Virus record (IMG/VR): IMGVR_UViG_3300033153_002191
Span: 1 to 34,574 of that record
Origin: a virus
Reading direction: 5' to 3' (one strand)
Length of the DNA stretch: 34,574 nt
Below the pieces are notes generated by a model, which saw only the letters and a list, made by a program, of their open reading frames with translations, was not told the origin of the DNA and did no database searches. The translations under genes were made by a program, and so were the position numbers. Shown here one piece after another: positions 1 through 34,574 of the stretch; the first letter of the stretch is position 1; each line of letters opens with the position of its first letter.

Positions 1-82
1 AGCCAATATTTTGATACACGGGGTCGTTGGCTAAACATTCCTCAAGGGCATCGGGCGGTAGCTGTTCCAAAAACCTGTTCAT
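1..82 (-). CDS. 5' part of hypothetical protein (whole copy at right end)
   Basis: The first 27 codons of the gene fully present at 34222-34542, cut by the left edge of the window. The ATG (80-82) overlaps the TGA stop (79-81) of the helicase loader, so translation is probably coupled. The visible protein starts MNRFLEQLPPDALEECLAND. It is a duplicate caused by the terminal overlap and not a second gene. See the right-end entry for its content and the likely frameshift. Confidence 0.85.
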   Translation of the reverse strand, partial: MNRFLEQLPPDALEECLANDPVYQNIG

Positions 83-114
83 AGCCCTTGCCGTATCTTG
101 GCCTTGTAGGCTCG
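1..114. repeat. Terminal direct repeat, left copy
   Basis: Bases 1-114 are identical to 34461-34574. The repeat spans the 3' end of the helicase-loader gene and the 5' end of the next gene, and both genes read continuously across the join when the ends are overlapped. This indicates a circular or circularly permuted genome of 34,460 bp whose assembly closed on itself. It does not look like a separate physical end structure. Confidence 0.95.
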
Positions 115-732
115 GTAATCAATGCCGTCAAGTGTAACGGTTACGCCCTCTTTTATACGGCTCCGCAAACGGGGCTGTAATTGCATTGCGGTCATGTTGG
201 TGGTAAATATGGTGGGTAATTCCTCAAGCCAGCGGTGGTTTACCAGTGTGTCCAGCTTATCAATGGCCCATCCGGTGCTTTTTTCCACGCCTAGGTCGTC
301 AAGTATCAGTAGGCCACACCCTTTTGCCAGTTCAAATGCCCCAATCATGGGGAACCCCCCCCTGGTCAATGGTGGGTGGTCGTATTCGGCCCGTATAGCA
401 TCCAGCAATTCGCTTACGTGCCAATACTTAACGGTTCCAATTCCGTGGCCTATCCAATGCCAGCCTATACCCATGGCCAGGTGGGTTTTGCCACGGCCTG
501 GCTCACCTATAAAGGTAAGGAAGTGGTGCTCACGTATTGGCGTTCCATTCTCAACGGCCACAAACGCCAGGGCGGCGTTATACGCTTCCTCGGTGCCTTT
601 GCTTGGTATGAATGTAATTAATGTCTGTGTGTCGCCCGTGGCCAGCGGCATACCACTGAACTTGGCCAGGCGGTAAAACTTGGCGTTCAAGGCGTTTACC
701 CGTTCATATTCGGGCCCCTCGCATCCGTTCAT
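79..732 (-). CDS. DnaC/IstB-like helicase loader ATPase
   Basis: A 217-residue AAA+ ATPase of the DnaC/IstB/DnaI type, which loads the host replicative helicase at the phage origin. Visible motifs are Walker A GEPGRGKT (residues about 76-83), Walker B LLILDDLG (about 141-148), a sensor-1-like TTN (177-179) and a basic RLRSRI stretch (about 188-193) fitting the arginine-finger region. Length is normal for phage loaders. It lies two genes downstream of the replication initiator in the same transcript, an arrangement seen in lambda P-like and DnaD/DnaC-type replication modules. No helicase, primase or polymerase is present, so the phage presumably recruits the host replisome. Its stop overlaps the next gene's ATG. 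Confidence 0.9.
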   Translation of the reverse strand: MNGCEGPEYERVNALNAKFYRLAKFSGMPLATGDTQTLITFIPSKGTEEAYNAALAFVAVENGTPIREHHFLTFIGEPGRGKTHLAMGIGWHWIGHGIGTVKYWHVSELLDAIRAEYDHPPLTRGGFPMIGAFELAKGCGLLILDDLGVEKSTGWAIDKLDTLVNHRWLEELPTIFTTNMTAMQLQPRLRSRIKEGVTVTLDGIDYRAYKAKIRQGL

Positions 733-1052
733 TTCTCCTCCAGTTTATCCAGTATTGCCTTGAGTTGGGCTTGGGCTACCCTTAGTTGTGGAGAGGTTAA
801 TTGAAATGCCTTGTCTACTTTTGAAAACCTATCTAGAGAGCTGTCCCATAAAGCTCGGCTCTCAGCGGTGTATTCTTCACTTGCCTCTACGACTTCCTTT
901 TGTGTTAGCAAGCACCCCTCAATCTCTTCCTTGATAGTGGAGATGATTTGGTCAGTTAGAAAAACATCATCATGGCTATGTATTAACTCCGCATGAATGG
1001 CTAACATATACTGCAAAAGTGTCGTTCCTACCTGTTCCCTTAATGTAGTCAT
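729..1052 (-). CDS. Hypothetical helical protein of replication operon
   Basis: About 107 residues, not recognised. The chosen ATG (1050-1052) has AGGAGG seven bases upstream and overlaps the TGA of the initiator gene (ATGA). A TTG six bases earlier is a weaker alternative. The sequence is charged and helical (for example VEASEEYTAESRALWD), with no signal peptide, membrane segment or metal motif. It sits between the initiator and the helicase loader with coupled translation on both sides, so a role in replication or loader assembly is plausible. That role is inference only. Confidence 0.7.
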   Translation of the reverse strand: MTTLREQVGTTLLQYMLAIHAELIHSHDDVFLTDQIISTIKEEIEGCLLTQKEVVEASEEYTAESRALWDSSLDRFSKVDKAFQLTSPQLRVAQAQLKAILDKLEEK

Positions 1053-1717
1053 TTCCAACCCTCCTTGAGTTCCTGGGCCGTGGGCAACGGTTTGGGCCCG
1101 TTCTGTTTATTGGGCCGCCCAATTTCCAGTTCTTTTTTGCACCAGTTATTGAGGCACATCTTGGCGTTGCTCATTACCTTGCCTTTATCTATATACCAAG
1201 TTTGGCAATCAAGCCAGCACGCATCAATGTTTAATGTAGGGTAACGGCTGGACAGTTCGTGTAGATACTTTACAAAAGACGGTTCCAGGTCGCCGCTTAC
1301 TACCCTACTACCTTGTTCCTTACTACCTAATACCCTACTACCTAGGGGAACTGGTGGGGTAGTAGTGGGTAACTGGTTCCCCACTGGTGGTATGGCGTAC
1401 CGCCAGTGGCTCGGTTTTTTGATAACTTGGTGTTCACAAAAGGAACGGATAAAGCCATAGGGCTTGCCATCTGCCTCAAAGTATATGAGGTCACTGGTGC
1501 CGCACAGTAGGTTTAACCATTCCAATATCTCACCGTTTTTAAGGTCAGCATCCCAGGGGAATAGTTGCACCTGTATGCGGGCAGGTCGCCATTCAAACAC
1601 CCCGTAATCATCAGCCAGGTTCCAGAGGCCAATATAAAGTAAGCGGCAATCACGGGGCAATCCGGCAAGGTTTTCGTCAAGCCAAAACTGTGGTTTCACC
1701 TGTCGTATTCTAGGCAT
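1049..1717 (-). CDS. Replication initiator / replisome-organizer-like protein
   Basis: 222 residues. The start MPRIRQVKPQFWLDENLAGL followed by LLYIGLWNLADDYGVFEW is the typical opening of phage replisome-organizer (DnaD/DnaT-like winged-helix) proteins, which bind the origin and hand over to the DnaC-type loader. The middle (about residues 113-140) is a low-complexity linker rich in T, P, G and S. At the DNA level that linker contains repeated TACTACC elements, as in lambda O, whose origin lies inside its initiator gene. An AAGGAAGG ribosome site precedes the ATG. The loader lies two genes downstream. Family assignment is by N-terminal pattern; the C-terminal domain is not recognised. Confidence 0.75.
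   Translation of the reverse strand: MPRIRQVKPQFWLDENLAGLPRDCRLLYIGLWNLADDYGVFEWRPARIQVQLFPWDADLKNGEILEWLNLLCGTSDLIYFEADGKPYGFIRSFCEHQVIKKPSHWRYAIPPVGNQLPTTTPPVPLGSRVLGSKEQGSRVVSGDLEPSFVKYLHELSSRYPTLNIDACWLDCQTWYIDKGKVMSNAKMCLNNWCKKELEIGRPNKQNGPKPLPTAQELKEGWK
1298..1364. repeat. Candidate origin iterons (TACTACC repeats)
   Basis: TACTACC occurs at 1298-1304, 1306-1312, 1321-1327 and 1336-1342, with the inverse GGTAGTA at 1358-1364. The 12-mer TACCCTACTACC occurs exactly at 1301-1312 and 1331-1342. The cluster lies in the linker-coding part of the replication initiator gene, the position of ori-lambda within gene O. A bulk repeat inside a low-complexity peptide could give the same pattern, so origin function is inferred. 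Confidence 0.5.
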
Positions 1718-1805
1718 TACGGGGCCTTCCTTTTGTATAGTTAGAAGCCTGGTAGCGGCGGCGTTTTCGGATTACCTTTTCGTCTAGTTCAAACGGCCTT
1801 ACCAT
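1710..1805 (-). CDS. Small basic protein (31 aa)
   Basis: A 31-codon ORF, MVRPFELDEKVIRKRRRY..., ending GRPRNA. It has an excellent ribosome site (AGGAGGGAACC directly before the ATG) and a stop that overlaps the start of the replication initiator, so it is the first cistron of the replication operon. The middle is strongly basic (RKRRRY). No family recognised. It could be a tiny nucleic-acid-binding protein or a leader peptide coupling translation of the initiator. The match to the phage's recurrent ribosome site and the tight packing make expression likely. Confidence 0.6.
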   Translation of the reverse strand: MVRPFELDEKVIRKRRRYQASNYTKGRPRNA

Positions 1806-1879
1806 TGGTTCCCTCCTCGTTATTAGTGGGAAGTGGGGCTGGTCTTACCCAAACGAGTCTCTTAATGAGATGCGTCTTA

Positions 1880-1896
1880 GATACCATAATGGTATC
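1880..1896. promoter_or_regulatory. 17-bp palindrome, candidate operator
   Basis: GATACCATAATGGTATC has perfect 8-bp arms around one central base. The half-site ATGGTATC recurs over the -10 region of the promoter at 29025-29053 (29025-29032). It lies about 75 bases upstream of the replication operon's first start codon, so a repressor or activator site is likely. The binding protein is unknown; the HTH protein at 4341-4661 is one candidate. Confidence 0.5.
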
Positions 1897-1927
1897 ATAT
1901 AAGCACTAACTCCCGACCCCACTTCCC

Positions 1928-1963
1928 GTACCAGCTAGGGTTCTACCTCGCGGTAGCTGGTAC
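1928..1963 (-). other. Hairpin, 10-bp arms
   Basis: GTACCAGCTA at 1928-1937 pairs perfectly with TAGCTGGTAC at 1954-1963 across a 16-base loop. The loop contains CTACC, which can alternatively pair with GGTAG at 1952-1956, so two mutually exclusive hairpins are possible. No U-tract follows on either strand, so it is not an intrinsic terminator. Confidence 0.45.
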
Positions 1964-2081
1964 TCTTGCTGGCTACTTAGCTTCTCCAGCCTAGATTGGT
2001 TAGCTACTCCAATCTCCATTCAGGTCGCTGCCTAGCTTAAATGCCAGTGGTACGCACCCTTTCACCAGCAAGCTCAAATTC

Positions 2082-3314
2082 TCACCAGCCCATCATGGTC
2101 TTTACCTCGGCGTACGCTTTGCCCACCGTGGCGGCTTCTTTCATATTGGTAGCGTTGTAGTCGCTGAAGTGTTTGTAAAACCAGGTTGGCCCGTAGCTTT
2201 TGCCCTTGTTTTGCAAGTAGGCGAAAAACTCGCCCATGTTGCTTGGAACGGTTGCACCAGGGGCTTCAACCCACCCCCCCGGGGCGGCTTTGTCGCCCTC
2301 CCCAACATGGTATTCATAACGTGTGCCCGTGTCTTTAATTACCACAATGTCGCCGCCCTTTGCATCGGGTGGAAAAGGCGTTCTTAAATCGGGTAACACC
2401 GTGGTTGTGGGGCCCGTGGGCGGGGCGTCCTGGGTGGCCGCCTTACTTTCGGCGGTGGCGGGCCCTGTTGACGCTTTGGCAACCGCTGTTGTGGTTGTGG
2501 GATTATCCTCCGGCCACAGTTCGTCCTCGGCTTCATTGACGGTGGGCAAGTCTATAAACGGTGCCGTGTCGGCTTCGGGTAATTCCGCATCAGTGTACCC
2601 AGCCATACCCTCAACAAGTTCCATGGGTGGTAGCTGGCCCTTGCGGAACGCTTCCAGCATATTGTCCTGGCTTCTGATGTTGAGCACCCGCACCGTTTTC
2701 TTTTTGCCGTCGTCGGGGTTCGTTACCTCTTTGGGTTCCAGGGCAAGCACCAGCGGCACCATGCTCACACGCCCGTATATTTGTTTCACCAGGTCAAGGG
2801 CGTTGTTGACGTTCAAGATGCTGTTGATACTTCCCGTGTCAATCTGCCACACGCCAAAGCCGCTGACCTCTGGTAATAAGAATTGTAGGTTCATAACCTC
2901 ACCACAGCCACGCCGCCCGTACTCAAGGCACTCGCGGCCAGGGCAAACCACTTCACGGTTCACAACCTCTTTACTGTCACGGTTGGCCAGGGCACCAGTA
3001 GCGGTGTCAATCATCCGCATAGCGGTTTCGCCGTCACCCTTGCAAACCAAGCCACGGGAACGGCTGTATAAGCGGTAATACTGGCTGGCAAACTTCTCGG
3101 GGTCGTCTAGCGGAAATATAACCTTTAACTCGGTGGGCTTCTCCCCGTAGGCGGCCACCAGTTCGTCGTACTGTGGGTGTGTGGGGTCAAACACCAGGTA
3201 GTCGGTGGCTTTGGGGTATTCAGCCTTGCCCTCTTGCTTCACCCGCACACCCAGGTGTATCTTGCCAATCCGTGGCAATCTCCTTCTTTCTGTAAGCCCT
3301 TTGATAGGTGACAT
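2082..3314 (-). CDS. RDF (gp3)-like metal-binding protein
   Basis: 410 residues. The N-terminal half resembles the phage family annotated as recombination directionality factor-like or Gp3-like: RLPRIGKIHLGVRV near the start, then YLVFDP, VAAYGEKPTELKVIFPLDDP and YYRLYSRSRGLVCKGDGETA. A cysteine cluster (CPGRECLEYGRRGCGE, about residues 124-139) looks like a zinc site. After about residue 255 comes a linker rich in T, A and P, then a C-terminal domain ending KTMMGW that I do not recognise. In phiC31, Gp3 turns a serine integrase to excision, but no integrase is present here, so another DNA-processing role is possible. The start is preceded by GGAGGGAACC. Confidence 0.65.
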   Translation of the reverse strand: MSPIKGLTERRRLPRIGKIHLGVRVKQEGKAEYPKATDYLVFDPTHPQYDELVAAYGEKPTELKVIFPLDDPEKFASQYYRLYSRSRGLVCKGDGETAMRMIDTATGALANRDSKEVVNREVVCPGRECLEYGRRGCGEVMNLQFLLPEVSGFGVWQIDTGSINSILNVNNALDLVKQIYGRVSMVPLVLALEPKEVTNPDDGKKKTVRVLNIRSQDNMLEAFRKGQLPPMELVEGMAGYTDAELPEADTAPFIDLPTVNEAEDELWPEDNPTTTTAVAKASTGPATAESKAATQDAPPTGPTTTVLPDLRTPFPPDAKGGDIVVIKDTGTRYEYHVGEGDKAAPGGWVEAPGATVPSNMGEFFAYLQNKGKSYGPTWFYKHFSDYNATNMKEAATVGKAYAEVKTMMGW

Positions 3315-3334
3315 TATTCGGTTCCCTCCTCTAT

Positions 3335-3586
3335 TTAAGACTCGTTGATTTGGTCTGCCAGATAATCAAGTAAGTGGCGTCGGTTCCCTCCTGTATCTGT
3401 TGATGGGTCGGGTGCAGGTGGCGGTGATGGCGGCGGCACTACATCTATAATGTAGGCTGGGGCCAGGGCGGTACGGATTATTACCCGTTCCACCTCGGCC
3501 TCGGTGACGAGCCCGCCCTTGATTAGGCCGGACATCTTGGTGCTGTTAACCGTTTCTGTTATAACGGCATCGGCAAACGTAGGCAT
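3335..3586 (-). CDS. Hypothetical protein with proline-rich linker
   Basis: 83 residues, not recognised: a short helical N-terminus, a proline run (PPPSPPPAPDP, about 51-61) and a C-terminus RRHLLDYLADQI. Unlike its neighbours it has no clear ribosome site before the ATG. The reading frame stays open upstream through the 56-bp copy of methylase-gene DNA (3605-3660), and in the same frame as the methylase reads it. The original 5' end of this gene may therefore have been replaced by the duplication. GGAGGGAACC occurs inside it (3382-3391) with no good start after it. Confidence 0.5.
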   Translation of the reverse strand: MPTFADAVITETVNSTKMSGLIKGGLVTEAEVERVIIRTALAPAYIIDVVPPPSPPPAPDPSTDTGGNRRHLLDYLADQINES

Positions 3587-3604
3587 TTCGGTGCGGACTT
3601 TGGC

Positions 3605-3660
3605 TCTGTCTCCATCCCAATACTTACCATGGAACCAACCATAGGCTATAAATTCATGCT
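3605..3660. repeat. 56-bp exact copy of methylase-gene segment
   Basis: Identical over 56 bases to 27928-27983, inside the ParB-linked methylase gene, and diverging immediately on both sides. Here it supplies the last codons of the 3646-3960 gene and the upstream region of the 3335-3586 gene. The methylase copy is the natural context, because it encodes a continuous conserved segment around YGWFHGKYWDGDR. This copy is therefore displaced. Confidence 0.9.
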
Positions 3661-3960
3661 GGGGTCGTAGCTGATGCTGATGCGGCCTAGCTTGAGGGCG
3701 TAAAGCCCATCGGGAATGTCTTGTAAGCCGCCAGCACGGTCAATAGCCGCCTTAACGTTGCCGTGGGCCTTGTCCATAGCCTCAAACGCTTCGTTTACGG
3801 CTAATGCTTCGGGTATCTTGTCTGTTATGGCCTCAAGTATGGCGTGGGCATTGAGGTAGACATCTTTGGCTTTGCCCCAGACTAGTAAAAGGTCACGCAC
3901 CTCAAGCGTGCTAGTGAGGTTTATGGCTGACTTAGTGTAATCTGTGCCGTATTTCGGCAT
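3646..3960 (-). CDS. Hypothetical protein, 3' end altered by duplication
   Basis: 104 residues, not recognised. It is mostly helical (for example AHAILEAITDKIPEAL, then GNVKAAIDRAGG), with C-terminal YALKLGRISISYDP. A strong GGGAGGGAAACC ribosome site precedes the ATG. The last residues (SMNL) and the TAG stop come from the 56-bp segment copied from the methylase gene, so the natural C-terminus is probably lost or shortened. It overlaps the upstream zinc protein gene by about 40 bases in another frame. Confidence 0.65.
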   Translation of the reverse strand: MPKYGTDYTKSAINLTSTLEVRDLLLVWGKAKDVYLNAHAILEAITDKIPEALAVNEAFEAMDKAHGNVKAAIDRAGGLQDIPDGLYALKLGRISISYDPSMNL

Positions 3961-4298
3961 GGTTTCCCTCCCTTTACTTTCTTTCTTTTCCTCCCCCTCC
4001 CCCCGCTTGATTTAGTGAACATATTCCTCGTTATAAGCCCACATTCTCCATATAGTCCGTATTTTGTGTAACTACTGAAACAAACGCTACAAACGTCTTG
4101 GTCTGTTTCCTCAATGTGGTGTGGTTTTTCAAGGTGTTTCCCGCCGAATAGGCCACCACAATAGTAGCATTTCGGGTGGTCTCGCATTAACTCGTCTATC
4201 CTTTTACGTGTCTCTTTGGCGGCTTTCAGGTGGGTGTTAATTTCCTCGCATATGAAGCAAGATGGGCCACCATCCTCTGTGCTTTTTAACTCGTTCAA
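3921..4298 (-). CDS. Zinc-binding CxxC protein
   Basis: 125 residues starting at a TTG (4296-4298), chosen because GGAGGGAACG lies just before it. Cysteine pairs CFIC, CYYC and CSVC, with KPHHIEE between, suggest one or two zinc knuckles of HNH or treble-clef type. The N-terminal half is helical (NTHLKAAKETRKRIDELMRD) and the C-terminus very basic (RGRKRKKVKGGK). A small nucleic-acid-binding protein is likely, but no catalytic set can be assigned. It belongs to the transcript that starts at the promoter near 4.7 kb. Confidence 0.65.
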   Translation of the reverse strand: MNELKSTEDGGPSCFICEEINTHLKAAKETRKRIDELMRDHPKCYYCGGLFGGKHLEKPHHIEETDQDVCSVCFSSYTKYGLYGECGLITRNMFTKSSGGRGRKRKKVKGGKPCRNTAQITLSQP

Positions 4299-4340
4299 TA
4301 CGTTCCCTCCAATACTTTATTCTGCAACGGTTCCACATGG

Positions 4341-4661
4341 TTATTGGCTTATAGGCTCACCTCCTCTGTGCTTCGGGCGGTGGCACGTCAGGCAAAGCAA
4401 TTTCAAGGGCTTGGTGAAGTCGTCATAGTCGCCGCTTGGTTCGCTGTGGTAGTGCCCATTGCGGCCCACCAATATGCCGCATTCCTGGCATTTGCCACGG
4501 GCCAGGGTGTAGACAACCTGGCGTAGTAAGGGCGGCGGGCATAATAGCTGTTGCACCCGCTGGCGGCTTACGCCCATAGCTTGGGCCACCCTGGTGAACG
4601 TGTTGCCTTGCAACCATAGTCCCAGGGCCCGCTTGCGTATTTCAATGTCTTTCGTAAGCAT
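4341..4661 (-). CDS. HTH plus HNH-like zinc-finger protein
   Basis: 106 residues in two parts. Residues about 5-42 form a helix-turn-helix (RALGLWLQGNTFTRVAQAMG, VSRQRVQQLL) like those at the front of sigma-factor-type or phage regulatory proteins. Residues about 55-100 form a zinc finger (KCQECGI ... GHYH ... LLCLTCHRPKH) resembling HNH endonucleases but without the usual HH-N triad, so it may bind without cutting. It is the first gene after the promoter at 4679-4710, with GAGGAGGTGA upstream of the ATG. It is a candidate to bind the 19-bp inverted-repeat site shared by two promoters. Confidence 0.65.
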   Translation of the reverse strand: MLTKDIEIRKRALGLWLQGNTFTRVAQAMGVSRQRVQQLLCPPPLLRQVVYTLARGKCQECGILVGRNGHYHSEPSGDYDDFTKPLKLLCLTCHRPKHRGGEPISQ

Positions 4662-4678
4662 TCCTCACCTCCTCAAAC

Positions 4679-4710
4679 AGTATGGGCGTTGCCCTTGCGT
4701 TTGTCAAGGG
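4679..4710 (-). promoter_or_regulatory. Early promoter with -35 inverted repeat
   Basis: On the minus strand TTGACA (4702-4707), a 17-bp spacer and CATACT (4679-4684) form a sigma-70-type promoter facing the HTH/zinc-finger gene. The -35 box sits inside CCCTTGACAAACGCAAGGG (4692-4710), an inverted repeat with 6-bp arms. The same 19-mer is found at the promoter near 7.25 kb, so both promoters probably share a regulator. Confidence 0.7.
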
Positions 4711-4770
4711 TGTTATAACACACCCACGGCTAGGGTCCAACACCACGCTGGGCCCCAGGTAGTCGGGGCG

Positions 4771-5748
4771 TTATTTGGTTAACAGGTAGTTCCATGCACG
4801 TGCCTTGATGGCCGCACCCTTGCTGGTAATGGTATTCTTGAGCCTGGTGTCAGCACCGTTGGTGCCCTTATACTCCCGCCCAAAGTCAATGTATTCCACC
4901 ACGGCGTTGTAAGCGGCCCACCTGGTGTGTTTTATGGCCGCATCGTCAAGGCCCTTGCCCTCGCCGTCAAACAGGCGAGTAATGGACACCATACGTTTCT
5001 GGCTTCGGGCGGTGAAGTCGTCAAGGCTAACCACGTCCTCGGGCTTTACGGCACCCGTGGTGCCGAAAGCGGCGGCCAGCAATTTGGGCATTTCGGCCGC
5101 TGGTAATTGTAGGTTGGCCAGGCGGTTGGCCTTGACGGCAAAGTCGTCGTAAAAGTTAACGCTGATACCCAATATTTCCTGGGCTTGGGAAATGCGGTCG
5201 CCAATGCTTCCTGAATGCCTGGCGTAAAACGTGTCGGCTGTGAAACCTTGACGCATCATACCCAAAAGCACGTTGGTACACTTTAATCGTATGGGGGCAA
5301 ACAGTATTCTTAGGGCCGACTGACCGTCGTGGCCGTTGAACAGCCAAAGGTACTTCTCCACGGGGTCGCCTTGTATGCTGATAGTGCCGTTGCCCCCGTT
5401 CATCTTGGCCATTATCCATATCCGCTTGCCACCTTGCAAGGCCCCAGCCATATGGTACTTGGCCCTACCGTCGGCCACCACCTGGTCAAAGAAATTGAAT
5501 GCTTCCAAGTTCTGCACGGGCGTATAGCCATTGCCCAGCACGCTTAATACCTTGCCGTCGGTTACACGGGCCACCGCTTTCTTGCCCTCAATAACCTTGA
5601 ACCCTTTGCCCGAGAGATTGTTGGTGTAGATAGGCACCGTTTCCACTCCCCAATCCAATCCCGCCGCCGTTATGGCCTCTTTGGCTGTCAGGGCGTGGTC
5701 AACCTGGGTGCCCTGGCTTTGCCAACTTGCCTGGTCATACTTGAACAT
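4771..5748 (-). CDS. DUF932 phage/plasmid-like protein
   Basis: 325 residues, full length for the DUF932 (TIGR03299-like) family of phage and plasmid proteins of unknown function. Typical stretches are LGNGYTPVQNLEAFNFFDQV, KRIWIMAKM, KYLWLFNGHDGQSA and IRLKCTNVLL, followed by a long helical C-terminal half with TRWAAYNAVVEYID. No enzymatic residues are established for the family; members are often near replication or anti-restriction genes. The ATG follows GGAGGGAGCGGAGACT. A short, well-initiated ORF overlaps its 5' end in another frame. It lies in the early transcript from the 7.25-kb promoter, just upstream of the 4.7-kb promoter. Confidence 0.85.
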   Translation of the reverse strand: MFKYDQASWQSQGTQVDHALTAKEAITAAGLDWGVETVPIYTNNLSGKGFKVIEGKKAVARVTDGKVLSVLGNGYTPVQNLEAFNFFDQVVADGRAKYHMAGALQGGKRIWIMAKMNGGNGTISIQGDPVEKYLWLFNGHDGQSALRILFAPIRLKCTNVLLGMMRQGFTADTFYARHSGSIGDRISQAQEILGISVNFYDDFAVKANRLANLQLPAAEMPKLLAAAFGTTGAVKPEDVVSLDDFTARSQKRMVSITRLFDGEGKGLDDAAIKHTRWAAYNAVVEYIDFGREYKGTNGADTRLKNTITSKGAAIKARAWNYLLTK

Positions 5749-5783
5749 AGTCTCCGCTCCCTCCTTAATAAATTCCTGCTCAT
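5688..5783 (-). CDS. Possible leader peptide overlapping DUF932 start
   Basis: A 31-codon ORF, MSRNLLRRERRLCSS..., begins at an ATG with a near-perfect GGAGGTGA ribosome site. It runs out of frame through the DUF932 start and ends 58 bases inside that gene. It is very basic and unlike known proteins, which suggests a role in translation control of DUF932 and not a functional product. The AAGGAGGGA that serves DUF932 lies inside this ORF. Expression is plausible, function unknown. Confidence 0.35.
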   Translation of the reverse strand: MSRNLLRRERRLCSSMTRQVGKARAPRLTTP

Positions 5784-5798
5784 AATCACCTCCGTAAC

Positions 5799-5963
5799 TT
5801 AGTTTGACTGAACGGCTGACAGCATATTAACACTGCAATCCCTAAAAGAACTGCGGTGTTTTGACCATGCTTGTCGCTTCGCATCTTCCGCATCCTCGGC
5901 GTAGTAATAACCGAGTTCATAAAAGAAGGAAAGCCCTTTGATTGTTACACTGTACCTACTCAT
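5799..5963 (-). CDS. Small hypothetical protein (54 aa)
   Basis: Begins MSRYSVTIKGLSFFYELGYY and continues with an acidic AEDAEDAKRQAW helix. This beta-strand plus 'AEDAEDAKRQAW' layout recalls small phage proteins in which a single strand leads into an amphipathic helix, but no family is assigned. It starts with the shared translation module (AAGGGG, a short spacer, TTAATTATG) also used by the next two upstream genes. Confidence 0.6.
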   Translation of the reverse strand: MSRYSVTIKGLSFFYELGYYYAEDAEDAKRQAWSKHRSSFRDCSVNMLSAVQSN

Positions 5964-5998
5964 AATTAACTACCCCTTATTACCTGATGGTTGTTTGG

Positions 5999-6229
5999 TT
6001 ACTCCACCGCCGCTTGTAATGAGTTGGAAGCCTCTTCCAAGCTATCTATGGCAGTATCTAATTCACTAATGGCATTCTCGGCGTTTGTTGCTTTGTCACT
6101 GCTTTGTAAACCTTCGGGCATATTGTCTAGATATTCCTGTTCTTCATCCCGCAGTATTTCAAGGTCGGCACTTATTTCCTCTAGCCTCTCTTGTATTTCA
6201 TTTAATGATTTACGTCTAATGTTATTCAT
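5999..6229 (-). CDS. Small acidic coiled-coil protein
   Basis: 76 residues, almost entirely heptad-like helix: RRKSLNEIQERLEEISADLE, then EEQEYLDNMPEGLQSSDKA, then ISELDTAIDSLEEASNSLQ. The 'EYLDNMPEGLQ' turn between two helices is seen in a widespread small phage/plasmid protein family of unknown function in Gram-positive bacteria and relatives. It is probably a helical hairpin that oligomerises or binds a partner. It starts with the shared translation module and follows the MazG-like gene after six bases. Confidence 0.7.
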   Translation of the reverse strand: MNNIRRKSLNEIQERLEEISADLEILRDEEQEYLDNMPEGLQSSDKATNAENAISELDTAIDSLEEASNSLQAAVE

Positions 6230-6235
6230 AATTAA

Positions 6236-6526
6236 CTACTCCTTATTACCTACTGATAAATTCTCAACAAGAGTCGCACTAAACATTTCGGCTATCTTTA
6301 GGCACAATGTGGCTGTCTGAATTGCCTCATTTATTACTGGTTCTGGCAATCCTTCACGGAAATGCCAATCTACTATTGTCTCAGACAATTCCCCGAGTTC
6401 CTCAGTAGCGAAGGCGAGCCATTGAAAAGGGTCATGGTCTTGCACTCCCCACTTTTCAAGTTGACGACTATTCTCACGGCATACCATCTGCCAGACATTC
6501 CCTTGAGCTAGTGCTAAGTCTTTCAT
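6236..6526 (-). CDS. MazG-like / all-alpha NTP pyrophosphatase-like protein
   Basis: 96 residues. The opening REN-RQLEKWGVQDHDPFQWLAF followed by EELGELSE (about residues 42-49) and INEAIQTATLCLKIAEMF (about 65-82) match the helical core and EExxE motif of MazG-like nucleotide pyrophosphohydrolases found in many phages. Such enzymes hydrolyse NTPs or (p)ppGpp-like nucleotides. The second acidic motif is weaker than in true MazG, so activity is not certain. The last residues (GNKE) and stop lie within the repeated translation module that starts the next gene. Confidence 0.7.
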   Translation of the reverse strand: MKDLALAQGNVWQMVCRENSRQLEKWGVQDHDPFQWLAFATEELGELSETIVDWHFREGLPEPVINEAIQTATLCLKIAEMFSATLVENLSVGNKE

Positions 6527-6545
6527 AATTAACTACCCCTTATTA

Positions 6546-6689
6546 CTAATTTCTCCTAGTCCATAGTCGGATACTCCACCACGTAGCATCTGTTTCGTAG
6601 TGGGCCCAGGCTTCACCCTCTTTGCCCTTCAACATCGTCAGGGCTGTGAATATGAGGTCTTTACCTTTTAGCTCTTTGTCAATATCCAA
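6546..6689 (-). CDS. Small hypothetical protein (47 aa), TTG start
   Basis: Starts at TTG (6687-6689), chosen because GGGAGGGAACGA precedes it: LDIDKELKGKDLIFTALTML and onward to ...WWSIRLWTRRN. An internal ATG is a weaker alternative. It is compact with a tryptophan-rich end (HYETDATWWSIRLW) and is not recognised. It fits snugly between its neighbours, with the stop just before the translation module of the MazG-like gene, which supports it as a real gene. Confidence 0.6.
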   Translation of the reverse strand: MDIDKELKGKDLIFTALTMLKGKEGEAWAHYETDATWWSIRLWTRRN

Positions 6690-6701
6690 TCGTTCCCTCC
6701 C

Positions 6702-6920
6702 TTAATCTGCAACGCCCAGGTGTTTCCAGTAGTCCCTTATGTTTTCACCATCGGCATCTACGCTCACAGGATTAGTTACCTGGACTATCTTGCCCGTCAC
6801 CGTGCAATCGTGCAGTATCTTTTCCTCTATATCAGGCGAGGCCCGTTCCACCCATTCCCAAGTCTTGGCTTCCGTGTCTACCAGCATCCACTTGTTATTG
6901 AACTTTGCTACCAGTTTCAT
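6702..6920 (-). CDS. Hypothetical early protein (72 aa)
   Basis: MKLVAKFNNKWMLVDTEAKT begins a short beta-rich protein with no recognised domain, metal site or membrane segment. The ATG follows GGAGGGAACTGAA. It is the first gene with a normal start downstream of the perfect early promoter at 7235-7266, after a leader of about 300 bases, so it is probably among the first proteins made. Confidence 0.65.
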   Translation of the reverse strand: MKLVAKFNNKWMLVDTEAKTWEWVERASPDIEEKILHDCTVTGKIVQVTNPVSVDADGENIRDYWKHLGVAD

Positions 6921-7234
6921 TTCAGTTCCCTCCTATTAATATTTGGCTTGTTCGCCAACGTCAGCCCGCCAAGCTCATAACCTGGCGGGCTGGTAATTGA
7001 TTAACAAACTCTCATTCGCTTTGGTCAGCCTCCCCTCTGACTTGCCTCTTATAACCCCGTGGTGCCTCCCCTGGCTTCCTGGCCCCGTGTCCTGGGCTTA
7101 ACTTCCTGTGTGCCTGGGTGTTGCCCGTTTACCACAACGGTGGGCTTGGAGGAGTGGGGGCTTCTTATGCCTTGCCCCCGTGGCTGGTTCGCTTATTCCT
7201 ATTTGGTTCCCTCCTGCTCCCTCACTTCCCTCTA
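6921..7234 (-). other. Long leader of the early transcript
   Basis: About 310 bases between the promoter and the first clear gene. It contains a GGAGGGAACC ribosome-type site (7205-7214) followed by an open frame of about 33 codons that would have to start at ATA and ends in TAA. It also contains a hairpin AGCCCGCCA/TGGCGGGCT (about 6963-6991) with no U-tract. No ATG/GTG/TTG ORF of credible size follows that ribosome site. It could be a decayed small gene, an unusual start or an untranslated regulatory leader. Confidence 0.5.
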
Positions 7235-7266
7235 ATTATAGGCCTCTCCCTTGCGTTTGTCAAGGG
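7235..7266 (-). promoter_or_regulatory. Perfect consensus sigma-70 promoter with operator
   Basis: On the minus strand TTGACA (7258-7263), exactly 17 bases, then TATAAT (7235-7240). The -35 lies within CCCTTGACAAACGCAAGGG (7248-7266), the same inverted-repeat site as at 4692-4710. It faces the early genes from 6.9 kb leftward and lies just downstream of the terminator that ends the late operon, so it should be the main immediate-early promoter. Confidence 0.85.
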
Positions 7267-7341
7267 GTTAAAGGGACTATTTTGGAACCGTTCGCTAAAA
7301 TAGTTTTGCGGTGGTTTTTGGGCGGGCTTAAAAAAGGGCAC

Positions 7342-7378
7342 AAAAAAACAAGGGCGAGAGGTATTACCCTCTCGCCCT
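7342..7378 (-). terminator. Intrinsic terminator of the late operon
   Basis: On the minus strand AGGGCGAGAGG pairs perfectly with CCTCTCGCCCT (arms 7368-7378 and 7351-7361, loop of six) and is followed by TGTTTTTTTG. It lies 41 bases after the last structural/lysis-region gene and before the early promoter, so it insulates the late and early transcription units. Confidence 0.9.
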
Positions 7379-7419
7379 CGCTAAAACGCCAGGTTGTCGG
7401 CCTGGTGGCCGCTGGTGGG

Positions 7420-7743
7420 TTACTTTGCCTTTAGTTCAGCAATCTCCCTGCCGTGGTTAGCAACCCGTTCTGTTAGTGCCGTTGATATTGTGGCACAGTG
7501 GGTGGCCTGTTTTGCCATCTTGATATTAACGGCTTGCAATCCGCTATCCTTGTCGTCAAGCCGTGCTAATATGGCCTGCTGGTTTGTCGCCACCTCCGCA
7601 TCACGAGCCGCTTGGACTACGGCCTGTTGCCTGTCACGTTTGGCTTGAGACGTGCCATTCTTTCTGATAGTGAAAGCAAGCCCTCCACCAGTAAAGAGTA
7701 CCCCCATCAAGGCGGCCCCAGCTACTACTATTTCAAGGCTCAT
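7420..7743 (-). CDS. Single-TM protein, holin/lysis-region candidate
   Basis: 107 residues: an N-terminal transmembrane segment (EIVVAGAALMGVLFTGGGLA, about 4-23), then a charged helical cytoplasmic or periplasmic tail with QAKRDRQQAVVQAARDAE and LTERVANHGREIAELKAK. This layout resembles small phage proteins in the lysis cassette (XhlA/haemolysin-like or holin partner proteins). It is the last gene before the late terminator and is translationally coupled (ATGA) to a two-TM protein upstream. No endolysin adjoins them. Confidence 0.55.
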   Translation of the reverse strand: MSLEIVVAGAALMGVLFTGGGLAFTIRKNGTSQAKRDRQQAVVQAARDAEVATNQQAILARLDDKDSGLQAVNIKMAKQATHCATISTALTERVANHGREIAELKAK

Positions 7744-7904
7744 CCCCCCTTTTCCTCACTCTCTACGAGCTTACTGGCCAGGGTTCCCAGGATAGCCGCC
7801 ATGCCTATGGCTATTTGCCATTCACCCGCAAAACAAGCAACGGAAAGCGGGACTCCCAGAGCTAAGATTATCAGCCATATACCAACCCTCATTTTAATAC
7901 GCAT
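7740..7904 (-). CDS. Small two-TM protein, candidate holin
   Basis: 54 residues: MRIKMRV, a first hydrophobic segment (GIWLIILALGVPLSVACFAG), a short turn with EWQ, a second segment (IAIGMAAILGTLASKLV), and a charged tail ESEEKGG. Short size, two membrane spans and a charged C-terminus fit class II-like holins. AAAGGAAGTGA precedes the ATG and the stop overlaps the next gene. Position between the tail-fibre-like gene and the late terminator supports a lysis role, which remains inference. Confidence 0.5.
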   Translation of the reverse strand: MRIKMRVGIWLIILALGVPLSVACFAGEWQIAIGMAAILGTLASKLVESEEKGG

Positions 7905-7915
7905 CGTCACTTCCT

Positions 7916-8389
7916 TTAAGCATCATTCCATTCATACCAGTTTACCAAAGTGGGATTAGCTCCACTTCCAGCAATAGAAGTTATAGCCTGGTAGTAGTAA
8001 AGCGGCAATACCATGAAAAAGGCTTGGTAAAGCCCAATGTGGTGGTCAGCCACAGCCCAGCCAGCGGCTTCGGACAGGGTAATGCCAATGTGTGCCACAG
8101 TCACTAAAGGCCCAGGCGGCGTAAGGGGCCCAACGTGAAATCTTACTACAGAATGCCCTGCAGCCCCACCAGCACCATCATCGTTTACTCGGCAGTTACA
8201 ACTAACTGACACAAATATAGGTTTTTCATCCGTGTTCCGAAATACGGTACTCGCAATATCCCTCACACCTGTTACATTATTTTGTACCCAAGTGTTGAGG
8301 TAGGCTTGGTTATCCCGTATATAGGTGTTCATTATAGCGGCTGTTACCAGTTCACCGACTACCCACGTTCTTGGTGCTGTCCACGCCAT
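7916..8389 (-). CDS. Tail fibre / tip-associated protein
   Basis: 157 residues. The opening MAWTAPRTWVVGELVTAAIM followed by NTYIRDNQAYLNTWV is a recurrent N-terminal motif of phage tail-fibre or receptor-binding proteins, anchoring a distal beta-rich domain. The rest is beta-rich with a hydrophobic C-terminus (GLYQAFFMVLPLYYYQAITS). It ends the tail module after the minor tail protein and a zinc protein, which suits a distal tail component. The exact receptor role is not visible. Confidence 0.6.
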   Translation of the reverse strand: MAWTAPRTWVVGELVTAAIMNTYIRDNQAYLNTWVQNNVTGVRDIASTVFRNTDEKPIFVSVSCNCRVNDDGAGGAAGHSVVRFHVGPLTPPGPLVTVAHIGITLSEAAGWAVADHHIGLYQAFFMVLPLYYYQAITSIAGSGANPTLVNWYEWNDA

Positions 8390-8775
8390 TATAGTAACTC
8401 CTCTTTGTGGGCCTTATTCTCGGCCAACAGTTTCGTAACGGTTTCACCTGGATACCAATTACGGTTGGGTTCGGGTCGCTGTAACAGAGCCGTTTCAATC
8501 GCTTGGCGGTTCTTTGGGAATACAACCAGACGGGTTTGGTGCCTGGTGCCAGCGTTATAGCACGATTGGCACATAAAAATGCCTTCGTCAAACGCCAGTT
8601 CGGCACCGTTGCACTCACAGTCAACAACCCACCGCCCGTGGTTTATCCTCGCCATTAAAGGCGGCCCGTTACTCAAGCCGGCATATTTTATAAGCCGCTT
8701 GGCCATTGCCGGTATCACTTGCAACCGTTCAAAGGCTGGCCAGGGCATCCCATAATTAAGATTGCCTGTTATCAT
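8389..8775 (-). CDS. Hypothetical zinc-ribbon protein of tail module
   Basis: 128 residues. A CEC ... CQSC pair (about residues 53-74) with 'RWVVDCECNGAELAFDEGIF' looks like a small zinc ribbon. The N-terminal part (PAMAKRLIKYAGLSNGP) and C-terminal part (ETVTKLLAENKAHKEELL) are helical. Coupled to the tail-fibre-like gene and seven bases downstream of the minor tail gene, it may be a tail accessory or assembly factor. Family not recognised. Confidence 0.55.
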   Translation of the reverse strand: MITGNLNYGMPWPAFERLQVIPAMAKRLIKYAGLSNGPPLMARINHGRWVVDCECNGAELAFDEGIFMCQSCYNAGTRHQTRLVVFPKNRQAIETALLQRPEPNRNWYPGETVTKLLAENKAHKEELL

Positions 8776-8781
8776 TTCACC

Positions 8782-9969
8782 TCAATAGCCCAGGTAAGTG
8801 GCCGTGCCAAGTTCGCCCAGGCCCACTATCCCCAGAGCCCAAAATACATCTTCGCTGGCATTGCTTAATTCCCAATTAGTTGCCCAGGTTCCGTTCTGCA
8901 CGTCAATGCGGTGGCTTATGCCCTCTATGAAATAATCCTCGTCAATACTGGCTTCATTACGCCGCACTGTTATGCGAGTGCTTATATCGTAACCGCATAG
9001 TTTTGGCCATAATCTGCTAGGGTCACGTTCCCCCAAGACTTTAATAGCACGGGCTCGTAATGCGGGGTCTTTGTAAGTTCGCAATCTATGGTGAGCCATA
9101 TCTGACGCTACTAAATCAGTGATTAGAAGCAGGCCGGTCTTACTATACGTTCGGGAGCCATAAGCGGTTACGCTGGCCGCATCACCGGCCGTTTGCTGTG
9201 TGCCTCCATCACGGGTAATGCGTATATCATTAAAGATAAATTCATCGTCATATTCTGGCACCAGGTCGTGGTAAAAGTTTTCGCCCAAGTCGTCACCGAA
9301 TATAGCTTGGCTAATAGTGTGTGGAGCCGCCAAACGGTGGTGCCTATCTTCAAAATTAACATCGCCATCACCCTGTATGTATAATATGCCTAACTCACTA
9401 TCTTGCACTAGGAATAAGTGTGTCATGGCCTTTTCATCGGCTATAGCACCGCTGGCCTTAATAGTAGATTGCCCAGCATCAATATTACGAAAGCCCGCTG
9501 GCCAGCCGATATCATCCAACACGTTCTCCACCCTAGCCCCGCTTAATTCCTGGGCATAGCCTACGGTATTGAGGTCGTAGTTAGACAGGTTCTTGATAAG
9601 GTCTACACACTTAATATCCACCACCGGATTCAACCCGCCCATTGGGCTTAACCACTTTGGCGGCCACCCAGCGGCAAAGCCTGTATATAAATCATAAGTC
9701 ACCGCGTTATATACGGCTCTAATATTTACCTTCTTGCCTGGTAATATATTAGGGGAGTAAGCACCAGCAGCATTATTTGGCCAGTAGTTCCCCTGGTGGT
9801 TCTTTAACCGTATTGTGGCGGTACCGGCTTCCATGCGGGCCAGTTCCGTTTGACGCCCACGTTTTGTGATAATGTTTTGCACATCATGGGTTATGTCAGT
9901 CCATGCGGGAGCAGCATCAAACGGGTCACTGGCAAAGGCTACTCTGACCTGTATCACTGGTAATGCCAT
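8782..9969 (-). CDS. Minor tail / tail-hub protein
   Basis: 395 residues, beta-rich throughout. The N-terminal half (AWTDITHDVQNIITKRGRQT, ATIRLKNHQGNYWPNN, LPGKKVNIRAVY, TGFAAGWPP) matches the pattern of siphovirus minor tail proteins with a Dit/hub-like fold, and the C-terminal half (RITVRRNEASIDEDYFIEGI) recalls Tal-type baseplate segments. It lies directly after the tape measure gene with a stop-start overlap, the standard place for such proteins. No hydrolase motif is visible. Confidence 0.7.
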   Translation of the reverse strand: MALPVIQVRVAFASDPFDAAPAWTDITHDVQNIITKRGRQTELARMEAGTATIRLKNHQGNYWPNNAAGAYSPNILPGKKVNIRAVYNAVTYDLYTGFAAGWPPKWLSPMGGLNPVVDIKCVDLIKNLSNYDLNTVGYAQELSGARVENVLDDIGWPAGFRNIDAGQSTIKASGAIADEKAMTHLFLVQDSELGILYIQGDGDVNFEDRHHRLAAPHTISQAIFGDDLGENFYHDLVPEYDDEFIFNDIRITRDGGTQQTAGDAASVTAYGSRTYSKTGLLLITDLVASDMAHHRLRTYKDPALRARAIKVLGERDPSRLWPKLCGYDISTRITVRRNEASIDEDYFIEGISHRIDVQNGTWATNWELSNASEDVFWALGIVGLGELGTATYLGY

Positions 9970-11237
9970 TAGAACCCCGTTGTGGTGTTATCGGTTTTAA
10001 TCTTTAAGAACTCCACCCGTAATCTGTCAGTTAAATCCTCCAGTGCCCACACGCTCCCTTCCACAATCACATTTATGGTGTCGCCCAAGCCGCCGCCTCT
10101 CAACGGTATAACCGCTTCGGGCCCAGCTTCGCCTATCAGTGCCCTGGTTGGGCCGGTAACAATGCCGCCTGCCGCCATCTTCCTATCACCAGTGAACCCA
10201 CTAACCGCACCTCCTATCCAATCAACCACGCCACCCAGTACGCCACCAACGCCTTCAATAATCCACGATAAAGCGTCTATAATTGGTGCCAGCACATCCA
10301 GTATCAACATCAGTATATCAAGCACTGGTTCAAGCAACCGTAACAGCGGGCTGGCTATGCTCATTACCGCCGAAAGGATCTGCATTATTGGCACCAGGGC
10401 TTTGGTCACAAACTTCACCAGAGTTTCAAGCGGAATTGCATCCAGCAAGTCAAGGAACAGGTCAACCAGAGGTGGTAATAATTCGCTTACCAACTTGGCA
10501 ATTTGCTCTATGGGCAACGCTTTCACCAGGTCAATCAGCACGGGCATTAGCTCTTCTAACACTGGCATCAAAGCCTTTGCTATTTCATTCATTAACCCTG
10601 TGAAGGCTCCCTGTAACCTGGTTATATTGTCGTTGAACTCTGCCGCATCGTCGGCCGCTTCTTGGCTGAACACCAGCCCCAGGTCGCGGGCTTCTTGTTT
10701 CATTTCGGCAAGGCCCTCGGCCCCCTGGGCCAACATAGGTAGCAGTTGAGTACCTGCCCTACCGAACAAGTCTTGAGCTAATGCTACTTTTAAGGTTTCA
10801 TTTTCAACCCCTGCAAGAGCTTCGCTTACAGCGGCAAACTGTTCTTCTGGTGTTAATTTCAATAAATCAGAGGTGCTCAAGCCCAACTTGTCAAAGGCTT
10901 CTTTGTACTCCGTCATACCATCGTTGGCGTCTACTAGGGCCTTTGCCAGTTTCTTATTGGCCTTCTCAATAGTATCAAGACTCGCACCCGATAGTTCGGC
11001 GGCATGTTTTAATTCACTTAATGCCTCGGTAGAAAAGCCCGTGCGTAAAGACATCTTCTGGACTTCATCACCAGCCGCCGCGAAACTCTTTACGCTGGCA
11101 ATACCCATACCCACAGCAGCCGCCCCAATAGCGGCTACTCCAATACCCAAGCCCTTAGCGGCCTTGCCAATCTTGCCCATTACGCCGCTGGCTTTGTCCG
11201 TTCCCTTAATGACTACTTCTACTTCGGTCTTTGCCAT
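9969..11237 (-). CDS. Tail tape measure protein
   Basis: 422 residues, short for the family, suggesting a tail of roughly 60 nm if length scales as usual. Glycine/alanine hydrophobic segments (GLGIGVAAIGAAAVGMGIAS, and about residues 215-345 rich in L, I, V) alternate with coiled helices. The C-terminal AAGGIVTGPTRALIGEAGPE followed by AVIPL is a recurrent tape-measure signature. It sets tail length and is ejected with DNA. Position between the tail chaperone and minor tail genes agrees. Confidence 0.9.
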   Translation of the reverse strand: MAKTEVEVVIKGTDKASGVMGKIGKAAKGLGIGVAAIGAAAVGMGIASVKSFAAAGDEVQKMSLRTGFSTEALSELKHAAELSGASLDTIEKANKKLAKALVDANDGMTEYKEAFDKLGLSTSDLLKLTPEEQFAAVSEALAGVENETLKVALAQDLFGRAGTQLLPMLAQGAEGLAEMKQEARDLGLVFSQEAADDAAEFNDNITRLQGAFTGLMNEIAKALMPVLEELMPVLIDLVKALPIEQIAKLVSELLPPLVDLFLDLLDAIPLETLVKFVTKALVPIMQILSAVMSIASPLLRLLEPVLDILMLILDVLAPIIDALSWIIEGVGGVLGGVVDWIGGAVSGFTGDRKMAAGGIVTGPTRALIGEAGPEAVIPLRGGGLGDTINVIVEGSVWALEDLTDRLRVEFLKIKTDNTTTGF

Positions 11238-11238
11238 T

Positions 11239-11763
11239 TTACTTACTCATGCTGGATATAATTACAACGATGGCGGGTAAGGTCTTGGTGGTCAGTAGTT
11301 TGCCCACCCGTTCCATATTCATGTCAGGATAGTGGGGTTTCAACATCTGCAAGAGCATACTCTTAATAACCTTAACCCTGGCATCCTTAAACAGGTCGGC
11401 CCAAGTCTTGTCATACTCATCTTCCAGGGCTTCCATCATATTAGCGTTCAATATGGACAGGGTGTATGTTTCCCCGTCACCCAGCAACACTTCGTAGGTA
11501 TCCTTATTCTTAGTCATTCGTCTTGCCTCCCTCTTTGGTTCACCACCAACAAGCTGTTCAGGCTTGTTCTTGGTGGTCTTATTGTTCGTCAGAATGCACA
11601 TTAGTTGGCCCATGCGGTAGATGATTGGGTATTGCTCCAACCGCCGCTGGTATTCCACTTCCCGCACCATTGCCAGGAAGTCATAGGCGGGCACCCGCCC
11701 CAATTCATTCATTGGTAAACCCAGGTGCCTCGCCAGGTAAATCTTATATTCCCACACTCTCAT
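11239..11763 (-). CDS. Tail assembly chaperone-like protein, possibly fused
   Basis: 174 residues from the ATG at 11761-11763, which overlaps the tail-tube stop (TAATG). A GTG 15 bases upstream is less likely. The N-terminal part (VWEYKIYLARHLGLPMNELG, VPAYDFLAMVREVEYQRR) looks like the short 'T' part of tail chaperones. After a basic linker, residues about 83-174 (TYEVLLGDGETYTLSILNAN and onward) look like the 'G' part. Usually G comes first and T is added by frameshift. An internal ATG near 11517 has a strong GAGGGAGG site, so a shorter C-terminal product of 92 residues is likely. It lies between tail tube and tape measure. Confidence 0.6.
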   Translation of the reverse strand: MRVWEYKIYLARHLGLPMNELGRVPAYDFLAMVREVEYQRRLEQYPIIYRMGQLMCILTNNKTTKNKPEQLVGGEPKREARRMTKNKDTYEVLLGDGETYTLSILNANMMEALEDEYDKTWADLFKDARVKVIKSMLLQMLKPHYPDMNMERVGKLLTTKTLPAIVVIISSMSK

Positions 11764-12596
11764 TATGTGGTCGGCCACTCTAGTGCGTGTATGCCCTGGA
11801 AGTCGTAGTTATAAGTCACAAGGCCGTCCACGCTGTTTGCTGGCCGCAAGTTGGTTATGATTGCCGAACCCCTCCAGGAAGCAGTGGGTACGATTGGCAA
11901 TACAGTTGCAGCCTCCATAAGCTCAATGGCCACAACTGTGCCAATGGCAAGCGGAGGCCCGTCCTTAAAGCCATTGAAGCTACCACTCCATTCCTTCTGT
12001 GTAACGGTGAACACCTTGTTCTGGCCGTCACTAAAGGCAGAACTATCTTGCACCCCAGCCGCCACGTCCAAATTCCACTCACGAATGCCCACAACCTCTT
12101 TGGCCACGCTTAGTTCGTCAACCCACATAGTTGCGGCACCAGGGTCGTTGGCATGCAGTTCCACGCCCACAGATTTGGGTAACGTGGCCGCCGCAAAACT
12201 ACCAGTCGCTACCACCAAGATGCAGAACTTCCACACATTGGCCACCAGTATAGGCACCGATAATTGAACCTCGGGCGTGGCACACAGGGCGTCATTGTCA
12301 ATAAGCACTCGGTAGTCGTCAGCCGTGGCTATGTTCACGCTTGACTTAAACCAGCCATACCCCACGGTATAGCTGGCCAGCGTGGCCAACGCAATAACCT
12401 CGGAGGCCATTATGTCGCCCACAGCCAAGCCAGCGGCTTGCACCATCTTGTTAGAGCCTGTGCCCACTTTATAGTCGGTATTGTCCAGGGTCAAAGTAAC
12501 GTCAACGTCAACCTGTTCTGTCCAAGCAACGTCCATATTCTGAACCACCTGGGTGCCGACAAATATATTCCCACCATATCCAGCTACTCTTGCCAT
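11763..12596 (-). CDS. Tail tube-like protein with inserted domain
   Basis: 277 residues. The first residues (MARVAGYGG) and the C-terminal 125 (GIREWNLDVAAGVQDSSAFS, EWSGSFNGFKDGPPLAIGT, ITNLRPANSVDGLVTYNYDF) are homologous to the whole 121-residue protein encoded just upstream. Between them lies an extra domain of about 150 residues (TLDNTDYKVGTGSNKMVQAA ... GVELHANDPGAATMWVDELS) with the look of a carbohydrate-binding jelly roll. It is probably a tube subunit or tail decoration displaying this domain. A GGAGGTG site precedes the ATG. Confidence 0.7.
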   Translation of the reverse strand: MARVAGYGGNIFVGTQVVQNMDVAWTEQVDVDVTLTLDNTDYKVGTGSNKMVQAAGLAVGDIMASEVIALATLASYTVGYGWFKSSVNIATADDYRVLIDNDALCATPEVQLSVPILVANVWKFCILVVATGSFAAATLPKSVGVELHANDPGAATMWVDELSVAKEVVGIREWNLDVAAGVQDSSAFSDGQNKVFTVTQKEWSGSFNGFKDGPPLAIGTVVAIELMEAATVLPIVPTASWRGSAIITNLRPANSVDGLVTYNYDFQGIHALEWPTT

Positions 12597-12608
12597 AAGG
12601 CACCTCCT

Positions 12609-12974
12609 TTATGTGGTCGGCACCACTAACACACCCGTGCCCTGGAAGTCGTAGTTATACGCTACAATTCCATCCACGGCGGTTGCTGGCCGTATATTCG
12701 TTATGATAATGTCACCCGTCCACTTCTGTGTAGCCACAGCACTTTCTTGGAACTCGGCCGCCAAGATAGTTCCAATAGCCAGCGGGGCTCCATCTTTGAA
12801 CCCGTTAAAGGAGCCACTCCACTCTGTTTGCAGAGCTATGAAAGTCTTGGGCTGGCCACCATCAAAGCCGCTGGTATCCCCAGTATTGGCCACATAGTCA
12901 ATACTCCACTCCCTCACTCCGGCTATAATCCCAGGTGCCAGTAAGTCACCACCGTATCCTGCTACTCTTGCCAT
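12609..12974 (-). CDS. Major tail tube-like protein (short paralogue)
   Basis: 121 residues, beta-rich: MARVAGYGGDLLAPGIIAGV, EWSIDYVANTGDTSGFDGG, EWSGSFNGFKDGAPLAIGT, IIITNIRPATAVDGIVAYN. This compact beta-barrel pattern and the location between the tail-terminator-like gene and the chaperone fit a tail tube protein. It is closely related to the next gene but lacks that gene's inserted domain, so this one is the better candidate for the main tube subunit. AAGGAGGCAC precedes the ATG. Confidence 0.7.
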   Translation of the reverse strand: MARVAGYGGDLLAPGIIAGVREWSIDYVANTGDTSGFDGGQPKTFIALQTEWSGSFNGFKDGAPLAIGTILAAEFQESAVATQKWTGDIIITNIRPATAVDGIVAYNYDFQGTGVLVVPTT

Positions 12975-12989
12975 TATGTGCCTCCTTGA

Positions 12990-13400
12990 TTAACTCCAAA
13001 CTTGTAGTTGAAACTCTGTTGAGAGATATACTATATTACCCCACAGCGTGCTACCGGCACCAGTATGGCTGGCACACTTTGAAGCACTACACGTAGCGTT
13101 AAGCGTTCTGTCGGTATCCAGGGCGGCGAATATACTCTTGGCCCCCGTGTGGTCAATATAGTCCAGCAGCTTATTAAAGGCCGACGGGCTATCCTGTTTT
13201 GACACGCACAATATCAGCCTGAACACCTGGTCGTAAGAACCGTCAAAGGTGGTGGCATAATCGCCAGGGCCTAGCACAACCAGCACACAAGGCAATTCCA
13301 AACTGTCGGGTATCTCATTGCTGGCGTATACCCGCAACCCCGTGGCGATTGTCGCCAAGATAGTAGTCTTAATGCCTGTGCCAATGGCCTCAATGCTCAC
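12990..13400 (-). CDS. Tail terminator / tail completion-like protein
   Basis: 136 residues. The pattern GIKTTILATIATGLRVYASN, then LELPCVLVVLGPGDYATTFD, QVFRLILCVSK, FNKLLDYIDHTG and IVYLSTEFQLQVW fits the alpha/beta fold of siphovirus tail terminator or minor tail completion proteins (lambda gpU/HK97 gp10-next type). It lies between the neck protein and the tail tube genes, exactly where this protein is encoded in HK97-like phages. No catalytic role is expected. Confidence 0.65.
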   Translation of the reverse strand: MSIEAIGTGIKTTILATIATGLRVYASNEIPDSLELPCVLVVLGPGDYATTFDGSYDQVFRLILCVSKQDSPSAFNKLLDYIDHTGAKSIFAALDTDRTLNATCSASKCASHTGAGSTLWGNIVYLSTEFQLQVWS

Positions 13401-13846
13401 TACTTAAACTCCTTGTCTATCTCAACGTGTATGTCATGCTTGCCCTTTGACAACCAATCCTTAAACTGGCCCCAGGCATAACTGAACATACCTTCGCCCA
13501 GCACCTTGTTACCGCCCTCCATGTGACGAGCTTCAACAAATGGGGCAACCAAACGTGCCCCTATTGCAGGAACAAATCTGCCGACTTGTTGCTTGTGCCC
13601 ATACTCAATAGGGGCGGCGTATTTCACGTTGGTGCCAACAGTCGCCCTACGAGCTGTAAACTTGTGAGTTATACTGGCCCTTAATCGGCCCTCTTTAACA
13701 GGTGTAGCCTTCTTAACCAAACCCTCATAGTAAAGCGTTATTTTGCGTATACCATTATCAAGGGGCTTCCCTATCGTCTTTGACGAATTGAGGGCAGTTA
13801 GTAATTTCTTACCGCCGATGAACTTTAATGTCAAACCAATGCCCAT
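13400..13846 (-). CDS. HK97 gp10-like neck / head-tail joining protein
   Basis: 148 residues. The series VKKATPVKEGRLRASITHKF, ATVGTNVKYAAPIEYGHKQQ and FVPAIGARLVAPF is typical of the HK97 gp10 family, minor structural proteins of the head-tail junction. The N-terminal helix (NSSKTIGKPLDNGIRKITLY) precedes the conserved core. The stop-start overlaps with both neighbours show tight coupling in the neck module. Confidence 0.8.
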   Translation of the reverse strand: MGIGLTLKFIGGKKLLTALNSSKTIGKPLDNGIRKITLYYEGLVKKATPVKEGRLRASITHKFTARRATVGTNVKYAAPIEYGHKQQVGRFVPAIGARLVAPFVEARHMEGGNKVLGEGMFSYAWGQFKDWLSKGKHDIHVEIDKEFK

Positions 13847-14670
13847 TATAAATACCTAAAATAGTCTTTAATAACGCCCTTTACGAACGGGTCTTGGTCT
13901 TTCCAAACCACCACCAGGCCCGTGTCGGGGCTCCCGACGGCATCCTGAAACGCACTATCTTTACGTTTCCAAGCCCGCATTGCCAGCACCAGGGTGGCTT
14001 GCCTTATGGGGCCAGGGGCCTCGTAAATGCTTATCGGGGTGGTCGCCACGTGGGACGCCGCCGTGGTGCCGTTCACACCACGCACCACAGTGCACGTGGT
14101 GGCGTTTATAATATTCTCAATGTAAAGCTGTTCACTTTCAATGCGTAAAGTCAGGCCAGCCCCCCAAGCGGCTGTGGCGGCGACTGTGAGAACAACGGCA
14201 ACCGCCGTAAGCGGGGCATCTACCACTAATTGGTCGCTGGTGAAATAAGGCGTGGCACTATCGCCATCACCGTAGCCGTGCACACCATCAATCTCAACAC
14301 CCACCCGCACGCCGTTCGCAAACCCTCCGTAATTGCTCTCGTTGCTTAATTCCAGCCTATCCTTTGGGTACTCGTTAAGCGGGTAAAGGATATAATCGGT
14401 GGCGGCCATTGTGGCCTCGTAAACGCCGTCGCCATCCTCGTCTAGCTTGAGGGTAACAATGCTTAACAAATCCTCCACCAGCAAGTTGCCGTACTTGCCG
14501 TCGTATAATTTCTTACCCTCCCAGGCAAAGAACGTGCGGTGGGTTTGCCTGTCAAGGTGACGGCTGGCACTTTCCAATAGCTTACGGAACCGTTCCTGTT
14601 CGGTGTTAGATGATATGTCGGCGTATTCCGCACTCTTAAATGTTGTTACGTCAGCGTACGCGTTAAGCAT
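13846..14670 (-). CDS. Head-tail connector protein with inserted domain
   Basis: 274 residues. The N-terminus (MLNAYADVTTFKSAEYADIS, ERFRKLLESASRHLDRQTHR) and C-terminus (PGPIRQATLVLAMRAWKRKD, DPFVKGVIKDYFRYL) match the helical adaptor fold of HK97 gp6/SPP1 gp15-type connectors. Between about residues 135 and 220 is a beta-rich insert (VDAPLTAVAVVLTVAATAAW ... TCTVVRGVNGTTAASHVATT) common in large versions of this family. It bridges portal and tail and sits first in the neck gene set. Confidence 0.75.
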   Translation of the reverse strand: MLNAYADVTTFKSAEYADISSNTEQERFRKLLESASRHLDRQTHRTFFAWEGKKLYDGKYGNLLVEDLLSIVTLKLDEDGDGVYEATMAATDYILYPLNEYPKDRLELSNESNYGGFANGVRVGVEIDGVHGYGDGDSATPYFTSDQLVVDAPLTAVAVVLTVAATAAWGAGLTLRIESEQLYIENIINATTCTVVRGVNGTTAASHVATTPISIYEAPGPIRQATLVLAMRAWKRKDSAFQDAVGSPDTGLVVVWKDQDPFVKGVIKDYFRYL

Positions 14671-14833
14671 CCGTGCCCCTCCTTATAGGCCAGGGCCACC
14701 CGCAAAACGGGCACCAGGGGCCCTTAGTTTTGTTGTTGGTTTCCAGCGGGAAGCCGTCTATCGGGCACGTGGTGGCTAGGGTGGTTTCCTCTTTGGTTTG
14801 CTTTATCCATTTGGCCAGGCCCTTAAAATCCAT
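14663..14833 (-). CDS. Small zinc-ribbon protein (56 aa)
   Basis: MDFKGLAKWIKQTKEETTLA then TTCPIDGFPLE and PWCPFCGWPWP. The CPxxG and CPFCG knuckles imply one zinc ribbon. AAGGTGTGTG precedes the ATG, and its end overlaps the connector start by eight bases. Similar tiny zinc ribbons accompany connector genes in some phages; function unknown, perhaps an assembly helper. Confidence 0.65.
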   Translation of the reverse strand: MDFKGLAKWIKQTKEETTLATTCPIDGFPLETNNKTKGPWCPFCGWPWPIRRGTDA

Positions 14834-14841
14834 CACACACC

Positions 14842-15567
14842 TTATAGATATAGTTGGGATTGATATTTTGCGTTAATCGCTTCGGGTGTCATTATGTAGT
14901 TGAACATCAGTGGTAGGCTAATGGGGCCGATATGCCAGTTCGCATCTTTGGTGTAACGGGCCCCCATCACCAGGTCTTGGACGGTAGTTTCCATAGCCCG
15001 TATGCCACCCGTTGACGAAGTAACCGCCAGGGGCACGCCGTTCCTGTAATGCAAACAGTCAGTACCGTTCCCCTGAAATACCAATGTCATGTGCCAGTGC
15101 GTATCTTGTAACCAACCCTCCGAATATGAGGCTGAACGCGGGTTGGCATCCACTATCGTGCCAGCGTGGTGATGGCGTTGGGTTATACTGGAAACGCCGC
15201 CAGTGAATGAGAAGTATAATTCCCAGCCGCCTACGTCAAGTTGGTAGCGGCCAAGTAGTATCTGCGATACTTCCGCACCGTGCGTAACGGTAAACCAGCA
15301 CATAAACGTGTAGCCCTGGTTCAATCCACCATGCACACCGTCCATAGCCAGGGTGTCGGCGTTCCCCGCCTCCATATAGTCGTTGCCGTCAAAGACCTTT
15401 TCCCACAAGCCACTATCTCGTTGGCCCCAATCCGCTTCGGCTGGGGCCACAATGTCGTCAAGGTCGTGGTGAAAACGGCTAGTATCGGGCCAGCCTGCCG
15501 GCGGGATAGCGGAACCGTACGGGCTCCAATATCGTTTAGGTTCAAAGATACATTCTTTAATAATCAT
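14842..15567 (-). CDS. LamG/concanavalin-like domain protein 1
   Basis: 241 residues from the ATG (15565-15567) that overlaps the previous stop (ATGA); an in-frame ATG 12 bases earlier is less likely. It starts MIIKECIFEPKRYW, the shared opening of this four-gene family. The core (WQLD-like strands, QGYTFMCWFTVTHGA, GGWELYFSFTGG, HWHMTLVFQGNGTD, then MEAGNADTLAMDG) is the beta-sandwich pattern of LamG/concanavalin-A-like domains, and the tail is LPLMFNYIMTPEAINAKYQS. It probably binds glycans as a head or neck decoration. Confidence 0.7.
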   Translation of the reverse strand: MIIKECIFEPKRYWSPYGSAIPPAGWPDTSRFHHDLDDIVAPAEADWGQRDSGLWEKVFDGNDYMEAGNADTLAMDGVHGGLNQGYTFMCWFTVTHGAEVSQILLGRYQLDVGGWELYFSFTGGVSSITQRHHHAGTIVDANPRSASYSEGWLQDTHWHMTLVFQGNGTDCLHYRNGVPLAVTSSTGGIRAMETTVQDLVMGARYTKDANWHIGPISLPLMFNYIMTPEAINAKYQSQLYL

Positions 15568-16265
15568 CGCCCAAACCATCCCCGTTCTTTGTTAAATAAT
15601 GCCCACTTTTGGGCGGCTGTAAAGACGTATGGCCAGTAACGTGGCCCCCACAGGTTGCCGTTAAAGTATTGCTCAACACCCGTGTTAACCCAAGCCCCTA
15701 CGCTTATATTATCCCTCACATCAAACACGGCATCATGCCAGTTACCCGTGTTAAGCCCCGCTGTGACCGTCAGCCCTACCGCACCATCATCAACCCACAG
15801 CACGTAAGCCCCAGCGGTGGTATCGCCTGTCAGTACGCAGAGGTGATAAATCCCGTCGCCGCAAGCCACGTCACCCGTTATTTGGTTAAGGGCTCCCCCG
15901 TCACGCTGGACAACCTCAATAAAGCCTGTGGTTTGAGCAAGCCTTAACTGGATAAAGTTAACGTCTGTGCCCTGGTCAGAGGTGGCCCATATGGTCTGGC
16001 CGCCAGTAAGTACGCTGGACTTCACCCAGCACGCAACGGTTCCAGCACCGTCGTAGTCACGCCAGTTAGCTTCGGGCCGTATGGCGTAGTCGCTGTTACC
16101 GTCCAGCAGTAATGACCATATCCCGCTTACCTCACGTTCCCACTGTGCGGTGCCTAAAAATCCCATGTCGGACTTGCGGCCTTTGCTAATGTCCTCAAGG
16201 CCATTGGGCGGCACCATGGGGCCAGTGTAACGCCTGGGCTCAAACGCACAATCTTGTATTAACAT
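15564..16265 (-). CDS. LamG/concanavalin-like domain protein 2
   Basis: 233 residues, opening MLIQDCAFEPRRYTGPMVPP. Core features: GIWSLLLDGNSDYAIRPE, GAGTVACWVKSSVLTGGQTI, DGIYHLCVLTGDTTAGAYVL, VDDGAVGLTVTAGL. The C-terminus YWPYVFTAAQKWALFNKERG is the family's closing helix. The GWFGR* end overlaps the next gene. Same architecture as its three neighbours but clearly diverged, so these are old duplications. Confidence 0.7.
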   Translation of the reverse strand: MLIQDCAFEPRRYTGPMVPPNGLEDISKGRKSDMGFLGTAQWEREVSGIWSLLLDGNSDYAIRPEANWRDYDGAGTVACWVKSSVLTGGQTIWATSDQGTDVNFIQLRLAQTTGFIEVVQRDGGALNQITGDVACGDGIYHLCVLTGDTTAGAYVLWVDDGAVGLTVTAGLNTGNWHDAVFDVRDNISVGAWVNTGVEQYFNGNLWGPRYWPYVFTAAQKWALFNKERGWFGR

Positions 16266-16924
16266 AAGTCATACCTTCCTACCAGGGAGGCTGTTTCCTG
16301 CACGTAGTTACGAACTTGCCCTGCGGAGAGAACATAGTTAAATATTTTTACTAAAGCTATCTGCCCATCCCAAACCTCTGACCCAGAATAGTCAGAGGTT
16401 CCAATCTTCAAATCGTATGCCACGGCTCCCACGTCAACAACCACATCTGCCGACTGTGCCTCGTAAAGGCCGTCAAACCAAGCCTGGGGCCTCGTGTTAA
16501 GTTGCCATATCCCACAGAATAAATGCCATACACCATCAGAACCAGGGGAAGTAAAACCGGCTTCATCGCCAGCGGAGTAAGCCCCAGCGTTGTCTTGGCA
16601 ACTGAATGTAGTGTCCCTTAAGGCATATGCCCTATTCGCCCCACCAGTGGAATATTTACCTACGAGGGTATTACTTGCCACAGTAGAGATACCCCAAGCT
16701 AATATTGTCATACCTGTAAGCAGGTCGTACTCCGGCCCTTGCCCAATAACTATCTCGCTAGTAGCCCCGTTAAAGGTAGGCACCCACAGGCCGCTTGGTA
16801 ATGGATTGTAAGTAATAGCGGTATCGGTTACAGTACGCCTATACCTTGACACATCAGCCAGTGGGCCCGCACCAGGGTCTGCGAAGGCCCGTTCCTGTTC
16901 AAATACGCAATCGTTAATTATCAT
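16259..16924 (-). CDS. LamG/concanavalin-like domain protein 3
   Basis: 221 residues from the ATG at 16922-16924, which overlaps the preceding TGA; the ATG at 16945 is an unlikely extension. Opening MIINDCVFEQERAFADPGAG; core GLWVPTFNGATSEIVIGQGP, MTILAWGISTVASNTLVGK, VWHLFCGIWQLNTRPQAWFD; closing IFNYVLSAGQVRNYVQETAS. The pattern of strands and the 'LWVPTFNGA' element match LamG-like beta-sandwich proteins. Confidence 0.7.
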   Translation of the reverse strand: MIINDCVFEQERAFADPGAGPLADVSRYRRTVTDTAITYNPLPSGLWVPTFNGATSEIVIGQGPEYDLLTGMTILAWGISTVASNTLVGKYSTGGANRAYALRDTTFSCQDNAGAYSAGDEAGFTSPGSDGVWHLFCGIWQLNTRPQAWFDGLYEAQSADVVVDVGAVAYDLKIGTSDYSGSEVWDGQIALVKIFNYVLSAGQVRNYVQETASLVGRYDLC

Positions 16925-17583
16925 AGTGGCACCCCGAATAACCATTTTGTGCTGTGGTAATGGGCCCGTATTTGGGCGGGCGATAGAGCGTAGTTGAAGA
17001 TACGTAGAAGGGCAATATCACCTGTCACTGGAAAGAGCCCATCACTTCTTCGGCCTATCACCAATGCAACATTAGTGTTGTCTACATCGTTAGCTTGTGC
17101 GACAGGGGCGGTTCCCGCCACTGCATTGAGATAGGTTTCTAATGTAACTTTGTTGTAGGTAGCTGCACAGTGATACCATGTATTTGTTGCCATTGCTGTA
17201 TGATGCGTAGAAGATGTAGGCAAACCACCAACCCGTATTATAAGTCTTAATTTATCTGCCGGTTCCTTGTCACAGGTAAAATTACGATTAACATTATCAT
17301 CCCTTGTTACCATCATTTCAACATTTCCCAGACTATCAAACTTTGCCCAGAACATAAAGGTCAAAGCTTTTGTTAAGTCAAGGCTAACATCGTTACCGCA
17401 ATTAATACTCCCAGTACCAGCAAATGAATTAACCCATAGGCCACTAGGCAGCTGAACTGGTGTAACGTTGGTCAGCGTCCCATCATTATGATAGCGGCTC
17501 TTATCGTATGTAGTCACCAGGCCAGGGGCGGCCCCGCCATACTGGCTGGCAACATCTAATACACAATCCTGTATTAAAGGCAA
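16921..17583 (-). CDS. LamG/concanavalin-like domain protein 4
   Basis: 220 residues, starting at TTG (17581-17583) just after AAGGAGGGCACT. Opening PLIQDCVLDVASQYGG, then KSRYHNDGTLTNVTPVQLPS, the classic 'YxNDGT' entry of LamG domains. Further core: GLWVNSFAGTGSINCGNDVS, ALTFMFWAKFDSLGNVEMMV, TNTWYHCAATYNKVTLETYL, closing IFNYALSPAQIRAHYHSTKW. It is the clearest LamG member of the four and the first transcribed. Confidence 0.8.
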   Translation of the reverse strand: MPLIQDCVLDVASQYGGAAPGLVTTYDKSRYHNDGTLTNVTPVQLPSGLWVNSFAGTGSINCGNDVSLDLTKALTFMFWAKFDSLGNVEMMVTRDDNVNRNFTCDKEPADKLRLIIRVGGLPTSSTHHTAMATNTWYHCAATYNKVTLETYLNAVAGTAPVAQANDVDNTNVALVIGRRSDGLFPVTGDIALLRIFNYALSPAQIRAHYHSTKWLFGVPL

Positions 17584-17593
17584 AGTGCCCTCC

Positions 17594-17788
17594 TTATGCG
17601 GTTACTGTTGGGTCGGGTATGTCCTTTTTCAAGGCATCGTAGTCTTTCTTGAGCACCATGTTAGCCTCCGTTATGGCCGCTATCTGTGCTTCAAGCCCCT
17701 CAATGTCCTTGAGGTTCTTTTTGTACTTGGCCTGTAACGTCTGCCGTTGCTGGGCTACCACTTGTTTGGTCGTTTCACTAATAGCCAT
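17594..17788 (-). CDS. Small coiled-coil protein (MAISETTKQ family)
   Basis: 64 residues from the ATG at 17786-17788 (TAGGAGGCAAAAT upstream); an upstream in-frame ATG lacks a ribosome site. MAISETTKQVVAQQRQTLQ is followed by YKKNLKDIEGLEAQIAAITE, a heptad-like helix. It could be an oligomerising or fibre-coiled-coil piece within the decoration cluster. A broken copy of its first nine codons lies at 18263-18301. Confidence 0.6.
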   Translation of the reverse strand: MAISETTKQVVAQQRQTLQAKYKKNLKDIEGLEAQIAAITEANMVLKKDYDALKKDIPDPTVTA

Positions 17789-17802
17789 ATTTTGCCTCCT
17801 AT

Positions 17803-18219
17803 TTATATTGCTTGACAATATATTTTTGCATAGCATTCGGCGGCTCCACCTGCTGAATGCTTACCTCTGGCACGTATTCTAGAATTAAGTGGGATTATAT
17901 CTGTTGTCAGCGGGCGGTATATAGTGGTCTCAAAAGGCCCATCTCGGCGGAAACCAACAGAAGAAATGAGAGTATCGCTGGCACCATAATAAAATTCAAT
18001 AGTATAATCCCCATTTGTGTCAGGGGTGCCAAAGCCTACTCCATTTATAATGAAATTTTCTGTTATCTCATTGACCGCAACGAAATCGGCAGTATAAGCA
18101 CCCCAAGCCCAAGCCCCAACTCCCGATACTACTAATATGGGGGAATCGGCTGGGTATAAATAGGTAGCCGAAAATGCTTTTTTGAAGAGAGCCGTTAAAT
18201 TACCAACGCTATCTACCAT
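17803..18219 (-). CDS. Hypothetical beta-rich structural-region protein
   Basis: 138 residues: MVDSVGNLTALFKKAFSATY, then VSGVGAWAWGAYTADFVAVN, ENFIINGVGFGTPDTNGDYT, IEFYYGASDTLISSVGF, RRDGPFETTIYRPLTTDIIP. Alternating strands, aromatic residues and no charged catalytic set suggest a jelly-roll-like capsid or decoration protein. Its first residues (VDSVGNLTALFKKAFS) resemble those of the next gene (SEPGSVGNLYRYALHN), so the two may be distant relatives. The ribosome site is a G7 run. Confidence 0.5.
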   Translation of the reverse strand: MVDSVGNLTALFKKAFSATYLYPADSPILVVSGVGAWAWGAYTADFVAVNEITENFIINGVGFGTPDTNGDYTIEFYYGASDTLISSVGFRRDGPFETTIYRPLTTDIIPLNSRIRARGKHSAGGAAECYAKIYCQAI

Positions 18220-18262
18220 ATTGATTTCCCCCCCTAATTAACAGTTGCCAAACTGCTTATGT

Positions 18263-18301
18263 TTAGCCCCCCCCCTGTTTAGTCGTTTCGCTAATTGCCA
18301 T
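18263..18301 (-). pseudogene. Broken copy of the small coiled-coil gene
   Basis: TAAGGAGGCCGAAT leads into ATG and the codons MAISETTKQ, the same nine residues that open the 17594-17788 gene (with several silent changes). After a run of nine G the frame meets TAA at once. The body of the gene is missing, so this is a truncated duplicate. The next gene downstream starts 44 bases further on. Confidence 0.6.
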
Positions 18302-18312
18302 ATTCGGCCTCC

Positions 18313-18807
18313 TTATACTATTACAATTAGTCCTTCGTCAGACATGGGCTCGTAGTCAATGTGCCAATCAATCGCACCGCTTGTGGCCACGCCGGAGTAG
18401 GTGCAACGTATGTAAGTGGCTGTGCCGTCACTCTGGGCCCCGATGATGGTATTGACAAACGGCTCCCGCCAATTTACGTTCTCCGCGATAAAGGGCACAA
18501 CCGCACTCCTGAGCACCAGGGCATTGGTAGCATCCGTCATTTTAAGGAATACGCTACCCGTTGGTGCACTGGCACTGTCAATCAAGGTCGCCAGGGCCAC
18601 CAAAGCCCCACCCGCTGGGAATACGTCAAGGCTCAAGTTGTCAACGTCAGCACTCAAATTGGTTTCAACAATTCCGTAAATAAACTTTAGCTCAACTACG
18701 CCGTAAACTCTGAATATATTAGTTGAACTACCACCGCCACCCGCAAAGGTCTGTATATTATGGAGAGCGTATCGGTATAAATTGCCTACGCTTCCTGGTT
18801 CACTCAT
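18313..18807 (-). CDS. Hypothetical structural-region protein
   Basis: 164 residues with strand-rich pattern: NIFRVYGVVELKFIYGIVET, LSLDVFPAGGALVALATLID, SVFLKMTDATNALVLRSAVV, IRCTYSGVATSGAIDWHIDY, then a C-terminal LIVIV. N-terminus GSVGNLYRYALHNIQTF resembles the 17803-18219 product. No membrane signal or metal site. In a run of small beta-rich proteins after the capsid gene, so a capsid or tail decoration role is likely. Not assignable to a family by eye. Confidence 0.5.
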   Translation of the reverse strand: MSEPGSVGNLYRYALHNIQTFAGGGGSSTNIFRVYGVVELKFIYGIVETNLSADVDNLSLDVFPAGGALVALATLIDSASAPTGSVFLKMTDATNALVLRSAVVPFIAENVNWREPFVNTIIGAQSDGTATYIRCTYSGVATSGAIDWHIDYEPMSDEGLIVIV

Positions 18808-18809
18808 TA

Positions 18810-19436
18810 TTACCCTCCTCTTAGTGCGTCAAACCATTCACAGGCCAATGTGTTCCAGCCGCCGCCTATTGCGGCCTGGTCGGCTGTCACTAAAACGCCA
18901 TAAACGTTGTGTAATATCCTGGGCACGCATTGGGTGTTAATATCCCTGGGATGCGGCGTGCATACAGGGGTGGGTACTGCGGCGGCAAGGAAAGTTTCCT
19001 CGTAGATTAGACGATAGACCCCGCCAGCCTCAATCTTGATTGATACCTGAATCAGGGTATCTTCGCCAGCACCAGCGTTCAGCCCTGTCCAATCAATGTA
19101 GCCGCCGCCGAATATGAACGGGTGAATATCCACCTGTTCATAGAGGGTTAAAGTAGTGCCGTCCATCAAGGTATCACCGCTTTGCGGGCTTCGGGCCAGG
19201 TCGGGCATAGCTTGGAACGCTTCCATTAAGTCCTGTATCGTATACGCCCCGCCTTGCACGTTAAGTATGTGCACGGGCATTATCACCCAGGCGACACCGT
19301 TCCAAAGGTAGGTGCGGCCCGTGTCGGTTTCGTAATAGGTGGAACCGATAAAAGTTGGGGCCGCTGGCTTTGTATCACCGCCCGCTACACTTAATCCCTC
19401 CCACCGCTGGATAGTTGACATCATCTGAACTGCCAT
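18810..19436 (-). CDS. Structural protein with 'YLWNGVAWV' module
   Basis: 208 residues. The N-terminal 55 residues (RWEGLSVAGGDTKPAAPTFI, STYYETDTGRTYLWNGVAWV) form a small module recurrent in phage fibre and decoration proteins, where a structured turn carries a 'Y-WNG-W' ending. The rest (about 60-208) is a separate beta-rich domain with two cysteines (PTPVCTPHP, DINTQCVPRI). The following 71-residue gene has only the N-terminal module. Precise role unknown. Confidence 0.55.
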   Translation of the reverse strand: MAVQMMSTIQRWEGLSVAGGDTKPAAPTFIGSTYYETDTGRTYLWNGVAWVIMPVHILNVQGGAYTIQDLMEAFQAMPDLARSPQSGDTLMDGTTLTLYEQVDIHPFIFGGGYIDWTGLNAGAGEDTLIQVSIKIEAGGVYRLIYEETFLAAAVPTPVCTPHPRDINTQCVPRILHNVYGVLVTADQAAIGGGWNTLACEWFDALRGG

Positions 19437-19445
19437 AGTGCCTCC

Positions 19446-19661
19446 TCAATACCCGTTTGCATATTCAGCGAACGGTTGCATAAACTCTAGCCAAAAGACG
19501 GGGCCCACCCAGGCCACGCCGTTCCACATATAGTGATAGAAGGTATCTGTTTCGTAAAACATACTACCTATCGTTATCGGCAAAGTTGCGGCGGGTGTCG
19601 GCTTGACGTCTGTGCTCAAGCCCTCCCACACGATTGCTGGATTACACATTTGTACTGCCAT
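19446..19661 (-). CDS. Short paralogue of the 'WNGVAWV' protein
   Basis: 71 residues: MAVQMCNPAIVWEGLSTDVK, then ITIGSMFYETDTFYHYMWNG and VAWVGPVFWLEFMQ. It aligns with the N-terminal module of the next gene (MAVQM, WEGLS, YETDT, WNGVAWV) but lacks the second domain. Either a trimmed duplicate or a deliberate small variant. The start follows a GGAGAGAAAT site and an 11-bp-stem hairpin. Confidence 0.6.
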   Translation of the reverse strand: MAVQMCNPAIVWEGLSTDVKPTPAATLPITIGSMFYETDTFYHYMWNGVAWVGPVFWLEFMQPFAEYANGY

Positions 19662-19675
19662 ATTTCTCTCCGTTC

Positions 19676-19739
19676 GGTGGGTGGGCGTGGTAGCCCACCC
19701 ACCTTAAAAAGGAGGTGACGTCTTGCCCAAAAGGGCAAG
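19676..19739 (-). other. Two hairpins and an anti-SD-like stretch
   Basis: GGTGGGTGGGC (19676-19686) pairs with GCCCACCCACC (19693-19703), and CTTGCCC (19722-19728) with GGGCAAG (19733-19739). Between them the mRNA reads TCACCTCCTTTTT, very like the 16S rRNA 3' end, so it could pair with a ribosome site. There is no U-tract directly after either stem, so intrinsic termination is unlikely. RNA processing or translation control is possible. Confidence 0.5.
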
Positions 19740-19746
19740 CCGCTAC

Positions 19747-20217
19747 CTAAGCCGCCGAAACATCAGCCCCATCTTCCAGGGGTATGTAGAACAGTGTCCA
19801 GCGTATTGAACCCGTAGAGCTTGCGGATAACCGTAAGTCCAGGGTTCCAGGTCGTAGCACTACGCCGTCGGTAGTCATGCCAGGTATGCCGCCCGTGGCG
19901 GCGGGTAACATTGCGGCCGCTGGGACACCGCTAATGCCAACATGGTCGTCTTGGGCATACGTGCCAGCCGCAACCACGGCACAAATGGTTTCCAGCGTGC
20001 CCACAGTAGGGTTTTCTTCCAGGCTCATATTGCCAACGGCACCAAGCACCGTGGTTATGTAGCCTATTATGAGGGTCATTTTAACCAGCCCCGTATTGAT
20101 AGTGAATATCGGGGCCGACGTTGTTTGGGGCAAAGTAGCAGTAGCACGTTCTACTTTGTAACCTAGCTTCTGCATACGAAGCCCCAAGCCGTGCATATAG
20201 TTGGGTGGCATTGTCAT
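19747..20217 (-). CDS. Hypothetical structural protein, paralogue A
   Basis: 156 residues, hydrophobic and beta-rich: ATATLPQTTSAPIFTINTGL, VLGAVGNMSLEENPTVGTLE, CAVVAAGTYAQDDHVGISGV, AMLPAATGGIPGMTTDGVVL, SSTGSIRWTLFYIPLEDGAD. It aligns along nearly its whole length with the next upstream gene's product. Position between the capsid gene and the decoration genes fits a capsid-vertex or decoration protein, but no known family was recognised. Ribosome site GGGAGGTG. Confidence 0.6.
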   Translation of the reverse strand: MTMPPNYMHGLGLRMQKLGYKVERATATLPQTTSAPIFTINTGLVKMTLIIGYITTVLGAVGNMSLEENPTVGTLETICAVVAAGTYAQDDHVGISGVPAAAMLPAATGGIPGMTTDGVVLRPGTLDLRLSASSTGSIRWTLFYIPLEDGADVSAA

Positions 20218-20252
20218 ACCACACCTCCCTTGCCCTTACGGGCGGTTTATTT

Positions 20253-20729
20253 TTACGCCACGGTCATATAGGCCCCGTCGTCAATGGGGATATAGGTCAC
20301 TCTCCACTCTATTTCACCCGTGCTACTTCCCGATAACCGCCAATCCAAGACGCCTACCCGTAGGACAACGCCCCTGGTAGTCATAGCGGGAATACCGCCA
20401 GTAGCGGCGGGTTGCATTGCTGTTGCCGCAACACCAGTTATGCCCACCATATCGCCAGCCGCATAAGTTCCAGCGGCTACAACCGCACAGATTAGTTCCG
20501 TGGTACCAGCGGTGGGGTTTTCCTCTAACCCCATATTCCCCACAGCACCCAAGATAACGGTAATCCGGCCAGCTATACCCGTCATTAGTACCCGCCCGCC
20601 TACGATATTGAAAATGGCAAAGGCGGTTGTCTGCGGCAATGTGGTCGCTGGGCGAAATACGGGGATGCCCTGGTTAATATTTAGTAACTGTCGGCCTGGC
20701 ACGAAGCCAGCCCCTGCTCCTGTTACCAT
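20253..20729 (-). CDS. Hypothetical structural protein, paralogue B
   Basis: 158 residues from the ATG at 20727-20729, chosen for its GGAGGAGG site; a start 24 bases earlier has none. Core: PATTLPQTTAFAIFNIVGGR, VILGAVGNMGLEENPTAGTT, CAVVAAGTYAAGDMVGITGV, AMQPAATGGIPAMTTRGVVL, SSTGEIEWRVTYIPIDDGAY. The match to paralogue A is extensive, so a tandem duplication produced the pair. A 6-bp-stem hairpin (20743-20761) sits just upstream of the ribosome site. Confidence 0.6.
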   Translation of the reverse strand: MVTGAGAGFVPGRQLLNINQGIPVFRPATTLPQTTAFAIFNIVGGRVLMTGIAGRITVILGAVGNMGLEENPTAGTTELICAVVAAGTYAAGDMVGITGVAATAMQPAATGGIPAMTTRGVVLRVGVLDWRLSGSSTGEIEWRVTYIPIDDGAYMTVA

Positions 20730-20742
20730 CGTTTGCCTCCTC

Positions 20743-20818
20743 CCGCCTTGCAAACAGGCGGTGTTTTTAGCATTGTATCCCTGGTGGGAATTGCCAGGGC
20801 CTTTTTACGGGCCCTGGC
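20743..20818 (-). other. Two intergenic hairpins
   Basis: CCGCCT (20743-20748) pairs with AGGCGG (20756-20761), and GCCAGGGCC (20793-20801) with GGCCCTGGC (20810-20818, loop of eight). Neither is followed by a U-tract in the sense direction, so they look like mRNA processing or stability structures between the capsid-associated genes. Confidence 0.45.
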
Positions 20819-20863
20819 TTCCCTCTTTTTTCGCTTTACTTCGTCACTCTCCACGCTCTACCT

Positions 20864-21349
20864 CTAGGCTACGATAGCACTGGGCATATTGGCGGGGTTG
20901 CAAGCGTAGCGTGGCCAGAAGCATATCGCAACGGCACTCTGAAGTGCGGCGGCGGCGGCTCCCAAGTTCGGCCCCACGTAGTAGTTCGTGAGAGGGGCGA
21001 CTAACTCCGAGGCGTCCATTTCCACTACCAGTACCTCGTCGTCGTCAGTAGCCGCAATAGTATATCCACCAGCACCAACGGTCACAAGGGCACTAGCCAC
21101 CTCTGCTACCAGCGGAGCACCGCCAGTTGACAGGTAATAGGAGAAGCCCATAGCCACACCACCAGTCCCCAGGGCATCAGTTCCGGCCAGCATTGTTAGG
21201 ACACTGGTATTCCCTGTGACTCCCGTGTAGATTATCCAGGTCACGTGTTCAAACTTGCTGAAATTGACGTGACACCCCAGGCGGGCCACACCACCGTTAT
21301 CTATGGGTGCGACACAGCCAACAATTTTAGCTACTTGTGCTAATTGCAT
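20864..21349 (-). CDS. Hypothetical capsid-associated protein
   Basis: 161 residues: MQLAQVAKIVGCVAPIDNGG, GCHVNFSKFEHVTWIIYTGV, STGGAPLVAEVASALVTVGA, DDDEVLVVEMDASELVAPLT. Immediately downstream of the major capsid gene. The 'hVtWIIYTGVTGNTSVLTM' and 'VLVVEMDASEL' patterns resemble capsid-accessory/decoration proteins of some siphoviruses, with jelly-roll-like strands, but the assignment is weak. No membrane segment. Confidence 0.5.
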   Translation of the reverse strand: MQLAQVAKIVGCVAPIDNGGVARLGCHVNFSKFEHVTWIIYTGVTGNTSVLTMLAGTDALGTGGVAMGFSYYLSTGGAPLVAEVASALVTVGAGGYTIAATDDDEVLVVEMDASELVAPLTNYYVGPNLGAAAAALQSAVAICFWPRYACNPANMPSAIVA

Positions 21350-21406
21350 TTCCTTACCTCACTGTTATTCGTTATGTTCACTTACGGGGCCCAGCCCCGT
21401 GTAGGT

Positions 21407-22654
21407 CTACGGTCGGGCCGCCAGGATAACGAACGGACTCAAGGTTGCCGTGCCACGTTTCGGGGTCAGATCGGACAACCACCAGGGCTGGCCGTCATAA
21501 CGGAGAACGAAGCGGAACGTCTGCTCGTCATAGTTGAAGTGGTAGTGCATGCTGGTGGCCGTCTGCAATCCACCGCCCGATTTCTGTGCCACCAGGTATT
21601 GGGAGAAGTCGCCCAGGCCAATGTCGCCAGCGGTGGTAAGGCCCTGCATTTTCTCTGACAGGAAAAGGGGTCGGCCCATCAGTGTGCCGAACGGGGCACC
21701 CGCAACGCCGTTGCCTGGCATCCACACGGGTACGCCACCCGCACCAACGGCCATAGCCATGCTGGCCAGTTGCGGGAAACACTCGTTATTCGCTACCCAC
21801 ACGGCATTTTTCATGCTGGGCGGGTGCAAGCGGCTCCACATATTGATAATGTTTTGCCACAGGATGGTGTTGATCGGCTGGGCTGGCTCAATTGCCTGGG
21901 TAATGAGGCAAGGATTACCAGCGTTAAAGGCACCCAGGGCCATGTTCACCCCTGTGCCCTGTAAGTAGGCGTCATCTTCCTCAAAGGCGATTGCCCCGCC
22001 GAACATAGCGTCCAGCAAGGGCGGGATGGATATGGGGCTGTCCTCCAACAGTTCGTCGGTGACATACACCATGCCCGTCAGCTTGTGAAGCGTCAAGCTC
22101 ACCTGGGCCAGTAACGGCTTGGTTACGCCTTTGCTTCCGTGCTCTGCGGTTTTGGCCGGAAGAATGCCACCGAAAAAGTTGGTGGAATGGTCGCTGTCAA
22201 CAACCGCCGGAATGTTGATGCGGTTGGTCGCCATCGGTATCGTGGTGGCCCGTTGCTTCACGATGGAAGCTTCAAGGGCGGTAATCAAAAGCTGGTCACG
22301 GAACTCCACGGGCACCAGGTAGCCGCCCTGGGCCATGTCGCCCTCGTTCATTGTGCCCGCAATCTTATTCACGGCACTGTGCCACGCCTTGAGTTTCGCA
22401 AAGTGGGTGTTGCCGTAAAACTTGGTTCCCTTGCCAGCTATGGCACAGACGAGTTCACCGTGGTCACGGAACCCGCCTTTAGGGTCGGCAAATATTTTGT
22501 CCTCGGGGCTATCTCCCATTATGACCTCGGGGGCCACTTCCTCGCCCTCGGCCCCTGGCGTGAACTTGCGGTCGGCATCCAGCACGCCGCTTTCCTTAAT
22601 ACCAGCGGCAACCACCTCGGCTATTTCCTTTTTGTCCTCTATGCTCATAGGCAT
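21407..22654 (-). CDS. Major capsid protein (HK97 fold)
   Basis: 415 residues. After an N-terminal delta-like region of about 90 residues (helical, IEDKKEIAEVVAAGIKESGV) come HK97 hallmarks: GGYLVPVEFRDQLLITALEA, ATTIPMATNRINIPAV, LLAQVSLTLHKLTGMVYVTD, ELLEDSPISI, AFEEDDAYLQGTG, then the P-domain and C-terminal RFVLRYDGQPWWLSDLTPKR. The prohead protease next door should remove the N-terminal region on maturation. GGAGGAATAAACAAT precedes the ATG. Confidence 0.92.
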   Translation of the reverse strand: MPMSIEDKKEIAEVVAAGIKESGVLDADRKFTPGAEGEEVAPEVIMGDSPEDKIFADPKGGFRDHGELVCAIAGKGTKFYGNTHFAKLKAWHSAVNKIAGTMNEGDMAQGGYLVPVEFRDQLLITALEASIVKQRATTIPMATNRINIPAVVDSDHSTNFFGGILPAKTAEHGSKGVTKPLLAQVSLTLHKLTGMVYVTDELLEDSPISIPPLLDAMFGGAIAFEEDDAYLQGTGVNMALGAFNAGNPCLITQAIEPAQPINTILWQNIINMWSRLHPPSMKNAVWVANNECFPQLASMAMAVGAGGVPVWMPGNGVAGAPFGTLMGRPLFLSEKMQGLTTAGDIGLGDFSQYLVAQKSGGGLQTATSMHYHFNYDEQTFRFVLRYDGQPWWLSDLTPKRGTATLSPFVILAARP

Positions 22655-22671
22655 ATTGTTTATTCCTCCGT

Positions 22672-23931
22672 TTATTTTGGTGTTCTTTTGCCTTTTAGCA
22701 GAGCGATAACTGCCTGGGCCACCTCGGCCACTTCCTGGGCCCGTTCCTTTTGCAAGGTTTCAGGGCTAGGGGCTGGCACGGTTGGTTCTGCCAGGTGTTT
22801 GTCGCCCTCGTCGGCGGCCTGGGCACTGTCCAAAACGGCCTGGGCAAGCTCTTGTATCTGTGTCAGCCGCCCCTTGTTCTTGGCATTCAGCACCGCCCCG
22901 ACTTTGGTTAATATCTCGTCGGGTATGTCGTTACCCGTATAACGCTTTATTATGTCAGCCGCCAGGCCCAGGGCCTTTGGCCAGGCTTTGGCTGATAGGC
23001 CGTTCTCCTCAATAACTTTGGCCAGGTATTCCACGTCGTCAATCAATTGTTCTTGTGGAACGGTTCTAGGTAGGGCTTCCTTGCCTGGCCCTGGGCGTTC
23101 AGCCCGCCGCATCTTTCCGCCACATTTTGGGCATTCAATATCGGCACAATGCTTTTCAGTTTCCACTTTGTGGCCGCAGTCCACGCACTCACATTCGTAT
23201 GTCGTTGCGGCTTCCTCGTCAACCACTAGCGTCTGTATGGTGTGGTCGTCGTGTTGACCATCCTGTGCCGCAGCGATACTTACGGCCCGTTTGGTGGGTT
23301 CGGGCTCGCTTAGCTTAATGGCACCACCAGTATAAAACGGGTCTTTACCCTCTGCCTTTATCTGTTGCAAGGCCACATCTAAATTCTCAACCCGTAATAC
23401 ATCAGCCCTTACAACGGCATCAAACTCCTTAACAGTAATAAGGCCGCTGTCACGGGCCGACATCAGGGCGTTAGCGTTGGCGGGTACTGGCACCGATGAT
23501 AGCTCAAGCAATTCCTGGCTGGTAAAGACGTTGCCCTCCCAGGCTGGGAAATCATTCTCGCCGTCTTTGCCCTCCCAATTTAGCGGGATAAAGCCCACAC
23601 TGGTGGCGTGCAAAAAGCCGCCCAGGTATAGCTTGTAAATGGTGTCGGCAAACTGGTAAATGTCAGGCCCAGCAAATTGAACGTTGAACATCAGCCTCTT
23701 GGTTTCCTTGTCTACCCATACCTTGAGGGCTCGGCCTATTGGCGGCTGGCTGTAATCGTGTACCCACATAAACACGGGGTTTTTCTTGAACGGGCCCAGC
23801 TTCCACCCGCTGGATTTGATAATGTCACCCATCCTGTCCACATCTTCAGTGGAACCCGCAAACTCAAGGGTGCGGTCGCCTATCTCCTTGACCACCACGG
23901 ATACCAAAGTGCGTAACATTGTTATTGCCAT
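22672..23931 (-). CDS. Prohead protease with zinc ribbon and scaffold-like tail
   Basis: 419 residues. Residues about 1-165 form the HK97-type serine protease (STEDVDRMGDIIKSSGW, H58 in WVHDYSQPPIG, S111 in HATSVGF, SSVPVPANANAL). Then comes an unusual cysteine-rich patch (CECVDC ... C ... CPKCGGKMRR, about 247-276), probably a zinc ribbon. The C-terminal 140 residues are charged and helical (LTQIQELAQAVLDSAQAADE) like a scaffold domain. It matures the capsid protein and may scaffold the prohead. Location between portal and capsid genes is standard. Confidence 0.85.
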   Translation of the reverse strand: MAITMLRTLVSVVVKEIGDRTLEFAGSTEDVDRMGDIIKSSGWKLGPFKKNPVFMWVHDYSQPPIGRALKVWVDKETKRLMFNVQFAGPDIYQFADTIYKLYLGGFLHATSVGFIPLNWEGKDGENDFPAWEGNVFTSQELLELSSVPVPANANALMSARDSGLITVKEFDAVVRADVLRVENLDVALQQIKAEGKDPFYTGGAIKLSEPEPTKRAVSIAAAQDGQHDDHTIQTLVVDEEAATTYECECVDCGHKVETEKHCADIECPKCGGKMRRAERPGPGKEALPRTVPQEQLIDDVEYLAKVIEENGLSAKAWPKALGLAADIIKRYTGNDIPDEILTKVGAVLNAKNKGRLTQIQELAQAVLDSAQAADEGDKHLAEPTVPAPSPETLQKERAQEVAEVAQAVIALLKGKRTPK

Positions 23932-23944
23932 ATTGATAGCCTCC

Positions 23945-25849
23945 TTAATCCACTATCGGAATAAATGTGCACCGACAGTTTGGGTGCACGGGTATCATCC
24001 CGTGTGTTTCAGTTATGGGATATTCACCAGCCAGCACTAGACACTCCTCGTCAGCGTCGGCGGCTGGGTAGAATTCTACTTTTTCAATGCCCTCTACCTC
24101 GTAACCTTGTAAAGCCCCCTCATTACTGGCGGCTATAACCTCGGTGCGGGCAACCATCTTGGCACGCCGTTCGTAACCGTTCTCATAATACTTGCCTATG
24201 CGTTTGGTTAACTGCGGGATGCTGTCGCCCTCCTCAAAGCCCTGGGCCAGCACCTTTCTTAACTCCTCTTTGGTTGTGCCGTTCACCATTTGGGCCAGCT
24301 CCAGCGAACGGGTAGAAATCCAATTCAAGGCCGCCTCGTTCAGCACGCCCTCGTCAAACCCTATCTGCTTTGCCCTGTGGGCTGGGTGAACTACCCCGCC
24401 ACCAGTGGCTAGTACAAACGACTGACCGTATACCCTGGTTATCTCGGGCTTAAAACCATCCTCCCAGGCGGTAGCGGCGGCATCAACGTCTATGGTGTCT
24501 TGGGTAATTGGGAACTGTTTCATTACAGCTTCCATCTGTTCAAACCACAGCTTCTTAAACAGCTTCTTAAACGCTTCCTCGTCCTCGCCAGCTTGGGTGG
24601 CAAAAGCACGCCATAGGGCTTCTTTTTGTTCGCCGCTTAATTCCTTGATAACCAGTGTTGCGTGCCTGTGGGCTTTAACGGCCATTGACACGGGTGCTGG
24701 CGGTGGGGCGAATGTTTCCCCCGCATTGGGTTCGGCATCATAGCCTAGTTGTAGCCTGGCTTCCTGGCGGGTTATAATACCCGCTGGGTAAAGTTCTTTT
24801 ACCTCATTAACGGTAGCCTCCCTGTTTTCAGGCACCACGTTGTCAAAGTCAAGCATAAAACCGTCGTCATAAAGTGGCACTAGCTGTTCGTTCAGTGCTT
24901 CCTTAATCCTGGTCAGGGCTGGCTTTACCACGTACTTACTAAACACCAGTTCGTCGGCCTCAACCCTGGCCCTACTGCCTGGCCCCTCAAGGCCAAGCAT
25001 GCTGGTCGGTATGCGGTAGGCCCCTATGATAATGTCACGGCTGATTTTGCGTAGCCGCCAAAAGTCCATATCACGGTTGGTCATTGCTATGGTGTTGGCC
25101 TTTGCCCCACCCCACAGGAACCCCGTTTTGCGGGCGTTACGCCATCCCTGGTGTATTTCGTTCCACTCGGTGCGGATTTTGTCCCGTTCGTTCTTTTCGG
25201 GTATTTCGGGGTACTCAATAACCAACCCAGGGGTGGCATCATTGTAGAACAAGCGGTTTTGATACCCAGCGGCATGCCTCTCGCTGTCAAGGTCAACACT
25301 AATGCTTTGTGCTGTACCTCTGCCACGAAAGATATTAGCTGGGTCGGGGTTCATTATATGGATAACTTCGGGTACCTCAAGCCGTAACCTACCCACGCCA
25401 GGGCGGTACTCGTAGTGGCTTATGTAGGTTTCAAGGCTGGGTATGATATACATAAATTGCGGAGGGGCCAGCCACATTTCAGCGGGTACGCCCAAACGGT
25501 TAAAGTTCAGCACAATAAATGCCTCTCCCACCAATCCTATGTATAGCTGTATTAGCTGTATAAACTGGTATTTGGTTTGGAACGGGTTGACGTAAGACAA
25601 CATATCAGTTAGCGGGTGGTTTTCCACCAAGTCGCCACGGACATTGCCGTCTTTCTCGTAAAGCCGCCACTGAACGTCGGCCACGCTTTCGCTTATTAGG
25701 TTGTTGGCCGCAAATAACCAGCCCACTTCGCCGTAGATTTTAAGGTATTGCTGGTAACTCCACCCAGGCGGTACTTCCATTGTGCTTATTGCCGTACCAC
25801 CAAGACGGTAGTTAATACCCTTAAACCAGTTCTTTATACTAAATGCCAT
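23945..25849 (-). CDS. Portal protein fused to MuF-like minor head protein
   Basis: 634 residues. Residues about 1-385 are an HK97-family portal (NNLISESVADVQWRLYEK, NHPLTDMLSYVNPFQTKYQF, GLVGEAFIVLN, VPEVIHIMNPDPANIFRGRG, IPTSMLGLEGPGSRARVEAD). After a proline-alanine linker (FAPPPAPVSMAVKAHRHA), residues about 400-634 form a MuF/SPP1 gp7-like domain (ARTEVIAASNEGALQGYEVE, CLVLAGEYPITE, HGMIPVHPNCRCTFIPIV). Portal and MuF are usually separate genes; here they make one polypeptide. MuF domains sit inside the head and can be ejected with DNA. Confidence 0.85.
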   Translation of the reverse strand: MAFSIKNWFKGINYRLGGTAISTMEVPPGWSYQQYLKIYGEVGWLFAANNLISESVADVQWRLYEKDGNVRGDLVENHPLTDMLSYVNPFQTKYQFIQLIQLYIGLVGEAFIVLNFNRLGVPAEMWLAPPQFMYIIPSLETYISHYEYRPGVGRLRLEVPEVIHIMNPDPANIFRGRGTAQSISVDLDSERHAAGYQNRLFYNDATPGLVIEYPEIPEKNERDKIRTEWNEIHQGWRNARKTGFLWGGAKANTIAMTNRDMDFWRLRKISRDIIIGAYRIPTSMLGLEGPGSRARVEADELVFSKYVVKPALTRIKEALNEQLVPLYDDGFMLDFDNVVPENREATVNEVKELYPAGIITRQEARLQLGYDAEPNAGETFAPPPAPVSMAVKAHRHATLVIKELSGEQKEALWRAFATQAGEDEEAFKKLFKKLWFEQMEAVMKQFPITQDTIDVDAAATAWEDGFKPEITRVYGQSFVLATGGGVVHPAHRAKQIGFDEGVLNEAALNWISTRSLELAQMVNGTTKEELRKVLAQGFEEGDSIPQLTKRIGKYYENGYERRAKMVARTEVIAASNEGALQGYEVEGIEKVEFYPAADADEECLVLAGEYPITETHGMIPVHPNCRCTFIPIVD

Positions 25850-25852
25850 AAA

Positions 25853-27124
25853 TCACGCCTCAAATATCGGTGCTCGGCTGGTGCCGCTTGCTATCACGTA
25901 GCGTTCCGCATCCATAAAATGGTAGCTGGCCTTGTCCTCTATGTCGTCGGTGGGTTGCTGGTTCGCATCCAGCTTACGGCTGTAATCTTCTTTTTGTGCC
26001 AGGGTATGCACCATGTTATTGAAATATACTATACTGTCAGCCTGGTGCAACCCGTACACCCTGTCAATGCCCACCTCAACCAGGCTCACTTTGCACTCTT
26101 GTATGTAGAAACCCTTTTCGCTGTATTCCCGCCGCCACTGGCGTTCAGCCGCTACGGCACTCCCCACTTTGCGTTGTATGTCCTCACCCTTGCTTAACAG
26201 GTTAAGGTCTTTCACGTGCTGGCCAATGCTTTTGTTGCCCTCAAGGTACTCACGGTAGGCGAACCAGGTACCCGCTGGCCAGGTCTTGTATCTCGTAGGG
26301 TTCTTGGCATACCACAGCACGGCGGTATGTACGGGGCCGTAGTCAATGCCAACATAGCGGGGCCATGACTTTGGTATTTGGAACGGTTCTATAACGCACT
26401 TGTCGGCGTTAAAGCACCCGTATATCATGCCGCTGGGCCGTTCAAAGTCAGCGTCGTACATCATGCGGAAGCGGTGCGGTTGCATTGCGTTGGGACCCGC
26501 CCGCATTTCCTCGTACACGTGCCTCGGGAACGCTGGGTTTTCTATACTACTCCATTTCTCAACGTGTATGTAGTCGCCGTCGGCCTTGTCGGCCACCTCG
26601 GTCTTTAGCCAGCCCCGATTATAGGGCGTGGTGGTTATCAATTCCTGGCCATCCATCAAGCTAACCCGTTGTAGGGCCGTTTGGTGGGCTATAAGGCTCA
26701 TTAAGCCGCCCTCGTCAAGCCACGCACCCTTAACGGCGGCCCCTTGCATACTGTCGGGGTTGTCTGCACTAGCCAGTAGTATCTTGCCAAAGTCGGTTTC
26801 TATAATCTTGTCCACGGCCTTGTAGTTAGGGTGGAAGCCCACCTGGCGTAACCAGGTGATAAGGTCGGGGCGGTTGGGGTCTGTGCTGTTAAGTATAATC
26901 TTGGCTAGCATATTAAAGGTCGGTTCGGCCACCAGCCAGCCGTAGCCTGGGTTTTGCCGCATCCTCACATGCAACCACCAGTAGCCTAGCTGGGTTTTGC
27001 CGCCGCCAGTACCCGCAATAGCCGCCAGAGTGCGGGCCCTTTCGTCTTGAAGTAAATCGCCTTGCCCCTTGAACGGGTAATGCTTAACCCGTGTCGGGCT
27101 TGCTTCCATTACCATCGTGGTCAC
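25853..27124 (-). CDS. terL: Terminase large subunit
   Basis: 423 residues, the DNA packaging motor. ATPase part: Walker A GTGGGKT (38-44), adenine/core region QLGYWWLHVRM, Walker B KGAWLDEGG (132-140), coupling TTTPYN (164-169). Nuclease part: VGIDYGPVHT with D261, and a late acidic site in YHFMDAERY (D about 407). The N-terminus overlaps the small subunit gene by about 40 bases. A short total length fits compact TerL of HK97-like phages. The packaging strategy (cos or pac) is not determinable from this alone. Confidence 0.9.
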   Translation of the reverse strand: MTTMVMEASPTRVKHYPFKGQGDLLQDERARTLAAIAGTGGGKTQLGYWWLHVRMRQNPGYGWLVAEPTFNMLAKIILNSTDPNRPDLITWLRQVGFHPNYKAVDKIIETDFGKILLASADNPDSMQGAAVKGAWLDEGGLMSLIAHQTALQRVSLMDGQELITTTPYNRGWLKTEVADKADGDYIHVEKWSSIENPAFPRHVYEEMRAGPNAMQPHRFRMMYDADFERPSGMIYGCFNADKCVIEPFQIPKSWPRYVGIDYGPVHTAVLWYAKNPTRYKTWPAGTWFAYREYLEGNKSIGQHVKDLNLLSKGEDIQRKVGSAVAAERQWRREYSEKGFYIQECKVSLVEVGIDRVYGLHQADSIVYFNNMVHTLAQKEDYSRKLDANQQPTDDIEDKASYHFMDAERYVIASGTSRAPIFEA

Positions 27125-27656
27125 TGGATAACACTACCTCTTTATGCCCATTGCGTGGCGGCTTTGTAACGGTTCCATCGGCAAAGTGATATTCAACAAT
27201 CGGCGGCACCAGGGGACCACCTTCACCGTCTGTAATCTTAGTTGGGGCCAGGGTGCCCAATATTTTGGCTAGCTTCTCCTCGGCCTCAAGGGCTATGCGT
27301 AAGTAGCTGGCCCTGGCGTAGGCGTTGCCCCTTGCCAGGTTGGTGAAGTCTGCCCACGCTTGGTGCTGTATGTCCAGCAAACGGGCCACCTGGTCAGAAC
27401 GCTTGGTGTCGGTAGGTTCGTTCATTTGCTCTAGCCAGCGTTGGCGGTTGGCGGCCACGTCGTAGTGCACGGTGATGTGGTTGGTTTTCTCGCACCCGTG
27501 TATTTCGCTACCAGGCCGTACGGACTCCGTACGTATCATTTCGGCTATCTGCCGTTCGGTATAACCACGTAGCCATAACTGGCCCACCAAAGCTCGGCGG
27601 CGGTACGTTAAGGCTGTCGGTGCTCTACTTGGTTTGTCTACTGGTTTGTTGGCCAT
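27084..27656 (-). CDS. Terminase small subunit-like DNA-binding protein
   Basis: 190 residues. N-terminal half has a helix-turn-helix (RRALVGQLWLRGYTERQIAE, then MIRTESVRPG) followed by a helical core (ANRQRWLEQMNEPTDTKRSD, VARLLDIQHQAWADFTNLAR, AYARASYLRIALEAEEKLAK). The C-terminus is a flexible tail (FADGTVTKPPRNGHKEVV). Directly upstream of and overlapping TerL, it fits the role of recognising phage DNA for packaging. The small subunit family varies too much for a firmer call by eye. Confidence 0.7.
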   Translation of the reverse strand: MANKPVDKPSRAPTALTYRRRALVGQLWLRGYTERQIAEMIRTESVRPGSEIHGCEKTNHITVHYDVAANRQRWLEQMNEPTDTKRSDQVARLLDIQHQAWADFTNLARGNAYARASYLRIALEAEEKLAKILGTLAPTKITDGEGGPLVPPIVEYHFADGTVTKPPRNGHKEVVLSSDHDGNGSKPDTG

Positions 27657-28368
27657 CTATCAGCACCGCCTCTTTCCCTGTAAACTGTTGCCAGCGTTTA
27701 ATGATCACATCGCAGTAATGCTCGTCTATTTCCATCATGTAGCAGCGGCGCCCTAGCTTCTCACAAGCTATTAGAGTGGAGCCAGAGCCACCGAAGAGGT
27801 CGAGCACCCTACCATTCAAGGGGGTAGAGTGCTTAATTGCCCTTTCTGCCAACACCACTGGTTTTTGGGTAGGGTGCTGATAATCACCACCAAAATCTCT
27901 ATCTATATTCCATAAGTCTGTATCAGTTCTGTCTCCATCCCAATACTTACCATGGAACCAACCATAGGCTATAAATTCATGCTTTCGATGGTAATCTCTC
28001 CTGCCTATAGAGTGATTATTTTTTGCCCAGACAATACAGGTTTCTTCTCTCCCCGTAGCATTCCTAACCCACTCTGCCAATTCAGGCCACATGTGTGTTC
28101 TGGAACACACATAAAAAGCCCCTTTGCAAAACGAAGGCATTATAGATAAAAAGTCAGAATAATTAAAATCTATATCGTTCTTTAATCCACCTAGCTTATG
28201 GACAGAGCGAGCTCTGCCCCCGATTGGTCTTTCCTCTGGGATATAATTCACATTATAAGGCGGGTCGGTGAACACCATATCCGCCTTCTCTCCCGCCATC
28301 AGCCTCTCCACATCCGTTATGACAGTTGCGTCACCGCATAATAGCCGATGATTCCCTAGACTCCACAA
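27625..28368 (-). CDS. ParB-linked DNA methyltransferase (N6A/N4C, beta type)
   Basis: 247 residues from a TTG start (28366-28368). Motif IV TDPPYN (34-39), target-region stretch, HPTQKP (165-170), then motif I DLFGGSGST (190-198). This order marks a beta-class adenine-N6 or cytosine-N4 methylase. In many phages the same domain is fused after a ParB domain; here the ParB gene lies just upstream in a frame shifted by one. Upstream in-frame codons (LTDDDAVPEATE...GDLW) continue the fusion pattern. Modification probably protects phage DNA from host restriction. It contains the source of the 56-bp copy found at 3.6 kb. Confidence 0.88.
   Translation of the reverse strand: MWSLGNHRLLCGDATVITDVERLMAGEKADMVFTDPPYNVNYIPEERPIGGRARSVHKLGGLKNDIDFNYSDFLSIMPSFCKGAFYVCSRTHMWPELAEWVRNATGREETCIVWAKNNHSIGRRDYHRKHEFIAYGWFHGKYWDGDRTDTDLWNIDRDFGGDYQHPTQKPVVLAERAIKHSTPLNGRVLDLFGGSGSTLIACEKLGRRCYMMEIDEHYCDVIIKRWQQFTGKEAVLIDGQQTSRQTK
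27928..27983. repeat. 56-bp source segment of duplicated DNA
   Basis: Exact copy of 3605-3660. In this gene it encodes a continuous part of the methylase around YGWFHGKYWDGDR, so this is the original location. Both flanks diverge at once from those of the other copy. Confidence 0.9.
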
Positions 28369-28414
28369 GTCACCCCGCCTGGATATCGATTCTGTGGCCT
28401 CTGGTACGGCATCA

Positions 28415-28870
28415 TCATCGGTTAATCCCTTCCTCCTGCACGTGGAACTCGGTCATTAAGTCCTCAATGGCCTGGTCGGTAAAGCCCGTCATTTCCATAT
28501 CAACCGCACCCGTGTCAAGTTCCTCAATCAGGTCTTTCAGAACGGTTCTGTCAATCTCGGCCAGTTCTGCCAGGCGGTTGTCGGCCAGCATGTCGGCCCA
28601 TTCCCTGGCTTCGTTTTCCCAATCCTGGTAGTGCACTGGCACCACATCATAACCCCATAACTGTGCCGCCTGTAACCTGGCGTGGCCCTCCACGATAAAA
28701 CCGCTTCTCTTACTCACCACTATGGCGTGCCGCCAGCCCGTAAAGTCTATCACTTTAGCCAGCAAGCGTATTTGCTCGTCAGGGTGTTTGTTTGGGTTCC
28801 GTGGGTTCGGTATCAGTTTGTGGGGTTCCACCAGTTCGCTATATAGGCAATTCTCCACGTTTGGTTGCAC
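28415..28870 (-). CDS. ParB-like nuclease-domain protein
   Basis: 151 residues from a GTG (28868-28870) preceded by AAAGAGGTGA; a longer in-frame ORF to 29053 would run backward through the promoter and terminator and is rejected. Core: LIPNPRNPNKHPDEQIRLLA, GWRHAIVVSKRSGFIVEGHA, RLQAAQLWGYDVVPVHYQDW, DMLADNRLAELAEIDRTVLK. This is the ParB/Srx fold domain found fused to phage methylases, where it is thought to bind DNA or nucleotides. It ends in TGA one base out of frame from the methylase. First gene after the late leader and terminator. Confidence 0.82.
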   Translation of the reverse strand: MQPNVENCLYSELVEPHKLIPNPRNPNKHPDEQIRLLAKVIDFTGWRHAIVVSKRSGFIVEGHARLQAAQLWGYDVVPVHYQDWENEAREWADMLADNRLAELAEIDRTVLKDLIEELDTGAVDMEMTGFTDQAIEDLMTEFHVQEEGINR

Positions 28871-28907
28871 GGCGTCACCTCTTTGCGTTGTGTACGTTTT
28901 TGGGCAT

Positions 28908-28930
28908 AAAAAAACCCGCACAAAGCGGGG
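28908..28930 (-). terminator. Intrinsic terminator in late leader
   Basis: On the minus strand CCCGC-TTTGT-GCGGG is followed by seven T. It lies between the promoter at 29025-29053 and the first late gene (parB-like), so late transcription must read through it, as at lambda tR'. Confidence 0.88.
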
Positions 28931-29018
28931 TGAAAGTCTGGGGCCACTCGTTTGTAACGAGTGGCCCCCTATCCATTTGGAGGGAACCATCTGGATGCTG
29001 GGCACAGAGCCGCCCATT
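28908..29018 (-). ncRNA. Candidate short leader RNA (6S-like), about 110 nt
   Basis: Bounded by the promoter at 29025-29053 and the terminator at 28908-28930. Contains a 13-bp-stem hairpin with a 3-nt loop (arms around 28940-28952 and 28956-28968) and, nearer the 5' end, an unpaired stretch GGUUCCCUCC (complement of 28979-28988), the exact reverse complement of the GGAGGGAACC ribosome site used before several phage genes. By position it resembles lambda 6S RNA. A regulatory role by base pairing is inference. Confidence 0.6.
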
Positions 29019-29024
29019 GCAAGG

Positions 29025-29053
29025 ATGGTATCACAGGCATAAAGTGTTGTCAA
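29025..29053 (-). promoter_or_regulatory. Candidate late promoter
   Basis: Minus strand TTGACA (29048-29053), 17-bp spacer, TACCAT (29025-29030). The ATGGTATC half-site of the 1880-1896 palindrome covers the -10. It faces a short leader, a strong terminator and then the ParB/methylase/terminase/structural genes. Confidence 0.7.
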
Positions 29054-29109
29054 GCCCTGGGTGGTTCACGCCTACAAGATTATTTGCACAGTGTGGTGTT
29101 TTCATACCA

Positions 29110-29550
29110 TCACGCACGCTTAACTTTTTGGTAATGTTCCTTGATGCCGTGCCGCCTGTTGAACTCGGCATAGGTAAGCCGCCGCCGCCGCTGGCCCGAA
29201 CAATACAGCACCACACGCTTAATGCGTCGGTCAATGTTTTCAACATTGGTTTTCATTAGGTCGGCCAAGGTTTGGGCATCCCAGTCGTCAGCCAGGCATT
29301 TCACCGTCAGCTTACCATCTTGGCTGTTGACGTTGCACCGTTCCAGGCGGTATTTGATTTCTGCCGACAAGCAAACGGCTGTCACAAAGTAGGCCGTATG
29401 GGACACACTCGCCCCAGGGCCACCAACGTAGCCCGTTTCCCTGTTGTCACGTGGCCAGCGGCCCTCCTCAAGTTCCCGCAAGTGCTCAATGGCCCAGGTC
29501 ACGTGCTCGGGCCACATTCTTATATCGCTGGGCTTGCAATAATCAAGCAT
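29110..29550 (-). CDS. HTH-like basic protein, candidate late antiterminator/activator
   Basis: 146 residues from the ATG at 29548-29550 (GGAGG six bases upstream; a GTG six bases earlier is weaker). N-terminal WPEHVTWAIEHLRELEEGRW; a central SHTAYFVTAVCLSAEIKYRL; then DDWDAQTLADLMKTNVENID and RRIKRVVLYCSG, a probable HTH with a basic recognition helix; a C-terminus rich in arginine (QRRRRLTYAEFNRRHGIKEH). It ends just before the late promoter, the position of lambda Q, ArpU or RinA-type late regulators. No direct family match by eye, so the role is positional inference. Confidence 0.5.
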   Translation of the reverse strand: MLDYCKPSDIRMWPEHVTWAIEHLRELEEGRWPRDNRETGYVGGPGASVSHTAYFVTAVCLSAEIKYRLERCNVNSQDGKLTVKCLADDWDAQTLADLMKTNVENIDRRIKRVVLYCSGQRRRRLTYAEFNRRHGIKEHYQKVKRA

Positions 29551-29561
29551 TGGCACCCTCC

Positions 29562-29675
29562 TTATACGGCATCTTTACCTGCCAAACACTTCACAACGAA
29601 TGGTCGTCTGACACCAGCACTATCACCACCTATGTAGACATTGCCACTATCTAGTAGTCCTATTATACAAGTCAT
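29562..29675 (-). CDS. Truncated Ntn-hydrolase-like N-terminus (37 aa)
   Basis: MTCIIGLLDSGNVYIGGDSA followed by GVRRPFVVKCLAGKDAV and TAA. The opening 'MTxIIGL...VYIGGDSAG' matches the N-terminal strand pair of phage proteasome-like (Ntn hydrolase) proteins, which run to about 150-200 residues. Only this part remains, with a good AAAGGAGAATTT ribosome site and overlapped start. It is a shortened or decayed gene that may still be translated. Confidence 0.5.
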   Translation of the reverse strand: MTCIIGLLDSGNVYIGGDSAGVRRPFVVKCLAGKDAV

Positions 29676-30076
29676 AAATTCTCCTTTAATAACGTTAATT
29701 GCACCTTGTAGTAAATACCCAGGGCCGCACGGTCGGGCCTGTGGTGCACCCGCCGTCGGGCTTGCAACTCGTCGTAAGCATCTTGGCCCAGGTGAGCTAA
29801 GAACCAGCCCTGGTGCTCGTCAGGGTGATGCTCCAGGTAAGTGTGGCACCCGCCACAAAGTCCAGCGGCGTTGTCCTCATCCCACCGCACCACTTTAGTT
29901 GTCCGGCCAATAAAGTGAGAGCATTGCAACGACATATAGGCGGGGCGGGTGGAACCATTCTCCCTGGTGCTGTCGTACTTAGCCGATAGACACCGTTCGC
30001 ACCCGCCCACCCTGGCTAGGGCCCGCCGCCTTATGAACTCACTAAATAGCGTGTCCAGCGGGTCACGTTTAGCCAT
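29672..30076 (-). CDS. NinG/Rap-like HNH recombination endonuclease
   Basis: 134 residues from the ATG at 30074-30076; the GTG/ATG upstream starts lack support. It starts MAKRDPLDTLFSEFIRRRAL and continues GGCERC, SLQCSHFIGRTTKVVRWDED, NAAGLCGGCHTYLEHHPDEH. The CxxC...CxHF...N...C..CH arrangement is that of lambda NinG (Rap), a nuclease that resolves recombination intermediates. Here the late-position genes follow directly, as ninG lies before Q in lambda. Coupled to the next small gene by an ATGA overlap. Confidence 0.8.
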   Translation of the reverse strand: MAKRDPLDTLFSEFIRRRALARVGGCERCLSAKYDSTRENGSTRPAYMSLQCSHFIGRTTKVVRWDEDNAAGLCGGCHTYLEHHPDEHQGWFLAHLGQDAYDELQARRRVHHRPDRAALGIYYKVQLTLLKENL

Positions 30077-30347
30077 TACAACTCCGTTCAGCCCGTGCCA
30101 GGTTAAAGGCACCCCACAGCACGAACGGTATGCAAATATAGCCGCCCCATATTAGTACCAGTTCCATGTAGAACACGTCAAGGGCTGGCAGCTCGGGCCA
30201 CGGGCTTAACCAATATATGGACGCCCCTGTACTCTGTGCTTGGAGTAAGGGCTGTATGTTGTATTCCACTATGCACCTGGTTAACTCACCCACGGGATAG
30301 GCCACCATAAGCATCACAGCTACGATTATAAAGATAAACAGTTTCAT
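30069..30347 (-). CDS. Two-TM membrane protein
   Basis: 92 residues. N-terminal membrane segment MKLFIFIIVAVMLMVAYPVG, an external loop with one cysteine (LTRCIVEYNIQPLLQAQSTG, then SIYWLSPWPELPALDVF) and a second segment MELVLIWGGYICIPFVLWGA, then a short basic end. No family recognised. First of three overlapping or near genes coding small membrane proteins, so a role at the host envelope (superinfection exclusion or lysis control) is possible. GGAGGGAAT precedes the ATG. Confidence 0.6.
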   Translation of the reverse strand: MKLFIFIIVAVMLMVAYPVGELTRCIVEYNIQPLLQAQSTGASIYWLSPWPELPALDVFYMELVLIWGGYICIPFVLWGAFNLARAERSCNG

Positions 30348-30351
30348 TTCT

Positions 30352-30522
30352 CTATTCCCTCCTTATCAATCTCTTGAAGTATATCCACTTATGCTCAATA
30401 TCATTTAGTAAACGTCCCAACCAAGACCATTCCTTCCGAAAATAACGGGCTATCTGTTTATGCGACAAAGCTATGGGATAAAACTTCCACCTTTTGATTT
30501 CTCCTTCATAAAACTTCATCAT
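30352..30522 (-). CDS. Small basic protein (56 aa)
   Basis: MMKFYEGEIKRWKFYPIALS then HKQIARYFRKEWSWLGRLLN, ending in KRLIRRE. Strongly basic and aromatic, mostly helical. Could bind nucleic acid or the membrane surface. GGAGGG precedes the ATG-ATG start, which overlaps the TGA of the tiny membrane peptide upstream. Not recognised. Confidence 0.5.
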   Translation of the reverse strand: MMKFYEGEIKRWKFYPIALSHKQIARYFRKEWSWLGRLLNDIEHKWIYFKRLIRRE

Positions 30523-30599
30523 CTATCCCTCCTTATCAATTCCCATGTAGCACTTATTATCAGTAGTGTCATTATGAATAACCACTGTAGAAAACTCAC
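30519..30599 (-). CDS. Tiny membrane peptide (26 aa)
   Basis: GTG start (30597-30599) after GAGGAGGTAAGCCA: MSFLQWLFIMTLLIISATWE then LIRRDR. One membrane helix with basic end, like known phage micro-proteins that modulate membrane targets. Its stop overlaps the next start, so coupling supports translation. Function unknown. Confidence 0.5.
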   Translation of the reverse strand: MSFLQWLFIMTLLIISATWELIRRDR

Positions 30600-30603
30600 T
30601 GGC

Positions 30604-30804
30604 TTACCTCCTCAAATCCCTTATTAGATTTGCCGTTGCCACTACGAGAATGAATGCCAGCAAGGCTACCTCACCCCATAGAATAAGCGGGGACGGTTCT
30701 GCTACAAGGTATGTTCCGTATCTGACGGTGTTTGAGAAGTGCCAGAGCAGGGCAAGCACACAAGCTATCGTGCTAGTCCTTATTAGTATCTGCCATAGTT
30801 TCAT
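30604..30804 (-). CDS. Two-TM small membrane protein (66 aa)
   Basis: MKLWQILIRTSTIACVLALL with a first membrane helix, a short loop (RYGTYLVAEPSPLI), and a second helix LWGEVALLAFILVVATANLI followed by RDLRR. Size and topology could suit a holin or an inhibitor of host membrane functions. TGAGGAGGTAGTTCA precedes the ATG. It sits in the accessory block away from the lysis-like pair at 7.4-7.9 kb. Confidence 0.55.
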   Translation of the reverse strand: MKLWQILIRTSTIACVLALLWHFSNTVRYGTYLVAEPSPLILWGEVALLAFILVVATANLIRDLRR

Positions 30805-30822
30805 TGAACTACCTCCTCACAA

Positions 30823-31053
30823 TCAGCCAGCGGCACAATCCTCAAGGTCACACCACCACTCACCCTCTGTGTCGGGGCCTGCCAATAGCGTATCGGTGCG
30901 GATGCGGAACGGTTGCGGGTAGATGCGTTCGCCCGCCTTGTTCTTATAAAGTACCTCAAACGTGGTAAGGGCTTGGCTTGGGTGTATGCGGTACTCGGCA
31001 ATGCCCACACACCGTTTGCCACCGTTCCATATTGGTGCGTTAATATATATCAC
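30823..31053 (-). CDS. Hypothetical protein (76 aa), GTG start
   Basis: Starts at GTG (31051-31053) with GGAGGGAACC immediately before it. MIYINAPIWNGGKRCVGIAE, then IHPSQALTTFEVLYKNKAGE, FRIRTDTLLAGPDTEGEWWC, ending DLEDCAAG. Beta-rich, with three cysteines. An overlapping ORF of similar size in another frame (30801-31022) lacks a ribosome site and is rejected. Function unknown. Confidence 0.6.
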   Translation of the reverse strand: MIYINAPIWNGGKRCVGIAEYRIHPSQALTTFEVLYKNKAGERIYPQPFRIRTDTLLAGPDTEGEWWCDLEDCAAG

Positions 31054-31062
31054 GGTTCCCTC

Positions 31063-31158
31063 CTACTGCCAGCCTGTCCGTATTATCCAGCCTATTCCAA
31101 AGCCAGTTAACAAGGCCAGGCCGACTACTAACCAAAATACTATCGGCTCAATGCTCAT
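31063..31158 (-). CDS. Tiny membrane protein (31 aa)
   Basis: MSIEPIVFWLVVGLALLTGF then GIGWIIRTGWQ: one long hydrophobic helix with small C-terminal tail. AGGGGGTGCCAAG precedes the ATG. The stop lies by the ribosome site of the next gene. Could be a small envelope-active peptide like its neighbours; no family. Confidence 0.5.
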   Translation of the reverse strand: MSIEPIVFWLVVGLALLTGFGIGWIIRTGWQ

Positions 31159-31478
31159 CTTGGCACCCCCTGTTTGAGGGTGGTAGCATACTTCTCGTTG
31201 CCAGGCAACACCAAACCGCTGGCCGTTCGCTGTGGCTCAAACTTGATACTCGTAGTAGCCCAAATGTGAAACTCCAGCATACCGGCGTGCTTGAGGCACA
31301 TCGGGATGCCGCCAAGGGTTGACAGGTGTTGGGGGCTTCCCGATGTTACACCAGGGGCGGGTGCTTTAACCATTATCATATTAGTACACGGTGGGAACAC
31401 ACATTTGAACCGTACCATATCGTCCTCGGGCTTTGGGCCCAGGGATTTCCTCGCGGCTTTAGCTGTTTTCTCACTCAC
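31155..31478 (-). CDS. Hypothetical zinc-site protein (107 aa)
   Basis: Starts MSEKTAKAARKSLGPKPEDD; residues about 25-65 hold CVFPPC, CLKH and GIPMCLKHAG, a candidate zinc-binding set. The rest is short strands (LEFHIWATTSIKFEPQRTAS). It is chained by overlaps to the two neighbours. Not recognised. Confidence 0.5.
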   Translation of the reverse strand: MSEKTAKAARKSLGPKPEDDMVRFKCVFPPCTNMIMVKAPAPGVTSGSPQHLSTLGGIPMCLKHAGMLEFHIWATTSIKFEPQRTASGLVLPGNEKYATTLKQGVPR

Positions 31479-31861
31479 TTTGTCGCCTCCTTATGTTTTT
31501 TATCTACCACGGCTATGGGTTTGCACCCGAACAGCCACGCCAGGGCTGTTAACAGTGAAAGGCACGCTCGCACCCGCTTGCACAGCTTGGGCGGCACTCG
31601 TTTGGCTTGCTCGGCGGCGTGGGCCATAACACTTCCCCGTATGTATTGAAATTCCCTCTCTGTCTCCTCCTGGTTTAGTGCTTCACTCCACAGTAGTATT
31701 TCAACCTGTGGTACTGGTGGGGTGATGGCCATTTTAATGTCACAGATAGGGCAATGCCAGCCACCAGCACCGTCGGGCACCAGGGTTTCTTGGTTGCACC
31801 TGGGGCAATATGTCCACCCCTGGCCTACAATATTCTTAAGACTAATTCTTGGTTGTGGCAT
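31475..31861 (-). CDS. Zinc-ribbon protein with hydrophobic C-terminal part
   Basis: 128 residues. N-terminal zinc ribbon (TYCPRCNQETLVPDGAGGW, HCPICDIKM, about residues 17-45), a helical middle (WSEALNQEETEREFQYIRGS) and a C-terminal LLTALAWLFGCKPIAVV that may insert in the membrane or pack in the core. Overlaps with both neighbours. No family. Confidence 0.5.
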   Translation of the reverse strand: MPQPRISLKNIVGQGWTYCPRCNQETLVPDGAGGWHCPICDIKMAITPPVPQVEILLWSEALNQEETEREFQYIRGSVMAHAAEQAKRVPPKLCKRVRACLSLLTALAWLFGCKPIAVVDKKHKEATK

Positions 31862-31994
31862 TTCTATTTGCTACCTCCTCGCTATTTGCACTCTGTAAAT
31901 ATATCCAGCAGTTATTGCAGAATCCCTCCTGGCAAAACAAGTTCTTCTTATAAGGACACCATGTGCCTTTATAGCTCTGATGGTGTCTGGTCAT
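31842..31994 (-). CDS. Small Cys-rich protein after methylase (50 aa)
   Basis: MTRHHQSYKGTWCPYKKNLF, then CQEGFCNNCWIYLQ. Four cysteines and two histidines in the first 32 residues suggest a zinc knuckle. The ATG overlaps the methylase stop (ATGA). Its first 17 bases around the start repeat those of the small ORF after the MT-A70 gene (31981-31997 = 32759-32775). Extends into the next gene's start. Unknown function. Confidence 0.55.
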   Translation of the reverse strand: MTRHHQSYKGTWCPYKKNLFCQEGFCNNCWIYLQSANSEEVANRNATTKN

Positions 31995-32665
31995 GTTCTA
32001 CTTACCTCTCTGAAGTCAAATACCTGCTGGCTACACCTCTTGGCGGCTATCTCGCAATATTTTTCCTCTATCTCTATGCCGATGCATTTGCGGTTTAATA
32101 CCTTTGACGCTACAGCGAAAGTGCCAATGCCTAAATACGGGTCTACAATAGTTTGCCCCGCCTTACTAAAGATACTAACCATACGCCTTGCTAGTTTCTC
32201 TGGCGTCATAGCGGGGTGCCCATATCTATCTTCATTAAAGTAATAACCTTCCCCGGGCCATCGTATATCTTCCCAAAGGTCAGACATATACTTATTACTC
32301 TTTACTGTAGTGAGTAGTGGATGATACTGGAGATGCAAACCCTTGATTTTGTTGTTAGAAACAGCTCCCATTTTTACAATTACAAGTTTGGCTTCAGGGA
32401 TAAATTGCCACCAATCCAAAACCAACTTACTGCCTAGAACTAAAGCCATATTCCCACCGACAGAAGTTTTGGCGTAGTGAACGAGCCATTTAATAAGAGA
32501 GTGATAATCCTTTGTGGTAAGTTTATCAGTATAAACCCCATAATCTATTCCCACATTATATGGCGGGTCCGTGGCCAATAAATCCCCGCTAATCTCGGGA
32601 AGCAACTCACGATTATCCCCGTGATAGATAGTTACCCATTCATCGGAATAATAAGGTTTAATCAA
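31991..32665 (-). CDS. DNA methyltransferase (DPPY type)
   Basis: 224 residues, TTG start (32663-32665) after GGGAGG. Motif IV ATDPPYN (31-37), GHPAMTPEKLARRMV (149-163), then DPYLGIGTF (175-183), a motif I with Y for the usual F or C. Order IV to I marks a beta-class N6A/N4C methylase of about minimal length. No cognate nuclease nearby, so it is an orphan protection methylase. The flanking boundary sequences match those of the MT-A70 gene. Confidence 0.85.
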   Translation of the reverse strand: MIKPYYSDEWVTIYHGDNRELLPEISGDLLATDPPYNVGIDYGVYTDKLTTKDYHSLIKWLVHYAKTSVGGNMALVLGSKLVLDWWQFIPEAKLVIVKMGAVSNNKIKGLHLQYHPLLTTVKSNKYMSDLWEDIRWPGEGYYFNEDRYGHPAMTPEKLARRMVSIFSKAGQTIVDPYLGIGTFAVASKVLNRKCIGIEIEEKYCEIAAKRCSQQVFDFREVSRT

Positions 32666-32781
32666 ATCAACCTCCCTTGTAAATAAGCTAAAGCCTCAAA
32701 GTTAGAGAACATACCTTTGAGTACAACTTCCAATTCAATGCTTACCCACCATGTGAGCTGGTGTCTGGTCATGTTGCTCAT
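32662..32781 (-). CDS. Small ORF between methylases (39 aa)
   Basis: Start ATG (32779-32781) overlaps the stop of the MT-A70 gene (ATGA). MSNMTRHQLTWWVSIELEVV, LKGMFSNFEALAYLQGRLI. Its end 'QGRLI' and the DNA CAAGGGAGGTTGATTTGA, giving the ribosome site and start of the next methylase, recur at 33299. Possibly only a coupling ORF. Confidence 0.45.
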   Translation of the reverse strand: MSNMTRHQLTWWVSIELEVVLKGMFSNFEALAYLQGRLI

Positions 32782-33302
32782 AGCTCTATATCGCTCTCTA
32801 CTTCATTGCCCCAGCAATCCCAACCTTCAACCTTCTTACGGGCGAAGAGTTCTATACGTAGATTTCCAAAGGGTGAAATTAAGTCTCTGAATATCTGTGG
32901 TTTTTCTGAATGACGTGGTGACTTTGCGAATACAATCGTGGGAAATGCCTTACGTTTTGGGTACATTTCTATTCTGCCACGATAACCGAAAAGTAGAAAT
33001 TCTGTTCTATGGTGGAAGCCAAACAAGCACATCCCATTTTGCTTATCCCACGTTATTGTCCTTTGGTAGTTAAATCCCCACGCATCCATCACCCCGAAGG
33101 CACTAGGAAGGTATTTATGAGTAGTCCAAAGGAATAATTTACAGTTGTCATCCATAAAAGCCCGCAAACCAATACCTAGATTTCTTATATCAATCAAACT
33201 CATAGTCGGATAATCCATTTCCACTTGGTTAGGTCTTGCCTTGCGGATTATTTTCTCAACAGGCCACGGCGGGTCAGCATATATTATCTGGTATTTCCTC
33301 AA
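32778..33302 (-). CDS. MT-A70-like adenine methyltransferase
   Basis: 174 residues, TTG start at 33300-33302. MRKYQIIYADPPWPVEKIIR has the DPPW motif (10-13); then MDYPTMSLIDIRNLGI, DDNCKLFLWTTHKYLPSAFG, HHRTEFLLFGYRG, ARKKVEGWDCWGNEV close to the C-terminus. This is the family layout of MT-A70 / phage DNA N6-adenine methylases. Ribosome site GGGGAGG directly precedes. Likely protects phage DNA. Confidence 0.85.
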   Translation of the reverse strand: MRKYQIIYADPPWPVEKIIRKARPNQVEMDYPTMSLIDIRNLGIGLRAFMDDNCKLFLWTTHKYLPSAFGVMDAWGFNYQRTITWDKQNGMCLFGFHHRTEFLLFGYRGRIEMYPKRKAFPTIVFAKSPRHSEKPQIFRDLISPFGNLRIELFARKKVEGWDCWGNEVESDIEL

Positions 33303-33433
33303 ATCAACCTCCCCTGCTCTGCTGGCTTAAGATATAATGCCGTGTTCTTTATCACCCTTTTGCGTCTCAGGAAGATTTCCACTGCCCGGGACCTTAGAGA
33401 CTGTGTGTATTGCCTGGCTTCTTCTAAACTCAC
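33299..33433 (-). CDS. Small basic ORF (44 aa)
   Basis: GTG start (33431-33433) overlapping the previous TGA: MSLEEARQYTQSLRSRAVEI, FLRRKRVIKNTALYLKPAEQ, GRLI. Strongly basic helix. Ends QGRLI with the same DNA as the small ORF at 32662, carrying the next gene's ribosome site. Probably a coupling ORF or a small DNA-binding protein. Confidence 0.45.
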   Translation of the reverse strand: MSLEEARQYTQSLRSRAVEIFLRRKRVIKNTALYLKPAEQGRLI

Positions 33434-34059
33434 TTGAATTCTATTACCCAAACAAAGCAATTAGTGTCCCATCCGAACCCAAGCTTGGCATTGATGCTGT
33501 CCCAGAGTGTGTGAAAGTCAAGTATCAACTTGCTATTGGGCTTATCCGTCACGATATTGTACTGAGGGTTGAAGAATTTTTGGTGGATACCTTCATAAAT
33601 ACAATCCCAACTGTCTATCTCCTGCAACCTCTCCACTCTGACCCCTGTAATCTCAAGGGTTATCCGTGAAGCCCAGCGGGGCATGAAGATTGAGGGCTTC
33701 CAGTGTCCTTGCATTATCTTCAACTCTGTACTATCTGCACTAGCTTTATACAAGGGGTTAGATTCACCTTTACCTTTACCTTTCTCAGTAGAAGCAAGAC
33801 ACACCATATCATCCCAAGTCTCCCTCACCCAGAGCCTATCCCCTACCTGACCATAGGGGCAACCAGTATAATTGCCATATGGATACTCGTCAAGGTTCAA
33901 TAACTCATCTCTCCAGTTAATAGCACCATTCAGAGAATACATTGTTAGCTCATTATCTGGCTGTGGCTTCATCACCCTTCTGGTCATGGTCTTTCTACCC
34001 TCAAGGATAGCCTTGACCATATCTGTTGACATTAAAATCGGTCGTTCGTGTATTGCCAT
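33430..34059 (-). CDS. ASCH-like (PUA fold) phage protein
   Basis: 209 residues. ERPILMSTDMVKAILEGRKT, MTRRVMKPQPD, CPYGQVGDRLWVRETWDD, WKPSIFMPRWASRITLEITG, VRVERLQEIDSWDCIYEG, LWDSINAKLGFGWDTNCFVW. This is the typical layout of phage proteins with an ASCH-like PUA-fold domain, thought to bind RNA or modified nucleic acid. Some databases call it a 'morphogenetic protein', without support. GGGAGGTTACAA precedes the ATG. Confidence 0.75.
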   Translation of the reverse strand: MAIHERPILMSTDMVKAILEGRKTMTRRVMKPQPDNELTMYSLNGAINWRDELLNLDEYPYGNYTGCPYGQVGDRLWVRETWDDMVCLASTEKGKGKGESNPLYKASADSTELKIMQGHWKPSIFMPRWASRITLEITGVRVERLQEIDSWDCIYEGIHQKFFNPQYNIVTDKPNSKLILDFHTLWDSINAKLGFGWDTNCFVWVIEFK

Positions 34060-34241
34060 TTGTAACCTCCCGCAGTCATTCTTTTACCGTTGCAAACAGA
34101 TGAGATATTTCCATTGGATTGATACCATTTGAAGTCTGAGAGCCACTCAAAATCAGCATCATCCACTTTCGCAATTTGCCCTCTTAACAATCTAATATTC
34201 TTCATATAGCAGGATGTTCTGTCAATCGGTGTTTCTTTCAT
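34032..34241 (-). CDS. Truncated homing-endonuclease-like N-terminus (69 aa)
   Basis: Starts at ATG 34239-34241 (GGGAGGGAACCAAG upstream). YMKNIRLLRGQIAKVDDADF then EWLSDFKWYQSNGNISSV is the common N-terminal domain of HNH/AP2-type homing endonucleases ('LTQGKFAxVDDEDFxxLSxxKW'). The rest of such proteins, with the HNH and AP2 parts, is missing. It could be a fragment left after loss, or a small free-standing domain. Its end overlaps the next gene. Confidence 0.6.
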   Translation of the reverse strand: MKETPIDRTSCYMKNIRLLRGQIAKVDDADFEWLSDFKWYQSNGNISSVCNGKRMTAGGYKWQYTNDRF

Positions 34242-34542
34242 CTTGGTTCCCTCCCTTAAAATACCCCTCTTGGGTGCTGGGTGCCAGCGTCCGGCCCGCA
34301 CCAATCCCGCACGTACAGGTATAGCTCGTCGTCACCCACCTGGAACGTAGCGGCCTGTGCCAGCCAGTTTGGTATCGTATCAATTCCACTTCTTTCCAAT
34401 GCCGCCGCACCCGTTTCTTACCGTTCCGCCACCCTTTGCTCTTACTCACAAAGGAACGGTAGCCAATATTTTGATACACGGGGTCGTTGGCTAAACATTC
34501 CTCAAGGGCATCGGGCGGTAGCTGTTCCAAAAACCTGTTCAT
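34222..34542 (-). CDS. Hypothetical protein, probably frameshifted
   Basis: 106-codon ORF, start overlapping the helicase-loader stop (ATGA, in the terminal repeat). The first 50 or so residues (MNRFLEQLPPDALEECLAND, NIGYRSFVSKSKGW) look natural, but the last part reads as unlikely sequence and runs past the next gene's ribosome site. A frame one base off (34256-34399 and a few codons earlier) gives natural protein (IPNWLAQAATFQVGDDELYL) and a stop just before that ribosome site. A single-base change near 34400-34425 would join the two. Confidence 0.6.
   Translation of the reverse strand: MNRFLEQLPPDALEECLANDPVYQNIGYRSFVSKSKGWRNGKKRVRRHWKEVELIRYQTGWHRPLRSRWVTTSYTCTCGIGAGRTLAPSTQEGYFKGGNQDERNTD
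34256..34399 (-). other. Alternative C-terminal frame of the preceding gene
   Basis: Reads GIDTIPNWLAQAATFQVGDD then ELYLYVRDWCGPDAGTQHPR and TAA (34256-34258), immediately followed by the next gene's GGGAGGGAACC. It has no ribosome site of its own; the first possible start is TTG at 34397-34399. More consistent with the true C-terminus of the 34222-34542 gene than the frame that ORF ends in. Confidence 0.55.
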
Positions 34543-34574
34543 AGCCCTTGCCGTATCTTGGCCTTGTAGGCTCG
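34461..34574. repeat. Terminal direct repeat, right copy
   Basis: Exact second copy of bases 1-114. It contains the ATG (34540-34542) of the gene downstream of the helicase loader and the last codons of the loader itself. Both genes would be whole only once in the circular unit. Confidence 0.95.

Follow-up and report, generated by a model that had tools for sequence, protein, structure and literature searches.

The locus between positions 28,908 and 29,550 raises the question of how this phage passes from early to late expression, and what part a small regulator gene and the short RNA beside it play in that step. The window (the whole stretch of 34,574 nucleotides that was analyzed, IMG/VR record IMGVR_UViG_3300033153_002191) had initially been annotated as carrying a late switch of the lambda type. 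On the minus strand we found the regulator gene X148 (29110..29550), the late promoter P_L, a leader, the terminator tL, a ParB-like gene as first late gene (28415..28870; GTG start; phrog_498/phrog_620), a DNA methylase gene as second (27625..28368; PF01555, E 1e-24), the small and large terminase and the structural genes, in that order. A gene for a NinG/Rap-like endonuclease (29672..30112, minus strand; phrog_5034, E 1e-12) lies upstream of X148, and the labels ParB, methylase, terminase and NinG-like that had been given before hold. A strong minus-strand terminator behind the structural genes (7347..7382; 15 pairs and a T tract) was taken as the end of the late operon. It is followed by the early promoter P_E (7235..7263, minus strand), a perfect TTGACA-17-TATAAT, which reads through replication genes (DnaC-like, replication initiator) to the contig end, while the opposite end holds methylases, NinG and X148. 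Assuming a permuted genome, we infer that the two ends join into one early region; 'early' hence denotes P_E to X148 and 'late' ParB to 7347. The same two-operon layout occurs in G009, the genome of the related phage L054. In the window ParB and methylase are two ORFs, and in L054 and L055 a single ORF of 398 aa; a one-base length difference within 28368-28440, real or a sequencing error, shifts the frame.

P_L (29025..29053, minus strand) was found as annotated, with TTGACA at 29053-29048, a 17-nt spacer and TACCAT at 29030-29025, and it has a TG extended -10 as well. Transcription is predicted to start near 29018, giving a leader RNA of ~110 nt (28908..29018, minus strand) with three hairpins and a terminator, which folds far better than its shuffled versions (z -5.2, 0/200). 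In the predicted fold hairpin A occupies 29016-28999 and hairpin B 28996-28971, with UUCCCU in its loop; hairpin C (28940..28968) is the 13-bp stem noted before. The intrinsic terminator tL, CCCGCTTTGTGCGGG-TTTTTTT with seven T (28908..28929, minus strand), is likewise where it had been placed, its pairs having predicted probabilities of 0.92-0.99. One fixed rule for a promoter plus a terminator recovered a single tandem on either strand of the window, P_L/tL, and three tandems in all from 40 Markov genomes, so that a strong tandem of this kind is rare by chance. From tL to the first late genes no promoter match comparable in strength to P_L was found. Given the strong promoter upstream of tL and the lack of a comparable one behind it, late expression would need read-through of tL. 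The fold analysis yielded no antiterminator structure competing with the terminator, and an attenuator with alternative folds is not supported. Nothing in Rfam reached the gathering score; the sub-threshold matches to anti-hemB and Trp_leader were disregarded.

The tandem is not confined to the window. L054 and L055 have the window's gene order, with an X148 homologue, NinG, ParB-methylase and terminase, and a promoter and terminator between the X148 homologue and the ParB/methylase/terminase genes (TTGACA-18-TATACT and GCCCGCCCAGGCGGCGGGC-TTTTT in L054; TTGACA-17-TACCTT and GCACCCGAGGATCAGTCGGGTGC-TTTTACTTTT in L055). The L054 leader is well folded (z -4.2), has a 5' hairpin, hairpin C and the terminator ordered as in the window, and shares the 10-mer GGTTCCCTCC with the window leader. 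Hairpin C keeps its GGCCAC...GTGGCC ends in both, and the inner pairs that differ still pair. In L055 only the promoter and terminator are kept of these leader features, and in L066 a promoter and a terminator-like hairpin are present on a contig that lacks X148. A second TTGACA follows the first at 29 nt in L054 and 27 nt in L055, in place of which the window has TTGCAA at 31. X148 adjoins P_L in the window, whereas in L054 and L055 another gene intervenes; in L054 this is an HTH/HNH gene (2757-3115) that has its own near-consensus promoter and overlaps the -35 element of P_L with its end. The L055 leader contains an unpaired CUCCUUUU stretch (3873-3915) that resembles the anti-Shine-Dalgarno end of 16S rRNA.

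X148 encodes a basic protein of 146 aa (pI 9.2; ATG start, with an alternative GTG two codons farther upstream) that represents an orphan family and is a candidate late regulator. No match above the cut-offs was obtained in Pfam, PHROGs, NCBIfam or the PDB sequences. That the regulator is not a recognized Q, as the initial annotation had it, was borne out: three family members failed to match the Q families PF06530, PF03589 and PF06323 at E values up to 10. The same annotation had called for a structural comparison with Q, ArpU and RinA, and none of the comparisons by sequence, hhalign or fold was significant. NCBIfam was empty for TIGR01636 and TIGR01637 (RinA and ArpU) at E up to 10, hhalign with five RinA-like proteins gave a probability of 0.1, and hhalign was negative for RinA, the HTH protein of L072 and lambda Q. 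The basic character and the place of the gene stand; its HTH-like nature derives from a low-confidence, all-helical AlphaFold model in which 92-118 form an HTH-like pair. The X148 models are poor (pLDDT 62 and 48) and the protein matches no known antiterminator, both of which we count against the two-level switch proposed below. Foldseek gave no significant match with these low-confidence models, also as regards the HTH that in Q binds between -35 and -10 and the N-terminal ring, and the best VIA-align hits (Z 5.1) were on unrelated helical chains. Direct searches of the viral contigs, the genome contigs and the phage collection found nothing. The relatives were reached through the major capsid protein; a search by alignment turned up just one more copy of the L054 phage, and searches with the terminase and with the L055 X148 gave no further members. 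The homologues in L054 and L055 lie in the same place and are about 40% identical; both have an N-terminal CxxC...C stretch (L054 2228-2290, L055 2903-2960) that the window protein lacks.

X148 is likely a late regulator, because its slot in relatives is filled by late regulators. In L006, with a ParB that is 59% identical, the slot before ParB holds RinA (TIGR01636, E 2e-21); in L007 a protein with the PHROG annotation 'transcriptional regulator' precedes ParB; and in L069/L072 a sigma-4-like HTH protein is found in the corresponding region. With a near-consensus promoter ahead of a terminator, regulated read-through is the simplest reading of X148. On basis of position and anatomy Q-like antitermination is a plausible mechanism.

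The leader shows a further property, which involves the ribosome-binding sites of the early genes. Among the 9-mers of the window's coding strand GGAGGGAAC shares first place in frequency, with nine copies against 0.18 expected. All nine are in the early half and none in the late half, mostly as ribosome-binding sites. Seven stand at Shine-Dalgarno spacing to a start codon (minus-strand positions 6925..6933, 6692..6700, 4302..4310, 3321..3329 before a 410-aa gene, 1808..1816 before a small ORF, 31055..31063, and 34246..34254 before an HNH-like gene). The remaining two are away from start codons, which counts against an antisense reading of the motif: one at 3383..3391, the other in the P_E leader (7206..7214), as is the case at 24304 in G009. 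G009 has six copies, every one of them early: five stand at start codons and one in the P_E leader. GGAGG is a general Shine-Dalgarno core, a further point against the antisense reading, and late genes use it too; the GAAC extension is early-only. In the window GAAC follows GGAGG in 9/35 early and 0/38 late cases (p 7e-4), in G009 in 6/33 and 0/45 (p 4e-3).

The reverse complement of this motif, GGTTCCCTCC, occurs as an exact 10-mer once on the minus strand, inside the P_L leader (28979..28988), and is conserved in L054 (3167-3176). In the hairpin B loop its UUCCCU has an unpaired probability of 1.0. G009 has one complement of the motif, again in the P_L leader; as G009 is kin of the window this evidence is not fully independent. 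The chance of a 9-mer complement is about 7e-5 per leader. Early ribosome-binding sites pair with the seed segment better than late ones do (p 0.016), whereas a duplex between the entire leader and the early leader was no better in energy than those of shuffled sequences, so the antisense case rests on the exact seed. The L054 seed is only partly unpaired (0.33-0.93), which counts against this case. A scan of the viral contigs for the seed-plus-hairpin pattern hit the L054 phage, already known, two times and otherwise gave two matches by chance. In the phage of L055, which has the promoter and terminator, motif and seed are both missing, and the antisense layer would thus be lineage-specific, a further point against it. 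With its stems, a seed exposed in the predicted fold and a terminator, the leader is built as a small regulatory RNA, and judging from its sequence we propose that the terminated leader acts as an antisense RNA against the early genes. This complement is the more novel part of the locus, ahead of the Q-like switch.

A precedent is the sRNA StxS of Shiga-toxin phages, which derives from the leader between pR' and tR' and silences a ribosome-binding site (PMC7873438). In both cases a late-promoter leader ends in a Rho-independent terminator and carries complementarity to a ribosome-binding site, which in the window is seen at the sequence level as the seed; the difference is that the putative targets here are a repeated motif at many early ribosome-binding sites of the phage itself, and the RNA would be a StxS-like silencer with many targets.

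Taken together, we consider it an even chance that the locus is a two-level late switch, in which X148 gates read-through of tL and the leader RNA silences the early genes. X148, the last early gene, would act at P_L so that the polymerase passes tL, as Q or possibly RinA does. While tL works, the leader of ~110 nt would be released as a stable small RNA, of which the seed GGUUCCCUCC may pair with GGAGGGAACC at the early ribosome-binding sites and in the early leader; early translation would be lowered as the copy number of P_L climbs with replication. The RNA being the terminated late leader, the same element would gate late genes and silence early ones. Three phages, each with X148, have promoter, leader and terminator at homologous positions, which counts in favor. 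If true, one short RNA would couple the late switch to early-gene shut-off as a multi-target version of StxS, and X148 would add an orphan family to the phage late regulators.

In the best surviving alternative, which we hold to be unlikely, X148 antiterminates at P_L, the leader RNA is inert and the seed match is incidental. The gene order and anatomy fit this: as in lambda Q/pR'/6S/tR' (and AlpA), the regulator adjoins a strong promoter, a short leader, an intrinsic terminator and the late genes, a NinG-like gene lies upstream of the regulator, and the second TTGACA of L054 and L055, a repeat of the -35 element beyond the -10, can be compared with the second TTGACT at lambda pR', 28 nt after the first. 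Three features define Q systems in the literature: a pause element, a binding site that lies between -35 and -10 or within the late promoter, and a terminator farther downstream (PMC9371919, PMC7171158). Only the last of these features was found in the window, and it is conserved in L054 and L055. In contrast to lambda Q, X148 matches none of the Q families, and inspection of the window leader gave no lambda-type pause element (A2 and T6 near the start); TACTAT in L054 and GATAGT in L066 do fit such an element, but matches of that kind are common by chance. The late genes, moreover, start with ParB/methylase/terminase, unlike in lambda. Of the new type of late antiterminator envisaged initially, the late regulator thus stands by position, while a Q-type action is our inference. 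Against an incidental seed stands the fact that neither of two genomes has any other exact complement of the early motif, and that the seed is in the leader each time.

Also unlikely, and ranking next, is that X148 activates initiation at P_L in the manner of RinA or Ltr, with tL merely ending the early operon. The size, charge and position of X148 agree with the description of Ltr (PMC13123087), relatives have RinA or sigma-4-like HTH proteins in this region, with RinA itself in the X148 slot of L006, and early transcripts also reach tL, there being no other terminator between X148 and P_L. On the other hand, X148 has no sequence match to RinA, an activator by its description, and the near-consensus form of P_L and its counterparts argues against the need for one. 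With P_L upstream of tL, activation alone would yield just the short RNA. In phi11, where RinA is an established late regulator, the promoter looks remote from consensus, unlike P_L. The order said to copy lambda is real and conserved, but not lambda-specific, as phi11 has an intrinsic terminator in the rinA-terS gap (L075 4953-4990). As phi11 shares the problem of activation alone, RinA itself may act on termination. This is hinted at by a small survey, in which hairpins or terminators were found in the corresponding gap of L006, L069/L072 and vB_SpsX-DS6; the layout of promoter, leader and terminator is in this survey wider than the Q phages and includes RinA phages. At L081 a strong hairpin or a terminator separates the late promoter region from the terminase, and in L079, L082 and L083 tRNA-like sequences occur downstream of the RinA-like gene, followed by a terminator and the next genes.

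It is improbable that GGAGGGAACC serves a repressor as a stoperator-like DNA site and that its reversed copy within the P_L leader is an operator instead of an RNA seed. Both phages do have a copy directly behind P_E with no start codon, and in mycobacteriophages stoperators are asymmetric and scattered (PMC9283540). Yet 12 of the 15 copies over the two genomes are at Shine-Dalgarno spacing to a start codon, and the P_L-leader copy is the only one in opposite orientation. Very improbable, finally, is a protein-free, cis-acting antiterminator RNA like HK022 put, for which the strong, well-folded hairpins ahead of the terminator in the window and L054 would speak, since L055 has the promoter and terminator without such hairpins and Rfam offered sub-threshold matches only.

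The two-level reading bears on the Start-Associated Sequences (SAS) of cluster K mycobacteriophages, a repeated Shine-Dalgarno-containing motif that precedes many genes, is absent from the structural arm and has a single copy on the complementary strand (PMC3203893). In 2011 it was left as one that 'remains to be determined' whether SAS bind a partner, be it RNA or protein (PMC3203893), and a small RNA of this type, if real, would offer a direct test of that question. Like SAS, GGAGGGAAC is repeated and asymmetric, with a Shine-Dalgarno core before start codons and conservation beyond that core; sequence and host are different, and the complementary SAS copy has a stretch of its own close to the right end instead of being part of a late leader. 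We would accept with about equal readiness to believe or doubt it that in some phages a shared early ribosome-binding motif is matched by one small RNA showing the complement in a loop, supplied here by the late leader, and that this explains the K1 SAS as well. The reversed SAS is absent from the searched parts of TM4 (from 30.0 kb) and Pixie (from 31.0 kb), which counts against this reading. In the cluster K1 phages Angelica (NC_014458, 58634; L092) and CrimD (NC_014459, 58835; L096) the single reversed copy is near the right end, where a long hairpin presents it in its apical loop, with an unpaired probability near 1 across most of the seed, behind terminator-like hairpins that differ in sequence. 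The sequences would fit the same proposed antisense logic by independent origin. The stretch is non-coding in CrimD, and in Angelica an ORF is annotated across it. Between the two phages the hairpin neighbouring the reversed SAS has a compensatory change, and the Angelica stretch is strongly folded (z -6.4).

Follow-up and report, generated by a model that had tools for sequence, protein, structure and literature searches.

In phage lambda, the strong promoter pR' and the terminator tR' are located just upstream of the late operon, where they give rise to a short transcript (6S RNA) and constitute a read-through point; we know of no antisense role for this RNA. In Firmicutes, small RNAs such as RsaE/RoxS, IsrR and LhrC use an exposed C-rich loop to pair with the Shine-Dalgarno (SD) sequences of several mRNAs. 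To our knowledge, the antisense RNAs of phages mostly control one gene encoded opposite or nearby. P22 sar and lambda OOP and aQ are encoded in cis, opposite or beside a single target. These three RNAs down-regulate phage genes (PMC12197685), and the c4 RNA of P1 and P7 exposes segments whose complement lies in the ribosome-binding region of a phage mRNA, the translation of which is thereby blocked (PMC12197685). Control of many phage mRNAs by one regulator, which occludes their translation start regions, has been described for T4 RegA (PMC3014915).

The locus analyzed here is part of a 34.6-kb phage record, which was examined over its whole length (referred to below as the window). All of its recognised genes are on the minus strand. 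The late genes (terminase, portal, capsid, tail) extend from ∼28.9 kb down to 7.9 kb, while the early or accessory genes occupy two regions, one between 34.5 and 29.1 kb and the other between 7.0 kb and the left end; their products include a replication initiator, a DnaC-like loader and a Gp3-like protein. As in lambda, a promoter and a terminator are found immediately upstream of the late operon, and they delimit a predicted leader RNA placed upstream of the ParB, methyltransferase and terminase genes (Table 1). A preliminary description of this DNA had claimed that the leader carries the exact complement of the phage's own ribosome site. This was confirmed: the plus strand reads GGAGGGAACC at positions 28979-28988, so that the minus-strand RNA reads GGUUCCCUCC. 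We consider it likely, with moderate confidence, that the terminated leader RNA of the late operon doubles as a trans-acting antisense repressor of early translation with multiple targets.

Table 1. Features of the leader RNA and of the tag sites in the window
Feature	Position	Strand	Remarks
Tag GGAGGGAACC	34245-34254	-	before ORF 34032-34241 (weak NUMOD/HNH match); duplex -22.9 kcal/mol
Tag GGAGGGAACC	31054-31063	-	before GTG of ORF 30823-31053; duplex -24.4 kcal/mol
Sigma-70-type promoter TTGACA-17-TACCAT, TG before -10	29025-29053	-	10/12 consensus; consensus match only
Predicted noncoding leader RNA, ∼110 nt	28908-29018	-	promoter to terminator; 5' end inferred from promoter
First hairpin of leader RNA (GGGC...GCCC)	28997-29020	-	predicted fold; hairpin with other sequence in L053 and L100
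Anti-SD core GGUUCCCUCC	28979-28988	-	loop and upper stem of weak hairpin (28971-28996)
13-bp hairpin GGGGCCACUCG...	28940-28968	-	predicted fold; unrelated hairpins at same place in L053 and L100
Intrinsic terminator CCCGCTTTGTGCGGG TTTTTTT	28908-28929	-	terminator-like hairpin here in all five leaders seen
Tag copy without start codon	7205-7214	-	noncoding; ∼20 nt inside early transcript after perfect early promoter
Tag GGAGGGAACT	6924-6933	-	before gene 6702-6920, first gene of early operon; L053 orthologue: GGAGGGAAGC
Tag GGAGGGAACG	6691-6700	-	before TTG of ORF 6546-6689
Tag GGAGGGAACG	4301-4310	-	before TTG of ORF 3921-4298
Tag GGAGGGAAACC	3962-3971	-	before gene 3646-3960; L053 orthologue: GGAGGGAACG
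Tag copy within ORF 3335-3586	3382-3391	-	62 nt upstream of the 3320 site
Tag GGAGGGAACC	3320-3329	-	before gene 2082-3314 (Pfam Gp3-like, PF18897)
Tag GGAGGGAACC	1807-1816	-	before 31-aa ORF 1710-1805 overlapping start of replication-initiator gene 1049-1717

In the predicted fold of the leader, the UUCCCU stretch of the weak core-bearing hairpin is unpaired. Burial of the core in a stable structure had been named beforehand as an argument against an antisense function; in the window RNA, the core is structured only in part, with an opening cost of ∼5.8 kcal/mol, and it is almost free in the fold of the corresponding leader of the related phage L100. The start region of ParB is placed ∼25 nt past the terminator, and the terminase and portal genes follow. 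Since there is little room for another promoter between the terminator and the ParB start, transcription probably has to read through in order to reach the late operon. No Q-like antiterminator was recognised among the proteins scanned, many of which had no family match, and at the gathering score no Rfam family, c4 (RF01695) included, matched the leaders of the window phage, L053, L100 or L054. Two other roles for the conserved segment were considered and ruled out: its plus-strand copy as the ribosome-binding site of a small ORF, because neither L053 nor L100 has an ATG suitably placed downstream of it, and pairing of the core in cis with the SD of the next gene, because the match is weak and the terminator intervenes.

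The six exact sense copies of GGAGGGAACC listed previously are all present on the minus (coding) strand. They had been described as lying mostly before start codons, which holds for four of them, directly upstream of the codon, and fails for the noncoding copy at 7205 and for the copy at 3382, inside an ORF. Near-copies were found at further early genes, with GGAGGGAAC at three and GGAGGGAAACC at a fourth, which adds four tagged early genes (3962, 4301, 6691 and 6924) to those originally reported. The sense copies are confined to early or accessory regions, and the tag never precedes a late gene. The 9-mer GGAGGGAAC is the commonest on the coding strand of the window, with nine occurrences vs one on the other strand. 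The tags are not recent copies, as the sequences that flank them are mutually unrelated. This bears on the view that the tag is a functionless common SD extension, inherited with mobile early gene cassettes, to which the leader corresponds by chance. Phage early genes are mosaic and SD sequences are similar anyway; nevertheless, such an origin is very improbable, given the unrelated flanks and a composition-based probability of only ∼3e-4 per phage, obtained in a calculation proposed at the outset, for the 10-mer in an RNA of this kind, which yet recurs in relatives with randomised flanks. One of the tagged SDs belongs to a 31-aa ORF overlapping the start of the replication-initiator gene, an arrangement resembling that of plasmids in which Rep is controlled through the translation of a small leader ORF. 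By analogy, repression at this ORF could damp replication.

When one mismatch was allowed, 12 sites were found vs 2.7 expected, a number reached in none of 100 shuffles. Start regions with an exact 9-nt match to the RNA number six in the window phage and eight in the related phage L053; the former count was equalled by 0 of 1370 other real genome windows and by 3 of 1000 shuffled RNAs, the latter by 0 of 1249 genome windows and 0 of 1000 shuffles. Exact matches were used as the measure because raw pairing energy over all windows is non-discriminating: it fails to single out the core, since equally low values, many of them from GC-rich windows, occur in 6 of 1440 windows of this phage and in 36 of the 1314 windows of L053. 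Early and late GGAGG sites differ in how often GGAGGGAA precedes them, both in the window (8/20 vs 0/12; Fisher P = 0.014) and in L053 (6/19 vs 0/16; P = 0.022).

The prediction of pairing energies, also suggested in the preliminary description, showed that the core pairs best with early start regions. The ten best-pairing start regions (ORFs of at least 40 aa) are all early in both the window phage and L053, and the RNA binds them more strongly than does the 16S rRNA tail; those of the window form duplexes of -17 to -24 kcal/mol with the core vs -10 to -17 kcal/mol with the 16S rRNA tail. Cofolding gave binding energies of -11.6 to -17.8 kcal/mol for tagged starts of the window vs -2.4 to -5.9 kcal/mol for six late starts, while late controls of L053 go down to -12.6 kcal/mol, matching the weakest tagged start. 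The 3' end of 16S rRNA is GGAUCACCUCCUUU; the GAACC extension of the tag adds nothing to pairing with it, but completes the match to the small RNA. Because it is not needed for 16S rRNA pairing, this extension may act as an address that separates the RNA-controlled early genes from other genes.

A motif shared by many start regions is also what a translational repressor protein would read, and T4 RegA acts on about 30 mRNAs (PMC3014915). The tag might accordingly be a site for a phage protein, either a RegA-like repressor or a DNA-binding protein, with the leader copy serving as a decoy or a DNA operator. We regard this as improbable: most tags are sense-oriented and at SD distance, whereas the leader copy is antisense within a structured RNA, a copy that a protein reader would not need, and a DNA operator would not account for the asymmetry in strand and position. 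No member of the RegA family was detected among the proteins scanned, which represent a subset of the ORFs.

In the antisense mechanism that we favor, a short noncoding RNA would be made from the sigma-70-type promoter directly upstream of the late operon and would end at the intrinsic terminator unless transcription reads through. This RNA would expose GGUUCCCUCC between two hairpins, and the core would pair over 9-12 nt with the extended SD GGAGGGAAC(C), which marks a subset of the early genes. Such pairing would keep ribosomes off the tagged genes and possibly also promote mRNA decay; the RNA thus probably switches these genes off. That the pairing capacity seen in the sequences is a selected function is well supported. 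The leader RNA, as the short product of the late promoter, would accumulate as the template multiplies and late transcription intensifies, and early translation would fall; a role in early shut-off, through timing or dosage, is therefore plausible. As regards the antisense timing device originally put forward, an RNA aimed at a shared early ribosome site has gained good support, while its late-switch role is something that we infer.

The startless tag near the 5' end of the early transcript has a counterpart, GGAGGGAACA, at the same place in L053 (position 24304 of that record). Its conservation, ∼20 nt from the start of the early transcript, points to pairing at this 5' end as well, which would serve as a further control point or a sponge. 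We tentatively put forward, as a possibility, an RNA-addressed phage regulon, in which the late-promoter product would repress those early genes whose extended SD tag (GGAGGGAACC) contains extra letters read by the RNA. Late promoter activity and genome copy number would then be coupled to early shut-off without a protein repressor, and the tag at the early 5' end would be a sponge setting the threshold. The conserved startless tag in two phages also fits the reverse relation, in which early mRNAs, and above all this site, are sponges or partners controlling the leader RNA, its stability or its termination. Most tags, however, are at ribosome sites of translated genes, for which a sponge has no need, and the core is separate from the terminator stem, so that the reverse relation seems decidedly improbable.

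A search with the major capsid protein identified ten relatives of the window phage, with capsid proteins 69-85% identical. ParB and terminase as single queries yielded only distant loci or none, and a search for the portal protein in bacterial genomes gave no match. With a terminase profile, relatives in bacterial genomes were found only at 36-39% identity, mostly in Chloroflexota, and just three matches were obtained among 400 Chloroflexota genomes. The terminase of L053 is 71% identical to that of the window phage, and the terminase and portal proteins of L100 are 58-59% identical to their counterparts.

A sigma-70-type promoter and a terminator occupy the leader position in five related phages (the window phage, L053, L100, L054 and L065), three of which have the flanking hairpins. 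The L053 leader has a TTGACA...TATACT promoter, then GACAGGTTCCCTCCTTT between two hairpins that both differ from those of the window phage, and finally the terminator; the L064 leader is identical to it. The same architecture was found in L100, where it is bordered on one side by the homologue of gene 29110-29556 and on the other by the gene preceding the terminase. The core is identical in the leaders of the window phage, L053 and L100, although L100 was found by a pattern scan using the core itself, so that only its location and architecture, and not its core sequence, are independent. The longest string that any two of these leaders have in common is the core, extended by no more than three letters; the 15 letters on either side of it agree at about the chance level (3-6/15 and 2-4/15).

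The tags are conserved as well. L053 has the exact 10-mer in its leader plus six tagged sites, and GGAGGGAAC occurs in its record six times vs once on the other strand, in early regions. The core and tagged early genes are both visible in only two genomes, those of the window phage and L053. Exact GGAGGGAACC was kept before the Gp3-like gene in the window phage, L053 and the L063 record, with spacers to the start codon that differ. Tags have also been gained or lost between orthologous genes, as with 31155-31478, for which only the L053 orthologue bears a tag. No compensatory changes between core and tags were found; both sides stay the same.

The leaders of L054 and L065 have the promoter and the terminator, and no CCCTCC core. 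A leader kept in relatives without the complementarity had been expected beforehand to speak against the antisense idea. Formally, these two phages present this situation; in L054 the tags have been lost too, GGAGGGAAC being absent from its record, and the short L065 contig does not extend over most of the early genes. The early module of L054 differs from that of the window phage: the Gp3-like gene is replaced by a gene that shares only its C-terminal end and that we take, from its sequence, to be Erf-like. The absence of both core and tag from L054 is a co-loss rather than a refutation. Still, the two leaders make the attenuator the shared part of the locus, and any CCUCC can pair with any SD, which is in line with an RNA that is only a terminated late-operon leader of the lambda type, its anti-SD core being a generic ribosome-site mimic or a coincidence with no early target set. 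Such a restricted role is unlikely: no longer sequence than the core has been kept in the three leaders, the GGUUC half of the core corresponds to the tag rather than to a general SD, and tag and core co-occur while late genes lack the tag.

Further matches to the leader pattern, in L080, L093, L097, L098 and others, did not have the complete architecture or fell within coding DNA. In L092 (record 3300025012_000349), a promoter is followed by GGUCAUGGUUCCCUCCUUUC and a terminator, with the core at position 4826 on the coding strand. This segment pairs with the SD plus AUG of several of the phage's own genes at -26 to -31 kcal/mol and surpasses the other windows tested in that record. L092, an unrelated phage, was not accepted as a further case and is only a lead, since it lacks the GGAGGGAAC tag set.

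Other RNA elements and repeats were noted in these phages. An intergenic element in the late operon (window positions 19674-19746, minus strand) consists of a hairpin, an exposed core, CGUCACCUCCUU, resembling the 3' end of 16S rRNA, and another hairpin. It is kept in nine phages (the window phage, L045, L046, L048, L049, L050, L051, L053 and L054), 8 of its 17 predicted pairs have changed on both sides, and it has no Rfam match. Situated before a 71-aa gene (19446-19661), this element may sequester the SD of that gene in cis or be a generic anti-SD. The early operon has a noncoding 5' leader of ∼300 nt (window 6935-7230, minus strand; L053 record 24280-24640; L046 record 19740-20130), which follows a perfect TTGACA-17-TATAAT promoter and a strong terminator and contains the conserved blocks CCCACCGTTGT, GGCACYACGGGGT and AATTACC; no credible Rfam match was obtained for it. 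Finally, tandem 15-base repeats (CCAGAGGGGGAAGAA) were observed within the late region of the L046 record (∼4729-4790).

The predicted leader RNA has sequence features of the trans-acting SD-blocking sRNA class, namely a promoter and a terminator, both recognised by consensus, and conserved, above-chance complementarity to several SDs. It differs from RsaE/RoxS, IsrR and LhrC, which are host-encoded and serve metabolic or stress regulons, in that its putative targets are the phage's own early genes, recognised through a longer, dedicated address. In the literature searched, which left most subscription papers out of reach, we found no published phage RNA aimed at a shared early SD. Unlike P22 sar and lambda OOP and aQ, the RNA of the window phage would act in trans on many separate genes. 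It resembles c4 in that its 10-nt core is complementary to ribosome sites of the phage, with six exact sites, four of them at start codons; c4, however, controls one gene (ant) for immunity, while here one segment matches the tag of ∼8 early genes. If the proposed function is correct, the locus shows how an attenuator leader can acquire a second function, and other phages can be searched for the same signature: a 9- or 10-mer that is frequent on the coding strand at start sites and whose complement is present in a terminated leader. The T4 RegA protein recognises AU-rich sequences around the AUG, whereas the regulator proposed here is an RNA reading an SD extension; a small RNA that governs an entire set of early genes by means of an extended ribosome site common to them would be an RNA counterpart of T4 RegA.
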